Positions 1-64,000 of a DNA stretch of 64,000 nucleotides are shown piece after piece. The position numbers were made by a program, and so were the translations under genes. This DNA comes from Fodinibius sediminis (GTDB taxonomy: Bacteria; Bacteroidota; Rhodothermia; Balneolales; Balneolaceae): contig NZ_FXTH01000002.1 in NCBI RefSeq assembly GCF_900182555.1, positions 1 through 64,000 of the forward strand, in the 5' to 3' direction. The stretch's first letter is position 1, and each line of letters starts with the position of its first letter. The notes under the pieces are model-generated. The model made no database searches. It saw only the letters and a program-made list of their open reading frames with translations, and was not told the DNA's origin.

Positions 1-145
1 AATCCATCCTGCATACTGGCTCGAAGCCTACTGAACTGTTCGTGGTTACACGGCGGTGGCAAATGGGCAGGGCAATCATTGCGCTCGAGTTCTATGGCTC
101 AATGTCGTCTGACTGGTTCCCTGCCTGCCACCAACCTTCGGTTTG

Positions 146-970
146 TAGGAATGTCTGCTCATCAATAATACCAGTCAATACGAAGTGCATTAAACATAGG
201 ATGTCGTTGTTCGAAGTTCTGAATATACTCCCGACCTGATGGTTAACTTAGTAACCAGCGAAGACCGGCCGGAACTGGTGCGGGAACTGTCTGATGCCCT
301 TCTGGAAGCATTCCCTGCCATAACCACGGTCATCAATAACATCAACGACCGCCCGACTCCGACAGCGGTTGGCCGGTATGAACATATTCTTCATGGTCCC
401 GGCTACATTACCGACCATATCGGGCCCTATGAATTCGAAATAGGCGCCAATGCATTTTTCCAGACAAACACGCGGCAGGCAGAACGCCTGTATGACGTCG
501 CTCGGCGATATGCTGAAATCCAGGCCGGTGATACGCTCTATGATCTTTACTGCGGGGTCGGTACGCTGACGCTGTTTCTAAGTGATAAAGCGAGTAATGT
601 ACTGGGTATCGAGTTATCGGAAGTAGCCATTGGAAATGCCCGGCAGAATGCGAAAAAAAACGGGGTTAAAAATGTGGATTTCCTGCAGGGAGATATCCAG
701 GAGGTTTTCAAAGAAGAGGTCGTCAGCCGGCACGGTATGCCCGACTGTCTTATTACCGATCCTCCCAGAGCGGGTATGCACCCGGATGTCGTAGACCAGC
801 TAAATAAACTGAAAGTACCCAAAATGGTTTACGTCAGCTGTAACAGTGCGACGATGGCCCGGGACCTGAAAAAGCTAAATGAAGTATACTGCATAGAGGA
901 GATTCAGCCCGTAGACATGTTTCCGCAGACGTACCATATAGAAACAGTGGCACGGCTGCGCCTGAAATAA
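146..970 (+). pseudogene. rlmD: RlmD/TrmA-family 23S rRNA (uracil-5-)-methyltransferase, C-terminal part; 5' end decayed
   Basis: SAM-dependent RNA uracil-C5 methyltransferase. The intact part is an ORF from ATG 239 to 970 (243 residues), about half the usual 430-480. It holds the SAM-binding motif DLYCGVGTLTLFL, the DPPRAGMHPDV motif and the catalytic-cysteine motif VYVSCNSATM. The N-terminal TRAM domain and iron-sulfur cysteines would lie upstream. Reading back in the same frame, family-like sequence (VVVRSSEYTPDLM) continues to about 200, but stop codons interrupt it at 197-199, 191-193 and 146-148. The ATG at 239 is therefore an internal methionine, not a natural start. Either the gene is a pseudogene or the first 200 bases contain frameshift errors. 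The family call is firm; the functional state is not. Confidence 0.7.
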
Positions 971-1054
971 TTAGCACAATCCTGTTGAAGCCACCAGTCT
1001 GCGGTCCGATCATTTTGCAATGATGCCCCTTCAGACTGCAAGAGCCATAGTTTA

Positions 1055-2212
1055 TTATTTTGCCGGGATCATTTTCAGGCACACCGGCATAGAGACCTGC
1101 AGTTCTGTACCGGTTTCCGAAAGCATCCCGGTCTTTTTGTCGCGCTTAAAGACAACAATATTATCGGTATTTCGATTGGCCACCAGCAGGTATCGGCCGG
1201 TGGGATCAATCATAAAGTTCCTGGGATGCACCCCGCCGGATTCGTGCCTTCCCACCTGCGAAAGCTGACCGCTGGATGGATCCACAGCATAGATTACAAG
1301 GTCATTCAAATCTTCCCTGTTGGACGCATACAGAAATCGTCCATCAGGAGACAAGTGAATATCCGCTCCCGTGACAGGACCTTCGTACCCCTCGGGAAGC
1401 GTTGATACCTGCTGGACCCTTTTCAGTTCTCCCTCTTCATAGCTGAAGACTTCAACAGTTCCCCCTAGTTCATTGATCAGATAAGCATACTGCCCGCTGG
1501 GATGGAATGTGATATGTCGCGGCCCCGATCCGGGTTCCGCACGGTAAGTAGCCGCGGGCTCCGGACGCAATTCCCCCTCATCGGCGTTAAACTTGTAGCT
1601 TCTCACTTCATCAGTGCCCAAATCAGCCACCAGAAGGTGTCTATTATCTGGAGCTACGTAGGTACAATGAACGTGCGAACTCTGCTGCCGGTTTTCAATG
1701 ACACTGCTTCCCCTGTGTTCAAAATAGGCTTCCGCTTTCTGCAGGCTGCCATCACTGTTCACAGGCAGCATTGCCAGCGACCCTCCGGTATAATTACCGG
1801 CAAAAACCCACTGTCCCGTGTCATCCACCGATACATAGCAGGGATGGTCTCCCCGGCTCGACTGCCTATTTAGAAAAGTAAGCTCCCCTTTCTGCTTGTC
1901 AAAGGAAAATGAACTTACCGAACCGCCTTCCTCGCCGGCGGTTTCATTAACCGCATACAAGTAGCTTTGATCAGGTGAAACAGCCAAATAGGAAGGATTT
2001 TCAACCCCGGCCTCCTCACTGACATAACGAAATTCTCCTGTCTCCGCATCAAAATTATACACATAGATGCCTTCACTCTCAGCTGAAGTGTAGGTTCCAA
2101 CAAAAAGATAAAAATCACTTGCAGACTGTCCCGAAAGGGAGGCTGGTGATAAGAACACACATATTACAACGCCTAAAAGACCTGCTGTTCGTTTCATGAA
2201 CCGACTACCCAT
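1055..2212 (-). CDS. Lactonase-family seven-bladed beta-propeller protein (6-phosphogluconolactonase-like), secreted
   Basis: 385 residues. The N-terminus (MKRTAGLLGVVICVFLSPASL) is a signal peptide, so the protein is exported. The body carries propeller repeats of the YbhE/Pgl lactonase family: FVGTYTSAESEGIYVY near residue 38, then NPSYLAVSPDQSYLYAVNE, HPCYVSVDDTGQWVFAGNY, GPRHITFHPSGQYAYLINE and HPRNFMIDPTGRYLLVANR. Cytosolic members hydrolyse 6-phosphogluconolactone; an exported one more likely acts on another lactone or sugar derivative, so the substrate is unknown. Met6 (2197) is an alternative start that places the signal peptide better. The gene stands alone, convergent with the rlmD remnant. 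Confidence 0.85.
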   Translation of the reverse strand: MGSRFMKRTAGLLGVVICVFLSPASLSGQSASDFYLFVGTYTSAESEGIYVYNFDAETGEFRYVSEEAGVENPSYLAVSPDQSYLYAVNETAGEEGGSVSSFSFDKQKGELTFLNRQSSRGDHPCYVSVDDTGQWVFAGNYTGGSLAMLPVNSDGSLQKAEAYFEHRGSSVIENRQQSSHVHCTYVAPDNRHLLVADLGTDEVRSYKFNADEGELRPEPAATYRAEPGSGPRHITFHPSGQYAYLINELGGTVEVFSYEEGELKRVQQVSTLPEGYEGPVTGADIHLSPDGRFLYASNREDLNDLVIYAVDPSSGQLSQVGRHESGGVHPRNFMIDPTGRYLLVANRNTDNIVVFKRDKKTGMLSETGTELQVSMPVCLKMIPAK

Positions 2213-2529
2213 TTATAACTGTTACTATTGCCGTTTGATGATTAAAATACACATTATCATCACAATTGGTACCAAAATCTACAAAGTGTCGCATGAATCC
2301 TAATCTGGCGGCGGCTGTAAAACCTCTACTCTGGTATTGATGTGTTTAGGAACGAAGAGACGGGAGATAGTCGTTAGATTATTTTCTCTCACAAAGGGGC
2401 ACAGGCGGATCATGCTGGCTGCGGACCGGGAGAAATCACAATCTGCCTATTCATCCCCTTGATTTATGATACTACAGGGTAACCGACCGAAAGGGTTAAT
2501 GACTGAACAATTTAGATGAGTATACCCCT
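2213..2529. other. Intergenic region between divergent genes
   Basis: 317 bases separating the divergent lactonase and SDR genes. It must contain both promoters, but no clear promoter box, riboswitch, tRNA or repeat was recognised by eye. Confidence 0.5.
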
Positions 2530-3963
2530 ATGAATATTCTGCTCACCGGCGCAACCGGATATATCGGACAGCGGCTTCTTCCCGTGCTTATTGAAGATGG
2601 ACACCGTGTCATCTGCTGCACCCGCGATAAACAGCGGTTTGACAGCTCTAAATACCCTGATGAACAGCTGGAGGTAATTGAAGTTGACCTGCTGGACCAG
2701 TCTACCCTTGAAGCCATTCCGGTAAAGATCGATGTGGCCTACTACCTTGTTCACTCCATGTCGTCCCAGAATGATGATTTTGAGTCGCTTGAACAGCAAT
2801 CGGCACAGAATTTTGTATCCCGGCTGGAACACACTGAGGTTAAGCAGGTTATCTACCTGAGTGGAATCATCAACAGTGCAAACCTTTCCAAACACCTGCG
2901 TTCGCGCAAAAAGGTGGAGCAGATTCTCGCATCAGGTACGTTCCACCTCACCACCCTTCGTGCGGGCATTATCGTCGGCTCGGGCAGTGCCTCCTTTGAG
3001 ATCATTCGCGACCTGGTTGAGAAACTGCCCATCATGATTGCCCCCAGGTGGCTCAACACACGCACCCAGCCTATCGCGATTCGCAATGTGATTACTTTCC
3101 TCAGGGGCGTACTCATGCATTCAGAAACCTTTGATCAAAGCTTCGACATCGGGGGTCCTGAGATTCTGACCTACAAGCAGATGTTGCTTCAATTTGCCGA
3201 GGTTCGAAAACTGAAACGCACCATCATCAGCGTACCCGTCATGACACCCCGCCTCTCCTCCTACTGGCTTTATTTTGTCACTTCCACCTCCTACCGGCTG
3301 GCCGTCAATTTGGTCAACAGTATGAAAGTAGAAGTAATAGCCAGCGAGAACAAACTGAATGAACTGCTCGATATAACACTAATCTCGTACAAGGATGCCA
3401 TTCGGCTGGCCTTCGACAAAATAGAACAGCAGGAGGTATTGTCGAGCTGGACGGATGCACTTTCCAGCGAGGTGCTTAAAGAAGGGATCTCAAATCTTAT
3501 TGAAGTACCCTCCCACGGTTGTTTTAAAGATAAAAAACAGCAGCCGATTGATGATGAGCAACGGGTGCTTGACCGCATCTGGTCGATAGGAGGAAAAAAT
3601 GGCTGGTACTACGGCCACCGTCTCTGGGCCCTCCGTGGATTCCTGGATAAAATAGTTGGGGGCGTCGGATTGCGGAGGGGACGCAGGAGCAGTACAGAGC
3701 TGACCGTCGGCGATGCGCTTGATTTCTGGCGGGTAATCTATGCCAGCAGAAGTGAAAAGCGGCTGCTGCTCTACGCCGAGATGAAAGTGCCCGGCGAGGC
3801 CTGGCTTGAGTTTAAAATAGCCGACGGTACCCTCTACCAGACTGCCACCTTTCGTCCACTGGGGGTCTGGGGACGTCTTTACTGGTATATGCTCCTTCCC
3901 ATCCATCTGTTCATCTTCAAAGGAATGATTCACAAAATAGCCAACCCCGCTCCAACCCACTGA
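2530..3963 (+). CDS. SDR-type NAD(P)-binding oxidoreductase with C-terminal DUF2867
   Basis: 477 residues. The Rossmann motif TGATGYIGQRL at residues 6-16 opens an atypical SDR domain (NmrA/complex-I-subunit type). The family's VYYLVHSMSS equivalent is seen as VAYYLVHSMSS near residue 71, and residues 345-475 match DUF2867 (GLRRGRRSSTELTVGDALDFWRV region and a final aromatic segment). Family members bind NAD(P)H; no substrate is established. It is followed after 2 bases by an SRPBCC gene and then a CrtI-type desaturase, so the three probably form one operon, perhaps linked to carotenoids, membranes or light stress. That functional link is inference. Confidence 0.85.
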   Translation: MNILLTGATGYIGQRLLPVLIEDGHRVICCTRDKQRFDSSKYPDEQLEVIEVDLLDQSTLEAIPVKIDVAYYLVHSMSSQNDDFESLEQQSAQNFVSRLEHTEVKQVIYLSGIINSANLSKHLRSRKKVEQILASGTFHLTTLRAGIIVGSGSASFEIIRDLVEKLPIMIAPRWLNTRTQPIAIRNVITFLRGVLMHSETFDQSFDIGGPEILTYKQMLLQFAEVRKLKRTIISVPVMTPRLSSYWLYFVTSTSYRLAVNLVNSMKVEVIASENKLNELLDITLISYKDAIRLAFDKIEQQEVLSSWTDALSSEVLKEGISNLIEVPSHGCFKDKKQQPIDDEQRVLDRIWSIGGKNGWYYGHRLWALRGFLDKIVGGVGLRRGRRSSTELTVGDALDFWRVIYASRSEKRLLLYAEMKVPGEAWLEFKIADGTLYQTATFRPLGVWGRLYWYMLLPIHLFIFKGMIHKIANPAPTH

Positions 3964-3965
3964 CT

Positions 3966-4466
3966 ATGGCTTTTTACCAGCTCGTACGCACACAGCTACT
4001 ACACGCTGAGATCGATGCCGTCTGGGATTTCATCTCTTTACCAGACAATCTGCAGATAATTACCCCCGATTATATGGGATTTCAAATAACCAGTGGTCCA
4101 TAGCCAAGAGAGATGTATGAAGGAATGATCATCAGTTATGAGGTACGCCCCCTGCTGGGCATCAAGACTGCCTGGGTTACCGAAATCACGCACATCAAGG
4201 ATAAAAAATTTTTCGTAGATGAACAGCGTATCGGTCCCTACAGAATGTGGCATCATGAACACCATATAGAAAAGGTGGCGAACGGAGTAAAAATGACGGA
4301 TATTGTTACTTATCAGCCACCCTTCGGACTGTTGGGAGCTTTGACTAACAAACTGGTTATTCGGAAAAAATTACAGCAGATTTTTGATTACCGCAGGCAG
4401 GCGCTCACACAGCAGTTTACCTCTCAACACCGGGCTGCCCGTACCAAACCGGGCCTGCCGTCATAA
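3966..4466 (+). pseudogene. SRPBCC-family (START-like) protein interrupted by an in-frame amber codon
   Basis: Starting at ATG 3966, two bases after the preceding stop, the frame reads as the start of an SRPBCC ligand-binding protein (IDAVWDFISLPDNLQIITPDYMGF). TAG at 4101-4103 then interrupts codon 46. The same frame continues afterwards with the rest of the family pattern (MYEGMIISYEVRPLLGI, FFVDEQRIGPYRMWHHEHH, TDIVTYQPPFGLLG) to the TAA at 4464-4466. Undamaged, it would give 166 residues, a normal length. CAG-to-TAG or TGG-to-TAG would explain it. Translation from ATG 4113 would give only the 117-residue C-terminal part. A sequencing error is the main alternative. Confidence 0.8.
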
Positions 4467-4487
4467 ACCTCATTCTATCCGTTGCCT

Positions 4488-5969
4488 ATGAAAGTTATTG
4501 TAATTGGTGCAGGACTGGGCGGCTTGGCGACCTCCTGTTTGTTGGCTTATGCAGGACATCAGGTAACCGTGTTGGAAAAAAATGACCAGCCCGGGGGTAA
4601 AATAAATGAAATACAAGCCAGTGGATACCGCTTTGATACCGGTCCCTCTCTGCTAACCATGCCTTTTGTGCTTGAATCCCTTTTTGAGCGATGCGGGGCT
4701 GACCTTGAAGACTATCTTGCCATAAAACCACTTAGCCCCATCTGCCGCTATTTCTACAAAAACGGGAACCGCTTTGACTGTTACCAGGATGCCTGCTTAA
4801 ACACAGCTCAGATTCAGACCTTCGCTCCCGAAGATCTCTCAGCCTACCGGAGGTTCATGGAATATTCCCGAAAACTTTACCATCGAACGAAGGAGGCCTT
4901 TCTATTTAACCCGCTTTATGGCTTCTCCGATATAAAATCGCTGAAGTTTTCAGATTTTCTTAAAATTGATGCCTTTAAAACGGTAGACCAACGGGTCGAC
5001 CGGTATTTTGAATCGCCGGAACTAAGGAAGTTTTTCAAGCGCTTTGCAACCTACAACGGCTCCTCCCCCTATCAGGCGCCGGCAACCTTAAATGTAATCC
5101 CGCATGTGGAGCTCAGCCTGGGGGGCTATTACATCCCGGGAGGGATTTACCGGCTCATCAAAGCCCTCGTAAGTCTGGCCGGTACGCTGGGCGTAACCCT
5201 GACAACGGGCAAAGAGATCCGGCGGATTGTGACAGAGCATGGCCGCGCCGTTGGTGTAGAGAGACGGGATGGCCAGTTGCATCCGGCAGATATTGTTGTT
5301 TCCAATGCAGATGCCCACGAAACGTACCTCAACATACTGGATTCCTCTGACCTCCCGTTGGGGAAGAAGAAAAAACTAACCAGCCTTGAGCCCTCCTGTT
5401 CCGGGTTTGTACTCTTGCTCGGCATTAATAAGACATATCCGCAGCTGGTACACCATAATATCTTTTTTTCAGAGAATTACGAACGAGAGTTTGAGCAGAT
5501 TTTCAAACAGCAGCAAATGCCGGAAGATCCCACCATCTATGTCGCCAATACCTCCCATTCGGACCCCGGTCATGCCCCACAGAACGGATCGAATCTTTTT
5601 GTGCTGGTAAATGCGCCATACCTGAACAGGAAGACCCCCTGGGAAGCTGCTCAGGCTGAGCAATACAGCAATCTTGTTATCCGCGAGCTGGAACGGCGGG
5701 GACTGGAAAAACTGAAGGACCATATCTGCTATTCAAAAACGATTACCCCGTCAGACTTTTACCGGAAATATCGCAGCAACAAGGGCAGTATCTACGGTAC
5801 ATCATCAAACAGCAGGTTTTCGGCCTTCCTTCGCCCCCGTAACAAATCGCGCTCGGTGGAAGGACTTTACCTGGTGGGCGGAAGCACACATCCGGGCGGC
5901 GGGATCCCCCTGGTTGTTCTGTCCGCTTTCCATGCCGCAGAGCTGATCGGACGATACGAAAGGTCGTAG
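4488..5969 (+). CDS. Phytoene desaturase-family carotenoid oxidoreductase (CrtI/CrtD type)
   Basis: About 493 residues. The FAD-binding motif VIGAGLGGLATSCLLAYAG is at the N-terminus, followed by the carotenoid-desaturase motif PGGKINEIQASGYRFDTGPSL. The C-terminal signature GLYLVGGSTHPGGGIPLV is present near residue 465. Such enzymes introduce double bonds into carotenoids at the membrane. The sequence looks closer to the CrtD (hydroxycarotenoid 3,4-desaturase) style of Bacteroidota than to classical CrtI, but this cannot be settled without a tree. ATG 4488 is preferred over TTG 4482. It lies 21 bases after the SRPBCC frame and is probably co-transcribed with it. Confidence 0.88.
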   Translation: MKVIVIGAGLGGLATSCLLAYAGHQVTVLEKNDQPGGKINEIQASGYRFDTGPSLLTMPFVLESLFERCGADLEDYLAIKPLSPICRYFYKNGNRFDCYQDACLNTAQIQTFAPEDLSAYRRFMEYSRKLYHRTKEAFLFNPLYGFSDIKSLKFSDFLKIDAFKTVDQRVDRYFESPELRKFFKRFATYNGSSPYQAPATLNVIPHVELSLGGYYIPGGIYRLIKALVSLAGTLGVTLTTGKEIRRIVTEHGRAVGVERRDGQLHPADIVVSNADAHETYLNILDSSDLPLGKKKKLTSLEPSCSGFVLLLGINKTYPQLVHHNIFFSENYEREFEQIFKQQQMPEDPTIYVANTSHSDPGHAPQNGSNLFVLVNAPYLNRKTPWEAAQAEQYSNLVIRELERRGLEKLKDHICYSKTITPSDFYRKYRSNKGSIYGTSSNSRFSAFLRPRNKSRSVEGLYLVGGSTHPGGGIPLVVLSAFHAAELIGRYERS

Positions 5970-5988
5970 ATTGAATGATGGTTGGGGA

Positions 5989-6486
5989 CTATTTTTCTCC
6001 CAGGTTGATCACTTCCATTTCATGAATCTTACCATCTTCAATGGTAAACCGCACACAGGTCCGGTATACCTGAACCCCATACCGCCCCGCGGCCCCGGGG
6101 TTGATAAACAGCATTTTATTCTTTTCCTGATCGCGTCCGATTTTGAGAATATGAGAATGGCCACATATAAAAACATCCGGGGGATCTTTCTCCATCTCCT
6201 CCCGGATAGGCAAACAATAACGCCCCAGCACCCCACCAATATGCGTCATCCAAATATCGATACCCTGCCGGTTAAACCGTTGATGAAGGGGGTATTCCTG
6301 GCGAATGTCCCGGCCGTCAATATTCCCGTACACACCTATCAGCGGGGCCATGGCTTTGAGTTCATCAGCAACGGCAAGAGTCCCGAAGTCACCGGCATGC
6401 CATATCTCATCGCGGTCCGCAAAATGTTCGGCCACCTCCGGATCGAGATAACCATGGGTATCCGAAATTAAACCAACCTTTATCAT
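5989..6486 (-). CDS. YfcE/MJ0936-family metallophosphoesterase
   Basis: 165 residues from the preferred start at 6486 (an upstream in-frame ATG at 6513 adds nine unconserved residues). All metallophosphoesterase motifs are present in order: ISDTHGYLD, HAGDFG, GNIDGRD, THIGG and CGHSHI, which supply the two-metal site. Family members hydrolyse phosphodiesters in the cytoplasm; the physiological substrate is usually unknown. It is convergent with the desaturase gene, 19 bases away, with no obvious terminator between. Confidence 0.88.
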   Translation of the reverse strand: MIKVGLISDTHGYLDPEVAEHFADRDEIWHAGDFGTLAVADELKAMAPLIGVYGNIDGRDIRQEYPLHQRFNRQGIDIWMTHIGGVLGRYCLPIREEMEKDPPDVFICGHSHILKIGRDQEKNKMLFINPGAAGRYGVQVYRTCVRFTIEDGKIHEMEVINLGEK

Positions 6487-6711
6487 CTTAAATCTCCATT
6501 TTACTGATCTCAAAGATTCTTAAAGTACAAAATTCTTTGCTCTCTACTAACAGTTAGATTTAATAAACAGTTCTGGTTTTTTGATTGATTTTCATTCAAA
6601 GGAGTACTCTCTCATTCGTGATATCTGGGATGTTTTTATTATTTTAGAACAAATTTTTTGGCGGATGGTATAACGTTTCTGTTAATTGAGATCTTCTACT
6701 TTATTTTAAAT

Positions 6712-7746
6712 ATGCCCTTTTTCAGTATTATCATCGTTTCTTGGAATGCCCTCTCACACCTTAAAAAGTACCTTCCAAGTGTTATGGCTACCGAATACAG
6801 CAACTTTGAGGTGATCCTGGCCGACAATGCTTCCAACGATGGCTCAAAAGCATGGGTTGCAGATAAATACCCGGGGGTCAGGATTGTAGAACACGATGAT
6901 AATTATGGCTATTGCGGCGGCAACAACCGTGCGGTCCCGCATGCCAGCGGAGAGATACTGCTTTTCCTGAACAATGATGTGCGCGTGGATCCTGAATGGC
7001 TTCAGGCTCTTGCCAAGTGCTTTTCGAATTCAAAGACAGCGGCTGTCCAACCCAAGTTCAGGGCTGACGAGAATCCGGAGTATTTTGAATACGCCGGTGC
7101 AGCCGGTGGTTTTCTCGACCGCTACGGCTATCCCTTTTGCCGGGGACGTATTTTTGATACTGTGGAGAAAGACCATGGCCAGTATGACGATTCGCAACCG
7201 ATCCTGTGGGCAAGCGGGGCCGCACTGGCTGTGCGCAAAAAGCTGTTTGAGGATTTAGGGGGATTTGATGAAGATTTTGAATTCCATATGGAGGAGATTG
7301 ATCTGTGCTGGCGTCTTTGGAATGCAGGCTATGAAGTTCGATACTGCCCCGAAAGCCTGATTTACCATCTCGGGGGCGGGTCGCTGCCTATGGGTTCACC
7401 GCGCAAGGTCTATTACAACTATCGAAACAACCTGATGATGCTTTGGAAAAATTGCAGCAGTCAAAGCCTAACCCGGCGGTTTTGGGTACGCTACGGCCTC
7501 GATATCATTGCGGGCATGCGCTCGTTGGTTGGCGGTCACTGGGCAGAATGCAGGGCCATAGGCCGTGCCCATTACCATTTCTGGCAATCCTTCCCGGACA
7601 CGCATCAAAAAAGAGCTTTGCTCCAACAGCAGCGGGCGGTTGAGGAGGATCCCCCTACCCTGCTGCCAGTGAATATCGTCCTGGAATATTTTGGGAAAGG
7701 AAAACAAACGTATGAGGCGATTTTCTCATCTGGCCCGGGCCAGTGA
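6712..7746 (+). CDS. Family 2 glycosyltransferase (GT-A fold)
   Basis: 344 residues from ATG 6712; the open frame continues upstream to 6658 but those residues are unconserved. The N-terminus FSIIIVSWNALSHL and DNASNDGSKAWV bind the nucleotide sugar, and LFLNNDVRVDPEW provides the DxD-type metal site. ILWASGAALAVRK and DEDFEFHMEEIDLCWRLW are the acceptor-side motifs of rhamnosyltransferase-like GT2 enzymes. It is probably cytoplasmic and involved in surface polysaccharide or glycan synthesis. It is an isolated gene, not in a polysaccharide cluster, so acceptor and sugar cannot be named. Confidence 0.87.
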   Translation: MPFFSIIIVSWNALSHLKKYLPSVMATEYSNFEVILADNASNDGSKAWVADKYPGVRIVEHDDNYGYCGGNNRAVPHASGEILLFLNNDVRVDPEWLQALAKCFSNSKTAAVQPKFRADENPEYFEYAGAAGGFLDRYGYPFCRGRIFDTVEKDHGQYDDSQPILWASGAALAVRKKLFEDLGGFDEDFEFHMEEIDLCWRLWNAGYEVRYCPESLIYHLGGGSLPMGSPRKVYYNYRNNLMMLWKNCSSQSLTRRFWVRYGLDIIAGMRSLVGGHWAECRAIGRAHYHFWQSFPDTHQKRALLQQQRAVEEDPPTLLPVNIVLEYFGKGKQTYEAIFSSGPGQ

Positions 7747-7920
7747 CCAACCCGGTCCAACGGAGAAGTGGACAGCATTATCTGAAATCGAGACTACCAC
7801 TCAATTCTTTCGGGGCCTTGCCATTAGTAGCAATAGATTTTAAAAAAGTTTATTCTGATTTTATTTAATCCTGGTGAACACCTAGGTTTATAGAGTTGTC
7901 ATGAAATCGTTTTTATTAAT

Positions 7921-8757
7921 ATGAAAGAATTGAAAACAATACTATTCCCAACGGATTTTACGGAAGATGCGGCCCAGGCCTATACCTATGCCCTGAAAGT
8001 AGCTGCACGGACCGGCGCAACCCTGCACCTGCTTCATGTCATTGAGGAACCCTTTGATTTTGCCACACGTGTCGAAGAAACGGTTGAAGCACTTGTGGAA
8101 CAAGCAGAAGGTCGCTTTGAAACGCTGGTGTCTGATGCACGGGCTGATGAAGAGATAGATATTCAAATTGAGACCCATATCGCCCGGGGCGAACCCTATG
8201 GAGTTATCAATCAAAAAGCGGAAGAGGTCAGGGCTGATCTTTTAATCATGGGCACCAAAGGAGAATCGAGCCTGAAGCGGATCCTGTATGGTGACGTCAC
8301 TTCAGATGTCATTCTGGATACCCAGGTCCCGGTTATGACGGTGCCCGTCAACAGCAAGGAACCTTATCTCGACCGCTTTCTGTTTGCCACGGATTTCCGT
8401 TCCAAAGATATGGAAGCGCTGCAAGCTACTGTAACTCTGGCCCGGGCTTTAGATGCTGAAGTCCATGTTCTGCATGTATCCGAAAAAAAAGACCTGGATG
8501 TTGATCTCCGGTTCCGCGGATTCAAGGATCTGGTAACCGAAAAGATTGCCTACGATTCCATGTTCTTCCACCATATCGAAGCTGAGCGATTTTCAAAAGG
8601 TGTCTCGAATTTCCTGGAGGAATATCCTATTTCATTAATCATACTTATTCGCTACAAAAAGGTTTTCCTCAGAACCCTTCTGTGGGCCAACAATACTCAG
8701 GAACTTACCTATCATACGCACGTACCGATGCTGGTATATATTCCAGAATCGTTGTAA
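7921..8757 (+). CDS. Tandem universal stress protein (UspA family)
   Basis: 278 residues made of two Usp domains. The first (residues 1-143) starts KTILFPTDFTEDA and ends with the ATP-binding pattern GTKGESSLKRILYGDVTSDV (G-2x-G-9x-G-S/T type). The second (about 152-278) begins DRFLFATDFRSKDMEAL but lacks a recognisable glycine-rich loop, so only the first domain is expected to bind nucleotide. The role is general stress adaptation in the cytoplasm. It has its own upstream spacer of about 170 bases. Confidence 0.9.
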   Translation: MKELKTILFPTDFTEDAAQAYTYALKVAARTGATLHLLHVIEEPFDFATRVEETVEALVEQAEGRFETLVSDARADEEIDIQIETHIARGEPYGVINQKAEEVRADLLIMGTKGESSLKRILYGDVTSDVILDTQVPVMTVPVNSKEPYLDRFLFATDFRSKDMEALQATVTLARALDAEVHVLHVSEKKDLDVDLRFRGFKDLVTEKIAYDSMFFHHIEAERFSKGVSNFLEEYPISLIILIRYKKVFLRTLLWANNTQELTYHTHVPMLVYIPESL

Positions 8758-8789
8758 TAAGTATTAAAAGGCATTAAAATGCTCAGCCA

Positions 8790-9704
8790 TTGAATTGCAA
8801 GATCATCGTCATAATGCTTCTTCTGGCGGGAGACCTTGTTTCCTGCAGTTCATCCGAAAAAAAGCCCCCGTCCCGGGCTGAATATCGCCAGCGTATCGAA
8901 CAGTGGCATGCCCGGAGAGCAGAGTCGCTCCGTCAGGAAGACAGCTGGCTGAGCCTGGCAGGATTGTATAAAATAGCCGCTGGCCGGCATACCATCGGAG
9001 CCGATTCATCCCATGATATTGTTTTCCCGCCGGAGGCTGCCCGGCATATTGGCACCATCACCCGTAACGATACGGTCTTTACCTTCCGGTCCGGCCCCGA
9101 GACCAGCGTGACCTGGAATGGAGAAAAAGTCACCGAAAAAACCCTCCTGACAGATAATCCGGGCCGTCCCACTGTTCTTGCCCAAGACTCTTTTTTCTGG
9201 TATGTCATTGAGCGTCGCGGCGACTATTATCTGCGCCTCAAAAACAGGAATCATCCCGCTTTCAGGTTTTTTAACGGCATTGACCACTTCCCAATCTCCC
9301 GGGATTGGCGAGTAAAAGCAAGGTTCCAATTCTTTGAAGAACCCCGGACGCTCTCTATTCCGGATGTGCTTGGGAATGTATATCAGGACTCTCTTTACGG
9401 GATGCTGAACTTTACCCTCAACGGCAAACCATTCCGCCTGGCCCCGCTGGGGAACCCCCGGACAGATAACCAACTATTTATCATCCTGGGAGACAAAACC
9501 AATGGCAAAACAACCTACGGCGGTGGACGATACCTCTATATAGCACCTCCTGATGCTGAGGGTAGTACCTACATCGATTTCAATAAGGCCTATAACCCGC
9601 CCTGCGTGTTCACCTCTTTTGCCACCTGTCCCCTGCCTCCCGTCCGAAATCGACTCCCCATCCCTATACAAGCCGGTGAAAAAATGGTCAATCTACAGAA
9701 CTAA
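8790..9704 (+). CDS. DUF1684-domain lipoprotein
   Basis: 304 residues. A short hydrophobic leader ends in LVSC, a lipobox, so the mature protein is probably lipid-anchored in the periplasm. The rest matches DUF1684: DSWLSLAGLYKIAAGRHTIG near residue 50, then RFFNGIDHFPISRDWRVKARF, LNGKPFRLAPLGN, GGRYLYIAPP and IDFNKAYNPPCVFT. The family's biochemical function is unknown. The start is TTG at 8790; ATG 8814 is possible but would shorten the leader too much. The next small lipoprotein gene lies 115 bases downstream. Confidence 0.85.
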   Translation: MNCKIIVIMLLLAGDLVSCSSSEKKPPSRAEYRQRIEQWHARRAESLRQEDSWLSLAGLYKIAAGRHTIGADSSHDIVFPPEAARHIGTITRNDTVFTFRSGPETSVTWNGEKVTEKTLLTDNPGRPTVLAQDSFFWYVIERRGDYYLRLKNRNHPAFRFFNGIDHFPISRDWRVKARFQFFEEPRTLSIPDVLGNVYQDSLYGMLNFTLNGKPFRLAPLGNPRTDNQLFIILGDKTNGKTTYGGGRYLYIAPPDAEGSTYIDFNKAYNPPCVFTSFATCPLPPVRNRLPIPIQAGEKMVNLQN

Positions 9705-9819
9705 ATCACCATTGGTCGTCATCACAACCGGCTGGCAGACCCGCATCGCACAAACATGCTATTTAAAAGTGAAGCCCTGCTGTTCTTATTGGAGTGAACC
9801 GCAATCAGAACAACGTAGT

Positions 9820-10125
9820 ATGACTGATCAAACCCTTACCCTTTTGACAGTAATGGTCGTTTTAACCGCAGCAGTGCTTTTTTCAGGATGTTCACACGGG
9901 CGCCTTATTCTTGAAGGTGAAAGAGGAGGCGTTACCATTGAAAAACACGAGCGCAGACCCTATTACGAACGAGAAACCGGGCGGATCCCCCCGGGCCATA
10001 TGCCTCCTCCCGGAAGCTGCAGGATTTGGTATCCCAATACGCCACCCGGACAACAGCCTCCGCCCGGTGACTGTTACACCCTCTCCCGCAATGTGCCACC
10101 AGGTGCATGGCTTATCAGGGGATAA
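9820..10125 (+). CDS. Small Pro/Gly-rich lipoprotein with duplicated PPG..PPPG.C motif
   Basis: 101 residues from ATG 9820. The leader MTDQTLTLLTVMVVLTAAVL ends in FSGC, a good lipobox. After about 30 residues there are two copies of a short motif, IPPGHMPPPGSC and TPPGQQPPPGDC, each followed by an aromatic residue (CRIWY, CYTL). A third half-copy, VPPGAW, sits near the C-terminus. No function is known to me. The frame is open upstream to 9553, but that part overlaps the DUF1684 gene and is spurious. A strong terminator follows 38 bases later. Confidence 0.7.
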   Translation: MTDQTLTLLTVMVVLTAAVLFSGCSHGRLILEGERGGVTIEKHERRPYYERETGRIPPGHMPPPGSCRIWYPNTPPGQQPPPGDCYTLSRNVPPGAWLIRG

Positions 10126-10162
10126 TGTGATACAACTTATTAATTTTTTTCTGCATCATCGG

Positions 10163-10192
10163 GGGCCTGTTAAAACGACAGGCCCTTTTTTT
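10163..10192 (+). terminator. Rho-independent terminator
   Basis: An 8-bp perfect stem (gggcctgt / acaggccc) with a 7-base loop is followed by seven T residues. It ends the transcript of the small lipoprotein gene. Confidence 0.9.
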
Positions 10193-10530
10193 AAAAAAAG
10201 CAAAGTGCCTTCGTCCTTTTCAGGATTTGTCCTTTTTAATACAATTATAGTGCTAAGCGCTTCTACTGCGGCCTATCTTACCTAAGCCTCGGAACCAGCG
10301 ATATGGGCTGGAATAAATTCGTAAATTTAATCCGCGGCGATATGATCGGTCTCTTCCGCTGATGAGGGCTAACGGACCTCTCCTCGTCTGACAGAAATTT
10401 CAAGAGCTGGAGAGTTGTCACTTCCCGGAGAGTTATAACCAGAGGATGCATTATCCATTTGACCCGATAAATTCCGTAGAACTGCTGTAAATAATAAGTA
10501 AACCGCTTGCTTAGTTTTTATAAAACAATA
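10193..10530. other. Intergenic region without recognised genes
   Basis: About 340 bases between the terminator of the small lipoprotein gene and the terminator of the nrdA transcript. No ORF with coding character, tRNA or repeat was found. A CTGATGAG string occurs at 10359-10366 but no hammerhead ribozyme core surrounds it. Confidence 0.5.
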
Positions 10531-10531
10531 A

Positions 10532-10564
10532 TAAAAACCGCACCGCTGCTGAGCGGCGATGCGG
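10532..10564 (-). terminator. Rho-independent terminator of nrdBA
   Basis: Read on the minus strand, a 9-bp GC-rich stem (ccgcatcgc / gcggtgcgg, one G-T pair) is followed by a T-rich tract. It lies about 80 bases after the nrdA stop codon. Confidence 0.8.
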
Positions 10565-10571
10565 GCTACAG

Positions 10572-10617
10572 GAACAACAATAGCGAGGGACAATTACCAC
10601 CCTGTCTATTGTTGTTC
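10572..10617. repeat. 12-bp perfect inverted repeat downstream of nrdA
   Basis: gaacaacaatag at 10572-10583 is matched by its exact complement at 10606-10617, with a 22-base loop. It lies between the nrdA stop codon and the terminator and could form an AU-rich hairpin in the nrdA 3' untranslated region. Confidence 0.75.
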
Positions 10618-10641
10618 TGCTTAGGTAGTTGATGAGGCCCG

Positions 10642-13053
10642 CTATTCACAGGCCGGACAAATTCTGCGCAGCATGGGGTCCGTGGGACAGGAATCGGCAT
10701 CGGCTTCCAGGGCCTGGTCGACAACGTCATCACCAAACTTTTCACGCGCCTTTGCTTCCAGTTCCGCTTTACCCTCTTCTACCGGATCTGTCTTCTTTGG
10801 GGTTACGTTACTACCAGATGATCCGGGAGCTCCGAACCCTTTACGCGATCCGCGTTTGTTGACCTTTTGGGTGTACTTCTCCCCTTTCACTACTTTATCG
10901 ATGAAGCAGTAATAGGTGGATTTCAGCTTCTTCTCCCACGCATACAGATAGATCTCCTCCATGTCATTGCGCAGTTGCTCATCGATGTACAGCGACTTCG
11001 AAACCGCCTGGTCGATGGATTCCTGGAAGGCGGCGGCAATATCGATCTGTCGCTTGGGATGGATCTCATAAGCCGTCTTATACAACTCCTTATTGATGAT
11101 GCCATCAAGTTCATCAATACGCTGTACCGAGCCGTTATTGGCTTTGATAGTATCGGCCATCTCATCACTCCACTTCCCCTGCTCTTCCAGGTCTTGAATC
11201 AGCTGACGATTGATGACGATGTGCTTTCCGGAAAGGGTATCCCGCGAATAAAGATTACTGAAATAACTGTCGATGGATGAAGTTGTGCCGGTAATAATAG
11301 AGATCGACGCTGTTGGGGCAATGGCCAGCAATACGGCGTTGCGCCGCGGCGGGTAGCTGTAGGGACTGCCCCGTTCTTCCATCTCCTGGTAGTGTTGGAA
11401 GGCCCCCCGTTCTTCGGCCAGCTCTTCGGAAGTACGGTAGGCCACTTCACGCATAAAGAAGCCCAGTTTACGCGCCAGGATGACCGCTTCCTTGGAGTCG
11501 TAGGCGATCTCCAGGTCGATGAGTGCCTCGGCAAAGCCCATCATTCCGATACCCAGCGGACGCAGATCCATGGTGTTTCGTCGGGCCGCCTCGGAGGGAT
11601 AGAAATTCTTATCCAGGATGTTATCGAGCCCGCAAACCATCACTTCAAGCGTATCTTCGAGCTTGTCCCAGTCGATGTCGTCCTGTGCTTCATTAACATG
11701 TTTCGACAGATTCACTGACGCCAGTGTACAGACAGCCGTGGAGTCCGGTCGGTTGGGAATGGAAATCTCCGTGCACAGATTTGAGCTGTTGATAACACTG
11801 TACTGCGGACAGGGATTATGCCGGTTGTGTTCATCTTTGAAGATCAGCCACGGGTGACCGGTCTTTGCCAGCTTAAACAGGTATTTCTTAAAGAAGTTCT
11901 GACTGTCCAGCTTCTTGAACTGCTCCAGCTCACCCGCTTCGGCCTGCTTAATACGCTTCTCATACTTTTGCTTAAAATCCTCGCCTGTTGCATCTACCAA
12001 TTCTCCACAGACTCTGGGATCAAAAAGATAAATGGGTTCCCCCTCCTTGATCCGGTGCATCATCTCATCAGGCATCCAGAGCTTGGTGTTGAGTGAAGGG
12101 GTTCGGAAATAGGCATTGCCCGTCGTCTCGCGCAGGTCCATGAAGCCGTCGATATCAAGGTGCCAGGGCTGCATGGAGATCACCTGTGAACTGCGGCGAC
12201 GTCCCCCCTGCTGGATCGAATTCACCAGCGTATCGAAGATCTTGATGAACGGTATAGCCCCCGAAGACGGAGCATTCAGGGATTCAATATTGGAACCTGT
12301 CGCCCGGATGCGAGTGACATCCGTCCCGACACCCCCTGCATACTTCGCCAGGAAAGCTGTTTCGCGGGCCTTATCCATGATGGAATCCAGTGAGTCGTCG
12401 ACCACGCTCACGTAGCAGGAAGAATACTGCGAGGTGACCGTGCCCGAGTTAAATAGTGTGGGCGTGGAATGCAGATATTCCAGCTTAGAAAGCTTGTTGT
12501 AAATTTTAACAATCTCTTCATTGGAATTACCGATCCCCATGGCTACCCGCATAAAGAACCACTGCGGCTTTTCGATTACCTGCTGGTCACGATTCTTCAT
12601 CAAGTAGCGGTCGTTGAGGGTCGTTAGACCAAAGTAGCCCAGCAGCCCGTCGCGCTCAAAGTTGAGTGAATCGGCCAGTAAATCCAAGTCAAATTCTTTC
12701 AGTCGTTTATCCAGCAATTCCTGTTCAAAAGCCTGTTCAAGGAAATCATGAAAATCATCCAGGCGCCGGTCGATGCCCTTGTTGATAAGCTTCAACAGCT
12801 GACGGGTGGCCAGCGTATCGTACACCGGGTGTTTGGGTATAAGCTGCTCAATAGCTTTGAGGACCAGCCGGTCAAGTTCTTCGGTAGTAACCCGCTCCGG
12901 GACCTTCAGTTCCAGCTCTTTCATAATCAGGAAGACGACTTCGTAGTCATCCTCCACTTCCAGTCCCTGGATGATCTCAAAAATAGCGTTGATAATTTGT
13001 TGCGTACGGAAAGGTTCTTCGGTGCCGTCTCGTTTTATAACTGTTCGTTTCAT
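10642..13053 (-). CDS. nrdA: Class I ribonucleoside-diphosphate reductase, alpha subunit
   Basis: 803 residues. NrdA reduces ribonucleoside diphosphates to deoxy forms with NrdB in the cytoplasm. An ATP-cone occupies residues 1-90 (TVIKRDGTEEPF), giving allosteric activity control. The catalytic centre is complete: SSCYVSVV cysteine, NLCTEI (Asn-Cys-Glu), VCTLASVNLS cysteine and the Tyr-Tyr radical-transfer pair in STYYCF. The C-terminus ends in a CPAC pair, the thioredoxin-facing redox shuttle. It lies 86 bases downstream of nrdB and is followed by a terminator, so the two form an operon. A cobalamin riboswitch sits far upstream. Confidence 0.95.
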   Translation of the reverse strand: MKRTVIKRDGTEEPFRTQQIINAIFEIIQGLEVEDDYEVVFLIMKELELKVPERVTTEELDRLVLKAIEQLIPKHPVYDTLATRQLLKLINKGIDRRLDDFHDFLEQAFEQELLDKRLKEFDLDLLADSLNFERDGLLGYFGLTTLNDRYLMKNRDQQVIEKPQWFFMRVAMGIGNSNEEIVKIYNKLSKLEYLHSTPTLFNSGTVTSQYSSCYVSVVDDSLDSIMDKARETAFLAKYAGGVGTDVTRIRATGSNIESLNAPSSGAIPFIKIFDTLVNSIQQGGRRRSSQVISMQPWHLDIDGFMDLRETTGNAYFRTPSLNTKLWMPDEMMHRIKEGEPIYLFDPRVCGELVDATGEDFKQKYEKRIKQAEAGELEQFKKLDSQNFFKKYLFKLAKTGHPWLIFKDEHNRHNPCPQYSVINSSNLCTEISIPNRPDSTAVCTLASVNLSKHVNEAQDDIDWDKLEDTLEVMVCGLDNILDKNFYPSEAARRNTMDLRPLGIGMMGFAEALIDLEIAYDSKEAVILARKLGFFMREVAYRTSEELAEERGAFQHYQEMEERGSPYSYPPRRNAVLLAIAPTASISIITGTTSSIDSYFSNLYSRDTLSGKHIVINRQLIQDLEEQGKWSDEMADTIKANNGSVQRIDELDGIINKELYKTAYEIHPKRQIDIAAAFQESIDQAVSKSLYIDEQLRNDMEEIYLYAWEKKLKSTYYCFIDKVVKGEKYTQKVNKRGSRKGFGAPGSSGSNVTPKKTDPVEEGKAELEAKAREKFGDDVVDQALEADADSCPTDPMLRRICPACE

Positions 13054-13139
13054 AGTAGTTGGGTTAATTTTATAGTGGCTGCTTGTAGAACATGGCTGCG
13101 CGTTATGCCGCCTCCCTAGCGAATAGCATCCGCGTCGTA

Positions 13140-14156
13140 TTAGTAATTGGTGTATTCGGTGGAGGATACTTCGAAAAAGTTGATCAGCTTCTTGACGTCT
13201 TCTTTCTGCAGAAACCGCAGCGGATTTTCATTAATATGGAATTCCTGCTGAAAACCCAGTTCCTGCAACCTTCGGTCGGTGATGTACTTCAGGTAGCGCT
13301 CCAGCTCGCCGTATGAAATGCCGAGGATCGTACGGTTTCCGAATTTATGCTTTACATATTCGATTTCGAGGGACGTACCTTCCAGAATGACATCCCGGAT
13401 GTCCTGCACGTACTGCTGATCCTCTACAATCTCCGGGTTCTCATCCAGCATGATGAGGATCGCTTCAATGCCGTTCTGCAGGTGCAGCGATTCATCAATC
13501 AGTACCAGCTCTACACCAGAAACCACGTTCTTCATCTTGGCCATATCCTTGAGGGCAAAAAAGTGCGCAAAGGAGGAGTAGAAAAAAATACCCTCCAGGA
13601 TAATATTGTTAAGCAGGATAGCCCGCAGGATCTGCTTCTGTCCCTCGAGCGTATTGGGATCAATCTGCCCGTAGCTAATCTTATCGATTTCATCCACGAT
13701 GAGCGACTGTTTCTTCCGCAGGATGGGATCGTCAAAGGCTACGTCGTACATCTTCTCACGGTCCATGCCGAACGATTGCAGTACAATCTCGAAGAAATCG
13801 CTGTGGATATTCTCCATAAACAGCTGCGTGCTGAAACTCATCTTGGCATGGGGATCGGTAAGCAACGGAAAAAAGGAATTAACCAGTACATTCTGCACCA
13901 GCAACTCCGATGAGCAAAAGTAGCCGACGGCAGTATCAAAGAGATCTTTTTCATCCGCCGATAGCGTGTGATAGTCTAATGCATCCTGTTGAATATTCAG
14001 CTCTTCCGGGAACCAGACAGCTTTTTTCTGCTTTTCATACAGCTCCTTAAAAATCGGATATGAGGGGTCTTCACTGAGTTTAATATTATCACGTACGGAA
14101 GTACGTCCAATGAGTTTGTTGTTCATAAATAAATAAGGTTTGTCGGGACGTATCAT
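13140..14156 (-). CDS. nrdB: Ribonucleotide reductase beta subunit, class Ic-like (no radical tyrosine)
   Basis: 338 residues. The diiron-carboxylate ligands are recognisable: Glu84 (CSSELLVQN), Glu115 and His118 (MENIHSDFF), Glu188 (NNIILEGIFFY), and Glu222 and His225 (LIDESLH). The residue four after His118, which is the radical tyrosine in class Ia, is Phe122, and the first ligand is Glu rather than Asp. Chlamydial class Ic NrdB has both of these changes and uses a Mn/Fe cofactor. The start ATG 14156 has GAGG upstream on the minus strand; Met11 (14126) is an alternative without one. The start codon sits in the loop of a 7-bp hairpin. Confidence 0.93.
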   Translation of the reverse strand: MIRPDKPYLFMNNKLIGRTSVRDNIKLSEDPSYPIFKELYEKQKKAVWFPEELNIQQDALDYHTLSADEKDLFDTAVGYFCSSELLVQNVLVNSFFPLLTDPHAKMSFSTQLFMENIHSDFFEIVLQSFGMDREKMYDVAFDDPILRKKQSLIVDEIDKISYGQIDPNTLEGQKQILRAILLNNIILEGIFFYSSFAHFFALKDMAKMKNVVSGVELVLIDESLHLQNGIEAILIMLDENPEIVEDQQYVQDIRDVILEGTSLEIEYVKHKFGNRTILGISYGELERYLKYITDRRLQELGFQQEFHINENPLRFLQKEDVKKLINFFEVSSTEYTNY

Positions 14157-14165
14157 GGTACGTCC
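14146..14165 (-). promoter_or_regulatory. Hairpin enclosing the nrdB start codon
   Basis: ggacgta (14146-14152) and tacgtcc (14159-14165) form a perfect 7-bp inverted repeat with a 6-base loop. The loop contains the nrdB ATG (14154-14156), and the stem takes in part of the purine-rich ribosome-binding region. It may limit translation initiation. Confidence 0.5.
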
Positions 14166-14218
14166 TCACATATTAAAATTTTATCCTTTTTCCGGATCAG
14201 GCGGGCCGCTTACATTAT

Positions 14219-14506
14219 ATTATCCAGGATGGCAGGGGCCCTTCCCAACCGCGCTTCTTGACGTCGGCAGTTACGAAAATTCCTGGGGGAAAATCGTTTC
14301 GAGCCACTGGTCGCAGCGCGAACCGTCGGTTACGGCGTCGGCCCAATACCAGCTTCTTTCTATTTGGTCCTGTTTAGGATGTTCAGGGCTTCCCGGGGTG
14401 CCATCAACTGTGATTTATCGATCCCGCCTTTCCAGTAGGATTCGACAATTTTTTTAAGGTCTCTTTTAATACCTATCCGCGGATATCCAAGGTTGTGAGT
14501 AAACAT
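14219..14506 (-). pseudogene. metE: Relic of metE, cobalamin-independent methionine synthase
   Basis: From ATG 14506 the minus strand reads as the MetE N-terminus: [19 protein letters not shown], then [14 protein letters not shown], 48 codons to a TAG at 14360-14362. The same frame continues with KEAGIGPTP, again MetE-like, before a second stop. Near 14219-14277 a second scrap reads VTADVKKRGWE and, after a frameshift, LPSLDNIM-like sequence, matching the MetE C-terminal NPDCGxKxRGW region. Intact MetE has about 760 residues, so almost the whole gene is deleted. The relic lies directly between a cobalamin riboswitch and nrdB. The N-terminal match is strong, the C-terminal one moderate. Confidence 0.85.
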
Positions 14507-14613
14507 AAATATGTCGGTTGTTTTAGCTATAATTATTCGAGGAGGGAATACTAAAACATTGAAGAAGGCAGGAATAGAGATGCTTATCTAATTAATAAAA
14601 GAATACAACCTGT

Positions 14614-14670
14614 CTGCCTTTCAACAACGCCTTAACTCCCGAAGGCCTCGTTTACTCGACTTAAAGGCAG
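14614..14670 (-). promoter_or_regulatory. Possible expression platform of the cobalamin riboswitch
   Basis: The 3' strand of riboswitch helix P1 (complement of 14663-14670) can instead pair perfectly over 8 bp with a downstream segment (complement of 14614-14621). A second hairpin (aacgaggcctt region with aaggcgtt) lies between. Mutually exclusive pairings of this sort are typical of riboswitch switching, but the exact mechanism is not resolved. Confidence 0.45.
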
Positions 14671-14858
14671 GTCTCCTGGCTAACCGACAGACTCTTTTGA
14701 CCTTCCCGCCTCGTTTGGGGCTGAGACAGTGGTTATTCAAAAGATACATCGGCTTACAGTTGCGGGAACAGCTCCGGATTTTCCTCCCAATCGTTCGGGA
14801 GAATCACCGGATTCCCTTTTCACCCCGACCGTATCGGGGCACCTTTAAATCTTACTTC
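14658..14858 (-). ncRNA. Cobalamin (B12) riboswitch
   Basis: On the minus strand the conserved blocks of the AdoCbl riboswitch occur in order: GGTGCCCC (14836-14843), GGGAATCCGGTG (14805-14816), AGCTGTTCCCGCAACTGTAAG (split over 14753-14773) and the 3' B12 box GCCAGGAGACCTGCC (14666-14680). Flanking tttaaa/ttaaa segments close helix P1. The class represses downstream genes when cobalamin is plentiful. Immediately downstream is the metE relic, the classical target, and then nrdB-nrdA, which may have inherited the control. Confidence 0.95.
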
Positions 14859-15375
14859 CAAGTAAATAGCTCAGCAGCTCATTGTCAATCAATACTTTTC
14901 CACATTTCCGGCAAGTTGTCAACATTTCAGGGATGCCTTCCTCATAGCGTGCCCCTCAACGCCGGTCTTGGGCCGGGAGCCATGCATTTATCACAACAAT
15001 CTATTTTAAGTTCTGAAGAAAGCAGAGCAGCATGCAGGAGACGCTGAATTAGATAAAAGGGACAAAGAACAAACGCTCGGATGAGCATAAGACAATCAGA
15101 TAGCTGACATCAGAGGTATTATGTTAGCGTTTTAAGGATTCAACGGATGAATCTACTACTATCACCTGCATCTATAGGATCATAATGTGATAATGATAAG
15201 CGCCAAGGGTGTACCATGGAAACAAAGCACATGGTCTCCCGCATTACAGTCCCGGAACCGATCACCGGGAAACGACTGTTGAATGGCATACATAAAATAC
15301 GTATGGTAAGGCATGTAATCATATTTATTCTCAAAAGATCCTTATCCATCAATTTTAACATTCATTCACCTCATT
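14859..15375. other. Intergenic region between riboswitch and DUF1080 gene
   Basis: 517 bases holding the divergent promoters of the riboswitch transcript (minus) and the DUF1080 gene (plus). Two small palindromes are visible: accatg/catggt at 15213-15235, and a two-part stem, acagtc plus cccgg, at 15246-15278. No convincing ORF or tRNA was seen. Confidence 0.5.
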
Positions 15376-16020
15376 ATGACTACTACCAAAAAATTATGTG
15401 CGATCGCCGGAATTATCGGGCTGCTGCTGGGTGGAATGACCAACGTCTGGGCCCAGCAAATGGAAGAAGAATGGATTACCCTTTTTGACGGACAGACGCT
15501 GAACAACTGGAAAGCCAGTGAAAATCCGGGAACCTTTTCTGTAGAGAATGGCAAAATCGTTGTTGACGGTCCGCGTGCCCACCTTTTCTATGTGGGGCCC
15601 GTTGAAGATCATGATTTTCAAAATTTTGAATTTAAAGCTGATGTCATGACAACGGAAGGTTCCAACTCCGGAATCTATTTCCACACCGAATACCAAGAAG
15701 AGGGCTGGCCGGAAAAAGGATACGAAGTGCAGGTAAATAACACCCACGACGATCCGCGAAAAACGGCCAGTCTCTATGCTATCAAGGATGTGATGAACGA
15801 CGCTCCCGCCCGGGACGGCGAGTGGTTTACGATGTATGTCAAGGTCGAAGATCGGGACATCACCATAAAATTGGATGGAGAAACGATGATCGAATACACC
15901 GAACCGGAAGAGGTGGACCGCGAGGGACGCGTGCTTGACAGCGGTACTTTTGCCCTGCAGGGGCATGACCCGGAAAGCAAATTGTACTACAAGAATATTC
16001 GGGTAAAACCACTGAACTGA
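15376..16020 (+). CDS. Secreted DUF1080 (3-keto-disaccharide hydrolase-type) protein
   Basis: 214 residues. A signal peptide (MTTTKKLCAIAGIIGLLLGG, cleavage after NVWA) directs export. The concanavalin-like DUF1080 fold is shown by WITLFDGQTLNNWKA near residue 33, GSNSGIYFHTEYQ near 95, GYEVQVNN near 116 and the final GTFALQGHDPESKLYYKNI. Family members bind or hydrolyse oligosaccharides, including 3-keto-glycosides, in the periplasm or outside. It is monocistronic or leads the small gene 64 bases downstream. Confidence 0.9.
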   Translation: MTTTKKLCAIAGIIGLLLGGMTNVWAQQMEEEWITLFDGQTLNNWKASENPGTFSVENGKIVVDGPRAHLFYVGPVEDHDFQNFEFKADVMTTEGSNSGIYFHTEYQEEGWPEKGYEVQVNNTHDDPRKTASLYAIKDVMNDAPARDGEWFTMYVKVEDRDITIKLDGETMIEYTEPEEVDREGRVLDSGTFALQGHDPESKLYYKNIRVKPLN

Positions 16021-16084
16021 CATCATTCCGCCAAGCATACCCCGGTGACAGTAAACAATTTCAATTGAAAGCCAAAGCAGTATA

Positions 16085-16288
16085 ATGGAAAAGATGGATC
16101 GCCTGCGCGATACGATAACCAACTATATCTATGAAAACGGGACCGAATACCAGCGATTGCTGGTCTCAAAAGAATTTCACCAGGCCCTGCTGACGGAGGC
16201 CGAGGAGCATGATACCCAAGTGGATCTGCCCCGTCTTGAGGTCAAAGAAAATGTTGATTATGACTTTAAGCTCCTTCCCCAATATTAA
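16085..16288 (+). CDS. Small hypothetical protein
   Basis: 67 residues, highly charged and without signal or membrane segment. It begins MEKMDRLRDTITNYIYENG and ends VDYDFKLLPQY. No family recognised. Coding is supported by a clean ATG, gene-like composition and no overlapping better ORF. Confidence 0.6.
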   Translation: MEKMDRLRDTITNYIYENGTEYQRLLVSKEFHQALLTEAEEHDTQVDLPRLEVKENVDYDFKLLPQY

Positions 16289-16410
16289 CATATTCGGCCC
16301 AAAGGGGTTATATAGGCCGGTTCGAGAGAAGTCCTTGTTTCATAATTAGGTAAAAAGTGATTATGTTATGGGGGTATAACTTTAACTACTAAAAGATAAG
16401 CAGAATACTT

Positions 16411-16587
16411 ATGCCACGATGTGAAATTTACAAGGATGTTAAAGGCGAATGGCGATGGCGTAGAACCGCCAAAAACGGTGACATCCAGGCTTATTCCGAT
16501 GGCGGCTTTGAGGATAAAGAGGAATGCAAAAAAGACGGCAAAGAAAAAGGTAACTGTACCAGCTATACCCGCAGTAACTCCTACTAA
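16411..16587 (+). CDS. Small DUF1508/YegP-like protein
   Basis: 58 residues from ATG 16411. The sequence CEIYKDVKGEWRWRRTAKNG followed by DIQAYSDGGFEDKEECKK matches the single-repeat YegP/DUF1508 pattern (FEIYKDxxGEWRWRLKAxNG, then xxSEGYxxKxxC). Function of the family is unknown; it is small and probably cytoplasmic. A terminator follows 23 bases after the stop. Confidence 0.75.
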   Translation: MPRCEIYKDVKGEWRWRRTAKNGDIQAYSDGGFEDKEECKKDGKEKGNCTSYTRSNSY

Positions 16588-16610
16588 AAGCAGGAACCAC
16601 CGCATTGACC

Positions 16611-16646
16611 GGGCTGTTCAATATCAATTGGACAGCCCTAATTTTT
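16611..16646 (+). terminator. Rho-independent terminator
   Basis: gggctgttcaat pairs with attggacagccc (one mismatch) around a 4-base loop and is followed by a T-rich tract. It ends the YegP-like transcript. Confidence 0.85.
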
Positions 16647-16701
16647 ATACGACAGCTTACCATCTCTATTAACTTACTTTGACTCACTACACAACAGAAA
16701 G

Positions 16702-17262
16702 ATGGGACAACGTACCGACCAGATGTTTGAGCGTGGCCAGCTCTTCCTGAATAACGGTAATTATGAACAGGCCCTGCGCTTATTCAACCAGGTGCTCAAC
16801 CGGGAACCGACCCACAAGGGGGCCCTTAAAAACAAAGTGCTTATTCAAATCGCTGAAAGGGAAACGGACAAAGCCAGGGAAAGCATCGAGTTTGCCTTGT
16901 CAGAAAATCCGAAAGATGATGAGCTTCAGGAAATTGCGGGATCTTTCTATATAAATAATAATGATATTGAATCCGGGGTAGCCCACCTCAATCGTGCGGT
17001 TGAGCTCAATGACGGCAATGTACTGGCTCATTACGGGCTGGGGATTGTAACCGCCAATCAATATGAAGATCACCAGCAGGCCGTGTTCCACTTTAGCAAA
17101 GCAATAGAACAGGACCCTGAATTCGCAGATGCATTTTTTAACCGTGGCTGCAGCTATCTTATTGAAAAACAGATGAAACAGGCCAGAAAGGATTTTGTCA
17201 GGGCCCGGGAGCTGGGTCATGAGGAAGCACAGGATCTTTTGGATTCCTATTTCATGGAATGA
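16702..17262 (+). CDS. Tetratricopeptide-repeat protein
   Basis: 186 residues, about four to five TPR units covering nearly the whole chain (FERGQLFLNNGNYEQALRLF at 9-28; AVELNDGNVLAHYGLG at 99-114; AIEQDPEFADAFFNRGCSYL at 134-153). There is no signal peptide, so it is probably a cytoplasmic protein-interaction scaffold. The partner is unknown. It stands alone between a terminator and a long non-coding stretch. Confidence 0.85.
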   Translation: MGQRTDQMFERGQLFLNNGNYEQALRLFNQVLNREPTHKGALKNKVLIQIAERETDKARESIEFALSENPKDDELQEIAGSFYINNNDIESGVAHLNRAVELNDGNVLAHYGLGIVTANQYEDHQQAVFHFSKAIEQDPEFADAFFNRGCSYLIEKQMKQARKDFVRARELGHEEAQDLLDSYFME

Positions 17263-17727
17263 CGCCAGACTTCTTCACAAACAACAGCTTGAATTGCTCT
17301 TTCAAGAGTGTTAGCACAGCTGGACCTTTCCCTCCCTTCGCCTGTTTTTAACCCCGATATAAAATACCACCTTCCACTGCCTGTACAGTCATTCCATAGC
17401 TTAGACATAGCTTTATGCCTTTATCATAACCACTTGATGTTAAACATATTACCCCATATGCCAATAATTCTCTCCCTTCCCTCTTTTAGCTGGGATCAAG
17501 AGGGTACCTTGACATTCTATTTTTCAAAAACAGTAAATCGGTATAGATCTGCATAGCCTAACAACTGCGTTGACTGCATTCAGATGCACCTTCCAGCCAA
17601 CGCCTCTCCGTCCTTAGCCCTCTGGCTATGGCATCAAATAAAAAGCAGAACATATTCCTTAACTTTGGTTCCCGAAAATAGTACTGTAATGGTCTCCCGT
17701 TTCTTTTCCAGGAGTTAATCCATAGCC
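17263..17727. other. Intergenic region without recognised genes
   Basis: 465 bases, AT-richer than the surrounding genes, between the TPR gene and a small membrane-protein gene on the other strand. No convincing ORF, RNA gene or repeat was identified. Confidence 0.5.
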
Positions 17728-17874
17728 TTAGAGCCCCGGGAAAAAATAGTCAATTAAAAACTTTATCGCATAAACTATGCCAACCGCACCGGCTGTAAAC
17801 AGCAAAACCGAAATGGCTATTGCCTTGCCTTCAGACATCTCTTTTTTGGGGGGCGATTTTTTCTTTTTACCCAT
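17728..17874 (-). CDS. Small single-pass membrane protein
   Basis: 48 residues from ATG 17874 to TAA at 17728. The N-terminus MGKKKKSPPKKEMSEGK is very basic and is followed by one hydrophobic helix (AIAISVLLFTAGAVGIVYA) and a short FFPGL tail. This is a typical positive-inside single-span topology. A purine-rich AAAGAAAAG stretch precedes the start. No homologue is recognised, but the amphipathic layout makes a chance ORF unlikely. Confidence 0.6.
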   Translation of the reverse strand: MGKKKKSPPKKEMSEGKAIAISVLLFTAGAVGIVYAIKFLIDYFFPGL

Positions 17875-18018
17875 AAGCTTTTCTTTACGGTTTATAAGGC
17901 TTTAACAGCAATCTATCAGCCCAATCCCCCAGTTGCAACTATTAATACAGTAATGGGTGCTTTTTTCCTCTACTTTTTTCCTCTATTATTGGGTGGAACC
18001 GGAATATAAGGCAGCACC

Positions 18019-18573
18019 TTGGATACTTTGAACAATATTATAACGATTACAGAACAGCGCCACCGGATATGGTGGACGGGAACAATCATCGCAGCCCTGT
18101 TTACTGTTTTACTTACCATGCTTTATTGGAATCAGAGCAACCCGCTCTGGATTGGTATTTTACGACTTGCCGCCTTTATTCTTTTTACGCTGACTGTTTT
18201 TGGCATACTCAAGCTTTCCAATGGCCCCCTTAGCATTGTTGTTGAACATACGCCTACTCATCTGACCATCGATTACCGACAAAAGGAAAAAACGGTCCGG
18301 CATGAACAATTTGAACAGACATCTATTGAAGAGCTGGTAATTTCTCAGAAGGAACAACCGCTCTGGCGACAGTATGTTCAATCTTCTTCAGCCACAATCA
18401 AAATCCACTTTTCTGAAGAAAAGAGAAACCATTACCTCTTCGAATTCAGCGGACGACCCCTGATCTTCAGTAAATCGGACCTGCTGCGGCTGAAGGACTT
18501 TATCACCTCCCGCAGAAGTACGGTTGGCCATTCAGACACCAGCCCTCCCGGTGAGCCTCAAACTTCTATCTGA
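18019..18573 (+). CDS. Hypothetical inner-membrane protein with two helices
   Basis: 184 residues from TTG 18019, with AAGG about ten bases upstream; the first in-frame ATG lies inside the first helix. Two hydrophobic segments (about 20-38 and 44-62) form a hairpin. They are followed by a soluble C-terminal domain with PH-like beta pattern (LSIVVEHTPTHLTIDYRQKE). No family is recognised. It converges with the M28 peptidase gene, overlapping by 8 bases. Confidence 0.65.
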   Translation: MDTLNNIITITEQRHRIWWTGTIIAALFTVLLTMLYWNQSNPLWIGILRLAAFILFTLTVFGILKLSNGPLSIVVEHTPTHLTIDYRQKEKTVRHEQFEQTSIEELVISQKEQPLWRQYVQSSSATIKIHFSEEKRNHYLFEFSGRPLIFSKSDLLRLKDFITSRRSTVGHSDTSPPGEPQTSI

Positions 18574-19957
18574 CAGGTAACGGGTAGACAGCAGGACTTC
18601 GGTTTCCGTACTGGTCTATGGCCCGCACCCCGAACAGGTAATTGTCTTTGGAGACGCCTGGAACAGTAAATCGCGTGGTATCCCCTGCAAATTCAGTATG
18701 CTCCCAAAAGGGCTGATTCGTTGATCTCCAAACTATCTCATAGCCTTTGAGATCTGGCTCGCTGTTGGCCTTCCAAACAAGTGTGGTGCTATTCTCCAGG
18801 CGCGAAACATCAATGCCCACTTCACGGGGCCTGGCCGGAGCATTAGCCAGTGTAGCCAGTACCGCTGCATTAAGCCTGGCAATCTTCCCCACATAGGAGT
18901 AGTCCACAAATTTTGGCAGATCGCCATATTGTGTGCCTTCCTCTTTCCGGACATCCTGGTGCTGGCGTTCATAGTACTCATGCGGTTCACTGAAACGCAC
19001 TGCCGGGTACCCGTGCTCCAAAAAGGGCGAATGATCCCCACCGCGCAGATACCGGTCCTTCCGGTAGATAACATTCACCTTGAGTCCGGGCATGTATTCC
19101 CGGCCCACCCGGTGAATAAATCGGCCAAGCTGCCGGGAAGGAGTGTCATTTTCTCCGCCTGTCTGCAGCAGCAAACGCTGGTGTCGCGAAAGGCTGTCGC
19201 CCGGAGGAATTCCCTGGGCAAACACACGGATTTCATTATCATGCACCGAACCATCGGTACTCTTGATCGTATTACCTATAATATCGTTGGTAATCATGGC
19301 TTCTATATTCAATTGCTGCCTCCTTGCTTGTTCGGCATGGTAGGTTGACCCCAGCAGTCCCTGCTCCTCCCCTGCAACGGCCATAAAAACGATGGTGGCA
19401 TCGAACTCCCTGCCCGACATCACCCGTGCCAGTTCCATGACTGCAGCTGTGCCGGAGGCATCGTCGTTGGCACCGGGTGCGTAACTGCTGTCATCCATTA
19501 CATCCGAGACCCTCGAATCATAGTGACCACTGACCACATACATCCGCTCCTTGCTTTCCAGCTGGGTCCCTGGCAATATTCCGACGATGTTAACAATTCG
19601 AGTGGGTTCCTCTATGCGCGGATTATCAGTTTCTAAATAACTCTCATAAGAAACCTGCAGTCGACTGCCGGAGAGGGTGCCGTATTGTTTAAACCTATCA
19701 TATATCCAGCGACGGGCAGCTCCAATGCCCGTGGTATCGCTTGTGGTGTCGGAAGAAGTGTGACGTGTATGGAAATCTGCCAGAGTCCGGATATTTGACT
19801 CTATAGAATCCACCGAAATAGTTTCCAGAAGCTCCCTTAGTTCTTGGTTTCCACTCTGCTCTCTTTCGCGGCCCGGCCGGCTGTCACAGCCCGTCATGAG
19901 CAGTGTCACAAAAAAAATAAGAGAGAAAACCGATACCTTTTTATTAAAGAATGCCAT
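18566..19957 (-). CDS. M28-family zinc aminopeptidase, lipoprotein
   Basis: 463 residues from the preferred start at 19957; the frame is open to 20053. The leader MAFFNKKVSVFSLIFFVTLL ends in MTGC, a lipobox. All five zinc ligands of the M28 family are visible: GHYDSR, GANDDASGTAAV, GEEQGLLGS, TNDIIGN and DHSPFLEHGYPAVRF. A fibronectin-like C-terminal domain (about the last 95 residues) follows. It probably removes N-terminal residues from peptides at the cell envelope, which fits with the neighbouring M19 dipeptidase on the opposite strand. Confidence 0.9.
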   Translation of the reverse strand: MAFFNKKVSVFSLIFFVTLLMTGCDSRPGREREQSGNQELRELLETISVDSIESNIRTLADFHTRHTSSDTTSDTTGIGAARRWIYDRFKQYGTLSGSRLQVSYESYLETDNPRIEEPTRIVNIVGILPGTQLESKERMYVVSGHYDSRVSDVMDDSSYAPGANDDASGTAAVMELARVMSGREFDATIVFMAVAGEEQGLLGSTYHAEQARRQQLNIEAMITNDIIGNTIKSTDGSVHDNEIRVFAQGIPPGDSLSRHQRLLLQTGGENDTPSRQLGRFIHRVGREYMPGLKVNVIYRKDRYLRGGDHSPFLEHGYPAVRFSEPHEYYERQHQDVRKEEGTQYGDLPKFVDYSYVGKIARLNAAVLATLANAPARPREVGIDVSRLENSTTLVWKANSEPDLKGYEIVWRSTNQPFWEHTEFAGDTTRFTVPGVSKDNYLFGVRAIDQYGNRSPAVYPLPVR

Positions 19958-20105
19958 ATGTAATGCCCGTAAAAATTCAGCTGTCGTGGATTTGAAGAAT
20001 AAGGTACTCACCATCCAAATGTTGTAAAATATTTTATAAGATTTGCAAAGCAATAATTATTTCTGCAATCTTTATCTTCAGCTTTAATAAAGAAAAACAG
20101 TTTTC

Positions 20106-21332
20106 ATGCGATTTGTAAAATGGTTCTTCACAGCCTTACTGTTTGCAGCACTGGCAACCGGCTGCTCCTCATCAGCCAAGGATCGGAAAAAGCAGATCCC
20201 AACAGGTCAGGAACTGGCCCAAAAATTCATCATCGTCGATGGTCATATTGACGTTCCCTATCGCCTGGAGAACAACTGGGAGGATATTTCACAAAAAACC
20301 GGGACCGGTGATTTTGATTATCCCCGTGCCAGGAAAGGTGGGCTGGATGCCCCCTTTATGTCTATTTACATTCCCGCCCGCTACCAGGAGACGGGCGGTG
20401 CCAAAGCCGTCGCTGACAGCCTGATCACCATGGTGCAGCGCATTGCCAGCGACCATCCGGATAAATTTGCACTGGCCAATGCCCCGGAGGATATCAGGAA
20501 TCATTTTGACCAGGGACTTATCTCCCTGCCGATGGGCATGGAAAACGGGGCTCCCTTGGGTTCAGACCTTTCAAATGTCCGCTACTTCTACGATCGTGGG
20601 ATCCGGTACATTACGCTGGCTCATTCCAAAGACAACAAGATAAGCGACTCCTCCTATGACATGAGCCGGGATACTCATGGCGGACTCAGTGACTTCGGAA
20701 AAGAGGTCGTCCAGGAAATGAACCGAATTGGAATGATGGTGGATGTCTCACATATCACAGACGAGGCCTTCAACGATGTGATGGAGGTCACCCGGGCCCC
20801 GGTGGTGGCCACCCACTCCTCCTGCCGTCACTTTACCCCGGGATTTGAACGTAACATGAGTGATCCCCTCATCCGGCGTCTGGCGGAAAATGATGGTGTT
20901 ATCATGATCAACTTCGGATCCACTTTCCTGGACAGCACTTCCCGCATGAGCGCTGATCTGGTGCGCGATGAAATTGAGGCTGAAATTGAAAAGCGGGGCC
21001 TGAAGCCGGGCAGCGAAGAAGCTCGTTCGTTCAGGACCGTTTATTTCGAGGAAAATTTCCACTACAGCAATGTCGAAAAAGTTGCCGATCATATTGATCA
21101 CGTCGTCGACCTGGTGGGCATAGACCATGTCGGTCTCGGTTCTGATTATGACGGTGTGGGCAATACCCTTCCCGCCGGACTTAAAGATGTCTCCACCTAT
21201 CCCCATCTTTTATCGGAACTTTTAGACCGGGGGTATACCGGGGAAGAAATTCAAAAAATATGTTCGGGCAACCTCTTCCGGGTCTGGAATGCCGTGGAAC
21301 AGGTGGCTCGGGATATACAGGCTGAAGAATAA
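20106..21332 (+). CDS. Membrane dipeptidase (M19, renal dipeptidase family), lipoprotein
   Basis: 408 residues. The leader MRFVKWFFTALLFAALATGC gives a lipobox cysteine at residue 20. Binuclear zinc ligands are present: VDGHIDVPY (HxD), MGMENGAP (bridging Glu), DVSHITDEAF and VATHSSCRHF (His), and GLGSDYDG (Asp). The enzyme hydrolyses dipeptides, including some with D-residues, at the envelope. It is divergent from the M28 peptidase, and a D-amino-acid-type PLP enzyme lies 73 bases downstream, suggesting combined peptide and D-amino-acid use. Confidence 0.93.
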   Translation: MRFVKWFFTALLFAALATGCSSSAKDRKKQIPTGQELAQKFIIVDGHIDVPYRLENNWEDISQKTGTGDFDYPRARKGGLDAPFMSIYIPARYQETGGAKAVADSLITMVQRIASDHPDKFALANAPEDIRNHFDQGLISLPMGMENGAPLGSDLSNVRYFYDRGIRYITLAHSKDNKISDSSYDMSRDTHGGLSDFGKEVVQEMNRIGMMVDVSHITDEAFNDVMEVTRAPVVATHSSCRHFTPGFERNMSDPLIRRLAENDGVIMINFGSTFLDSTSRMSADLVRDEIEAEIEKRGLKPGSEEARSFRTVYFEENFHYSNVEKVADHIDHVVDLVGIDHVGLGSDYDGVGNTLPAGLKDVSTYPHLLSELLDRGYTGEEIQKICSGNLFRVWNAVEQVARDIQAEE

Positions 21333-21405
21333 ATAACCGCTATAGGTTCCCCGCATGCCAGTGGACCCACGCGGGCCAGGACGAAACAATAACCATTTTG
21401 ATATT

Positions 21406-22512
21406 ATGCACTCAGTTAGCGAGCCAACCCTGCTGCTTAATGAAACAATCTGCCAAGCAAATATTGAGCGCATGGCCCATAAAGCTGCGACGCGGGGTCT
21501 CCAGTTTAAGCCGCATATGAAGACCCATCAGTCAGCGGTGATCGGCCAGTGGCTGAGATCATACGGTGTTACCGCTGTTACGGTTTCATCCGTGAGCATG
21601 GCCTCTTATTTTGCCCGCCATGACTGGGAGGACATCACAATTGCGTTTCCCTGCAACCTGCGCGAAACAGAGAGGATCAATGCTCTGGCCGAAAAGATAT
21701 CCCTGACCCTTCTTGTCAACCGGATGGAAACGGCAGACACACTCCAGCAGCAGCTCAGCCATCAGGTGGATGTCTACATTGAACTTGACACCGGCGCAGG
21801 CCGTACCGGACTGCAGCCTTCCCAAACTTCATACATTATTCGCCTGATCAATTGTTTTAAGCAGGCTGACAAGCTGAACTGGAAGGGATTTTACTCCCAT
21901 CCCGGTCACTCCTACACTGCCCGGTCAGAGGCAGAGATACAATCCATCCACCAAACGGTTTTGACACAGATCAACAGACTCCGAAGTAAACTGGGTACAT
22001 CCCATGGTCCCTTTGAGGTCTGTATTGGAGATACTCCCTGCGCTTCAAAAGGAACTGAATTCAACGGTATCGATGCCATTAGCCCTGGCAATTTTGTGTT
22101 CTATGATCTGATGCAGGTACAGATAGGGAGCTGCGCCGTCTCTGACATTGCCACCGCGGTCTGCTGCCCGGTTGTTGACCGGTATCCCAACCGCAACCAG
22201 CTGGCCATTTATGGCGGTGCAATTCATTTTTCCAAGGAGCCACTGTCTGAAGATGATGAGGTACACTTTGGTCTTGCGGCAACAAAGCAGGGGCACGCAT
22301 GGAACCCGATCGACGATCATACCCACCTTACACGATTGTCGCAGGAACACGGTATCGTTCAGTGCTCGCCGCGCAGTTTTGAACAGTTCTCCGTTGGAGA
22401 TACGATCACCATTCTTCCCGTCCATTCCTGCCTTACCGCACACCTTCTGGGCCGTTTTGTCTCTACCGGAGGTACCACCATTCACCAGGCCCAGCTAAAA
22501 GATAGGATTTAA
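21406..22512 (+). CDS. D-threonine aldolase / D-serine dehydratase-like PLP enzyme
   Basis: 368 residues from ATG 21406; an upstream in-frame ATG at 21355 adds 17 unconserved residues. The fold-type III (alanine-racemase-like) PLP lysine lies in GLQFKPHMKTHQS. The metal-binding C-terminal domain of the DSD1/D-threonine aldolase family follows, with conserved His near HSCLTAH. VYIELDTGAGRTG and YSHPGHSY are family motifs. It probably cleaves or dehydrates a beta-hydroxy D-amino acid in the cytoplasm. It follows the dipeptidase in the same direction. Confidence 0.85.
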   Translation: MHSVSEPTLLLNETICQANIERMAHKAATRGLQFKPHMKTHQSAVIGQWLRSYGVTAVTVSSVSMASYFARHDWEDITIAFPCNLRETERINALAEKISLTLLVNRMETADTLQQQLSHQVDVYIELDTGAGRTGLQPSQTSYIIRLINCFKQADKLNWKGFYSHPGHSYTARSEAEIQSIHQTVLTQINRLRSKLGTSHGPFEVCIGDTPCASKGTEFNGIDAISPGNFVFYDLMQVQIGSCAVSDIATAVCCPVVDRYPNRNQLAIYGGAIHFSKEPLSEDDEVHFGLAATKQGHAWNPIDDHTHLTRLSQEHGIVQCSPRSFEQFSVGDTITILPVHSCLTAHLLGRFVSTGGTTIHQAQLKDRI

Positions 22513-22652
22513 AAAATATCTTAGTCTCTTGACTTATAGATAGTTACATCATTCATCTATAATTATTTTATATATTGTCCCTTTCGATTTATCTTTATTT
22601 CCAGACTTCCTTCCCGGTCGGAAAACACTTTATTAAAACCTGCTACATTCAT

Positions 22653-22660
22653 TATATTTG
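22653..22660 (+). promoter_or_regulatory. Possible TAnnTTTG (-7) promoter element
   Basis: TATATTTG lies 33 bases before the desaturase ATG and fits the Bacteroidetes -7 consensus. The expected -33 TTTG is not clear, so this is a weak call. Confidence 0.3.
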
Positions 22661-22692
22661 CTCCGAATTTTACTTGGCACGAAAATTGGTTT

Positions 22693-23622
22693 ATGGAAGC
22701 ACCCTATACCCCCAAAAAATATGACAAGAATCTCGATAAAATAAACTGGGTAAGTGGCCTCCCCTTCATACTGCTTCATCTGGCCTGTGGACTTGTTTTC
22801 TGGGCCGGTTTCAGCTGGGTCGCTCTGGCTGCGCTTTTGGTAAGCTATACAATACGCATGTTTGCCATTACTGCCGGTTTCCACCGCTATTTTTCACATC
22901 GTACCTTTAAAACCAGTCGCCCCTTTCAATTCATTCTGGCATGGCTTGGCACCACCTCCGCCCAGAAAGGACCTCTCTGGTGGGCAGCCCATCACCGCCA
23001 CCACCACAAGTATTCGGATACGGAGAAAGATGTTCACTCTCCGGTGCAGCGCAGCTTCTGGTGGTCGCATGTGGGCTGGATCCTCAGCAACCGCTTTAAA
23101 GATACCAATTACGACATGGTCAAAGACCTCAAAAAGATACCTGAACTCAAATTTCTGAATGATTTCCACCTGGTCCCCCCCATTCAATTGGCTGTGGGAA
23201 CTTATGTACTGGGTGAATTGCTCGACTATTACTTTCCCTCACTGGGCACCTCGGGCTTTCAGATACTGGTCTATGGGTTTGTTCTCAGTACGGTCCTGCT
23301 GTATCATGGTACATTCACCGTTAATTCCCTGGCGCATGTCTTTGGCAAACGACGATTTGAAACCAAAGACGACAGTCGCAACAACTGGTTTATCTCACTG
23401 ATAACGCTGGGCGAAGGATGGCATAATAATCATCACCGTTTCCCCTCCTCCGAACGGCAGGGCTTCTACTGGTGGGAATTTGACTTTTCCCATTATATCC
23501 TCAAGGTTCTTTCGTGGTTTCGGCTTGTATGGGACCTGCGCGTACCCCCTGAGCGGGTCTATGCGGAGAGTAAATTTTTAAAGCGACCCCCGCATGTGAT
23601 CGAGCATCCCCAGGGAAAATAA
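22693..23622 (+). CDS. Acyl-CoA/acyl-lipid delta-9 fatty acid desaturase
   Basis: 309 residues, membrane-bound di-iron desaturase. The three histidine boxes are at HRYFSH (64-69), HHRHHH (100-105) and HNNHH (about 245-249). Four hydrophobic segments fit the usual topology. It inserts a double bond into saturated acyl chains and so adjusts membrane fluidity. The gene is monocistronic, with a candidate promoter box just upstream. Confidence 0.93.
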   Translation: MEAPYTPKKYDKNLDKINWVSGLPFILLHLACGLVFWAGFSWVALAALLVSYTIRMFAITAGFHRYFSHRTFKTSRPFQFILAWLGTTSAQKGPLWWAAHHRHHHKYSDTEKDVHSPVQRSFWWSHVGWILSNRFKDTNYDMVKDLKKIPELKFLNDFHLVPPIQLAVGTYVLGELLDYYFPSLGTSGFQILVYGFVLSTVLLYHGTFTVNSLAHVFGKRRFETKDDSRNNWFISLITLGEGWHNNHHRFPSSERQGFYWWEFDFSHYILKVLSWFRLVWDLRVPPERVYAESKFLKRPPHVIEHPQGK

Positions 23623-23789
23623 CCTCGGCAACAGCAGTCCGGTAAACCCTCAATGACTCGTACAGCACGTATTTTAGTGATGTTCTGCCGGATAGTATTT
23701 GTTATATTATTCTCATCTCTTACAGAGACAAGGCAAAGCCAGAGTGGGTTTTGCTGAGACGACCCTATTGAATCCGAAAATTATTGTTC

Positions 23790-24389
23790 ATGGACATTCA
23801 AACAGCTGACAATAAATTTCAAAATGTAACATTTGGAGAGGCCTCTTTCAATGAGCTTGAAGATGAGCTTAGCCGAACAGCCAATGACCGGCAGCATCAC
23901 CTTTCGCTTTTCCTGGGGCTTTACGAGCCCAACAAGCAGAAGGCCCTGGACGAACTGGCCCGGAAGCTGAATCGAGAAGTTAAAGTCATCCACACCGAGG
24001 AGCTTATCACGAAAATCGAATCCGAAACGTTTGGCAACCTTGATAAGCTTTTTGAAGGGCTGGACCAGTCGGATGTTATCCTTTACTTTAAAAACGGCGG
24101 AAAACTATGCGGCACCTATACCGGCTACTCCCATTCGCGCATCAAGTACGCCACTCCACAGGAGCGTTATTTTTTAAACAAGGTCAAGGATTTCAACGGC
24201 CTGGTTATTGTCGACATCGATGAGTTTACCGATGCTGACAAGACCCTCCGGAGAGCCGCTCAATCGGTCGTCTCCTTTGTTCTGCCCGGTTCCAAGTGGC
24301 AGCGATTTCTCTGGCACCTGAAGCACTACAGCTTCCATGGTTTTGAGCTGAAGACGAAGCGCCCGGATGCCTACGGTGAAGCCAGTTAA
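23790..24389 (+). CDS. Degenerate AAA+-like protein lacking nucleotide-binding motifs
   Basis: 199 residues from ATG 23790 (TTG 23784 is also open). By eye the whole chain follows the pattern of a CDC48-type AAA+ module. KALDELARKLNREVKVIH lies where the helix after the P-loop should be. TKIESETFGNLDKLFEGL matches KYIGETEKNLxxxFE. DVILYFKNGGKLCG sits at the Walker B/DEAD region, GLVIVDIDEFTDAD at sensor 1, and LRRAAQSVVSFVLP at the Arg-finger segment. The P-loop (GLYEPNKQ, residues 43-50) and Walker B acidic residues are gone, so no ATPase activity is expected. The alignment is my reading, not a search. Confidence 0.6.
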   Translation: MDIQTADNKFQNVTFGEASFNELEDELSRTANDRQHHLSLFLGLYEPNKQKALDELARKLNREVKVIHTEELITKIESETFGNLDKLFEGLDQSDVILYFKNGGKLCGTYTGYSHSRIKYATPQERYFLNKVKDFNGLVIVDIDEFTDADKTLRRAAQSVVSFVLPGSKWQRFLWHLKHYSFHGFELKTKRPDAYGEAS

Positions 24390-24469
24390 TATCTTTGAAT
24401 ACCATCAATAGCTTTGGCTATGATGAAATCAGCTGATATTTTTATCTATACCAATTCATTTCAACCATC

Positions 24470-24616
24470 ATGAGAAAGCCTCTTAAACCTTTACCCACCG
24501 ATTGTTGTGGCAGCGGCTGCACCCGATGTATTTTTGACATCTATCGAGACCAGATGGTCCAGTATAAGAAATGGAAGAAGGAACAGCAGGAAGAGGATAA
24601 CAAAACCAACGAATAA
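24470..24616 (+). CDS. Small OXLD1-type (oxidoreductase-like domain) protein
   Basis: 48 residues from ATG 24470. LPTDCCGSGCTRCIFDIY matches the oxidoreductase-like N-terminal domain (pattern P-x-DCCxSGCxxCVxDIY) found in small bacterial proteins and mitochondrial OXLD1. The four cysteines may bind a metal. The tail is charged. The next gene, SUI1-like, starts 17 bases downstream, so they are probably co-transcribed. Confidence 0.8.
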   Translation: MRKPLKPLPTDCCGSGCTRCIFDIYRDQMVQYKKWKKEQQEEDNKTNE

Positions 24617-24633
24617 CCAATCATACTACTTTT

Positions 24634-24858
24634 ATGGCCATTAAAATAAGAAAAGAGACGGGCGGTCGTCGGGGAAAGACGGTGACAATGATCAGCAATA
24701 TCAAACATAATCCCCAGGTGATCGAAGACCTTGAAAAAAAGCTGAAAAAACACTGCGGAGCCGGTGGCACCAGCTACGCCAAGACGATTGAAATACAGGG
24801 CGATCACGTAGACAAAGTGCGAGCCTTTCTCCAAAAAGAGGGTTTCGAAGTACAGTAG
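24634..24858 (+). CDS. SUI1/YciH-like translation initiation factor
   Basis: 74 residues. IRKETGGRRGKTVTMISNI and KKHCGAGGTSYAKTIEIQG match the eIF1/YciH core, including the basic loop and the GxGG turn. Bacterial homologues bind the small ribosomal subunit and may tune initiation fidelity. It is shorter than E. coli YciH (108 residues), with the N-terminal extension missing, as in many Bacteroidota. It lies in a cluster of small genes read in one direction. Confidence 0.88.
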   Translation: MAIKIRKETGGRRGKTVTMISNIKHNPQVIEDLEKKLKKHCGAGGTSYAKTIEIQGDHVDKVRAFLQKEGFEVQ

Positions 24859-24892
24859 CCCCTATTTTTCTCTAAACCCAAGTTGAATAGTT

Positions 24893-25078
24893 ATGGATCT
24901 CAACATACCTGACGAACAATTCCAGGAAATTCTCAACCAAATAAAAAGTGAAGAAAGTCCCGTGGGCATTGATGCGGGTAAAACCCATGTACTGATTCTC
25001 CAGAAACTTCTGGATATTGAAAGCCGGCTCAACGACCTGGAAAAGGCATTATCCCGCCGCAATAAAGACGATAATTAA
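24893..25078 (+). CDS. Small hypothetical protein
   Basis: 61 residues, acidic, with a predicted helical C-terminus that could form a coiled coil (QKLLDIESRLNDLEKAL). No family recognised. It is the last gene of the small-protein cluster and is followed directly by a terminator. Confidence 0.65.
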   Translation: MDLNIPDEQFQEILNQIKSEESPVGIDAGKTHVLILQKLLDIESRLNDLEKALSRRNKDDN

Positions 25079-25079
25079 C

Positions 25080-25109
25080 AAAAGGCGCAGCCAAACGACT
25101 GCGCCTTTT
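25080..25109. terminator. Bidirectional rho-independent terminator
   Basis: aaaaggcgcag and ctgcgcctttt form an 11-bp perfect stem with an 8-base loop. The flanking A and T runs let it serve both the small-gene cluster (+) and the convergent gene at 25130 (-). Confidence 0.9.
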
Positions 25110-25129
25110 GTCGCTGCAATTGGTTTTTA

Positions 25130-25624
25130 TTATAGGGATACTTTACTCTCCCGTTTGGGGTCAAGATCATACAGTGATGAGACGGTTGCCTGTACGGTCT
25201 TATACCAGTCATTACCGTATTTGTCGTTAATTTCATAAAAATCAGAAAAATCCGGTTTTCTGATTTTCATTTTCCATTCCTGGTTTTTGGCCTTGTACAC
25301 CGGGTCCACATGCAAGAGCTGATGAAAAAGGACCATCTCACGTGTTTTTTGGTCCAGCATGTCCCACATCTCACCCGATATTTCAATCAAATAGTTGTTT
25401 CCGGAATAGTACTGCACCTCGCGGGAGGCTTTCACGCATTTAGCCGCTTTATATTTCGAGAGGTTGGGGTATACTAAAAAATATCCGATCTCGGCCGGAC
25501 CAAAATCCAGGCTTTCCCGCTCAATTACCGTTTCAGCTATTTTAGCTATCTCGGGAGACTCCATCAGCTGTTTATTGCTGTGGGCAATAGTATCTCCCGG
25601 TTTCAATAAATCATTATCTTTCAT
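25130..25624 (-). CDS. Putative metallopeptidase-like protein with altered HExxH (HQLLH)
   Basis: 164 residues. The chain resembles the short 'putative phage metallopeptidase' proteins of Bacteroidota: EIGYFLVYPNLSKYKAAKCVK, then a helix REMVLFHQLLHVD and the downstream KPDFSDFYEINDKYGNDW. The zincin helix reads HQLLH where HELLH is expected, so the catalytic glutamate is Gln. It may bind zinc without proteolysis, or have another role. No signal peptide. Monocistronic, sharing a terminator with the opposite cluster. Confidence 0.6.
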   Translation of the reverse strand: MKDNDLLKPGDTIAHSNKQLMESPEIAKIAETVIERESLDFGPAEIGYFLVYPNLSKYKAAKCVKASREVQYYSGNNYLIEISGEMWDMLDQKTREMVLFHQLLHVDPVYKAKNQEWKMKIRKPDFSDFYEINDKYGNDWYKTVQATVSSLYDLDPKRESKVSL

Positions 25625-25797
25625 GAACGATCTTCCAGTTTGTGATTCAAATTTTCAAGGGTATAAAGGTATGATTCTGTCGACATCTTTTCACCCGTTT
25701 TTGTGATAATTTGTATGACCATTGCAAGCTATGGTCAACTAATACAACAGAAGGCGAGGGGAAAGTTCATCCCCGTACCTAACAGCATTGGTCAGTC

Positions 25798-26622
25798 TTA
25801 CTCTTCTATCTGGCAGCTGGGACAGTAGTAAATCTTTCGTCCTCCGGTTTTTTCCTCCTCGATCACAGCACCGCACTTGTGACAACGGCGTCCGGTCCGT
25901 TTGTAAACGAAAAATCGCTGATCCGTTTTATCGGCATTTTCCCGCTGCAGTGCCTCGATGATCGAGGGATCGTTCGTATGCCCTCCCCTTTCATAGGAAC
26001 GCTCTGAAAGCTTAATCGTAGCTTTTGCCAGGGCTTCTTTCTCACTATCCGGATAAGAACGCAGCTTTTGGTGAGGATCTACTCCTGCATAAAACATGAT
26101 TTCACTGCGCAGGTAGTTTCCAATGCCGCTCACAAATCCCTGGTCCAGCAACAACGTTGTCAGCTTCCTGTTTTGGAAAGTATCCGCTGTAAACTGGCCA
26201 ATGACATCCTCATACGAGGTATCCGGGTGCAGCACATCAGGGCCCAGCTTCTTTATATAGGAATGCTCAGACACCTCTTTCCTCTCCAGCATCTCTATCT
26301 GCGAGGCAGAATAAAGATACGCTGAGTGTCGGTCATTGTGAATAGCCACCCTTAATTTGCGGTTGGTGTCGGGCTCCTCGCCATTGTCGCTCAGCATCCA
26401 CTTTCCATAAAGTTGATTGTGGCTGTACATGACATGGCTGTTCCCAAAAAAAGTAAGAATGGCCTTGCCCCGGGCCTCAACCTTTTCAACTTTTTTTCCC
26501 TGCAATTCCGTCTCGTACTCCTTCAAACGGTCGAAAGCAAAATAAAGATTCGTAACAGGCTCTCCCTGCAGTGCATCACTCAAAAAATCGGCTGTACGCC
26601 AAATTTCAGGTCCTTCTGGCAT
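25798..26622 (-). CDS. nei: Fpg/Nei-family DNA glycosylase (endonuclease VIII)
   Basis: 274 residues. The N-terminus MPEGPEIWR supplies the catalytic Pro2 and Glu3, as in Nei. The H2TH domain includes LLLDQGFVSGIGNYLRSE (about 165-183). The C-terminal zinc finger has CHKCGAVIEEE and YYCPSCQ. The enzyme removes oxidised pyrimidines and nicks the DNA. PEGPEI plus the finger favour Nei over MutM, whose N-terminus is PELPEV. Monocistronic. Confidence 0.9.
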   Translation of the reverse strand: MPEGPEIWRTADFLSDALQGEPVTNLYFAFDRLKEYETELQGKKVEKVEARGKAILTFFGNSHVMYSHNQLYGKWMLSDNGEEPDTNRKLRVAIHNDRHSAYLYSASQIEMLERKEVSEHSYIKKLGPDVLHPDTSYEDVIGQFTADTFQNRKLTTLLLDQGFVSGIGNYLRSEIMFYAGVDPHQKLRSYPDSEKEALAKATIKLSERSYERGGHTNDPSIIEALQRENADKTDQRFFVYKRTGRRCHKCGAVIEEEKTGGRKIYYCPSCQIEE

Positions 26623-27049
26623 AAATTTTATTTATTTAGAATAAGAATTACAGTTACACCGTCTACAAGTATCTCTTGTCAATCGTTCACAGATTTATCA
26701 TCCGCCGTTGCTTCCGGTTATATCGCCCCTGCCCTATGTAATCTGCGGCGGAGGGCCAGTGTCCCGTTGTATCTTCGTTGTGAACTATCACTACCGGACA
26801 TTAACCCTATCGCCAGTGTTGGCCCGGATACATCATAATTTGCCTGGAGGTTCCGGGCAGCCCTGCTGGCCTGATCTCAGCCACAGTCAGCCAATAAGCC
26901 TATCTTGAAATTCTGGTCCCTCTGCTGCTCACAGGGGCAAGCCACAACATCTTCTTAGATGAAAAGAAGAAGTACTGCCGGAACCAGCACGGTAACAGTC
27001 CTTCCGAGAGCTGATCACTTCCCCTGGTCCAAGAGATTTCCCTGAAGCG
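26623..27049. other. Intergenic region, content not recognised
   Basis: 427 bases between nei and plsC. The region is not AT-rich, unlike most spacers here, but no frame gives a protein I recognise and no structured RNA signature was found. It could hold a decayed gene. Confidence 0.4.
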
Positions 27050-27808
27050 CTACAACAGATTATCAACTTCCTCCACAGGCTTTCCCCTCCATTCGGCCAG
27101 CTGGTGTGCTATGCGTGAACGCACCTCCCTGGAGGTCTTCTTGATGTCTCCATATCCAAGATCAGCGGTATCAAGGGGTTCCAGTATTTTTAATTTGATA
27201 TGTTTGGCCTCACCAAATTTCCAGCTCCTCTTGGGCAGGGTGTTCTGGGTGCCATCAATCACCATGGGCAATATGGGGACCCCTTCTTTTATTGCCAGGT
27301 CGAAAGCTCCATTGGTAAATCGATTAAGTTTTCCGTTGCGCGATCGCGTTCCCTCCGGGAAAAACATGACCGAGCAGTTGCGTTGCAGGTAATACCGGGC
27401 CTGCCTGAACGTTGACTTTCGCCGGTTCCGGGCCCGCCGGTCAACCGCGATATCCCCGGCCAGTCTCATCATCCATCCAACAACGGGAACCTCAAAGAGC
27501 TCCTTTTTTGCCACCCATTTCATTTCCCATGGCAAATTGGATATCAGGGGAATATCGGCCTGGGACAAGTGGTTGCAAACCATTACATAAGGCCGTCGAT
27601 CATCAATATCAGTCTCTCCGGAAATAACAATTTTCCAATTGGGATTAATCCTTGAAATAGCTTTTCCCAAGTTTCGAAACAGCTTTCCCGTATTATAGTA
27701 GGCTGGGTCACGATCAAAGAAACGACGCAGGGCCAGCATCGGCAGCCAGAAGATGATTAACAAAGCTACTCCTATCCATATGAACAGCGATGTAATACGG
27801 CTTACCAT
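27050..27808 (-). CDS. plsC: 1-acyl-sn-glycerol-3-phosphate acyltransferase
   Basis: 252 residues with an N-terminal membrane helix (LFIWIGVALLIIFWLPML). The acyltransferase blocks are NHLSQADIP (HX4D, about 78-86) and FFPEGTRSRNG (about 150-160), with KKELFEVPVVGWMM between. It makes phosphatidic acid by acylating lysophosphatidate at the inner membrane. It starts 3 bases after the rhlE-like helicase stop, so the two are co-transcribed. Confidence 0.9.
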   Translation of the reverse strand: MVSRITSLFIWIGVALLIIFWLPMLALRRFFDRDPAYYNTGKLFRNLGKAISRINPNWKIVISGETDIDDRRPYVMVCNHLSQADIPLISNLPWEMKWVAKKELFEVPVVGWMMRLAGDIAVDRRARNRRKSTFRQARYYLQRNCSVMFFPEGTRSRNGKLNRFTNGAFDLAIKEGVPILPMVIDGTQNTLPKRSWKFGEAKHIKLKILEPLDTADLGYGDIKKTSREVRSRIAHQLAEWRGKPVEEVDNLL

Positions 27809-27811
27809 TTT

Positions 27812-29371
27812 TCAAAAAAGCTTGGGAATAAAACTTTTAATTACGCCCACGAATCCTTTGGCCGGTTTCAGGGAACGTCTATTTCTAACAACCGCCTGCT
27901 CTATGACTTCAGGCTGGAAAATATCTTCTTCCTGGTAGACCGGTTCCGAATACTCCTTTTTGTCAGAACGTCCCGAGCGGCCAGACGTTTTTTTCTTCCC
28001 GGATCCTTTGTTTTTCTGCCCCCCATTTTCCCGATTTGAACGTTTTTTATTTCGAGAACCGTTCTTTTGAGGCTGTTTCTTCCTAGTCTCCTGCTGTGAT
28101 GGGGAGTCCTTTTCGGGCTTTTTCTTTTCCTTTTTCGGTCTTTTCCCGTTACTTCGGGAATCAGTGCTTTTCGACTCCTTTTGTGGCTTCCCGGCTTTTG
28201 AGTCACGACTGGGCCGTTCCTTACGTTTGGATTTGGATGTGGAAGGTTTGGATTCTTCATTCTTCCCTGGCAGGTCACGGACAGATAGTTGATCTCCCAC
28301 GACCTTCTTAATACTGTAATAGTATTTTTTATCTTTATTACTGACAAACGTAATTGCCGTACCCGATTTGTCATACCGTCCGGTCCGCCCGATGCGGTGA
28401 ATGTAGTCTTCCGGATTGTTAGGGACGTCAAAATTGACAATTAGCGATACATCGTCAATGTCAATCCCCCGTGAAAGTACATCCGTAGCCACCATTACCG
28501 GATGCGTCTTATTTTTAAAGAGCCGCAATGCTTCGTTACGCTCTTCCTGGTCGCGGTCACCATGCATACTCACCGCATTGACGCCCCGCTTTTTGAGCAT
28601 TCGCTCCACTTCATCCGTACCGCGCTTGGTCGCACAGAAAACGATAGCCGTTTCATATTTGTCAGCATCAAAGAGCTGCTCAAAAAGATTCAACTTCTGC
28701 TTGGGATGCACAAAATAAATCTGCTGGTCTACGCTGTCAGCCGGTTTGGATACTTCGAATTCCACCTCTACGGGATCTTTCATCACCTTGTCAACCACCT
28801 TCTGCACTTCCTCAACCATCGTGGCGGAGAAAAGCATTGTCTGACGTTCTTTGGGCAGCTGATCAACAATTTTCATTACATCGGGCAGGAAGCCCATATC
28901 AAGCATGCGGTCGGCTTCGTCCAGTACCAGGTATTTCAAATGACTAAAATCAATATTCAGCACCTTCATCTGGTCAATCAGCCGACCCGGGGTGGCCACA
29001 ATAATATCTACGCCGGCACGGATGGCCTTTACCTGCGTGCCATAGTCACTGCCGCCGGTTACCGTTGCCGAACTAATGCCGGTATGGTAACCAAGTGCAA
29101 AGATCTGTTCCTCAATCTGCTGGGCCAGCTCGCGGGTGGGCGATAATATCAGGGCCTGGGTGTCATCCGAGGGCTCATCGATAATTCGCTGCAAAAGCGG
29201 AATTACAAAGGCCCCTGTCTTTCCAGTTCCTGTTTGTGCCGCCCCGATCACATCCCTTCCCTCTAAAATCAATGGGATACATTCTTTTTGTATCGGAGTT
29301 GGCTCTTCGTAACGCAGATCCCGCAGCCCAAGGTGGAGCTGATCGCTCAATGTAAACTTCTTAAAACTCAA
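27812..29371 (-). CDS. rhlE: DEAD-box RNA helicase, RhlE-like
   Basis: 519 residues. The start is probably TTG 29371, preceded by AGGA on the minus strand, giving MSFKKFTLSDQL as in RhlE proteins; the frame is open to a TTG at 29398. Motifs: AQTGTGKTGAFV, PTRELAQQIEEQ, TPGRLIDQ, VLDEADRMLDMGF, FSATM, and HRIGRTGRYD at the end of the second RecA domain. Residues after about 380 are a long Lys/Arg/Ser-rich disordered tail, typical of RNA-binding extensions. It unwinds RNA in ribosome assembly or decay. Confidence 0.92.
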   Translation of the reverse strand: MSFKKFTLSDQLHLGLRDLRYEEPTPIQKECIPLILEGRDVIGAAQTGTGKTGAFVIPLLQRIIDEPSDDTQALILSPTRELAQQIEEQIFALGYHTGISSATVTGGSDYGTQVKAIRAGVDIIVATPGRLIDQMKVLNIDFSHLKYLVLDEADRMLDMGFLPDVMKIVDQLPKERQTMLFSATMVEEVQKVVDKVMKDPVEVEFEVSKPADSVDQQIYFVHPKQKLNLFEQLFDADKYETAIVFCATKRGTDEVERMLKKRGVNAVSMHGDRDQEERNEALRLFKNKTHPVMVATDVLSRGIDIDDVSLIVNFDVPNNPEDYIHRIGRTGRYDKSGTAITFVSNKDKKYYYSIKKVVGDQLSVRDLPGKNEESKPSTSKSKRKERPSRDSKAGKPQKESKSTDSRSNGKRPKKEKKKPEKDSPSQQETRKKQPQKNGSRNKKRSNRENGGQKNKGSGKKKTSGRSGRSDKKEYSEPVYQEEDIFQPEVIEQAVVRNRRSLKPAKGFVGVIKSFIPKLF

Positions 29372-29455
29372 AAGTAATCCTGTTGTGTTTATTATCAATT
29401 ATGCCTGAATAGCATTTATTCGCCCGTAAAGATACGATTTTATATCCAAAGCGCT

Positions 29456-29463
29456 TAACTTTG
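29456..29463 (+). promoter_or_regulatory. Possible TAnnTTTG (-7) promoter element for the FKBP gene
   Basis: TAACTTTG matches the Bacteroidetes -7 box, 75 bases upstream of the FKBP ATG; a T-rich segment lies about 20 bases further up in place of a clear -33 TTTG. Confidence 0.35.
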
Positions 29464-29538
29464 CACCCAAATTTTTTATAGGCCAAAATTTTGGATAAAT
29501 TGGAAGCTTAACTGCAAATTTAAAATTCAACAATTGAA

Positions 29539-30294
29539 ATGATTTCACAAAAGATTACACTCTTATTTTCAATGCTATTTGGTGCAATCCTTTTTTCGTT
29601 TGCGGGCTGCAACTCCGATTCCGGCTCCGCCACCACGGACGTGTCGCTGGAGACCAACATTGACAGTGTGAGTTACAGCCTCGGGTACCAGATTGCCTCC
29701 ATGTCCTTAAAAAGACAAGGCATGACCGATATTAATGCTGATAAGTTTGCCAGCGGCCTCAAAAGTGCCCTTGAAGACAAGGATGCTGCTATCTCTCAAT
29801 CCGAAATGCAGCAAGTTGTGCAATCCTATCAGATGAAAGCCCAGCAGCAAGCTCAACAGCAGCAACAGCAGGAAGCACAGGAAAACAAGAAAAAAGAAGA
29901 AGAATTTTTAGCTGAAAATAAAAATAATGAGGGTGTACAGGTAACCGAATCCGGCCTGCAGTACAGAATATTGGAAGAAGGTTCCGGTGTTTCGCCTGAC
30001 TCTTCGGATGAGGTTCGTGTTCACTACGAGGGTACCCTTTTGGATGGAACTCAGTTCGATAGCTCTTATGAAAGAGGGGAACCTGTGGAATTTCCCCTGA
30101 ATCAGGTTATTCCCGGCTGGACCGAAGGCCTACAGCTTATGAAAGAAGGAGGAAAATATAAATTCTGGATTCCTTCCGCTCTTGGCTACGGTCCCAATCC
30201 CCGACCCGGTGGTCCCATAGGTCCGAATGAAACGCTGATTTTCGAAGTGGAGCTCCTGGAAGTGAACCCTTCTGATTCTGCTTCTGCAAACTAA
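29539..30294 (+). CDS. FKBP-type peptidyl-prolyl cis-trans isomerase, lipoprotein
   Basis: 251 residues. The leader ends in SFAGC (lipobox). An N-terminal Mip/FkpA-type dimerisation domain (SYSLGYQIASMSL) is followed by a Gln-rich linker (QQQAQQQQQQEAQ region, about 95-115). The FKBP domain occupies about 135-245, with VRVHYEGTLLDGTQFDSSY, PVEFPLNQVIPGWTEGL and WIPSALGYG. It accelerates proline isomerisation during folding of envelope proteins. Monocistronic, ended by a strong terminator. Confidence 0.93.
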   Translation: MISQKITLLFSMLFGAILFSFAGCNSDSGSATTDVSLETNIDSVSYSLGYQIASMSLKRQGMTDINADKFASGLKSALEDKDAAISQSEMQQVVQSYQMKAQQQAQQQQQQEAQENKKKEEEFLAENKNNEGVQVTESGLQYRILEEGSGVSPDSSDEVRVHYEGTLLDGTQFDSSYERGEPVEFPLNQVIPGWTEGLQLMKEGGKYKFWIPSALGYGPNPRPGGPIGPNETLIFEVELLEVNPSDSASAN

Positions 30295-30325
30295 GCGTCT
30301 ATCGTACACCTTTTACATCATTATA

Positions 30326-30357
30326 AAAAAAGGCAGGTTGCATAAACCTGCCTTTTT
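30326..30357. terminator. Rho-independent terminator, probably bidirectional
   Basis: aaaaggcaggtt pairs with aacctgcctttt around a short loop, with A-run before and T-run after. It ends the FKBP transcript and can serve ppa, which ends at 30385 on the other strand. Confidence 0.88.
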
Positions 30358-30384
30358 CATTTGTCTTCAGTAATTGACAGAAGA

Positions 30385-31098
30385 CTATTTAAGGCCCGTC
30401 TGAATCATCTTCAAAAGCTTTCGCTTATCCACATCAAACCTGTTGTTATAGTCTTCCATGCTGCGTTTTATGACCTCCTTGGCTTCATCGCGACCATAGA
30501 TGTGCGTAATTTCACATTCACGCTCTTCGTCGCTGAAGGGCTTTTCCTTGTACGTAAGGAAATAATGTGACAAACGGTCAATCATATGCTTGGGCACCTC
30601 TTCAATATCGCGCATCTGTCCAAAGGAAGCATCACCACTCAGAACAGCAATAATCTTATCGTCAGCTTCCTCTCCGTCAATCATCCGGAGCCCTCCCACG
30701 GGAATCGCATCGAGAATGAGGTTTCCATGCGGGATGTTTCGCTCGGTGATCACACAGATATCCAAGGGGTCGCCATCACCGACAATACCCTCTCGCCCTG
30801 TTTTCTCCATGCAAAATTCGCCCACCCGATCGGAGCATAACGTTTTGGGCACAAAACCGTACGGCATGGGGCAGATATTTGAAAAGCGCTGCGGACGGTC
30901 CACCTTGAGATAACCACTTTCCTTGTCCAATTCATATTTCATCGTGTCGCCAGGCACCAGTTCAATAAACACTTTTATCTTGTTGGGCGCATCGTCGCCA
31001 ATATTAATACCGTGCCAGGGATGGGGTTTTGAAAACAATTTACTGGTTTCTAGAAAACGTCGGATTTGGTCTCTTTCCATTCTGTAACAATCGATCAA
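30385..31098 (-). CDS. ppa: Inorganic pyrophosphatase, family I
   Basis: 237 residues (Met7, at 31080, is a possible start). Active-site features: MKYELDKESGYLKVDRP, MPYGFVPKT, GDGDPLDICVI (metal-binding aspartates) and SHYFLTYKE. It hydrolyses pyrophosphate from biosynthetic reactions in the cytoplasm. It is longer than E. coli Ppa (176 residues), with extra N-terminal and C-terminal segments as in some Bacteroidota. Monocistronic. Confidence 0.93.
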   Translation of the reverse strand: MIDCYRMERDQIRRFLETSKLFSKPHPWHGINIGDDAPNKIKVFIELVPGDTMKYELDKESGYLKVDRPQRFSNICPMPYGFVPKTLCSDRVGEFCMEKTGREGIVGDGDPLDICVITERNIPHGNLILDAIPVGGLRMIDGEEADDKIIAVLSGDASFGQMRDIEEVPKHMIDRLSHYFLTYKEKPFSDEERECEITHIYGRDEAKEVIKRSMEDYNNRFDVDKRKLLKMIQTGLK

Positions 31099-31164
31099 TA
31101 GATTAACAATTAGATTGCCTAAAAATACAAATTTTTTGGCGTCAATGAGTAATGGAATGACAAC

Positions 31165-31198
31165 AAAAAAAGGAGCCGACGTTCATGCCGGCTCCTTT
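31165..31198 (-). terminator. Rho-independent terminator of the Ala-rich lipoprotein gene
   Basis: On the minus strand ggagccggcatgaacgtcggctcc forms a strong stem and is followed by seven T residues, about 30 bases past the stop codon. Confidence 0.88.
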
Positions 31199-31225
31199 GC
31201 AGCGGTTTCCTTTTAGGTAATTGTG

Positions 31226-32560
31226 TTAGTTGCCAATATTGATCAGAATGAGAAGATCGGCAACCACTTCTGCCTCAGCATCAGAACTCAAGGTCAACAA
31301 ATTGTCAACCAATGATTCTACCGTTGAATAAAAGGTTGTGTAGGCCTCTACAATCGCCTCCGTATCCGCACTGGCTTCGATATTCGATTCCAAAGTGGCT
31401 TTAGCACCGGCAGTACCGTTGACCTCACTGTTAATGCTAACTATGGTCTCTGAGCTGGCAGAAAACTCCTGCTTAAGCAGATCCATGATGGTCTGGTTAT
31501 AGGCAGCAAATAAACTTTTGACCTCACTGGCTCCTGCCATGGTCTTCGTCCTCAGCGCCGAACGCAATTCCATTCCTGCATCAACGGCGGCCTGAACCGA
31601 AGCATCGGCTGCCTCAGCGGCTTTCATGCGCGCCTGCACGGCATTGTCAACCGCGACAGCTACAAGAAGCGCAGCTTTGGCCCGGATTTCTGACTGAGCT
31701 GCATCCGAAAGCTCCGCCGCTTTCTCTACGACCAGGGTATTGGCCGCTTTTTTAGCTTTAGCGTAGGCATCGGCATCGACTCCCGCTTCCACATGGGCAG
31801 ATGCAATGGTACTGATGAAGGTTCCATATGCTTCAGCGCGGGCAGACTGGCTGGAGGAGGCGTAGAGCGAGGCGTTAAGGTTCGCCAGCGCTTCAGCCTT
31901 GACATCCTTTATCTCTTCAAGCTGCTCCTCCGTAACCTCTATTCCCTGATCAGCAAAATATCGGGCGCGGGCATGGGCCTCCTCAACCAGCGCTTCCGCA
32001 AAAGCCGAGGCAGCCTCTCCATTTTCCTTAATAGCTGTTCCCGCTTCAGCATCAATATAGGCTTCAATATCAGCCTTTGACACCAATCCTGATTCGTCGT
32101 TGGCAACAACCTCCTGATAAACATTCGCTTCACCGGTAGATTCGACAGTTAATGGCTTGAGCTCAATGGACGATCCATTCTGCAGTTTATCATAAAGGAA
32201 TGCTTTCCATTGCTGTCCAGATTTCTCGGCTCTGACAATAATTTTTTCCGAGGCATTGGTAGCGGCATTGGCATCAACCTCCAGGCTGAACTCTCCCTGC
32301 GCGTTGGTCTTTGCCTGCGCATTTCCAATGGACTCCAGACTTCCATCGGTGGTTATACGTGCTACCGTAACAGTAGCTCCCTCAACGGAAGCATGTCCAC
32401 GGGAACCCGCAGCTTTGTTGGCTTCACTCTTTTCTACCTGCCCGTTTACAGTAGCATTGCCACTGCTGTTATCAGAGGAGGTGGTAAAGTCACTGCAAGC
32501 AAAACTTAGCATCGCTGTAGCTAGTACCAAAACGAGATTTCGTATCTGTTTAGATTTCAT
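31226..32560 (-). CDS. Large alanine-rich helical lipoprotein with N-terminal carboxypeptidase-regulatory-like domain
   Basis: 444 residues. The leader MKSKQIRNLVLVLATAML ends in SFAC, a lipobox. Residues 35-130 look like a beta-sandwich CarboxypepD_reg domain (VEGATVTVARITTDG, then AKTNAQGEFSLEV). From about 160 to the end the chain is almost all Ala, Glu, Ser and Lys and predicted helical (AKKAANTLVVEKAAELSDAA), with no cysteine after the lipobox. No family is recognised. It may be a structural surface or periplasmic helical protein. It is monocistronic with its own terminator. Confidence 0.75.
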   Translation of the reverse strand: MKSKQIRNLVLVLATAMLSFACSDFTTSSDNSSGNATVNGQVEKSEANKAAGSRGHASVEGATVTVARITTDGSLESIGNAQAKTNAQGEFSLEVDANAATNASEKIIVRAEKSGQQWKAFLYDKLQNGSSIELKPLTVESTGEANVYQEVVANDESGLVSKADIEAYIDAEAGTAIKENGEAASAFAEALVEEAHARARYFADQGIEVTEEQLEEIKDVKAEALANLNASLYASSSQSARAEAYGTFISTIASAHVEAGVDADAYAKAKKAANTLVVEKAAELSDAAQSEIRAKAALLVAVAVDNAVQARMKAAEAADASVQAAVDAGMELRSALRTKTMAGASEVKSLFAAYNQTIMDLLKQEFSASSETIVSINSEVNGTAGAKATLESNIEASADTEAIVEAYTTFYSTVESLVDNLLTLSSDAEAEVVADLLILINIGN

Positions 32561-32899
32561 AATAATAACTGGTTAATTCGTATTTGTTAATAATTGCATG
32601 CCACTTCCATGGCATCATGTTAAAGGGGGATCGAAAAAGAGTTGTTCCAGAATTTCGGAAAAAAATCAGTAGAGAAAGGAGAAACAGCCCAAAAAATAAA
32701 AGGAACCGGGGTTCAACCGGTTCCTTTTTGTACGTTGGCTTTTCGGGGTACAAATCAATGGTCACAAAAGTAACCAAGGATCAGTATGTTCATCCATTCA
32801 TACTGGCACCAGATAAATAAGTTCCGACTTTTCTCATTTTTTTTTAAAAAAAATTGTAAAGTGTAGAAAAATTACTGCCGGAAACACAGAGAATCTTTT
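32561..32899. other. Intergenic region upstream of the Ala-rich lipoprotein gene
   Basis: 339 bases holding the recD transcript terminator and the promoter region of the Ala-rich lipoprotein gene. No further gene recognised. Confidence 0.5.
32694..32732. terminator. Rho-independent terminator downstream of recD
   Basis: aaaaggaaccggggttcaaccggttcctttt forms a stem of about 12 bp flanked by A and T runs. Read on the minus strand it ends the recCBD transcript, about 170 bases after the recD stop. Confidence 0.85.
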
Positions 32900-34738
32900 T
32901 CAAGACCATAACTGATCGGACAACCCCGATGTTCGCTCTATTTTCTTTTCAATTCCCTGTCGCAATACCTCCGGGGCAGCAAAAATCCCAACCGACGTTC
33001 GGGCCCGCGTAATAGCCGTATATATCAGCTCCCGGCTGACAACCCTGGAAGGTTTGGCGGGTAGCGTCAACAGCACCTCATCAAACTCTGAGCCCTGGCT
33101 TTTATGAACTGTTAGAGCATAGGCCGTCTCATGATCCGGCAGTCGCCTTGGGGAGACCGCCCGGACCCGGTTATCATTATTAAAGTAAACGTTCAACACT
33201 CCCTCCTCATTCGGCAGGCATACCCCTGTATCTCCATTGAACAGCTCAATCTGGTAATCGTTCACATTGATAATAACAGGCCGGCCGGGATACCAATCCG
33301 CATATTTGGGAATCATTTCCCGTCGCTGCAGGAGCTTTTCAATCAATTGATTCAAATGGCGAATCCCCCAGGGACCCCTGCGATGTGCAGAAAAGATCCG
33401 GAAACGGTTGAAGGCTTCCAGCGCCTTAGCGGGACTGCCTGCCTCAACGATTGAACGAAAGTAGTCGGGCAGCCGCTGTTCCAGGACCTGTTCAAGGTCT
33501 GCAAGGCTGTCACTTTCATGCCATTTGATATCATTAAACTCTTTCGATTTCAGCAGAGCAATTGCCTCACTGGCATCTCCACTGTTAACCTGCCGGCTGA
33601 GGTGGGCAACTCCGCTTTTTTCGTCAAATCGATAGCTCTTGGTAAGGAGGGTGATATTATCTGTCAGCGCTTTGGGCTTCTCTGCCAAAAAGGTCTCGGG
33701 AACGGAAAGCGACATTTTTTTCAACCAGTTGATCTTTTCTGCAGAATACCGGTTTTGATTCACATTGCAAATGTCCCCCAAAACCGAACCGGCCTCAACG
33801 GAAGCAAGCTGATCTTTGTCTCCCAGCAGGATAAGACGGCTGTGCTCAAGCAACGCCTCCATTACCTTGCTCATAAGTGCCTGATCAACCATAGATGCCT
33901 CATCAATAACGACCAGATCGAAAGGCAGGGGATTTTCTGCATTATGTCGAAACCGGGAGCTGTATCTCTGCGCCCCCAACAACTGGTGCAGGGTATACGC
34001 TTCACTGGGAATAGCTGACAGAATATGTCCGGGAAGATCCAGTGTATCTAAAGATGCAGCAATGGATTCCTTCAACCGTGCTGCAGCCTTTCCGGTGGGG
34101 GCCGCCAAAACAACATCAGGAGACTGACCCTTCTGATCCGCTTCCTCCAGTATGAGAGCCAGGATCCGCACTACGGTTGTAGTCTTTCCGGTACCGGGTC
34201 CGCCCGAAATAATGGACAGCTTATTTTTTACGGCCGTTGCCGCTGCAACCCGCTGCCAGTCGACACCGGAACCGGCCGGACCGAATAACGTCTGCAATCC
34301 GTCGCGCAGCCGTGCATGATCTGTGAGTTCAACCTGCTGTTTACTTTTCCGGATCAGCTCTTTCCCCAGCGTATGTTCATAATGCCAGAGTTTGTGCAGA
34401 TACAGGCGATGGACCTGATCGAGAATCAGCGGCTTGTAATCTCCGGGTGTTCCCACAGCGGGGCAAGAGCGTAACTGCTGAACCCACTCTTGTTGGGAGG
34501 GAGCCTTTAGGCTTACTCCGTCATCGGAATCGTCAAAAACCTGTTGTTCTGCGTATTGCCCTACAAGCAGGCATACATCACCCCGCCTGTAGAGGTAGCT
34601 GGTCAGGCATGCGGCCAGCAGAACCCCCCCCGGTATTTCGGGATGCTGTGTACAGAGAAAACGGCACAGTTCAAGATCAATGGGTCGAATAATCTCATTT
34701 TCCAGGAGTACCTCCAGCTTGTTCATCATATTATCCAT
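32900..34738 (-). CDS. recD: Exodeoxyribonuclease V, RecD helicase subunit
   Basis: 612 residues, the 5'-to-3' helicase of RecBCD. Walker A is SGGPGTGKTTTVVR (about 180), followed by VVIDEASMVDQALM (Walker B), LILLGDKDQLASVEAGSVLGD (motif III) and ALTVHKSQGSEFDEV near the C-terminus. The start overlaps the end of recB by 8 bases, indicating translational coupling. Its product joins RecB and RecC in double-strand-break processing. Confidence 0.94.
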   Translation of the reverse strand: MDNMMNKLEVLLENEIIRPIDLELCRFLCTQHPEIPGGVLLAACLTSYLYRRGDVCLLVGQYAEQQVFDDSDDGVSLKAPSQQEWVQQLRSCPAVGTPGDYKPLILDQVHRLYLHKLWHYEHTLGKELIRKSKQQVELTDHARLRDGLQTLFGPAGSGVDWQRVAAATAVKNKLSIISGGPGTGKTTTVVRILALILEEADQKGQSPDVVLAAPTGKAAARLKESIAASLDTLDLPGHILSAIPSEAYTLHQLLGAQRYSSRFRHNAENPLPFDLVVIDEASMVDQALMSKVMEALLEHSRLILLGDKDQLASVEAGSVLGDICNVNQNRYSAEKINWLKKMSLSVPETFLAEKPKALTDNITLLTKSYRFDEKSGVAHLSRQVNSGDASEAIALLKSKEFNDIKWHESDSLADLEQVLEQRLPDYFRSIVEAGSPAKALEAFNRFRIFSAHRRGPWGIRHLNQLIEKLLQRREMIPKYADWYPGRPVIINVNDYQIELFNGDTGVCLPNEEGVLNVYFNNDNRVRAVSPRRLPDHETAYALTVHKSQGSEFDEVLLTLPAKPSRVVSRELIYTAITRARTSVGIFAAPEVLRQGIEKKIERTSGLSDQLWS

Positions 34739-37700
34739 TATCCCCTCCCCTGATGTATTGATCCAACTTTGTTATCACCTCTTTAACCGGCCGGTCAAAA
34801 AAGATCCCCTCTTTGCCCTCTTCATTAATTCCGCGTACAAAAAGATAGAATGCCCCGCCGAAATGATCATTGTAGGAATAGCCGGATATCCTCTTCTTCA
34901 GGTAACGATGCAATGCTAAGGTATAAATATGGTACTGCAGGTCGTAGGAGGCTTCCCGTATTTCGTGGGCCAGTTCATCCACCCGATAATCACGCACAGT
35001 ATTTCCGAGGTAATTCGTCTTGTAATCCAGCAGGTAGTATTTACCCCGGAATTCAAACGTCAGGTCAATAAATCCTTTTAAAAATCCAGCCCCTGCCCTG
35101 CCCCTGTTTACCCAACCTGGAAGGTCATTTCCGCGGATGATGGAAAGCAGCTCTCTTGTCTCTATCTCCTCATTCTGGAAGTAAAACTCCATTTCCGGGA
35201 TTTGGCAGTCTTTAACGGCCGCCAGGCTGAGACCACCGATTTCTGGATGCAGGTGCTTCGCCAATACCGTCTCCAGCATTGAAGATACCGTTTTTTTCCA
35301 GCCTGCATCGATACCGTGGAACTGCAACTGGTTAGCGATAACTTCATTCCTGTCTCCCGATTTGGAGTAGTAGTTTTCAAAGATATTATGGATGCAGGTC
35401 CCTGGCTGTGGGCCTTTTGGGAAGGTAAACATCGATTTTTCCCGTGGCGTGTCCTTCTGCCCGCTCCGGGCATCGGGATAGTCGATAAATTGATCGTAGT
35501 CATGAACATCCGGATCCTCTGCCTCCATCCAGCTGCTGAGCGAGGAAAAACTCGAAACCGCATAACTTGACCTGAGGGGTACAGGCCGGGTAAATAATCG
35601 AGGCTGCAGTTCGGAGCCCGAATCCAGACTCAGCAATTCCAGCTGCTGGTCTCCTGATCGCAAGCCGGAAGGAGACTTCCTGGTAAACAGCGACGGATAC
35701 TCCTCACAAAATTGTTCTATGGCGTCTCGAAAACGCCGGTTACCAGCAGCATCATAACGTTTTTCAATGGTCTCCGTAAGTAACTCATGGAAAAAAGCAG
35801 GCTCAAGAAAAAGGTAACCGAGCGGTGAAAATTCAGAAGAGCGGGCATAGGCCCAGCTCAAATAGCACACTTGCTCGGCACGGGTCATGGCCACATAGGC
35901 CAGACGCAGGCTCTCAGCCAGCTCTTCCCTTGCCACCAGCAGTCGCTTATGACCGCGTTCCGGATCCGATTTACCGTTCAAATCCAGATAGGTCCGCTGC
36001 AGGTCTTCAGGATCATGGTACACCAACGGCTTGCCACCATCCTGGTACTGGGGGCCGTACCACAGGAACGGACAGAAAACAATGGGATATTCCAGTCCCT
36101 TGCTTCGGTGCATAGTCACAATCTTTACCAGCTCCCGATCGCTTTCCAGCCGCAGCTGCTCCTCATCCTGCTGTACTTTCTCTTCTTGTCTCTTTCGGGC
36201 AAACCACTTTAGCAAACCGCGCATACCGTTCTTTTGCCGCTTCGCCTCTGCCTGCATCAGCTCTCCCAGATGAAGCAGGTTCGTCAGACGGCGCTCACCA
36301 TCATCAGACTGAATAACAAACTCGGCAATGCGGGCTTCCTTGATAACCGAGCGAAACATTACTGAAAATCCTTTTTCCTGCCACATCCTGTGCCACTTGT
36401 CAAACAGCTCCAGTACCGATAGCCATCGATCCTCATCTTCTTCTATTTCGAAGAGATCACGCCCGGTAAAGCTGGTGAGTGGTAATGCCAGTGCTGTGCG
36501 TACCCGTGATTCGCTTCCTGGTTCAACCACGGCCTTCAGAAAAATCGCGAGCTGCTCCGCTTCCTCACTCGAAAACACGCTTTCCTGGCTGTATTGCACG
36601 CTTTTTATTCCTTTTGAACGCAGGGCATCAGCCATTAGTGAAGCCTGTTTGTGGGTACGGACCAGAACCGCAATATCTTTGGCCTTTACGGCCTCTTTGC
36701 CAATGGTGATAGCTCCGCCTTTGCCATCCTCAAGGATCCGGTAGATCTCACTGGCAGTATCCCGGGCCGCCCATTCGGCCGCCTCATTTTTGTTGAACTG
36801 ATCCCGTTCCCCCAGCGGCAGGCATCGAAACCTGATGGGCGGATGAACCTCGCCATATTCCCGGAGCCTCGAGTACGCTGAAAGATCCATGCCGGGTCGG
36901 ACCCCTTCATAAGAAATACGATCAAGGATAAACGGATTTTCATGCTCCCCAAAGAGGGTATTCAGTCCTTTGAGAAGTTCAGGTGTGGATCTGAAATTCC
37001 GTCCAAGGTCATAGGTCTTCTCCGGGGGGGCGTCCTGTTTGGCTTTCAGGTAAGAAAAGACATCCGCCCCGCGAAAACTGTAGATTGACTGCTTGGGGTC
37101 ACCGATCATGAAGAGTGCCGACTGTTCTCGGTCGGCATAAATCTGCCGGAAAATATCATATTGGCTGGGGTCCGTATCCTGGAACTCATCAACCATTGCT
37201 ATGGGGTATTTTTCCCTAAGTTTATCAGCCAGTCCCTCCCCCCGCCCGGGATCGATGAGTGCTTTCCTGAGTCGAAGCAGGAGATCATCATACGACAACA
37301 CTTGCAGCTCTTCCTTCTTTTGATCCAGTTCCCTGCTCAGATAGGCGAAGAGATTTTTTTTAAAGGTCACCTCTATTTCTCTTACTGAATCCAGTAAATC
37401 CAAATACTGCTCAGTCAGTTGAAAAAAGGGGTGGTATGGCGCTTCGGTGCATCCCTTGTTGAGGTTGTCCTCGAGCGTGGACATGGCAAAGTTGGAAAAC
37501 TGCTTGAAAGGTATAATATCAAGAAAATCGGATTCTAAAAACTCTTCCATATACCCAAACCAATTGGCCAGGTAATCCTTTCGGTATTTTCGGCCGTTTA
37601 GCCCATCTGAAAGCAGCAGCTCCAGAATATCTTTTTGGCTGCCCGACCAGCTCTCCAGCATTTCTTCAAAAATGATTTTCAGTTTATCCAACCGGCTTTG

Positions 37701-38345
37701 TATTTCCCCTACGGACAGTGTTTCCCCGGGAAGGATATCCAAATGCGATTTCCCGAGATGGGGACCCAGTTCGCTAGCCAGTTTTTCCGGCTGATACCCC
37801 TTATCCAGGAGCAGTTTGAGCAGGGGCTGTCTTTTCGGCTGTTCAACAACACTCGCCACCCACTTTCTCCAGTAGTCATCTACTGCTTCCAGGATCAGCT
37901 CTGAATCGTCTCCTATGAGCTCAGCATCATACATCGCCCGGCTTTCGAACGCCTGCTCCTGCAGCGCCTGGTAGCAGAAGCCGTGGATGGTATACACGGC
38001 TGATTCATCAAATCCTCTAATGGCTTTTTCAAGACGTTCAACAGCCTGTTTGCGATTTCCCACATACTCCAGCAGTTCATGAAGAAACTGGTCATTTTCA
38101 TCGTCAACCATTCCCTTTTTCAGGGTTGCAAGCGATTCCCTCATCCTGGTTATCAGGCGATCTTTGAGCTCTTTGGTGGCTGCTTCTGTGTAGGTGACAA
38201 CAAGAATTTTTCCCACCGGGATGTCAAGTTCAACAAGCGCCCGGATGAAAAGGGACGTAATATTATAGGTTTTCCCTGTTCCGGCGCTGGCCTCTATCAG
38301 GTTGACACCCGCGAATGAGACATCAAAGGGATTGAGTGCCTTCAT
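34731..38345 (-). CDS. recB: Exodeoxyribonuclease V, RecB helicase-nuclease subunit
   Basis: 1204 residues from ATG 38345, one base after the recC stop. The frame stays open to 38576, but that extension overlaps recC and is not conserved. Walker A reads EASAGTGKTYNIT at about residue 17. VDEFQDTDPSQYDIF, GDPKQSIYSFRGADV and KIVTMHRSKGLEYPIVF are UvrD-type helicase motifs. The C-terminal nuclease has GFIDLTFEFRGKYYLLDYKTN in overlapping pieces, with the D-x-K metal site intact. RecB is the 3'-to-5' motor and sole nuclease of the complex. Confidence 0.95.
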   Translation of the reverse strand: MKALNPFDVSFAGVNLIEASAGTGKTYNITSLFIRALVELDIPVGKILVVTYTEAATKELKDRLITRMRESLATLKKGMVDDENDQFLHELLEYVGNRKQAVERLEKAIRGFDESAVYTIHGFCYQALQEQAFESRAMYDAELIGDDSELILEAVDDYWRKWVASVVEQPKRQPLLKLLLDKGYQPEKLASELGPHLGKSHLDILPGETLSVGEIQSRLDKLKIIFEEMLESWSGSQKDILELLLSDGLNGRKYRKDYLANWFGYMEEFLESDFLDIIPFKQFSNFAMSTLEDNLNKGCTEAPYHPFFQLTEQYLDLLDSVREIEVTFKKNLFAYLSRELDQKKEELQVLSYDDLLLRLRKALIDPGRGEGLADKLREKYPIAMVDEFQDTDPSQYDIFRQIYADREQSALFMIGDPKQSIYSFRGADVFSYLKAKQDAPPEKTYDLGRNFRSTPELLKGLNTLFGEHENPFILDRISYEGVRPGMDLSAYSRLREYGEVHPPIRFRCLPLGERDQFNKNEAAEWAARDTASEIYRILEDGKGGAITIGKEAVKAKDIAVLVRTHKQASLMADALRSKGIKSVQYSQESVFSSEEAEQLAIFLKAVVEPGSESRVRTALALPLTSFTGRDLFEIEEDEDRWLSVLELFDKWHRMWQEKGFSVMFRSVIKEARIAEFVIQSDDGERRLTNLLHLGELMQAEAKRQKNGMRGLLKWFARKRQEEKVQQDEEQLRLESDRELVKIVTMHRSKGLEYPIVFCPFLWYGPQYQDGGKPLVYHDPEDLQRTYLDLNGKSDPERGHKRLLVAREELAESLRLAYVAMTRAEQVCYLSWAYARSSEFSPLGYLFLEPAFFHELLTETIEKRYDAAGNRRFRDAIEQFCEEYPSLFTRKSPSGLRSGDQQLELLSLDSGSELQPRLFTRPVPLRSSYAVSSFSSLSSWMEAEDPDVHDYDQFIDYPDARSGQKDTPREKSMFTFPKGPQPGTCIHNIFENYYSKSGDRNEVIANQLQFHGIDAGWKKTVSSMLETVLAKHLHPEIGGLSLAAVKDCQIPEMEFYFQNEEIETRELLSIIRGNDLPGWVNRGRAGAGFLKGFIDLTFEFRGKYYLLDYKTNYLGNTVRDYRVDELAHEIREASYDLQYHIYTLALHRYLKKRISGYSYNDHFGGAFYLFVRGINEEGKEGIFFDRPVKEVITKLDQYIRGGDNG

Positions 38346-38346
38346 T

Positions 38347-41300
38347 TTAACCTCCCTCCCCGACGATAGCCTCGAAAAAAGGCTCCCAAAAATTCTCCGC
38401 GGCTCTTTTAAAAGCCTTTTTCTGCAGCGGATTTTCATCACCCAGCAGCAATTTATTATAAGGATCCTGTCCCTCCCCCGGATAGTCACTGTACTCCCGA
38501 ATCCATTTGTTCCTGGCCCTGGACAGCCCGGTATCGGGACTGCCATTTTTATAACACACCTGCTCTGCATATGCAAAGGCAGACTCAGGAAAAAAGTAGC
38601 AGCAGCGCTGCAGTCCCCGCCAGTAGGTCATCAGCAGCTCCCCCAGGATCTGCCTGTACCCGGCTACACTCCCCAATTGGTATTCTGCATACCTCTTCTT
38701 TTTGTGCCGGGTAAACAGCCGGCTTGTGCCGCCTTGATTGCTTGTTTTAACCGCCTGCAGGCAAAGGTGCTTGATCCAAAGGTCAATCACATCCTTGGGA
38801 CGCATGCTCCCAAACCGATAGTCAATACGATGATGATGCTTGTAGATACCCGTAAGCCTGCCAACTATACGAAAATCGCCCACCGCCAGATCGACCTCTT
38901 CATCCTCCATTTTCTGCCGATCGAGAAGCGACTTGAGGTTGTTTCCAAACTCCTGAACCTCCTGTACACGCTCAGTAAAATCATGTTCTCCAATCCATCC
39001 TTCCGGCAGCAGGTCGCGCGATTGAAAATATGGATAACATCCTCCCAGCGATTCTCCGCCAAAGAAACGATCCAGCAGTTCCTGTCCCACCTGGTAATTA
39101 TCCAGGCCCGACAGCGTAAATGGCTCACGATCTTCAGTGACCACCCGCTCGTCCGTAAGGAAAATACCCAGTCGATTTTGAAGCAGGAATTTCGCCGGAT
39201 GCTGAAAAAAAGAAACCAATTCATTGATTGAAACCTGTCGCCTTGCGTCATCGGGGTCCGGCAGATCGTTTTTCATGAAGATTTTTGCCCCTGCTTCGGT
39301 ATACATCATCTTCCTGCTGATTTTATGCTGGGTCTGAGAGTAGCTAAACAGGCCCCGTTCCTTAAAATAGACAGCATCATAGGACTGCAATGGATGATCG
39401 GTCACCAAATCATCCAGATACAGGTCGTAATACTCCTCCAGGTAATCCAGGAATTCCCTTAGTACTACCGAGGGAGGAAATTGTGTATCCTGACGGTTAC
39501 TCTGCCCCACATAGCTGAAGTACAGGCCATGACGGGCAGACAGGATATTTTCCAGAAACAGATTTCTATCTTGCTCGGAACGCACCGGATCACCCGGCTG
39601 TGGATCAAGGTACATGAGATCAAATTCGATGGGAATTTTAGAACGGGGAAAGGCCCCCTCATTCATGCCGATCATGCCAATCAGCTTGAAAGGAATGCTC
39701 CGCATCGGCATCAGAGAACTAAATGTCACCCCCTTTCCGATGTGCCCCCCACCGGTAGACTGTTCCTGCAGATGCTCCCCCAGCCAGCGCCTTATAACCG
39801 AAAATGAAATCCGCTGGCGATACCCTCCCAAATCAGCATCTTCGGCAAGCCGGCCAACCGACTCCCTGATTTTGGAAAGCTCCCAGAAATACTCCCTGGT
39901 ATCCGGTAAAAACCGGTCCGCCATCTCATCCAGCAGTTGTTGCCACTGTCGCGGCCTGCGCGGTTCTCTCACTTTGTCAACAAGATCGAACATACGATGA
40001 AGTAATAGTGAAAGCCGACCGGCCAGTGCTGCATCGTCGGAACTCTCCACTTCACCGTAAGCGTATATCTTATTATACAGCTGGTCTTTCTCGGATTGCA
40101 TCATATACCCCAATAAAATGCGTCGAAGCCCCGCTTTCCATGTAAAATGATCGCTGTCCGGCAGTCCCCGTTCATTTTTACTGTATCCGTCGACACCCCA
40201 GCGGATGCGATTATCCGCCACCCATTGTTCCAGCCGATTAAGTTCTTCATCCGTAAATCCGAATTTCTCCCGAATAGGATTGCTGTCAAGAAGATCCAGC
40301 ACTTCCGTTACCTTGAACCGGCTTTCGCAAAGTTCCAATATCTTCAAAAATGCTTTGGTAGCAGGATTTGTCTGCCCCACTCCCCGGTCAGCGATAACAT
40401 ACGGAATATCAGGCTGCCCCTCATCAGGCGTACCGAAAACCGCATCGATCACAAGGGCATAGGTCTCGATATCCGGTGTCATAACAAGTATTTCATCAGG
40501 ACGCAGTCCAGGATTCTCATCCAGCAGTGCCAACAGCTGGTCATGGAGCACTTCCACTTCGCGCATGGGGCTGTGGCAATTGTGAACCTGTATGGAACGG
40601 TCCGCAGGCGGCACCTGGAGATTGCGTCCATTTAACCGACTGTCCTTTTTTATATCGGATTGAATGGCTTGAAAGAAGCTTTTTTTTCCATGCGCTGATG
40701 TCCTGCTCTCCTTTCTCTCCATCTGTTCGATCAATTGTTCGCTGGTCTCAATATAAGACGTGAACAGACTCATAAAGCTGGTCCGTTCACGACCCATAGA
40801 CTGCAGAAGGGGATTCCTGAACTGCCCGGTCTGCGTAACAGACGGGGCAAAAGACAACTGGTAAAAAAAGACATCCGTCAGCCGTGAAAGCCGGATCATT
40901 GTTTCTATGAAAGCGGGTGATACCGAGGAAACACCAAATACAGTAATGCGGCCGGGAAGCTTGTCAGCAGGCAGGGTTCCCTCGGCAATTGCATCCCAAA
41001 GTCCCTCCTGTAACTGTGCGCGGTGCAGGTATTGACCTTCATAGTTCTTCGTCCAGTGTTTAACCAGTGTTTTCCACAGTCGCGACTGCCACTGCTCCGC
41101 ATAACTTGAAACTTGGTAATCATCCTTCTCCCAGTTAAGAATCATCCGGGGACGATAGATTAAATACTGGTCAAAGACATCGGCTATTTTCGAAGCCAGC
41201 TTCCAGCACCGCATGGAGCGCTGCAAGGGATCTTCTTCCTGGATATAATGATGCAGGTTATCAAATTTATTCAGGAATTGCCCGTCCCCGAAAAGCTCCA

Positions 41301-41586
41301 TCAATGTCCAAGTCATCGGACCACGGTCGGAAGGAAGATGCTCCGGCAGGGTTTCATTCTGAAGTCGGATAAGACTCCAGATGCGCTCAGAGGGAAACTC
41401 AAATTTAAGATTAGCGGCAATGCCCTCCTTTTCAGCCATTCTAAGTGATAGCCACTGCCCAATGCCGTTATTCTGCACCACAAAAATTTCCTCGTCCAGG
41501 GGATGTGCCCGAGAGGGTTTTCCCAGCTCCTCAAAAAGTAGATCGGCAAGTTTTTCGAGTTCAGTACTGTGATAAAATTCGAGCAT
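38347..41586 (-). CDS. recC: Exodeoxyribonuclease V, RecC subunit
   Basis: 1079 residues. The N-terminus MLEFYHSTELEKLADLLFEE and the helicase-like segments (VVQNNGIGQWLSLRMAEKEG, ILVMTPDIETYALVIDAVF) follow RecC, whose helicase and nuclease domains are inactive and serve to scan for Chi. First gene of a tight recC-recB-recD operon (gaps of 1 and -8 bases). The presence of RecBCD rather than AddAB is a useful taxonomic trait. Confidence 0.94.
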   Translation of the reverse strand: MLEFYHSTELEKLADLLFEELGKPSRAHPLDEEIFVVQNNGIGQWLSLRMAEKEGIAANLKFEFPSERIWSLIRLQNETLPEHLPSDRGPMTWTLMELFGDGQFLNKFDNLHHYIQEEDPLQRSMRCWKLASKIADVFDQYLIYRPRMILNWEKDDYQVSSYAEQWQSRLWKTLVKHWTKNYEGQYLHRAQLQEGLWDAIAEGTLPADKLPGRITVFGVSSVSPAFIETMIRLSRLTDVFFYQLSFAPSVTQTGQFRNPLLQSMGRERTSFMSLFTSYIETSEQLIEQMERKESRTSAHGKKSFFQAIQSDIKKDSRLNGRNLQVPPADRSIQVHNCHSPMREVEVLHDQLLALLDENPGLRPDEILVMTPDIETYALVIDAVFGTPDEGQPDIPYVIADRGVGQTNPATKAFLKILELCESRFKVTEVLDLLDSNPIREKFGFTDEELNRLEQWVADNRIRWGVDGYSKNERGLPDSDHFTWKAGLRRILLGYMMQSEKDQLYNKIYAYGEVESSDDAALAGRLSLLLHRMFDLVDKVREPRRPRQWQQLLDEMADRFLPDTREYFWELSKIRESVGRLAEDADLGGYRQRISFSVIRRWLGEHLQEQSTGGGHIGKGVTFSSLMPMRSIPFKLIGMIGMNEGAFPRSKIPIEFDLMYLDPQPGDPVRSEQDRNLFLENILSARHGLYFSYVGQSNRQDTQFPPSVVLREFLDYLEEYYDLYLDDLVTDHPLQSYDAVYFKERGLFSYSQTQHKISRKMMYTEAGAKIFMKNDLPDPDDARRQVSINELVSFFQHPAKFLLQNRLGIFLTDERVVTEDREPFTLSGLDNYQVGQELLDRFFGGESLGGCYPYFQSRDLLPEGWIGEHDFTERVQEVQEFGNNLKSLLDRQKMEDEEVDLAVGDFRIVGRLTGIYKHHHRIDYRFGSMRPKDVIDLWIKHLCLQAVKTSNQGGTSRLFTRHKKKRYAEYQLGSVAGYRQILGELLMTYWRGLQRCCYFFPESAFAYAEQVCYKNGSPDTGLSRARNKWIREYSDYPGEGQDPYNKLLLGDENPLQKKAFKRAAENFWEPFFEAIVGEGG

Positions 41587-41707
41587 CTTTCCTTGCTTGA
41601 TCAGCTAACTGCTGTGGTTTCAGGTGGTATCAAAAACCGAAAAAAGAAGGCAAAAGTAAATAGCCATCCTAAATCGCCCCCGGCTACGGGTCGGCCGCGC
41701 AGGGCAG

Positions 41708-42457
41708 CTACTGTTTTTTTACAGCTCTCAGATAATTGCGAATGCGGTGAGCATTGACCCCGATATCGCCTTTTCCGATACGAGAAACCGACCGTACATC
41801 GATCTTACTTCCCCTGTTCGATTCTGATGTATCAACCCGGATGACAACATCATCCACAAAGCCGAACCACGGCAACTGGTCGTATGCTTCAATAATCCCG
41901 GTTTTCTTGTCTGCCGTTACCACTTCCTCCCATGGCATCTCTTCCAATGCCCTCTCAGCGCGCTCAAAGGCCTCTTCATAAGGAATATCCAGGTACAGCG
42001 TCTGGATATCCGGATAAGCGTCGCGCTGGATTTCCGCCTTATCCTCGTCCCCATAGGTCGTATCGTTGGGAGCATCCGCCCGGAGGGGGACCACTGCCTG
42101 AAATCTGGGAGGATCGGCTATATCAGTCGTAATATCATGAATGGGCGGATACTGCTGGGCCTGATAAAACCAATACCCGACCGTACCCAGAACCCCCATC
42201 GACAGTACCAACCCCAGTATGGCCACGGTTGATCCCGTTTCATTTGGCTCCGCTGACCTCGCAAAGCTGTAAACCAAAGCCAGGGATAGTGCAATGAGTG
42301 CAATAATGGCACTTGCCGGTATGACCCAGGTGAAGGCCGTGCCAAGCCCCCACCAGTTCCACTGGTAGCCATAACCCGACACAAGTAGCAGACAGGCACC
42401 TGTGACAGCCAGGACAAGACTGAACAAGGCCCATTTGGATAACCTCTTCTTTTCCAT
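41708..42457 (-). CDS. DUF1499-domain membrane protein
   Basis: 249 residues from ATG 42457; the frame is open to 42508. Three hydrophobic helices (about 8-28, 44-64, 76-95) precede a soluble DUF1499 domain. That domain includes YPDIQTLYLDIPYEEAFERA, WEEVVTADKKTGIIEAYDQL and the closing SKIDVRSVSRIGKGDIGVNA. The family is widespread but its function is unknown. It lies upstream of recC in the same direction, separated by 121 bases. Confidence 0.87.
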   Translation of the reverse strand: MEKKRLSKWALFSLVLAVTGACLLLVSGYGYQWNWWGLGTAFTWVIPASAIIALIALSLALVYSFARSAEPNETGSTVAILGLVLSMGVLGTVGYWFYQAQQYPPIHDITTDIADPPRFQAVVPLRADAPNDTTYGDEDKAEIQRDAYPDIQTLYLDIPYEEAFERAERALEEMPWEEVVTADKKTGIIEAYDQLPWFGFVDDVVIRVDTSESNRGSKIDVRSVSRIGKGDIGVNAHRIRNYLRAVKKQ

Positions 42458-42688
42458 AGTTCCTTTTTTACATTCCCTGTTGGCATCGTTGGGTAAGGTA
42501 ATCAACATTCCTCATCGCAACAAAGAGAAAAAGGCCAGCTACACCTGCAAGAGTCCAGCCCGGCTTCCTCATGTAAAATAGCCCGTAAATTGTATTTTTC
42601 AGCCATTTCGACCTTGCAATTGATCCGTAACTGAACCATGTTTGAGATCAATCGCTGACACCAGAGTCTCTATATTTCACAATCGTAC

Positions 42689-44674
42689 ATGATCAGACCG
42701 GACCAGCCCCTGACGAAGCAACAAGCGCTGACTCTCTACAAGAAGCTGCTGCTGCCTCGACGTATTGAAGAGCGGATGCTGATGCTGCTTCGCCAGAATA
42801 AAATCAGCAAATGGTTTTCAGGCATCGGACAGGAAGCCATCGCCGTAGGAGTAGCCTCAGCCCTGTCTGAGGATGATTATCTGCTTCCCATGCATAGAAA
42901 CCTTGGCCTCTTTACCATGCGTCAGGTGAATCTGTATAAATTATTCTGCCAGCTGTTGGGGAAGGCTGACGGCTTTACCGGCGGCCGCGACCGGTCATTT
43001 CATTTCGGCATCCCCGAAAAACGAATTGTGGGCATGATATCGCACCTGGCCGCTACCATGCCGGTTGCTGACGGCCTGGCTCTTGCCTCAAAACTGCGCG
43101 ACAGCGGGTATGTAGCCGCAAGCTTTTGCGGTGATGGGGCTACCAGTGAAGGGGAGTTTCACGAAGCTTTGAATCTGGCCGCCGTCTGGAAACTACCGGT
43201 CATTTTTGTTATTGAAAATAATGGCTACGGGCTTTCCACCCCTACTGAAGAGCAGTACGCCTGCAAGGATTTAGTGGATCGGGCCTGGGGCTACGGTATT
43301 GGAGGAGTAAAAATTGATGGCAATGATATTTTCTCAGTGAGAGATGCAGTGAGGAAAGCCAAAAAACTGGCCCTCAAGGGACAACCCACGCTCATCGAAG
43401 CAAAAACGTTCCGCATGCGGGGTCATGAAGAGGCCTCGGGCACATTTTATGTCTCCGAGGATAAGATTAAAGAATGGAAAAAAAAGGATCCTCTCCTCCG
43501 GTTTGAACAGTGGCTGCTGCATGAAGATATCATTTCCGGCAGCGATGAAAGAACCGACCTCCAGGCGGAAGTGGATGAATACTTTATGCCCGTCCTCGAA
43601 CGTGCGCTTGAAGCGGAAGAACCAGAATTTGACCGGCGGCAACAAGAGCAGCGCCTCTTTGCCCCGGTGGCAGTACATGATAAGCAACCTGAAAGTGAGA
43701 ACGTCTCAGAAAAACGTTTTGTTGATGCCATCCGTTTTTCACTTGAGCAGGTCCTGGAGAAGCATGAGGAGTATCTTATGATGGGACAGGACATCGCTGA
43801 GTATGGAGGTGTATTCAAAGTCACGGAAGGCTTTGTCAATCGCTTTGGCAAAGAGCGTATTCGTAATACTCCCATCATTGAGGCGGGGGCACTCGGTTGT
43901 GCCGTGGGTCTCGCCCTGGAAGGCTTCAAACCCATCGTGGAAATGCAGTTCGCAGATTTCATTTCCTGCGGTTTTAACCAGGTTGTCAATAATATCTCCA
44001 AGGGGCAGTACCGCTGGATGCCCCCGCTCAACATCACCATACGTGCCCCACATGGCGCCGGTGTGGGTGCCGGCCCCTACCATTCGCAATCTCCGGAAGG
44101 CTGGTTTATGCAGCACCCGGGCCTCAAGATCGTGGTACCAGCCACCGTCGAAGATGCTCAGCACCTGCTCTACAGTGCGCTCATCGATCCCAATCCGGTA
44201 CTTTTTTTTGAACATAAGAAGCTGTATCGAAGCATACGCCAAGTCACAAACGACCGGTGCATCCCCGAAGAGCTGGGAAATGCCAGAATCCATCGCCGCG
44301 GGTCGGATGTCTCGATTATCACCTACGGCATGGGCGTACACTGGGCGCACTCTATTGCCGATCAATACCACAAGCGAGAGATAGAAATCGAGATCGTGGA
44401 CCTGAGATGCCTTGCCCCGCTCGACTTTGCCACCGTAAAAGAATCAGTCGGTAAAACCAACAGGGCGCTGCTGCTGCAGGAGCCCTCGGCAACGCTCGGT
44501 CCCATGAGTGAGCTCTCCTCCCTGCTCGGCGAACAGTGCTTTGAACAACTGGATGCCCCGATAATGCGGTGCTCTTCTCTCGACATCCCGGTCCCCTTCA
44601 GTCCCGCCTTGGAAAAACATTATCTGGCGGAAAACCGGTTAAAAGAAACGCTGGATCAGCTGCTGGCCTACTAA
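42689..44674 (+). CDS. 2-oxoacid dehydrogenase E1 component, fused alpha and beta subunits
   Basis: 661 residues combining both E1 subunits in one chain. Residues 1-325 are the alpha part, with the thiamine-diphosphate motif GDGATSEGEFHEALNLAA ending in ENNGYG. Residues 340-661 are the beta part (FVDAIRFSLEQVLEKHEEY, GQDIAEYGGVFKVT, APHGAGVGAGPYHSQSPEGW). It decarboxylates a 2-oxoacid, most likely branched-chain, and passes the acyl group to E2 lipoamide. No E2 or E3 gene is in the window. Fused E1 proteins are common in this phylum. Confidence 0.92.
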   Translation: MIRPDQPLTKQQALTLYKKLLLPRRIEERMLMLLRQNKISKWFSGIGQEAIAVGVASALSEDDYLLPMHRNLGLFTMRQVNLYKLFCQLLGKADGFTGGRDRSFHFGIPEKRIVGMISHLAATMPVADGLALASKLRDSGYVAASFCGDGATSEGEFHEALNLAAVWKLPVIFVIENNGYGLSTPTEEQYACKDLVDRAWGYGIGGVKIDGNDIFSVRDAVRKAKKLALKGQPTLIEAKTFRMRGHEEASGTFYVSEDKIKEWKKKDPLLRFEQWLLHEDIISGSDERTDLQAEVDEYFMPVLERALEAEEPEFDRRQQEQRLFAPVAVHDKQPESENVSEKRFVDAIRFSLEQVLEKHEEYLMMGQDIAEYGGVFKVTEGFVNRFGKERIRNTPIIEAGALGCAVGLALEGFKPIVEMQFADFISCGFNQVVNNISKGQYRWMPPLNITIRAPHGAGVGAGPYHSQSPEGWFMQHPGLKIVVPATVEDAQHLLYSALIDPNPVLFFEHKKLYRSIRQVTNDRCIPEELGNARIHRRGSDVSIITYGMGVHWAHSIADQYHKREIEIEIVDLRCLAPLDFATVKESVGKTNRALLLQEPSATLGPMSELSSLLGEQCFEQLDAPIMRCSSLDIPVPFSPALEKHYLAENRLKETLDQLLAY

Positions 44675-44874
44675 ACAGGGAGATGCTATTACTGCTGTCA
44701 TCGGATACTATGAAGACCAATCACCTGTTTGAAGAAGCTGCTTCCGTTTATAAACTCAACCTGAAACTCTGAACAACGTATTGGTGTATCAACAGTATTG
44801 ATGAGTCACGACCAAGCATATTGCAGCTACTCGGAGACCTCATCGCCGGTAATACCGAGCGTCTGATTTTAAAA

Positions 44875-45780
44875 ATGAAAATGACTGTCACACAGACCAT
44901 AAAATGGTACCGCGACCTGCTGGTAGAAAGCTACAAGGAATTAAAAGCCAATGACCCGCTGCGGCTGAGTTCTTCCACAGCTTTCTTTGCCATGTTTTCA
45001 ATCATACCCATGATCGTGCTTCTGCTGGATGTTACAAGTACCATTTTCAGCGTTGGACTGCTTCGGCAAGAAATATTCAAGACTCTGCAGCAGATGTTCG
45101 GCACCAGAGCGGCCGACTACCTCTCCTCTATTCTCGAGAACGTCCAAAACCTGCAGGACGGCCCCCTTGTAACCAGCGGAATCATTGTCTTCCTAACCTT
45201 CATTGTAACGACCCTCTTTCATGTGATCCACAATTCATTCAATGAAATTCTGAAGGTGAAACTCACAAGTTCCAGTCTTTTATTTTTTCTGAAGAGCAGG
45301 GGCTTTTTTTTGATCATTATCTTCTGTGGCAGCGTCTTGTTTCTTGCCACATTCATCATTGATGTGGCTCTCAGCTTTGCCGGAAACCGGCTTTTCGATT
45401 TTGCCACTATCAATCCCCTGTTGATATCCACCCTGGATATGCTTTTCTCAATGGCTGTTTTCTCGGTATGGCTGGCTATTATCTACAAATATCTTCCCGA
45501 GGTAAAATTTCCGTGGAAGCCGGTGTGGGTGGGCTCCCTCTTCACCACTATCCTTTCCCTTTTTGGTCAATTTATTCTGGGGAAAATCATGCTTTCCGGA
45601 TCCCTTAGTAATATTTATGGCCCTTCAGCCTCCATCGTGTTGATACTGCTTTTTATTTTCTACTTGTCCTTTATACTCTACTATGGCCTGTGCCTGGCCA
45701 AGAAATATGCTGAAATGGAAAACTACGAGCTGCGTTCAACTGAGGTTGCCGTCAAATATGAGCTCAGGGAACTTGAATAG
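44875..45780 (+). CDS. YihY/BrkB-family inner-membrane protein
   Basis: About 301 residues from ATG 44875 (open to TTG 44821). It has six hydrophobic segments and the family motifs SSSTAFFAMFSIIPMIVLLL near the start and YLPEVKFPWKPVWVGSLF near residue 205. ASIVLILLFIFYLSFILYYG is the last helix. YihY proteins are integral inner-membrane proteins of uncertain role; the old RNase BN assignment is not supported. The gene lies 200 bases after the E1 gene. Confidence 0.88.
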   Translation: MKMTVTQTIKWYRDLLVESYKELKANDPLRLSSSTAFFAMFSIIPMIVLLLDVTSTIFSVGLLRQEIFKTLQQMFGTRAADYLSSILENVQNLQDGPLVTSGIIVFLTFIVTTLFHVIHNSFNEILKVKLTSSSLLFFLKSRGFFLIIIFCGSVLFLATFIIDVALSFAGNRLFDFATINPLLISTLDMLFSMAVFSVWLAIIYKYLPEVKFPWKPVWVGSLFTTILSLFGQFILGKIMLSGSLSNIYGPSASIVLILLFIFYLSFILYYGLCLAKKYAEMENYELRSTEVAVKYELRELE

Positions 45781-45803
45781 GTTTGACCAGGCATCCCGAC
45801 GGA

Positions 45804-46526
45804 CTACATGGGGGGAACGCGGCCGTGCTGTGGACTGACCAGGATTTCGTCAACCACCGTTCGCGTTGATAACTCCGCAAGGTTTAGAATAATCTTCGCC
45901 ACATCATCGGGATCTATCAACAGGTCACGGTCAATCAGGGACCCTTCCCAGGAAGTCGACTGGGTCTGCCCCAGGTTTATGGCTGTGACTCCCACGTTGG
46001 TATCCATAAGTTCTTTGCGAAGCGAGCGGCTGTACCCGAGCAAGGCATGCTTGGAAGCCGAGTAGGCTCCACTATCCTTCAAGCCCTCAATCGCCCCGGC
46101 CGAACAGATATTAATGATGAGGGCATGTGACTTGCTTTTTAAGTCGTTCAAAAAATGCTGACTTACATTGACAGCCGAGTAGAGATTGGCCTGAACCTGC
46201 TGGACAAATTCATCGTGCCTGGTTTTTTGCAATGGTTTTAGCAGAAAAGAACCGGCATTATTAATGATGACCCTTGGTGCTGGGAAGCCGTTGGGCACTG
46301 TCAACCTGTCCACGGCTTTTGGATTAGCAGCATTGCAGGCTGAAATTGCAATTACGTTCTCTCCCACTTTTCTGCAAAGTGTCCTGGTATCTTCGAGGTC
46401 CGACCTGGTACGGGCAATCAAGAGAAGAGCATAGTCCGTTTGAGAGGCAAAAGCCTGGGCGATGCGACGCCCGATACCACGACTGGCGCCGGTAATGACG
46501 ACGGAATGATGTTGCTGTACCGACAC
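45804..46526 (-). CDS. Short-chain dehydrogenase/reductase
   Basis: 240 residues from GTG 46526, which overlaps the queE stop by one base (TAGTG), so it is translated with queE. Classical SDR motifs: TGASRGIGRRIA (NADP binding), NNAG, ICSAG (catalytic Ser) and AYSASKHAL (Tyr and Lys). The substrate is unknown. Coupling to queE raises the possibility of a pterin-type substrate, as in sepiapterin reductase, but this is speculative. Confidence 0.88.
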   Translation of the reverse strand: MSVQQHHSVVITGASRGIGRRIAQAFASQTDYALLLIARTRSDLEDTRTLCRKVGENVIAISACNAANPKAVDRLTVPNGFPAPRVIINNAGSFLLKPLQKTRHDEFVQQVQANLYSAVNVSQHFLNDLKSKSHALIINICSAGAIEGLKDSGAYSASKHALLGYSRSLRKELMDTNVGVTAINLGQTQSTSWEGSLIDRDLLIDPDDVAKIILNLAELSTRTVVDEILVSPQHGRVPPM

Positions 46527-47173
46527 TACCGGACCCCCATAAATTTATGTGTCTGCAGACTGATCCCCCATTGGGGGTTGGCTTTCACATAATCGATTAT
46601 AAGTTCCACTGCCCCTTCTTTTTCCCATTCAGGCTGAAGCAGCAGCTGGGTGTTTTCGGGGCATCGTTCCGCATTTTTCTCCGCCCACTCCAGGTCTTTG
46701 GAAGTCAACACAACCACTTTCAGTTCGTCAACACAGGGAAAAATTTCATCCAGCGGCTCTTTAAATCGCTTCGGAGAAAGGGTGATCCAGTCAAGGTAAC
46801 CCGACAAGGGCGAAGAGCCACTGGTTTCTATATGCGTTTGCAAGCCGGCTTTTTTCAGCTGAAAAGTCAAGGCGTCAAGATCATGCAACAAAGGCTCTCC
46901 TCCGGTAATCACCGCAAATTCAGCACCACTCTGGCGGGCACGGCTTACGATATTTTCAACCGACTCGCTGGGATGTGCCCCCTCCTCCCAGCTCTCCTTG
47001 ACATCACACCACCAGCAGTTCACATCACAGCCCGCCGTACGAATAAAATAGGCCGGGCGTCCGGTATGGGCCCCCTCGCCCTGAATGGTATAAAAGTCCT
47101 CCATCAGCGGATATTCCACTGCTCCTGCCTTCTCCGGCATATGTAATGTCTGCTGCACCTGCGATTTAAACAT
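46526..47173 (-). CDS. queE: 7-carboxy-7-deazaguanine synthase, radical SAM
   Basis: 215 residues. FYTIQGEGAHTGRPAYFIR is the QueE signature, followed by the radical-SAM cluster CDVNCWWC (CxxxCxxC) and ITGGEPLLHDLDAL. It converts 6-carboxytetrahydropterin to 7-carboxy-7-deazaguanine in queuosine synthesis. Its substrate is made by QueD, whose gene is 1 kb away on the same strand. It is upstream of, and coupled to, an SDR gene. Confidence 0.94.
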   Translation of the reverse strand: MFKSQVQQTLHMPEKAGAVEYPLMEDFYTIQGEGAHTGRPAYFIRTAGCDVNCWWCDVKESWEEGAHPSESVENIVSRARQSGAEFAVITGGEPLLHDLDALTFQLKKAGLQTHIETSGSSPLSGYLDWITLSPKRFKEPLDEIFPCVDELKVVVLTSKDLEWAEKNAERCPENTQLLLQPEWEKEGAVELIIDYVKANPQWGISLQTHKFMGVR

Positions 47174-47378
47174 ACTATATATTTTTTTACCTGCGAAGCC
47201 TAAAGATAGGCATAATTAAAGATAGTTAACATTATTTATAAGCCCATAACTGGCCCCTTCGTACCCGTAACGCAGCTGTTATTGAATTCTTGTCTTTATC
47301 GGCGAAGCTGATTATTATGGCTAAATAAAATAGTACCATGGCTGTTCATCGACAGCAACACTAATCAACCTCCAGTAG

Positions 47379-48110
47379 ATGCCCGAATCGACTTCAACTA
47401 GTCTTCCTTTTGCCTTACTCATAGCCATCGGAATTGCACTCGGTGGCTGGTTCATTGGTGAAGGGTTTGTGGAAGCGCGAACCGGGGATCGTTTTGTAAC
47501 CGTCAAGGGCGTTTCTGAACGCGATGTACTGGCCGATATGGCCCTGTGGCCCATCCGTTTTGTTGCCTCCGGGAATAATCTGGATACCGTCCAGGATAAA
47601 ATTCGCCAGGATCGCAGCCAAATACAACGCTTTTTAACCGCTCACGGCATAGCTGAGGATGCCATCGAGTTGCAAAACCTTGAAGTTATCGACCGCACCG
47701 CCCAGTCTTATCAGGCGGGATCCTACGAAAACCGCTTTATTCTTGAACAGACCCTGATGGTTCGCTCGGAGGATGTCATGAAGATCAACAGGGCCAGCCA
47801 GGATATCGGCAGTCTGGTCGAAGCCGGGATAATACTTAACAGCCAGTATTCCGGGAGCGGGCCCACTTACCTGTTCAACGGTCTATCAGACCTTAAACCC
47901 GAAATGATCGCTGAAGCCACCCGCAATGCCCGGGAGTCTGCGCAGCAGTTTGCCCATGATTCGGGGAGTGACCTGGGAGGCATCCGTAATGCCAATCAGG
48001 GGGTTTTTGTCATTCTCGCACGCGACAAGGCTCCGATGCTCCAGGAGGAGAAACAGATTCGCAAAACCGTACGCGTTGTTTCGACTATAGAATATTACAT
48101 TGAAGATTGA
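47379..48110 (+). CDS. SIMPL (DUF541) domain protein
   Basis: 243 residues with an N-terminal membrane anchor (LPFALLIAIGIALGGWFIGE) and a periplasmic SIMPL domain: FVTVKGVSERDVLADMALWP, then a central region with YENRFILEQTLMVRS and the final ANQGVFVILARDKA. Family members are periplasmic or outer-membrane proteins linked to oxidative stress or signalling. It lies between the divergent queE and convergent queD genes but reads the opposite way. Confidence 0.88.
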   Translation: MPESTSTSLPFALLIAIGIALGGWFIGEGFVEARTGDRFVTVKGVSERDVLADMALWPIRFVASGNNLDTVQDKIRQDRSQIQRFLTAHGIAEDAIELQNLEVIDRTAQSYQAGSYENRFILEQTLMVRSEDVMKINRASQDIGSLVEAGIILNSQYSGSGPTYLFNGLSDLKPEMIAEATRNARESAQQFAHDSGSDLGGIRNANQGVFVILARDKAPMLQEEKQIRKTVRVVSTIEYYIED

Positions 48111-48142
48111 CCTTTTACTCCTGTTAACTGACGATCAATCAT

Positions 48143-48538
48143 TCAGTTCTCCCCATCCTCATCGGTATATTCAACCCAGCTGTTTTCTGTTTCCCAGACG
48201 GTGACATTCAGTTTAATTCCATCGGGAATACGCTGGAGCGTTTCCTTGTGGATAAATTCAGCGATCCGTTCAGCAGTAGGATTTACTGGCAGCTCTTCAT
48301 TGAGGACCGAATGATCCAATCCGCCTTTTTCAGATCCTTTAGCTGCCCATTTCAGTTCATGAAAATCACAAACCATATCAGCACTGTCCAGATATTTCGA
48401 TGGATTGAGCTGATTGGATGTTGCCGCAATATGTACTTTATAGCTGTGCCCGTGCATGCGGCCGCACTTGCCCTCATAACCCTCCAGAAAATGAGCTGCG
48501 TCAAATTTAAATTCCGTATGTAAGGTCCAACTTGGCAT
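48143..48538 (-). CDS. queD: 6-carboxy-5,6,7,8-tetrahydropterin synthase
   Basis: 131 residues. FKFDAAHFLEGYEGKCGRMH followed by GHSYKVHI supplies the three zinc histidines and the catalytic cysteine. The downstream LDHSVLNEELPVNPTAERIA and the Glu near VTVWET complete the active site. It converts dihydroneopterin triphosphate to the queuosine precursor used by QueE. The start ATG 48538 matches homologues. Confidence 0.94.
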   Translation of the reverse strand: MPSWTLHTEFKFDAAHFLEGYEGKCGRMHGHSYKVHIAATSNQLNPSKYLDSADMVCDFHELKWAAKGSEKGGLDHSVLNEELPVNPTAERIAEFIHKETLQRIPDGIKLNVTVWETENSWVEYTDEDGEN

Positions 48539-48718
48539 TGATTATCCAGGTTACTTTTTTTAGAAATTGCCATAGATCGTCCAATTGCAAAAAATAAGCA
48601 TTTCCTGCGACAATTAGAACTGTTGCTGGTCCCGATCCCCCAACCAATAACGACCGGGTGGAGCGGACTGCCAGACGGTGCGAGCGGTTTTCATCTCAGT
48701 CCTCTGCCCAGCATGTAT

Positions 48719-48988
48719 TCAATTCTCCCGCAGGTAAAGCGATGGATCCCACATGTACTCACTCAGATCCACGCGGTAATCTTCTGAAAAACGAACACCC
48801 TCCTGCTGCAGCCGTTCCCGCATGGTATCGTCCGGGAAGTGGCCTCTTCCCGTCAGCTCGCCGTTCCTGTTAACCACCCGGTGGGCCGAGGCCACTCCCA
48901 GATAGCGGGCAATGGCCCCATAGGTTGTCACTTTCCCTTCCGGGATAGATGAAACAACCTCGTAAACCCGTTCATGGTAATCACTCAT
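48719..48988 (-). CDS. Alkyltransferase-like (ATL/MGMT family) protein with internal deletion
   Basis: 89 residues. VYEVVSSIPEGKVTTYGAIA and AHRVVNRNGELTG are clear MGMT-family motifs; Ala replaces the acceptor cysteine, as in ATL proteins that bind O6-alkylguanine without repairing it. Between YLGVAS and AHRVV, about 20 residues present in homologues (the SxRMVGxAL helix with the arginine finger, and the following loop) are missing in frame. The product may be inactive. It overlaps the DUF2520 gene by 8 bases. Confidence 0.8.
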   Translation of the reverse strand: MSDYHERVYEVVSSIPEGKVTTYGAIARYLGVASAHRVVNRNGELTGRGHFPDDTMRERLQQEGVRFSEDYRVDLSEYMWDPSLYLREN

Positions 48989-49874
48989 GGTTCAGTATGG
49001 CTGAAAGAAGCTGACGAAGCTGCTTGGTCGATATGTCTTCCAGCAGGCCCGCTCCTTCAGCTCGGTTTACCGTTTCCATCCCGAGAACAGCGTATAATTC
49101 CCTCAACTCAGGTTTTCTACCTAACAGTTTCAAATGACTCTTCACAGTTTCAATATCACCGCGGACAACAGGTCCACTGATTGATTCATCAAAGGAGGCC
49201 GACTGTATGTTTCTGAGTGTCGTTTGAATCAATGGAAGTAGCACCTTTTGCACCTTTTCCTTGTCCAGTCCGCCCAGGGATCCTGCCTCCGTTGAGGCGT
49301 CAAGGAGGGTTACCAGGTAATTGGAAGCCATCACTGCGGCAGCATGCATGTGCGCCTTTTGCTCCTCGTTAATCTCCAGGGCATCTCCGCCCAAAAGGCC
49401 GGCAATATGCCGGAGCACAGGCATGGCCCCGGGGTGCCCCTGCAGACTGAAATAGATATCCTCAAAATCGGCGGGGACAGATTGCGGGGTGAACGTCTGC
49501 ATCGGGTGCATGGAGGCCGTTCTCCCTCCCTTGGCACCCAGGGGCTGAAGAATGCCAGCCGACTCATTTCCGGAACAGTGAACAAACGTCTTACCGGCCA
49601 GGCTGCCCGGCAGGGCTATCAACCGTTCAGCGACTTCCGTTATCGCTGAATCCGGCACTGTCAGAAAGACCAGTTCTCCCAGCTCTTTCGCAGTGCCGGG
49701 AAAAGGCCCCGCTTCAGTTACTTCAAGAGAGGCTGTAATGCGTTGTACCGTTGCCCTGTCGCGGCTGAAGATACTGAAAAGTACGGCGCCGCGCGACACC
49801 AGCGCCTCTGCCAGCACAGAGCCCAACGCACCAAGGCCGATTATGGAAATAGAAGGTATTCGCATATCATCCAT
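48981..49874 (-). CDS. Rossmann-fold / DUF2520 domain protein
   Basis: 297 residues from ATG 49874 (open to 49901; 49865 is also possible). The NAD(P)-binding motif SIIGLGALGSVLAEALVSRG opens the chain, followed by FVHCSGNESAGILQPLGAKG and SMHPMQTF, typical of the F420/ketopantoate-reductase-like Rossmann plus DUF2520 family. The C-terminal helical DUF2520 domain covers about 160-290. Likely an NAD(P)-dependent reductase of unknown substrate. It sits in a compact minus-strand run with the genes at 48719 and 49867. Confidence 0.88.
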   Translation of the reverse strand: MDDMRIPSISIIGLGALGSVLAEALVSRGAVLFSIFSRDRATVQRITASLEVTEAGPFPGTAKELGELVFLTVPDSAITEVAERLIALPGSLAGKTFVHCSGNESAGILQPLGAKGGRTASMHPMQTFTPQSVPADFEDIYFSLQGHPGAMPVLRHIAGLLGGDALEINEEQKAHMHAAAVMASNYLVTLLDASTEAGSLGGLDKEKVQKVLLPLIQTTLRNIQSASFDESISGPVVRGDIETVKSHLKLLGRKPELRELYAVLGMETVNRAEGAGLLEDISTKQLRQLLSAILNHE

Positions 49875-50637
49875 TAAAAACTGCGTGACAGCGCCCCGCA
49901 TAGGCCGTCAACAAGCTTCCCCTGTACTGCTCAACCTCTGATTCAAGGAAAGTCAGATCAAGCTCCCATTTGCTGGCAACAATAACACCAGCAATAAAGG
50001 CGGTGGTTCCTCTTATGTTGGACGCGCCACTGTTCAGGTAATTCAACAGGCCGGAATGATTCTGCCTTTCTATCAGTTCGGTCACCTTTTGAAATTCATC
50101 GCGGTAGTGGTTTTCAAGCTCACAGCAAAACACGAGCAATGCACTCCTGGATGCCAACACCTCTTCCAGCACATAGGCCAGCTCCCTGACAATATCCGGA
50201 TTGTCATCTGCAACCTGAATGCTTACCGCCGAAAAATCACCCGACAGACTTTGCAGAAACATCAGCTGCTGGAACAGGCTGATATCCTTGCCGAAGGCCT
50301 CATCATGGATATAAAAATCATCATCTTCATCACAAAATTCATTGCGCATAAAATCATTCACGGGCACAGTGCCCAACGGTGTCTCAAAATAAGCATTCGA
50401 AGCCATCGGAAGCTTTTTGTCCAGAGTTTCCTCATGCGACTCAATCACCACCACTGTTTCGCATGCCCTCAAGTCCACCTGGCTGTAAACGGTGCAGGCC
50501 CGTTCAAAGTTATCTTCATTGATGATTTTCGGAGCAAAGAGGAGCCGTGCATCGGTCATACCCTCCGGCTGTTTCTTCCGGGCCTTCTGGATTCCCTCTG
50601 TGATCTCCTGCCGACTAAAAGAGGTGATATTCTTCAT
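49867..50637 (-). CDS. Divergent MEMO1-family (AmmeMemoRadiSam system B-like) protein
   Basis: 256 residues. The layout follows the MEMO family: VVVIESHEETLDKK at the GPSH position, the strongly family-like ETPLGTVPVNDFM, DISLFQQLMFLQSL where EHSLEVQLPFLQ is usual, and an ALLVFCCELENHY segment at the SSDLSHY position. Most metal-binding His residues are replaced, so any catalytic function is doubtful. No AMMECR1 or radical-SAM partner is in the window. Overlaps the DUF2520 gene by 8 bases and follows the phosphopantetheinyl transferase gene after 19 bases. Confidence 0.65.
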   Translation of the reverse strand: MKNITSFSRQEITEGIQKARKKQPEGMTDARLLFAPKIINEDNFERACTVYSQVDLRACETVVVIESHEETLDKKLPMASNAYFETPLGTVPVNDFMRNEFCDEDDDFYIHDEAFGKDISLFQQLMFLQSLSGDFSAVSIQVADDNPDIVRELAYVLEEVLASRSALLVFCCELENHYRDEFQKVTELIERQNHSGLLNYLNSGASNIRGTTAFIAGVIVASKWELDLTFLESEVEQYRGSLLTAYAGRCHAVFNG

Positions 50638-50656
50638 GTGCTGTTCTGAACTGTCA

Positions 50657-51289
50657 TTATTTGGAATAAAAAGCGATAGCTAACCAGTGTTCCTGATGTT
50701 GGAAACTACAAATTTTAGCCCTTTTGTAATGATTTTTTTCAATAAAGGTCTGGGCTGTTTCCTGCTCAATATGAACCCGGTTCATGTTCAATCGCAACCC
50801 CTCGCCCCGCAATTTAATATAGGCTTCCTTTATCGTCCATAAACGGATCATGGGCAGAACATCCCTGAGTCCATCCTCGCCGGGGTGCATGATCCGATCG
50901 CTGAGCTTCTGCGGTACGGCCCGTCCAATCGGTTCTATGTCGACACCTATGGGCTCTTCTCCGGATATACCACAAAAAACCCGTGTATCTGTGTGAGCGA
51001 TACTTACGTAGTATTCCTGTTCCCGCCCTATCCCAAAGGGCTGGCCAAGCTCATCTTTCCGGATAGAAAAGGATTGCCCCGCTCCCCTTTCCCGGTACAG
51101 CTGTTTCAGGGCCAGCCGGGAGCTCACCAGCTCTTGCCGTCGTTTGGTGCTCTTGCACATATCTAATGCCCGCTGTTCCTGATCATCGAGCTGTTCCAGA
51201 TCCTCCTCTGAAATCGATGTTATGCCGACCAGGGAAAAGGCAGCCTCAAACGGGAGCCGTTGTATCATTGCTGTAAGATAATCCTGCAT
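50657..51289 (-). CDS. 4'-phosphopantetheinyl transferase, Sfp/AcpT superfamily
   Basis: 210 residues. The magnesium and CoA motif IGVDIEPIGRAVP and the catalytic WTIKEAYIKLRGEGL are present, together with SIAHTD (histidine of the acceptor site) and SSRLALKQL. It transfers phosphopantetheine from CoA to a carrier protein. No carrier-protein or synthase genes adjoin, so the target is open. Probably the first gene of the minus-strand run ending with the ATL gene. Confidence 0.9.
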   Translation of the reverse strand: MQDYLTAMIQRLPFEAAFSLVGITSISEEDLEQLDDQEQRALDMCKSTKRRQELVSSRLALKQLYRERGAGQSFSIRKDELGQPFGIGREQEYYVSIAHTDTRVFCGISGEEPIGVDIEPIGRAVPQKLSDRIMHPGEDGLRDVLPMIRLWTIKEAYIKLRGEGLRLNMNRVHIEQETAQTFIEKNHYKRAKICSFQHQEHWLAIAFYSK

Positions 51290-51461
51290 GGGTATACTTC
51301 ATTTCAATATCTCGACGTTGCCTCCGCAAAATCTCCTTTTTTAACCTTTTGTGAAACTATTTCCTTCGGTTGAGAAAAAAATCACAATTATGCATTGAAT
51401 TCCTTATTTTTAGCGACTTAGCAAATCCCTGTAAAACAGAATTAAATAGTCTTTTATTCTC

Positions 51462-52997
51462 ATGAGCAATACTGAATCTTCAGTAAGCGAACAACACGAA
51501 ATCCGCCTGGAAAAACTACAAGAACTTCGGGAAATGGGACAGGACCCCTACCCCTATGCGTTCGAGGTCACCCACAAGAGTCAATACATCCATGAGCATC
51601 CCGAGCTGATCAAGCAGGACGAACAGGAAACAGACGAAGTGGAGCGCGTTTCCATCGCGGGCCGTATTATGACCCGTCGTATCATGGGGAAGTCCACCTT
51701 TTTCAACCTGCAGGACTCGCAGGGAGAGATACAGGTGTATATCCGTCGTGATGATGTAGGCAAGGAAAACTACAACAAAGTTTTCAAAAAGCTGACTGAC
51801 ATTGGTGATATCGTCGGTATCAAGGGATATGTGTTCAAAACCGGGACCGGAGAGACAACCGTCTATGCTGAAGAGTTTCAGCTGCTCAGTAAAACCCTCC
51901 GCCCCATTCCCGTGCCCAAGGAAGTGGAAACGGATGAAGGCGAAACCAAAGTGTATGATGCTTTTTCCAACAAAGAGCAGCGCTACCGGCAGCGCTACCT
52001 CGACTTGGTAGTGAACCCGGAAGTGCGTGAAGTATTTCAGCAGCGCACCCAGATGGTACAGGCCATGCGCAACTATATGAACGACAAAGGTTATATGGAG
52101 GTTGAAACGCCCATCCTGCAACCGGTCTACGGGGGCGCTTCCGCCGAGCCTTTCGTGACCCACCACAATGCCCTGGATATGAAGCTGTATCTCCGCATTG
52201 CCAATGAACTGTACCTGAAGCGGCTGATTGTGGGCGGCTACGACGGGGTCTATGAGTTTTCCAAAGACTTTCGTAACGAAGGCCTCTCCCGCTTCCACAA
52301 TCCGGAGTTCACACAGGTCGAGCTTTATGTAGCTTACAAAGACTACAACTGGATGATGGACTTTGTGGAAGCGATGGTAGAGCATATAGCCAAAGCACTC
52401 CATGGTTCAACCAAAGTACAAGTTGGAGATCAAGAAATTGATTTCAAACGTCCCTGGCCCCGCATCCCGATGTTTGAGGCCATCGAAAATGAAACAGGGA
52501 AGGACCTGTACGGCAAAAACCTCGAAGAGCTTAAAGACATTGCGCGGGAACTGAATATTGAAGTTGAGGACAACTTTGGAAAGGGCAAAATTATTGATGA
52601 AATCTTTGAGGAATATGTAGAATCCAAGCTCATCCAGCCTACCTTTATAACCGACTACCCCATTGAAATGAGTCCACTGGCCAAAAAACACCGCGAGAAA
52701 AAAGGCCTGGTCGAACGTTTTGAGTGTATCTGCAACGGCAAGGAGATTGCCAATGCCTTTTCGGAACTCAATGACCCGGTAGATCAGCGTGAGCGGTTTG
52801 AGGAGCAGGCAAGGCTGCGTGCCGAAGGGGATGAAGAAGCCATGGCCCTCGACGAAGATTTCCTGCAGGCCCTTGAATACGGAATGCCCCCTACGGCGGG
52901 ACTCGGTATCGGTATCGACCGGCTGGCAATGATTATGACCGACTCTGATTCCATCCGCGACGTCCTGTTCTTCCCGCAGATGAAACCGGGGCAGTAG
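51462..52997 (+). CDS. lysS: Lysyl-tRNA synthetase, class II
   Basis: 511 residues. The N-terminal OB-fold anticodon-binding domain ([20 protein letters not shown]) precedes the class II catalytic core: motif 1 near [10 protein letters not shown]-like [20 protein letters not shown], motif 2 [20 protein letters not shown] and motif 3 [15 protein letters not shown]. It charges tRNA-Lys in the cytoplasm. The gene has a 170-base spacer upstream and precedes a permease gene by 77 bases. Confidence 0.96.
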
Positions 52998-53074
52998 TTC
53001 CCGCATAATTGTTACTGGTTGCTGAAAGCAGCCGCGGGGCCAACCAACCATGAACTGCTAACAAATGTAAATCC

Positions 53075-54301
53075 ATGAATTTTGAATGGTACCTGGCCAG
53101 ACGATATTTCAAGGGAAAACGGCAGGGCTCCCGTTTCCTGAGTTTTATCAAAATCATGGCCATTACTGGGGTTGCCGTTGGTTCGGCCGGGTTACTCATT
53201 GCCTTGTCTGTTGTTCATGGATTCAAGTCAGCCATCGACGATAAAGTACTGGGCTTTGCCCCCCACATCACCATTAGCCGGTTCAGCGACACCCCCATTT
53301 TACGTGCCGACACCCTCCTTTCTGACCTGGAGGCTTATCCGGAGATACAGCAGGCTCAGGCGGTCATTGAAGGCCAGGCCATGCTGCAGTCGCCGGAGGA
53401 GGTAACGGGAATTCTTTTCAAAGGAGTAGATCAGAAAGGAGATGTAACCGATATCCGACAGTACATTGACAGGGGTCGCTATTTCCTGGGCAAGGACAGT
53501 ACCGGAATGCCGGGCATCGTCATCGGATCAAAACTGGCACAATCACTCAGTGCAGATATCAATTCCGTACTCACCGCCTATACTATTGAGGGTCTGCCTT
53601 CCCCGCTCAGCTCTCCTGAAATAAAGCAGTTCCGGCTCAGCGGCATTTATCAGACAGGCATTGGACAGTTCGACAACATTTTCGCCCTGGTCGCCCGCCC
53701 CCATGCGCAACAGCTGTTCCAGGTCCCCCCTGACCAGGCTTCTGTCATAGAAATCAGGCTCCACGACCAGTCCGGCATCGGCCCGTTCAAACAGCACTTG
53801 AGCGAAGATATCGGTTTCCCCTATTTCACGGAAAGCATATATGAAAAATACAGCAGCATTTTTGCCTGGGTAGACCTGCAGGAGGAAACGATTCCCTTTG
53901 TGATAAGCGTCATGATCATTGTAGCGGCGTTTAACCTGATCGGTACCGTGCTGATGATGGTTCTTGAACGCACGCGTGATATCGGTATACTGAAGACCAT
54001 GGGAGCCAGCGACAAAAGTATCCGGTATATCTTTATGCTGGAGGGGCTCTTTGTTGCGGTTACCGGCCTTCTCATCGGCATTGGGATATCCCTGCTTTTT
54101 ACCTGGCTGCAGTCCACCTATCACCTCATTCCCCTTTCCGAGCAGAATTACTACATGGCCTACGCCCCCACGGAACCCCATGGGCTCGATTTTCTTATTG
54201 TCACCGCCGTTACCCTGCTGCTCTGCACGCTCTCATCCTATCTTCCCGCCCGTATCGCGGCGCAAACCGACCCGCTCAAGGTGATAGCTTATGGCCGCTG
54301 A
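53075..54301 (+). CDS. LolC/LolE-type lipoprotein-releasing ABC permease (FtsX/MacB family)
   Basis: 408 residues. An N-terminal helix with IMAITGVAVGSAGLLIALSV, a large periplasmic domain (about 50-260), and three C-terminal helices (FVISVMIIVAAFNLIGTVL, then GLFVAVTGLLIGIGISLLF) form the FtsX fold. TRDIGILKTMGASDKSIRYI is the family's ATPase-coupling region. It probably moves lipoproteins out of the inner membrane with a LolD ATPase encoded elsewhere. Confidence 0.9.
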   Translation: MNFEWYLARRYFKGKRQGSRFLSFIKIMAITGVAVGSAGLLIALSVVHGFKSAIDDKVLGFAPHITISRFSDTPILRADTLLSDLEAYPEIQQAQAVIEGQAMLQSPEEVTGILFKGVDQKGDVTDIRQYIDRGRYFLGKDSTGMPGIVIGSKLAQSLSADINSVLTAYTIEGLPSPLSSPEIKQFRLSGIYQTGIGQFDNIFALVARPHAQQLFQVPPDQASVIEIRLHDQSGIGPFKQHLSEDIGFPYFTESIYEKYSSIFAWVDLQEETIPFVISVMIIVAAFNLIGTVLMMVLERTRDIGILKTMGASDKSIRYIFMLEGLFVAVTGLLIGIGISLLFTWLQSTYHLIPLSEQNYYMAYAPTEPHGLDFLIVTAVTLLLCTLSSYLPARIAAQTDPLKVIAYGR

Positions 54302-54366
54302 TGGCCAGGGTCAGTTCCCGGTCGGCAGCAAATAAAAGCGACACTGCGGATGTGCCTCTCAGCTGA

Positions 54367-55356
54367 CTAATACCGTCCACGGATATGGGACCGAATCTCC
54401 CCGTCATACAGTTTGCGAAGCTTCTTATGTACTACATCATTGAGCGGCTTGAGATCGGAAGCCCCCGTGTTGCTCGTAACATGCACTTTCTTGGTAGCCC
54501 CCGGAATGACCGTCGTTACCTGCGGGTGATCCAAAATCCATCGCAGGGCCAGTTGCGGCATATCGCCCTCGGGCATAATGTCTTCAATCTTTCGGACCAG
54601 CTCGAGTCCCTTGTCAAACGGAATACCCGAAAAGGTTTCTCCCACGTTGAAAGCTTCGCCGTCAGCATTGAAATTACGGTGGTCATCTTCGTCAAAGGTG
54701 GTATTCTCATCAAATTTACCGGTCAGCATACCACTGGCCAGCGGTACACGAACGATCAGGGCTACATCGCGTTCTTCCGCTTTCTCAAACAGCTCGTCAG
54801 CCAGGTGCTGTCGGAAGAGGTTAAAAATAATCTGCAGGGAGCTGATGCCCTCCTCATCCAGGCAGATCAGGGCTTCCTCGGTCGTCTCAACACTGGCCCC
54901 CCAGTGCTTAATGAGCCCCTCATCCTGCATTTTCCGAAAGTGATCAAAAACCGCTCCCTCTTCGAGCTGTTTTCGAGGTATGCAATGCAACTGATCCAGA
55001 AAAAGCTGGGAAACGCCCAGATTTTCAAGGGAACTCTCAACATGCTCACGCATCACCTTATAGGTAAAATTCTGTGGCCATCCATAACCGTTGTCCTGCC
55101 GGCGACCCAGTTTAGTGGCCACATAGATTTCCCGCTCGGAGCCACGCTGTTTCAAAAACTTGCCAATGGTACGCTCGCTAATGCCCATGCCGTAAATATC
55201 GGCTGTATCAATAAAATTACCCTCCTGGTTCACATAGGTCTGCAGGATGGACAGGGCTTCTTCTTCACCCACTCTTCCCCACTCACTGCTTCCCAGTTGC
55301 CAGGTTCCCAGTCCCACTTCAGCGACGGATGCTTCTTCCAATGTTCGATAGTTCAT
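54367..55356 (-). CDS. Aldo/keto reductase
   Basis: 329 residues, TIM-barrel fold. The catalytic tetrad is visible: FIDTADIYGMG (Asp and Tyr), YVATKLGRR (Lys) and LDQLHCIPR (His). VGLGTWQLGSSEWG opens the barrel and VTTVIPGATKKVHV binds the NADP(H) phosphate. It reduces an aldehyde or ketone in the cytoplasm; the substrate is unknown. Monocistronic, convergent with the permease gene. Confidence 0.92.
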   Translation of the reverse strand: MNYRTLEEASVAEVGLGTWQLGSSEWGRVGEEEALSILQTYVNQEGNFIDTADIYGMGISERTIGKFLKQRGSEREIYVATKLGRRQDNGYGWPQNFTYKVMREHVESSLENLGVSQLFLDQLHCIPRKQLEEGAVFDHFRKMQDEGLIKHWGASVETTEEALICLDEEGISSLQIIFNLFRQHLADELFEKAEERDVALIVRVPLASGMLTGKFDENTTFDEDDHRNFNADGEAFNVGETFSGIPFDKGLELVRKIEDIMPEGDMPQLALRWILDHPQVTTVIPGATKKVHVTSNTGASDLKPLNDVVHKKLRKLYDGEIRSHIRGRY

Positions 55357-55456
55357 AAATGTTATCTGGTTTGATGTTATTTTAATTATTTTGAATATAC
55401 ATAAACAAAGGGTTCATGCCAGCCGGCGACATTGAACGCTCCACCCACCGGCTTCG

Positions 55457-56590
55457 CTACGACAAAGCCGAAGATATTGACATGCCGCTGCATTCTTCAA
55501 ATACGGTGTCGTATTGCTCTATACGCTCATCCCAGCCCAGGTGTTTATTGATATTCTGAAGTGATGCCTTCGGCAGCGGATTGGTTTCACCGGTAAGTAA
55601 ATCTTTGAGATAGTGAAACAAATCGTCTTCGGTGTCATAGAGCACCGGAGCATGGAGCAGCGGTTTGTGCAGACTCTTCGGAATCAGCTCCGGATAATGC
55701 AGACGGTTGGGCACCAGCGGATGACATCCACAATAGACGGCCTCCATAATGGCAACACAGAAAAACTCGTAGGTGGCCGTGGAGACGACGATATCACCTT
55801 TATGGAGCAGTTTGCTGTAACTTTCCTTATTCTCCACATAGCCGAAATGAGTGATATGCCGTCCATAGCGCTCCCAGGCTTTTTCAAACTCTTCCGGTTT
55901 CTCGTGCTGGGTATCCCCGGCCAGGATCAGATCAAACTTTAAATCGATGTCATTCAGGCGGTTGAGCACCCGGAAAAACATCGCGGGGTTCCGGTCAAAC
56001 TGCCAGCGCTGATTCCAGACAATAACCGGGTTCTCATTGGAATCTCGCTGATCAGGCTGGGCATCAAAGCGTTTTAGATCAAGTCCCGGGTATAACACAA
56101 TGCTTTTCGCCGCAATCTTGTCGACCGGATAATAGTGCAGATCATCGGGATAGTGCTGCAGAAATTTCGGGAGTGCATTCAAAAAGTCATCCCGGTGAAA
56201 ATTAGAGGAAAAGATAAGCCGGTCGGCCGACAGCATGCTCAGATAGTTCAGGTAGCAATACGTCAGGTCCCGTTCTTCGCCCTCAGGTACCGGCTGTGTA
56301 AATTGGTTCTCATGCATATACATGACCTTGGGGACTTCTGAGAAACGCGGGTTGGTCAGCGACAAAAAGGAAGGCAGATCGGTCATGCTGCTTACCAGGA
56401 GCAGGTCGATTTCTGCCTCCACATCCTGAGCCATTCCCGCAAGCACTACCGCATTGCCGTGCATGCGCCATTTTCTGCCCTTGTAACTCAGGTTGACAGG
56501 AATGATGTTGTGCCTGGAATGCTCTTGAAGCCCCTTCAAAAAAGCTTTATGTGAACCGCTGTAAAAAGGTTCAACAGCTAATATATTCAT
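55457..56590 (-). CDS. DUF3524 glycosyltransferase (tRNA-queuosine alpha-mannosyltransferase family)
   Basis: 377 residues from ATG 56590; upstream residues in the open frame (to 56629) are not conserved. The N-terminus MNILAVEPFYSGSHKAFLKG and WRMHGNAV, VMYMHENQFTQPV and FSSNFHRDDFL are hallmarks of DUF3524. A GT-B nucleotide-sugar domain follows, with VSTATYEFFCVAIMEAVYCG near residue 283. The animal member (QTMAN/GTDC1) mannosylates queuosine in tRNA-Asp. The bacterial role is not established; the nearby queD and queE make a queuosine link plausible. Confidence 0.85.
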   Translation of the reverse strand: MNILAVEPFYSGSHKAFLKGLQEHSRHNIIPVNLSYKGRKWRMHGNAVVLAGMAQDVEAEIDLLLVSSMTDLPSFLSLTNPRFSEVPKVMYMHENQFTQPVPEGEERDLTYCYLNYLSMLSADRLIFSSNFHRDDFLNALPKFLQHYPDDLHYYPVDKIAAKSIVLYPGLDLKRFDAQPDQRDSNENPVIVWNQRWQFDRNPAMFFRVLNRLNDIDLKFDLILAGDTQHEKPEEFEKAWERYGRHITHFGYVENKESYSKLLHKGDIVVSTATYEFFCVAIMEAVYCGCHPLVPNRLHYPELIPKSLHKPLLHAPVLYDTEDDLFHYLKDLLTGETNPLPKASLQNINKHLGWDERIEQYDTVFEECSGMSISSALS

Positions 56591-56693
56591 GCGCTCTTCA
56601 AATTGATAATTGGTTGATCGAATGGGCACAGTATCTCAATAAAAGATCCTATTTCAAAATGATACACCCGGCCGCAGTCCCTCCGCCCCGGCC

Positions 56694-58532
56694 TCACCGG
56701 AACCGGGATTCAATGTCTTCCAGCGGAATATACTCGATGGTTGGTTTGTCCAGAGGATCCTTATAGGGTTCATCGCAGGCAAAAAGCTGATCCAACATAT
56801 TTTCCATTTCCACATCGGTCAGCTTTTTGCCGCTGGGAATCGCGGTTTTGGAGGCAAACGCGATAGCCAGCTTCTTGCGCTCATCCAGCTCCACCTTGCC
56901 CTCCAGCTCTCGGTACTGGTATAACATGGATTTAAGAACAGACTGCTCATCCCCTACGTCGATATCCGCCGGGACCCCGCTTACCATGGCCGTGTTGCCA
57001 CTGAGCAACTGCACATTGAATCCCATGCGCTGAAGGATGGGGTGCAGCTCTTCCAGCAGAGAAAATTCCGAGGCCGAAAATTCCACATTCTGGGCAAACA
57101 GAAGCTGCTGGGTGCTGGGAATAGCTTCTTCGGTAGCACTCAGTGCTTTTTCATAGACAATCCGCTTGTGTGCGGCATGCTGATCGATCATGCAGAGGCC
57201 GGAACGCGTCTGCGTTAGAATGTAGCGGTCATGCAGCTGCCAGAACCCCCGCTCGCGCATTCGCTCCGGGGCCGGATCCTGGTCCTGTTGACTTGAAGCA
57301 GCCGGTTGCTCCTCAAAGTCGTAAAGCTGACGGGAGAAATCGCTGTCTTTCTTCTCCGACTTCGATCCGTCGAAATTAATTCGGGAAGGAAATTTCATTG
57401 GCTCTTTTTTCCAGCTTTGTTTCTGTGACGATCCGCCAAAACTAAAATCGGAGGAAAATCCACTCGATGGGCTGGCCTGCCGCGAATGCTGGTTGTGACG
57501 AGGCACTTCCGGCACAAGGAACTGTTCATTCAAGGCTTTTTTAACTACGGATTTGGTCAGCTTGATAACACTGCGCTCATCCTCAAACTTGACCTCCTCT
57601 TTGGCAGGGTGTACATTGACGTCTACCTGCGTCGGGTCCACATTCAGAAAAATGGCATAAAAAGGATATTCTTTCTCCCCTGTCCACCGATCATAAATCT
57701 TTAGGATGACATGGGTCAGATACCGATGCTGAAATGGACGCCCGTTGACAAACAGGAACTGCTCGCCGCGGCTCCGTTTGGTCAGCTTGGGATCAGCCAG
57801 AATCCCGCGGACGCTCAGGTAGCTGGTCTGCTCCTCAAATTCTATGAGGCTGGCCTTGTAACTCTTCCCAAACATCTCGGCAATTCGTTCCTTCATCGGC
57901 TGCTCTTTGGGGAGATCATAGATCGTATCGGTATCAGCGACAAGCTTGAATCCCAGTTCCGGGTTGGCAAGGGCCGCCTGCTGGACGGCCTTTAGGATGT
58001 GCCGGAATTCCGTCGCATCTGTTTTCAGGAACTGCCGGCGTGCCCGCACATTGTAGAAAAGGTTCCGTATGGCCACGGAAGTACCGCTGTCCACCGCTGC
58101 CGGTTCAAAAGACTTCTCCTCGCCGCCCCAGATCTCATATTTATACCCTATGTCATCCCCGGGGCGCTTGGTCTTGAGGGTAACCTGGGCTACGGATGCG
58201 ATGGAGGCCATCGCCTCACCACGAAAGCCCAGCGTCCGCACGCGAAAGAGATCATCGACATCCTGTATCTTCGAGGTAGCATGCTGTTCAAAACAAAGTC
58301 TGAGATCCTCTTTCCCCATACCGCAGCCGTTGTCGACCACCTGTATAAGCGTTCGGCCGGCATTTTGAATGACAATTTTCAACTGGTCTGCCCCCGCGTC
58401 AACAGCATTGTCCAGCAATTCCTTAACCACGGAACTGGGGCGCTGAATGACTTCGCCGGCAGCAATCTTATTGGAAATTTCAGGAGGAAGTTGATGTATG
58501 ATGGAGTGTTGCGAATCCGTATCCTGGGTCAA
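56694..58532 (-). CDS. mutL: DNA mismatch repair protein MutL (endonuclease motifs degenerate)
   Basis: 612 residues. The GHKL ATPase is intact: KELLDNAVDAGADQL, VDNGCGM, TLGFRGEAMASI. A Ser/Lys-rich linker (about 345-420) leads to the dimerisation domain. There the endonuclease motif DQHAxxExxxxE reads DQHAAHKRIVYE, with Lys for the first Glu. The usual ACRxAI and CPHGRP motifs are ASKTAIPSG and DPLDKP, so the zinc site is gone. It should couple MutS to downstream factors but not nick DNA itself. The start at 58532 agrees with homologues. Confidence 0.94.
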   Translation of the reverse strand: MTQDTDSQHSIIHQLPPEISNKIAAGEVIQRPSSVVKELLDNAVDAGADQLKIVIQNAGRTLIQVVDNGCGMGKEDLRLCFEQHATSKIQDVDDLFRVRTLGFRGEAMASIASVAQVTLKTKRPGDDIGYKYEIWGGEEKSFEPAAVDSGTSVAIRNLFYNVRARRQFLKTDATEFRHILKAVQQAALANPELGFKLVADTDTIYDLPKEQPMKERIAEMFGKSYKASLIEFEEQTSYLSVRGILADPKLTKRSRGEQFLFVNGRPFQHRYLTHVILKIYDRWTGEKEYPFYAIFLNVDPTQVDVNVHPAKEEVKFEDERSVIKLTKSVVKKALNEQFLVPEVPRHNQHSRQASPSSGFSSDFSFGGSSQKQSWKKEPMKFPSRINFDGSKSEKKDSDFSRQLYDFEEQPAASSQQDQDPAPERMRERGFWQLHDRYILTQTRSGLCMIDQHAAHKRIVYEKALSATEEAIPSTQQLLFAQNVEFSASEFSLLEELHPILQRMGFNVQLLSGNTAMVSGVPADIDVGDEQSVLKSMLYQYRELEGKVELDERKKLAIAFASKTAIPSGKKLTDVEMENMLDQLFACDEPYKDPLDKPTIEYIPLEDIESRFR

Positions 58533-58631
58533 AGTACGCGCTAATTTCTGGGTTGATTTTAATTAGGTGAAAAGACAGAGAATCACCGTCTCTGTTTGAT
58601 GAAGGTCAGAATAACTACAAACGCTTGGAAT

Positions 58632-58832
58632 CTATAACAGGTACATGATGTAGATCACCAGCGACAACCCGAGGGCATACATCAGCACCGAGCGGCCCTG
58701 ATGGTACTTCTTGTGGTTGCGTTTGATTTGCAGACGCTCTCTTCTGCTTTTCTCCTTTTCCGGATCGTGATGGCGGAAAGGATAATTGAATTTCCTGGGC
58801 TTGGGCCGGTACCCGAACATTGGCTTAATCAT
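58632..58832 (-). CDS. Small basic single-pass membrane protein
   Basis: 66 residues from Met 58832 (open to 58868). The chain is basic (FRHHDPEKEKSRRERLQIK) and ends with one hydrophobic helix, VLMYALGLSLVIYIMYLL, so it is probably tail-anchored in the membrane. No family recognised. It lies upstream of mutL in the same direction, with a 99-base gap. Confidence 0.6.
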   Translation of the reverse strand: MIKPMFGYRPKPRKFNYPFRHHDPEKEKSRRERLQIKRNHKKYHQGRSVLMYALGLSLVIYIMYLL

Positions 58833-59003
58833 GGCGGCTTCCTTTCTGTTGAGATAGAAGGTTTCCATTCAATATTATAAATATAACCAGAAATTTCATC
58901 AATTTGCAGCGGTTCTATTTGTTTCTTTTCATGCTGTGCACCTGCTTTATTTTTTTACTATACTTATAGGCAAATTAAATTCGAAATTTATTGCTGAAAT
59001 CAC

Positions 59004-60251
59004 ATGAGTTACGACAAAATTACTGCACCCGAAACGGGCACAAAAGTAGAAAAAAAATCTGATGGTTCACTAAAAGTCGGGGATAACCCCATTGTTCCAT
59101 TCATTGAAGGAGATGGCATCGGCGTTGATATTACTCCCACCATGCGCCATGTACTGGACAGCGCTGTAGAAAAGGCGTATGATGGCGAGAAGAAGATTGA
59201 ATGGTTTGAAATATATGCTGGTGAGAAGGCCCTTGATCATTACGGAGACGACAACTGGCTGCCGGAAGATACTTTGAAAGCAATTGAGGATTATAAAATT
59301 GCGATTAAAGGCCCCCTTACCACCCCGGTAGGTGGCGGGATCCGTTCGCTGAACGTGGCAATCCGGCAGAAACTGGACCTTTTTGCCTGTGTACGCCCGG
59401 TGAAGTATTACCAGGGAACTCCCAGCCCGGTCAAGCATCCTGAAAAAACGGATATGGTTATTTTCCGCGAGAATACCGAGGATATCTATGCGGGTATTGA
59501 GTACCAGACCGGCACCAAGGAAAACAAAAAGCTCAAGGACTTCCTTATAAACGAAATGGGCGTCACCAATATCCGCTTCCCTGATACCACCTCGCTCGGC
59601 ATTAAACCCATTTCCGAGGAGGGAACCAAGCGACTGGTGCGATCAGCTATCGACTACGCCCTTGAAATGGATCGCGACAGCGTCACCCTGGTACACAAAG
59701 GCAATATCATGAAATTCACCGAAGGAAGCTTCAAGAACTGGGGCTATGAAGTCGCACGTGAGGAGTATGATGCAGAAGTCATCGGTGAAGGCCCCTGGTG
59801 CAAGCTGCCCAACGGCCTGGTCGTAAAAGATGTGATTGCTGATGCATTTCTCCAGCAGATTCTTACACGTCCTGATGAATATGATGTCATCGCCACAATG
59901 AACCTCAACGGCGACTATATTTCCGACGCCCTTGCCGCTTGCGTGGGTGGCATTGGTATCGCGCCCGGAGCCAACATCAACTATAATACGGGTCTTGCAG
60001 TCTTTGAGGCGACACACGGTACGGCTCCAAAATACACCGGCCAGGACAAGGTTAATCCCGGGTCCATCATTCTGTCCGGCGTAATTATGCTGCGCTATAT
60101 GGGATGGGGCGAAGCTGCCGATCTCATTGAAAAAGGAATCGAGGCTGCCATTAGCCAGAAACAGGTAACCTATGATTTTGAACGCTTGATGGAAGGAGCT
60201 ACACTGTTAAAATGCTCTGAATTCGGCGACAAAATTGTTGAGAACATGTAA
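59004..60251 (+). CDS. icd: NADP-dependent isocitrate dehydrogenase
   Basis: 415 residues, length as in E. coli Icd. [20 protein letters not shown], the substrate loop [48 protein letters not shown] and [19 protein letters not shown] give the full family pattern. It oxidatively decarboxylates isocitrate to 2-oxoglutarate in the TCA cycle. Monocistronic, ended by a terminator. Confidence 0.96.
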
Positions 60252-60272
60252 TACAGCCCGCGCGCTTATTCA

Positions 60273-60310
60273 GAACCCGCAAAGTTGAATACACTTTGCG
60301 GGTTTCTTTA
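60273..60310 (+). terminator. Rho-independent terminator of icd
   Basis: aacccgcaaagt and actttgcgggtt form a perfect 12-bp stem with a 7-base loop, followed by a T-rich tract. Confidence 0.9.
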
Positions 60311-60323
60311 TATGGGGAAAAAA

Positions 60324-60881
60324 TTACAGATTCTGAAAGGCCGGGGACGCTTTAAGCGTATTCCAGATTTCCGGATAGTCGGCAAGTTTTTTACCGATCT
60401 GTTCGATAAGCTGCGCCTTTGAAAGCTCAACATTGGCTATTCCCCGTACTCCTCCCTCGCCTTCCAACGGCTTGGAATGCGTCTGCCGGGTAGAAACTTT
60501 AGCCGCGGCTGCTTCAGCGGCTTTCCGGTAGGCAATCAGGAATTCCGGATTGCCCAAACCCGACGCCTCCCCCGCTGATTGAGCTCTTTCAGCCCGAATC
60601 GACTCGAGCTTGTCGGATAATGAACGCATCAGCAGTATAGTGGCCCGGGAAACCGCTTTCGACTCTGCCGTAGCGGCATCGCTGCCAACTGCAGTTGCAT
60701 AAGCCTGGATTGCCTCGTTCTCAAAGGTTACCGTCTCGCTGGTGAACCATGCGGGCGAGGGGGTTTCGGACACTGTGACAGAAGATTCATCGGTTTCGGG
60801 CTGGCGTGTATTGGAGGTACTGGAACAGGAAGATATGGCAAAAAGAACGGCAGCAAGTATAAGTATATAGTAGCGATGCAT
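60324..60881 (-). CDS. LPP20-family-like lipoprotein
   Basis: 185 residues. The leader MHRYYILILAAVLFAISSC is a lipoprotein signal. A short Ser/Thr-rich linker is followed by a compact domain with PAWFTS and AYATAVGSDAATAESKAVSR, the pattern of LPP20/DUF6-type periplasmic lipoproteins. Its role in the envelope is unknown. It reads away from the icd terminator region and precedes nothing on its strand within 300 bases. Confidence 0.7.
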   Translation of the reverse strand: MHRYYILILAAVLFAISSCSSTSNTRQPETDESSVTVSETPSPAWFTSETVTFENEAIQAYATAVGSDAATAESKAVSRATILLMRSLSDKLESIRAERAQSAGEASGLGNPEFLIAYRKAAEAAAAKVSTRQTHSKPLEGEGGVRGIANVELSKAQLIEQIGKKLADYPEIWNTLKASPAFQNL

Positions 60882-61006
60882 AATTTATTCTTGAAATTGC
60901 GCCGGCCGGGACCATCACGGGGATAATCGTACAGCCGGCTTGGGTTGGCCATTAAGATCACCTAAAGTTTAGGTACTGTCAAGCCTCCGAAAGGTTCCGC
61001 TTGAAT

Positions 61007-62215
61007 CTACTCTTCCGCTGATGATGATAGTTCGGATTCCATCGGCTTCCTCTTCAGCATTCCCAGCGTGACATCCCGGACAAACTCCTCGCCGTCACGC
61101 CATATTTTAAGGGTCACCTCCTCCCCCGGCTGCAGTACCGCAATCTTCTGCTGCAGTTCATTTGACTCATTAACCGCAAAACCATCCACACTCAGCACTA
61201 CGTCATCGCGCATCAGGCCTGATTCGTCGGCCGCGCCCCCAGGCCTGATATCCAGGATTTGGACGCCCCTGATGCGATCCATAGCCAGCTCACGGGCCAC
61301 TGTGGCATCAACAGTATTTATGCTCACGCCCAGCAGCGCCCGCCGCACCTCTCCGAACTCGATGATGTCCCGGGCAACCTTCAAAGCCAGATTCGAAGGA
61401 GCTGCAAAACCATAGCCCTGATAGTTGCCGCTCATCGAGGCAATAGCCGTATTGACCCCGATCAGCTCTCCGCTCGTATTAACCAGCGCACCACCGCTGT
61501 TCCCCTTGTTGATAGCGGCATCGGTCTGAATGAAGCTCTCGATGCGCATCTGATCTTCGATAATCCGCATGTCACGGCCAAGCGCACTTACAATACCTGC
61601 TGTTACTGTTGACCGCAGCCGAAAGGGATTGCCAATAGCCAACACCCAATCTCCCACTTCCACTTCGTTGGAGTTCCCAATCGTTATGGCCGGAAGTTTC
61701 ATGGCATCTATCTTCATAACGGCCAGGTCAGTGGTCGGGTCTCTGCCCACGACCCGGGCCGAAAAGGTACGTTTATCATGCAGTGTTATTTCAATGCCAT
61801 CCTCTACAGCTCCGTCAATAACATGGTTATTTGTCAAGATATAGCCATCACTACTGATAATGATCCCGGATCCGACGGTCCGGGCCCTGCGAGGAAAAAT
61901 TTGTCCCCAGAAATCCTGCTCACCGTCATGGAATTCATCATCCGGCATCTCGACCCGGCTCACCGGCACTTCCGTTTCAATATAAACCACCGTGGGTTTA
62001 ACCTGTTCAGCTACATTCCTGAAAAGAAAGCGGTCATCAACTTGCTCCAGCTCTTCATTTGAAAAAATCGGCTTGCTGCTGTATTTGATCTCGGTGGCAT
62101 TGACCTCCGCCCGGTCATCCGTATTCTCCCGGGGATACAGGACAATCACCATCCCCACCAGTACGCCAATCAAAAGCAATAATATCCCTGACAAATAACG
62201 ATCCCGATTCTTCAT
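61007..62215 (-). CDS. HtrA/DegS-type serine protease with one PDZ domain
   Basis: 402 residues. The N-terminal anchor SGILLLLIGVLVGMVIVLYP places the enzyme in the periplasm, tethered to the inner membrane as in DegS. The catalytic triad is intact: ILTNNHVIDGAV (His), DPTTDLAVMKID (Asp) and NKGNSGGALVN (Ser). A single PDZ domain spans about 290-380. It degrades or senses misfolded envelope proteins. Its start overlaps the recO stop by four bases (ATGA-type), so they are co-transcribed. Confidence 0.93.
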   Translation of the reverse strand: MKNRDRYLSGILLLLIGVLVGMVIVLYPRENTDDRAEVNATEIKYSSKPIFSNEELEQVDDRFLFRNVAEQVKPTVVYIETEVPVSRVEMPDDEFHDGEQDFWGQIFPRRARTVGSGIIISSDGYILTNNHVIDGAVEDGIEITLHDKRTFSARVVGRDPTTDLAVMKIDAMKLPAITIGNSNEVEVGDWVLAIGNPFRLRSTVTAGIVSALGRDMRIIEDQMRIESFIQTDAAINKGNSGGALVNTSGELIGVNTAIASMSGNYQGYGFAAPSNLALKVARDIIEFGEVRRALLGVSINTVDATVARELAMDRIRGVQILDIRPGGAADESGLMRDDVVLSVDGFAVNESNELQQKIAVLQPGEEVTLKIWRDGEEFVRDVTLGMLKRKPMESELSSSAEE

Positions 62216-62955
62216 AACGATTCCTGCAATATATGTTCAAATATGGCATCTGACTTTCGATCTTTTAACCCTTCAACATGGTACTTCAGATAGCGATCCA
62301 GATGCCCGATTAAGGCCTTGAGCTCCCCGTTTTGAAACGGGATGTCAAACAAGAGCGAACTCTTGGAACGAAGTGCAATCGCCAGAAACTGGTACTGGTT
62401 GTCTGTCAGCTTATAGGTATGTGACGTTACACTCTCGGTAGATATTAAACCAGATTCCAGGTTCAAATAGTTCGTTTGCCGGGGATTTGAGGATTCTCCA
62501 AGCTGAAGTCCGACCCCGACAAGCATGGCCAGTCGAACTTGAAGGTAGGGAAACAGCATCGGCGGGTGGATATCAGTCTCATCAAGCCAGAGCAACATCC
62601 TTCTGGTAAAATCGAAAAGCGGTTTGTTGACTTCGTTGTCATGGAGCAGCTGACTAATCAGCTCAACGGCTGATGTCATAGTTGCCATCTTCTCGAAGTC
62701 AGTACGCACGCTCCAAGTCTTTTCACTGTAACTGGCTTCACTCAGGATCTGTACCGACCGCGACCCCTTGTAATAATAAACCACATCCAGCAAGTTTCCC
62801 ACCTCAATCAGGCCAGAAAATTTACTTTTTGGCTTTTTGGCTCCCCGGACCATGAGAGCTATTTTCCCATGCTCCCGGGTGAACATGGTCACAATCTTGC
62901 TTGACTCTTGATAATCAACGGCCCTGAATATAATGGCTTCGGTGTGGGTAATCAT
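62212..62955 (-). CDS. recO: DNA repair protein RecO
   Basis: 247 residues. The N-terminal OB fold (TEAIIFRAVDYQESSKIVTM, then MVRGAKKPKSKFSGLIEVGN) and the helical C-terminal domain fit RecO. It loads RecA onto single-stranded DNA with RecR in gap repair. The zinc-finger cysteines of some RecO proteins are absent. Upstream of, and coupled to, htrA. Confidence 0.9.
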   Translation of the reverse strand: MITHTEAIIFRAVDYQESSKIVTMFTREHGKIALMVRGAKKPKSKFSGLIEVGNLLDVVYYYKGSRSVQILSEASYSEKTWSVRTDFEKMATMTSAVELISQLLHDNEVNKPLFDFTRRMLLWLDETDIHPPMLFPYLQVRLAMLVGVGLQLGESSNPRQTNYLNLESGLISTESVTSHTYKLTDNQYQFLAIALRSKSSLLFDIPFQNGELKALIGHLDRYLKYHVEGLKDRKSDAIFEHILQESL

Positions 62956-63033
62956 TCCTTTCCTATCATCATCGCATTATACACTTCTATAGAAAAGGAC
63001 GTATAGTACCGTCAGAAATGCAACCGATAATTA

Positions 63034-63669
63034 TTAATTGCCGGTCCCGGTCAGTTGTATCGACTTGACCGGCCGGTTGTTGATCACGGAATTTTCAATA
63101 AGCTTCAGTTTCTCGGTCGACTGTTCGATCAGGGCATTGAAATCTCCGTTACTCGGTGTCATTTGATCCTTAAAATAGAGGACATTCTGCCGGTCAACCC
63201 ACGGCTCCACCCCTTGATCGCCGGCAGAAACCGTCTGGAATAGTGCTTCTTCCCCCTCTCCGAAGGAAAATACTGCGTTATTGCTGCCCGTCTGAGCCTC
63301 CACAGCAGCGGTCGTTGAGGCCGTCTGACTGCCCCCCTCCCCTGTATCCATAAAAAGCCATGCTCCCCCCGCTGTTATGGTGAGGGCCAGGGTAGCTGCC
63401 ACGGCATATTTATAGACTGGCCTCACGGATGTGCCGGCCGCCCGGTTCTGTTCAGCTTTTTCAGCTGCCTGCGATAGAATACGGTCGCATAGTTCCGACG
63501 GAGGATCCTTCTGTGGCAGTTTATCGAGCTTGGCAAGCGTCTGTCGCATACTTTCAACTTCGATTAGAAGATTTTCATCCTCCATCATCGCCCGTTCCAT
63601 CAGTAGCTCCTCCGAAGGATCCATCTCCTTCATCAGGTACCGAATACAATCATTATCCTCGTTGCGCAT
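63034..63669 (-). CDS. Putative transmembrane anti-sigma factor
   Basis: About 211 residues from Met 63669 (open to 63702). The cytoplasmic N-terminus (IRYLMKEMDPSEELLMERAM) resembles anti-sigma domains with the E-rich helix; one membrane helix (YAVAATLALTITAGGAWLFM) follows at about 110-130, then a periplasmic domain. The gene overlaps the end of the sigma-factor gene directly upstream, the standard arrangement for an ECF sigma/anti-sigma pair. The assignment rests mostly on context and topology. Confidence 0.75.
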   Translation of the reverse strand: MRNEDNDCIRYLMKEMDPSEELLMERAMMEDENLLIEVESMRQTLAKLDKLPQKDPPSELCDRILSQAAEKAEQNRAAGTSVRPVYKYAVAATLALTITAGGAWLFMDTGEGGSQTASTTAAVEAQTGSNNAVFSFGEGEEALFQTVSAGDQGVEPWVDRQNVLYFKDQMTPSNGDFNALIEQSTEKLKLIENSVINNRPVKSIQLTGTGN

Positions 63670-64000
63670 AATTTTGCTCTTCTTGTTCTTTTTCTTTATC
63701 AAAAAGTTTTCGAAGATTTATTAACGCATACCGCATGCGTCCTAGTGCGGTGTTTATGGAAACATCTGTCAAGTCGGCAATTTCCTTAAACGGCATTTCG
63801 TAGTAATGACGCAGCATTACCACTTGACGTTGTTCCTCAGGAAGTTCGGCTATATGTTTCATCAGACTACTTTTAGCCTCCTCTTTTTCAAGCTGTTCCT
63901 GTGCGCTGATAAGATCTTCATCAGGCAAACGATCGTAGAAGTCAGTGTTTGATTCCTCGTCGTAGTTAGAACTAACGTCCACAAACCGTTTTTGTTTTCT
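63653..64000 (-). CDS. ECF-type RNA polymerase sigma factor, N-terminal part outside the window
   Basis: The open frame runs off the end of the window (RKQKRFVDVSSNYDEE at the edge), so the apparent start at 63982 is internal. Region 4 is complete: LPEEQRQVVMLRHYYEMPFK followed by EIADLTDVSINTALGRMRYA is the helix-turn-helix that reads the -35 region. It directs polymerase to a stress or envelope regulon under control of the membrane protein encoded next. Confidence 0.9.
   Translation of the reverse strand, partial: RKQKRFVDVSSNYDEESNTDFYDRLPDEDLISAQEQLEKEEAKSSLMKHIAELPEEQRQVVMLRHYYEMPFKEIADLTDVSINTALGRMRYALINLRKLFDKEKEQEEQNYAQRG

Follow-up and report, generated by a model that had tools for sequence, protein, structure and literature searches.

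The stretch of DNA analyzed here, a 64,000-nucleotide piece of the Fodinibius sediminis genome (the window; its genome is referred to as G000), carries on its minus strand a cobalamin riboswitch, the scraps of a metE gene, and the class I ribonucleotide reductase genes nrdB and nrdA (Table 1). The riboswitch was the sole Rfam match in the window at the gathering threshold. It matched the RF00174 covariance model over its full length (model positions 1-189 of 189) and scored 123.4 bits (E 1.6e-30), where the gathering score is 31.5. These results bear out the first-pass annotation where it claimed a complete B12 riboswitch on the nrdB strand with metE scraps between switch and nrdB; the range that it gave, 14219-14858, takes in the switch along with the 5' scrap and some of the 3' scrap.

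Table 1. Features of the riboswitch-nrdBA locus (positions in the window)
Feature	Position	Strand	Remarks
Cobalamin riboswitch aptamer (RF00174)	14649-14861	minus	full-length model match
L13 hairpin, stem GCCUU/AAGGC, loop CGGGAGUU	14629-14646	minus	helix 1
Sequester hairpin GUUUUAG..CUAAAAC	14520-14557	minus	helix 3; 5' arm alternatively pairs with L13 strand
metE relic, 5' part	14346-14506	minus	ATG 14506; 48 open codons 14506-14363; TAG 14362-14360
metE relic, 3' scrap (...KKRGWEGPLPS..)	about 14178-14261	minus	DNA match to metE 3' ends
nrdB, class I ribonucleotide reductase small subunit, 328 aa, class Ic-like	13140-14126	minus	ATG 14126
nrdA, class I ribonucleotide reductase large subunit, 803 aa	10642-13053	minus	TIGR02506 above cut-off

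The metE gene of the window is broken: a stop follows codon 48, the bulk of the gene is gone, and what G000 retains of it here comes to about 160 nt from the 5' end and about 80 nt from the 3' end. The leader and the 5' scrap were 87% identical in DNA, over 442 bases, to the intact operon of F. salsisoli (G007). The 3' scrap was 72% identical to the 3' end of G007 metE and lies within a 185-base match to the relative G005 (84% DNA identity), and the approximately 85 bases between the two scraps found no match in three pairwise DNA comparisons. Over its 48 codons the 5' relic differs from G007 by 9 synonymous and 14 non-synonymous codon changes, and the same codons of the intact metE genes of G007 and G005 differ by 9 and 8, respectively; the changes in the relic appear to fit drift, 48 codons being too short for a test. 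At the nrdB end, an in-frame ATG at 14156 would lengthen NrdB by 10 aa. It is overlapped by a palindrome just upstream of nrdB, GGACGTA-N6-TACGTCC (14146-14165), which occurred in 0 of 100 shuffles. A similar palindrome was seen between metE and nrdB in G005 (L047 5129-5148), and one with a shorter loop in the nrdJ locus L100.

The reductase had been labelled class Ia, and this label did not hold. When NrdB was aligned to 1syy and 4d8f, it showed Phe at the radical-tyrosine site and Glu as the first metal ligand, a combination which, like these two structures, we take to mark class Ic. The Phe was present in 19 of 19 NrdB sequences, i.e., those of 17 cassettes together with L176 and L177. Judged from its sequence, NrdB is class Ic-like and not class Ia. 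The Chlamydia class Ic NrdB (PDB 1syy, 4d8f) shares both residues with the cassette protein and is only moderately similar to it (phmmer 125.8 and 125.5 bits). The best NCBIfam match of the window NrdB lies under its cut-off (205.8 versus 237 bits).

The relatives compared included F. salsisoli, F. roseus (G011), Aliifodinibius salipaludis (G002) and F. halophilus (G003). A search of 58 genomes, G000 counted, turned up the nrdB of this family in 12, and RF00174 stood upstream of it in every one of them. An intact metE lies between switch and nrdB in G002, G003, G005, G006, G007 and G029, that is, in five relatives from the genus and in G029, which is the arrangement that the first-pass annotation had proposed to look for. 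A metE relic takes its place in F. roseus and G000, and nrdB follows the switch without metE in G001, G010, G028, G030 and other outgroups. In all, metE was present in 8 of the 58 genomes (intact between switch and nrdB in six, a relic in F. roseus and G000), and a second intact copy was found only in G000. The nrdA gene lay downstream of nrdB in the longer stretches read. Neither metE nor nrdB was found in G004, G008 and G009.

A named search returned 12 NrdB loci, 10 of them of this family (83-97% identity) and all 10 with RF00174 upstream; the other two NrdB proteins were remote (25-27% identity) and stand outside the riboswitch count. In a sample of the phylum, the nrdB family occurred in 13 of 395 genomes, and the three loci that were new also had RF00174 upstream, two of them with leaders identical to L079 and L080. 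With all sources pooled and duplicates counted once (two identical-leader loci and five repeat contigs), the switch precedes nrdB in 18 of 18 distinct genomes, two of which, Sunxiuqinia and Mariniphaga, are Bacteroidota outside the Balneolaceae. Among the genomes found, the order riboswitch-metE-nrdBA is confined to Fodinibius and one other genus (G029), and every outgroup genome with this nrdB has the riboswitch directly on nrdB with metE absent between them. In Sunxiuqinia and Mariniphaga, frames resembling nrdD and nrdG were seen by eye after riboswitch-nrdBA on the same strand (L083 6157-13070 and L084 6170-12531), so that one B12 switch may span class I and class III reductases there. A Balneolaceae MAG has, immediately behind nrdBA, a second RF00174 and a gene resembling a TonB receptor (L080 10034-10255).

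The history of metE in the cassette was read from a combined NrdB+NrdA tree, whose root was set on the Bacteroidota and in which NrdA is partial in 4 of 17 rows (G005, G006, G029 and G030). The Fodinibius cassettes, with or without metE, formed one clade with G029 (98/97), outside of which stood G030, a group of G028, Gracilimonas and a MAG, and the two Bacteroidota. Within the clade, G000 paired with G007, G011 with G005 and G010 with G003 (100/99 each), and G001 with G002 (97/96); in each sister pair, one member has metE intact and the other has lost it. Forcing G000 and G011 together was rejected (p 3e-53), as was forcing together G001 and G010 (p 3e-57). By parsimony, the cassette tree requires a minimum of five changes, which reads as one gain of metE and at least four losses in which the switch and nrdBA would have been kept. 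Since parsimony thus places one insertion behind the switch of nrdBA, followed by four losses, metE looks like a guest in the operon and not the original owner of the switch. MetE proteins are 72-89% identical inside the group, and the nearest MetE outside it shares about 60% identity with G007 MetE.

The losses differ in form. Two of them leave relics (the window and F. roseus), and two put the nrdB start at the former metE start (G001 and G010). In F. roseus, an internal deletion of about 1.5 kb shifted the metE frame, and the sequence on either side of it is about 90% identical to G005. The leaders of G001 and G010 match that of the respective sister until a few bases before the metE ATG, where nrdB begins instead; the distance from aptamer to nrdB ATG is 135 nt in G001 and 138 nt in G010, and that from aptamer to metE is 138 nt in G002 and G003. 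A tree of NrdJ and MetH instead joined G000 and G011 as sisters (96/98). A single metE loss shared by these two was considered and rejected by the cassette tree, by the leader tree (p 3e-44) and by the shapes of the deletions. Because the cassette and NrdJ+MetH trees differ on G000 and G011 and genomic neighbors differ within the genus, the data suggest that the cassette moved between Fodinibius species.

In 10 leaders, the region behind the aptamer is conserved: first comes the L13 hairpin (loop CGGGAG), next a long hairpin, and last GUUUUAGC...GCUAAAAC, a hairpin that stops 8 to 13 nt ahead of the start codon across leaders (13 nt in the window). A kissing loop between L5 and L13 is a feature of cobalamin riboswitches, and by eye CCCG in L5 and the complementary CGGG in L13, as sequence complementarity only, were present in 17 of 17 leaders. 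In the window aptamer, an 8-base complement to L13 also occurs outside the L5 loop; at that length it is absent from the other 16 leaders. We folded the platform without the aptamer and imitated L5 binding by constraint. When folding was free, the L13 strand took the 5' arm of the sequester hairpin in 9 of 11 leaders, the hairpin being already closed in G005 and G006; when L13 was held unpaired, the sequester hairpin formed in 11 of 11. In 10 sequences, 100% of the cells of helix 1 were paired, and helix 3 had 96% of its cells paired, mostly invariant and without covariation. Both folds pair far better than versions shifted by 1-3 columns. Covariation was not above that of shuffles, in which the score of the B12-bound fold was reached by 58 of 500 and that of the B12-free fold by 99 of 500; the fold therefore rests on conservation, position and energy. 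In the outgroup G030, where nrdB stands directly behind the switch, a hairpin of different sequence occupies the same place. Intrinsic termination was considered and rejected: in the leaders read, the hairpins lack a U-run behind them, and a scan of the minus strand from switch to nrdB showed no terminator-like site.

Altogether, the features of the leader suggest a translational switch with two states. In the steps that folding and conservation suggest, the L13 strand would pair in the absence of B12 with the 5' arm of the sequester hairpin and leave the first start codon open. With B12 bound, the L5 loop would hold L13, the GUUUUAG/CUAAAAC hairpin would form upstream of the start, and translation of the first gene would be blocked; later genes would respond only via polarity or mRNA decay. 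In G001 and G010, where nrdB is the first gene, direct B12 control of nrdB would be expected.

Where the switch came from bears on a central claim of the first-pass annotation, that nrdBA gained B12 control through the collapse of metE. If the switch had been metE's own, the collapse of that gene would have placed nrdBA under B12 control, and the metE relic between switch and nrdB is what one would then see. Moreover, RF00174 was found at 9 of 20 metE loci examined in the phylum (a SAM riboswitch at 2), and forcing the Fodinibius and G029 leaders together with eight of these nine metE leaders, the partly masked L156 being omitted, was not rejected at 5% (p 0.07). However, the intact riboswitch-metE-nrdB order in six relatives means that nrdBA was behind the switch before any collapse, and each outgroup nrdB of the family that was found has its own riboswitch without metE. 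In the best aptamer tree, the Fodinibius and G029 leaders group with Balneolaceae nrdB leaders (98/92), apart from the eight phylum metE leaders (100/99); the G030 leader joins the Balneolaceae nrdB leaders at 93/22 in this tree, which contains long branches. The leaders of Sunxiuqinia and Mariniphaga are placed with other B12 riboswitches, apart from Balneolaceae nrdB leaders, and a single clade uniting the 20 cassette leaders was not rejected (p 0.13). From the outgroups and the best aptamer tree we infer that in Balneolaceae nrdBA had the switch before metE did. With the riboswitch ahead of nrdB in every genome pooled above, metE or not, inheritance of the switch from metE was set aside as the leading reading, and we consider it improbable; given the p value of 0.07, arrival of riboswitch and metE as a unit is possible. 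A related question is whether the metE-less cassettes of G001 and G010 are recombinants with a metE-less leader or retain the ancestral form. The leader tree alone does not reject G001 and G010 as one clade (p 0.23), does not contain the pairing of G010 with G003, and gives G010 a long branch, but the NrdBA tree rejects that clade and both leaders match those of metE-bearing sisters almost up to the metE start, which makes either origin unlikely.

For the window itself, two readings were weighed against that of a loosened switch. The riboswitch may be fully functional on nrdBA through polarity (Rho) or mRNA stability, turning nrdBA off with B12. We regard this as a serious possibility, if somewhat short of an even chance: the aptamer, L13 and the sequester hairpin are intact, and the aptamer scores 123.4 bits in the window against 123.7 in its sister G007, where metE is intact, but the relic frame stops after 48 codons, 233 nt ahead of nrdB would go untranslated in either state, and the minus strand holds no terminator-like site between switch and nrdB. 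Alternatively, the switch may be vestigial, with nrdBA driven by a promoter of its own inside the metE remains, which we regard as a real possibility, though less likely than not. The aptamer ends 522 nt from the nrdB start, with the relic in between, and one sigma-70-like match lies on the nrdB strand at 14248-14219; against this, a single match in the scanned region falls short of the 2.0 that chance alone would give, and the aptamer score is without decay. As a candidate in its own right, this nrdB-proximal promoter, a single weak match under chance expectation, was rejected. Because the first start codon behind the window switch is that of the 48-codon metE relic and a stretch of 233 nt ahead of nrdB would go without translation whether or not B12 is bound, we consider B12 control of nrdBA in this genome to be probably weakened or indirect.

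Taken as a whole, the likely explanation is an older riboswitch-nrdBA unit into which metE was inserted and from which it was lost at least four times, with a translational switch and with weakened control in the window. The operon would be a set of backup enzymes that need no B12, led by a B12 riboswitch. According to parsimony, the common ancestor of the Fodinibius and G029 cassettes would have taken up metE behind the switch and ahead of nrdB, after which one switch would have governed the B12-free replacements for both MetH and NrdJ. The comparison shows that metE was then lost repeatedly while the switch and nrdBA were retained, and that the window is one of two relic stages, in a genome where MetE is still encoded by a second copy of the gene that has no switch. 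More tentatively, the series may be one of re-docking, in which the first gene dies, control of the second gene loosens (the window and F. roseus) and deletions restore it (G001 and G010), so that selection for B12-controlled nrdBA, and not for metE, would preserve the switch.

The remainder of the window genome fits a class II reductase elsewhere, as had been predicted from the locus: a genome search located nrdJ on contig C2, about 0.3 Mb from the cassette, metH on C20, and an intact metE on C18. MetH, the 1204-aa B12-dependent reductase and the intact 779-aa MetE each scored above the NCBIfam cut-off. The C18 metE (G000:C18:46517-48853; L039) has no riboswitch. Its product groups with G007 MetE (85/90), yet the two are 78% identical and the NrdA proteins of both species are 95% identical; the C18 gene may be the cassette copy simply moved. 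The gene ahead of it is weakly ComA-like (97 versus 280 bits, under the cut-off). Two further RF00174 copies exist in the genome, one ahead of a btuF/C/D-like importer and one ahead of a TonB receptor (gene names read by eye), and all three copies are on C2.

Among the 58 genomes, nrdJ was present in 56 and metH in 55. CbiC, of corrin synthesis, was found in 0 of 58 genomes, with control rings positive in 7 of 14, and the group therefore very probably scavenges B12. If so, nrdBA and metE would serve as insurance against B12 shortage. Counted from 72 of 87 riboswitch rows, 34 of the 56 genomes with nrdJ have this gene downstream of RF00174 on the same strand, at a distance of no more than 10 kb. 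The nrdJ locus of G000 is at C2:313882-321125 (L040), and a TonB receptor stands between RF00174 and nrdJ in the four loci of the genus that were read (L040 and L050-L052).

Streptomyces has a class II reductase beside its class Ia enzyme. A B12 riboswitch reportedly governs the class Ia nrdABS genes of this genus, at the level of transcription to judge by the title of the 2006 report by Borovok and co-workers. As in Streptomyces, the switch described here stands ahead of a B12-independent class I reductase; here, in contrast, nrdBA is class Ic-like, metE came to stand behind the switch and ahead of nrdB in this clade, and the platform appears to act on translation. That B12-elements repress B12-independent isozymes is an established proposal for NrdDG and, before that, for methionine synthase (PMC545781). 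The logic there is the same as here, a B12-free isozyme being repressed with B12 where a B12-dependent isozyme exists. The case described there is NrdDG, whereas in the present system a single switch leads a gene row of metE and class I nrdBA, from which metE was serially lost. In Chlorobium, separate cobalamin riboswitches on metE and on nrdD are described as mainly translational (PMC8620254); both kinds of B12-free isozyme are thus under cobalamin riboswitches in one genome, as here, but with separate switches there and one shared switch here. The riboswitch-metE units of other Bacteroidota (L153, L155-L157, L160-L162, L168 and L170) share the RF00174 aptamer ahead of metE and differ in their L13 and platform sequences, with MetE proteins 58-60% identical to that of G007; by eye, no nrd gene was recognised among the few frames downstream of them. 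For algae, long-lasting repression has been described as a way in which metE comes to be lost (PMC8123684).

Searches of the open-licence papers in PMC brought up none on Fodinibius ribonucleotide reductase or on Balneolaceae riboswitches. New, to the extent of these searches, are a single switch over metE together with nrdBA, the late entry of metE that parsimony suggests, and its four independent losses from behind a switch that persisted. The cassettes offer a natural series of a riboswitch keeping, gaining and losing its targets, with intact, relic and clean-deletion stages in close species, several of them named strains. This makes testable for which target, metE or nrdBA, selection keeps the switch, as well as whether a translational switch is able to control the second gene of an operon. 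For Fodinibius and its relatives, the picture is one of probable B12 scavengers that would insure against shortage with a switch-led, class Ic-like reductase.
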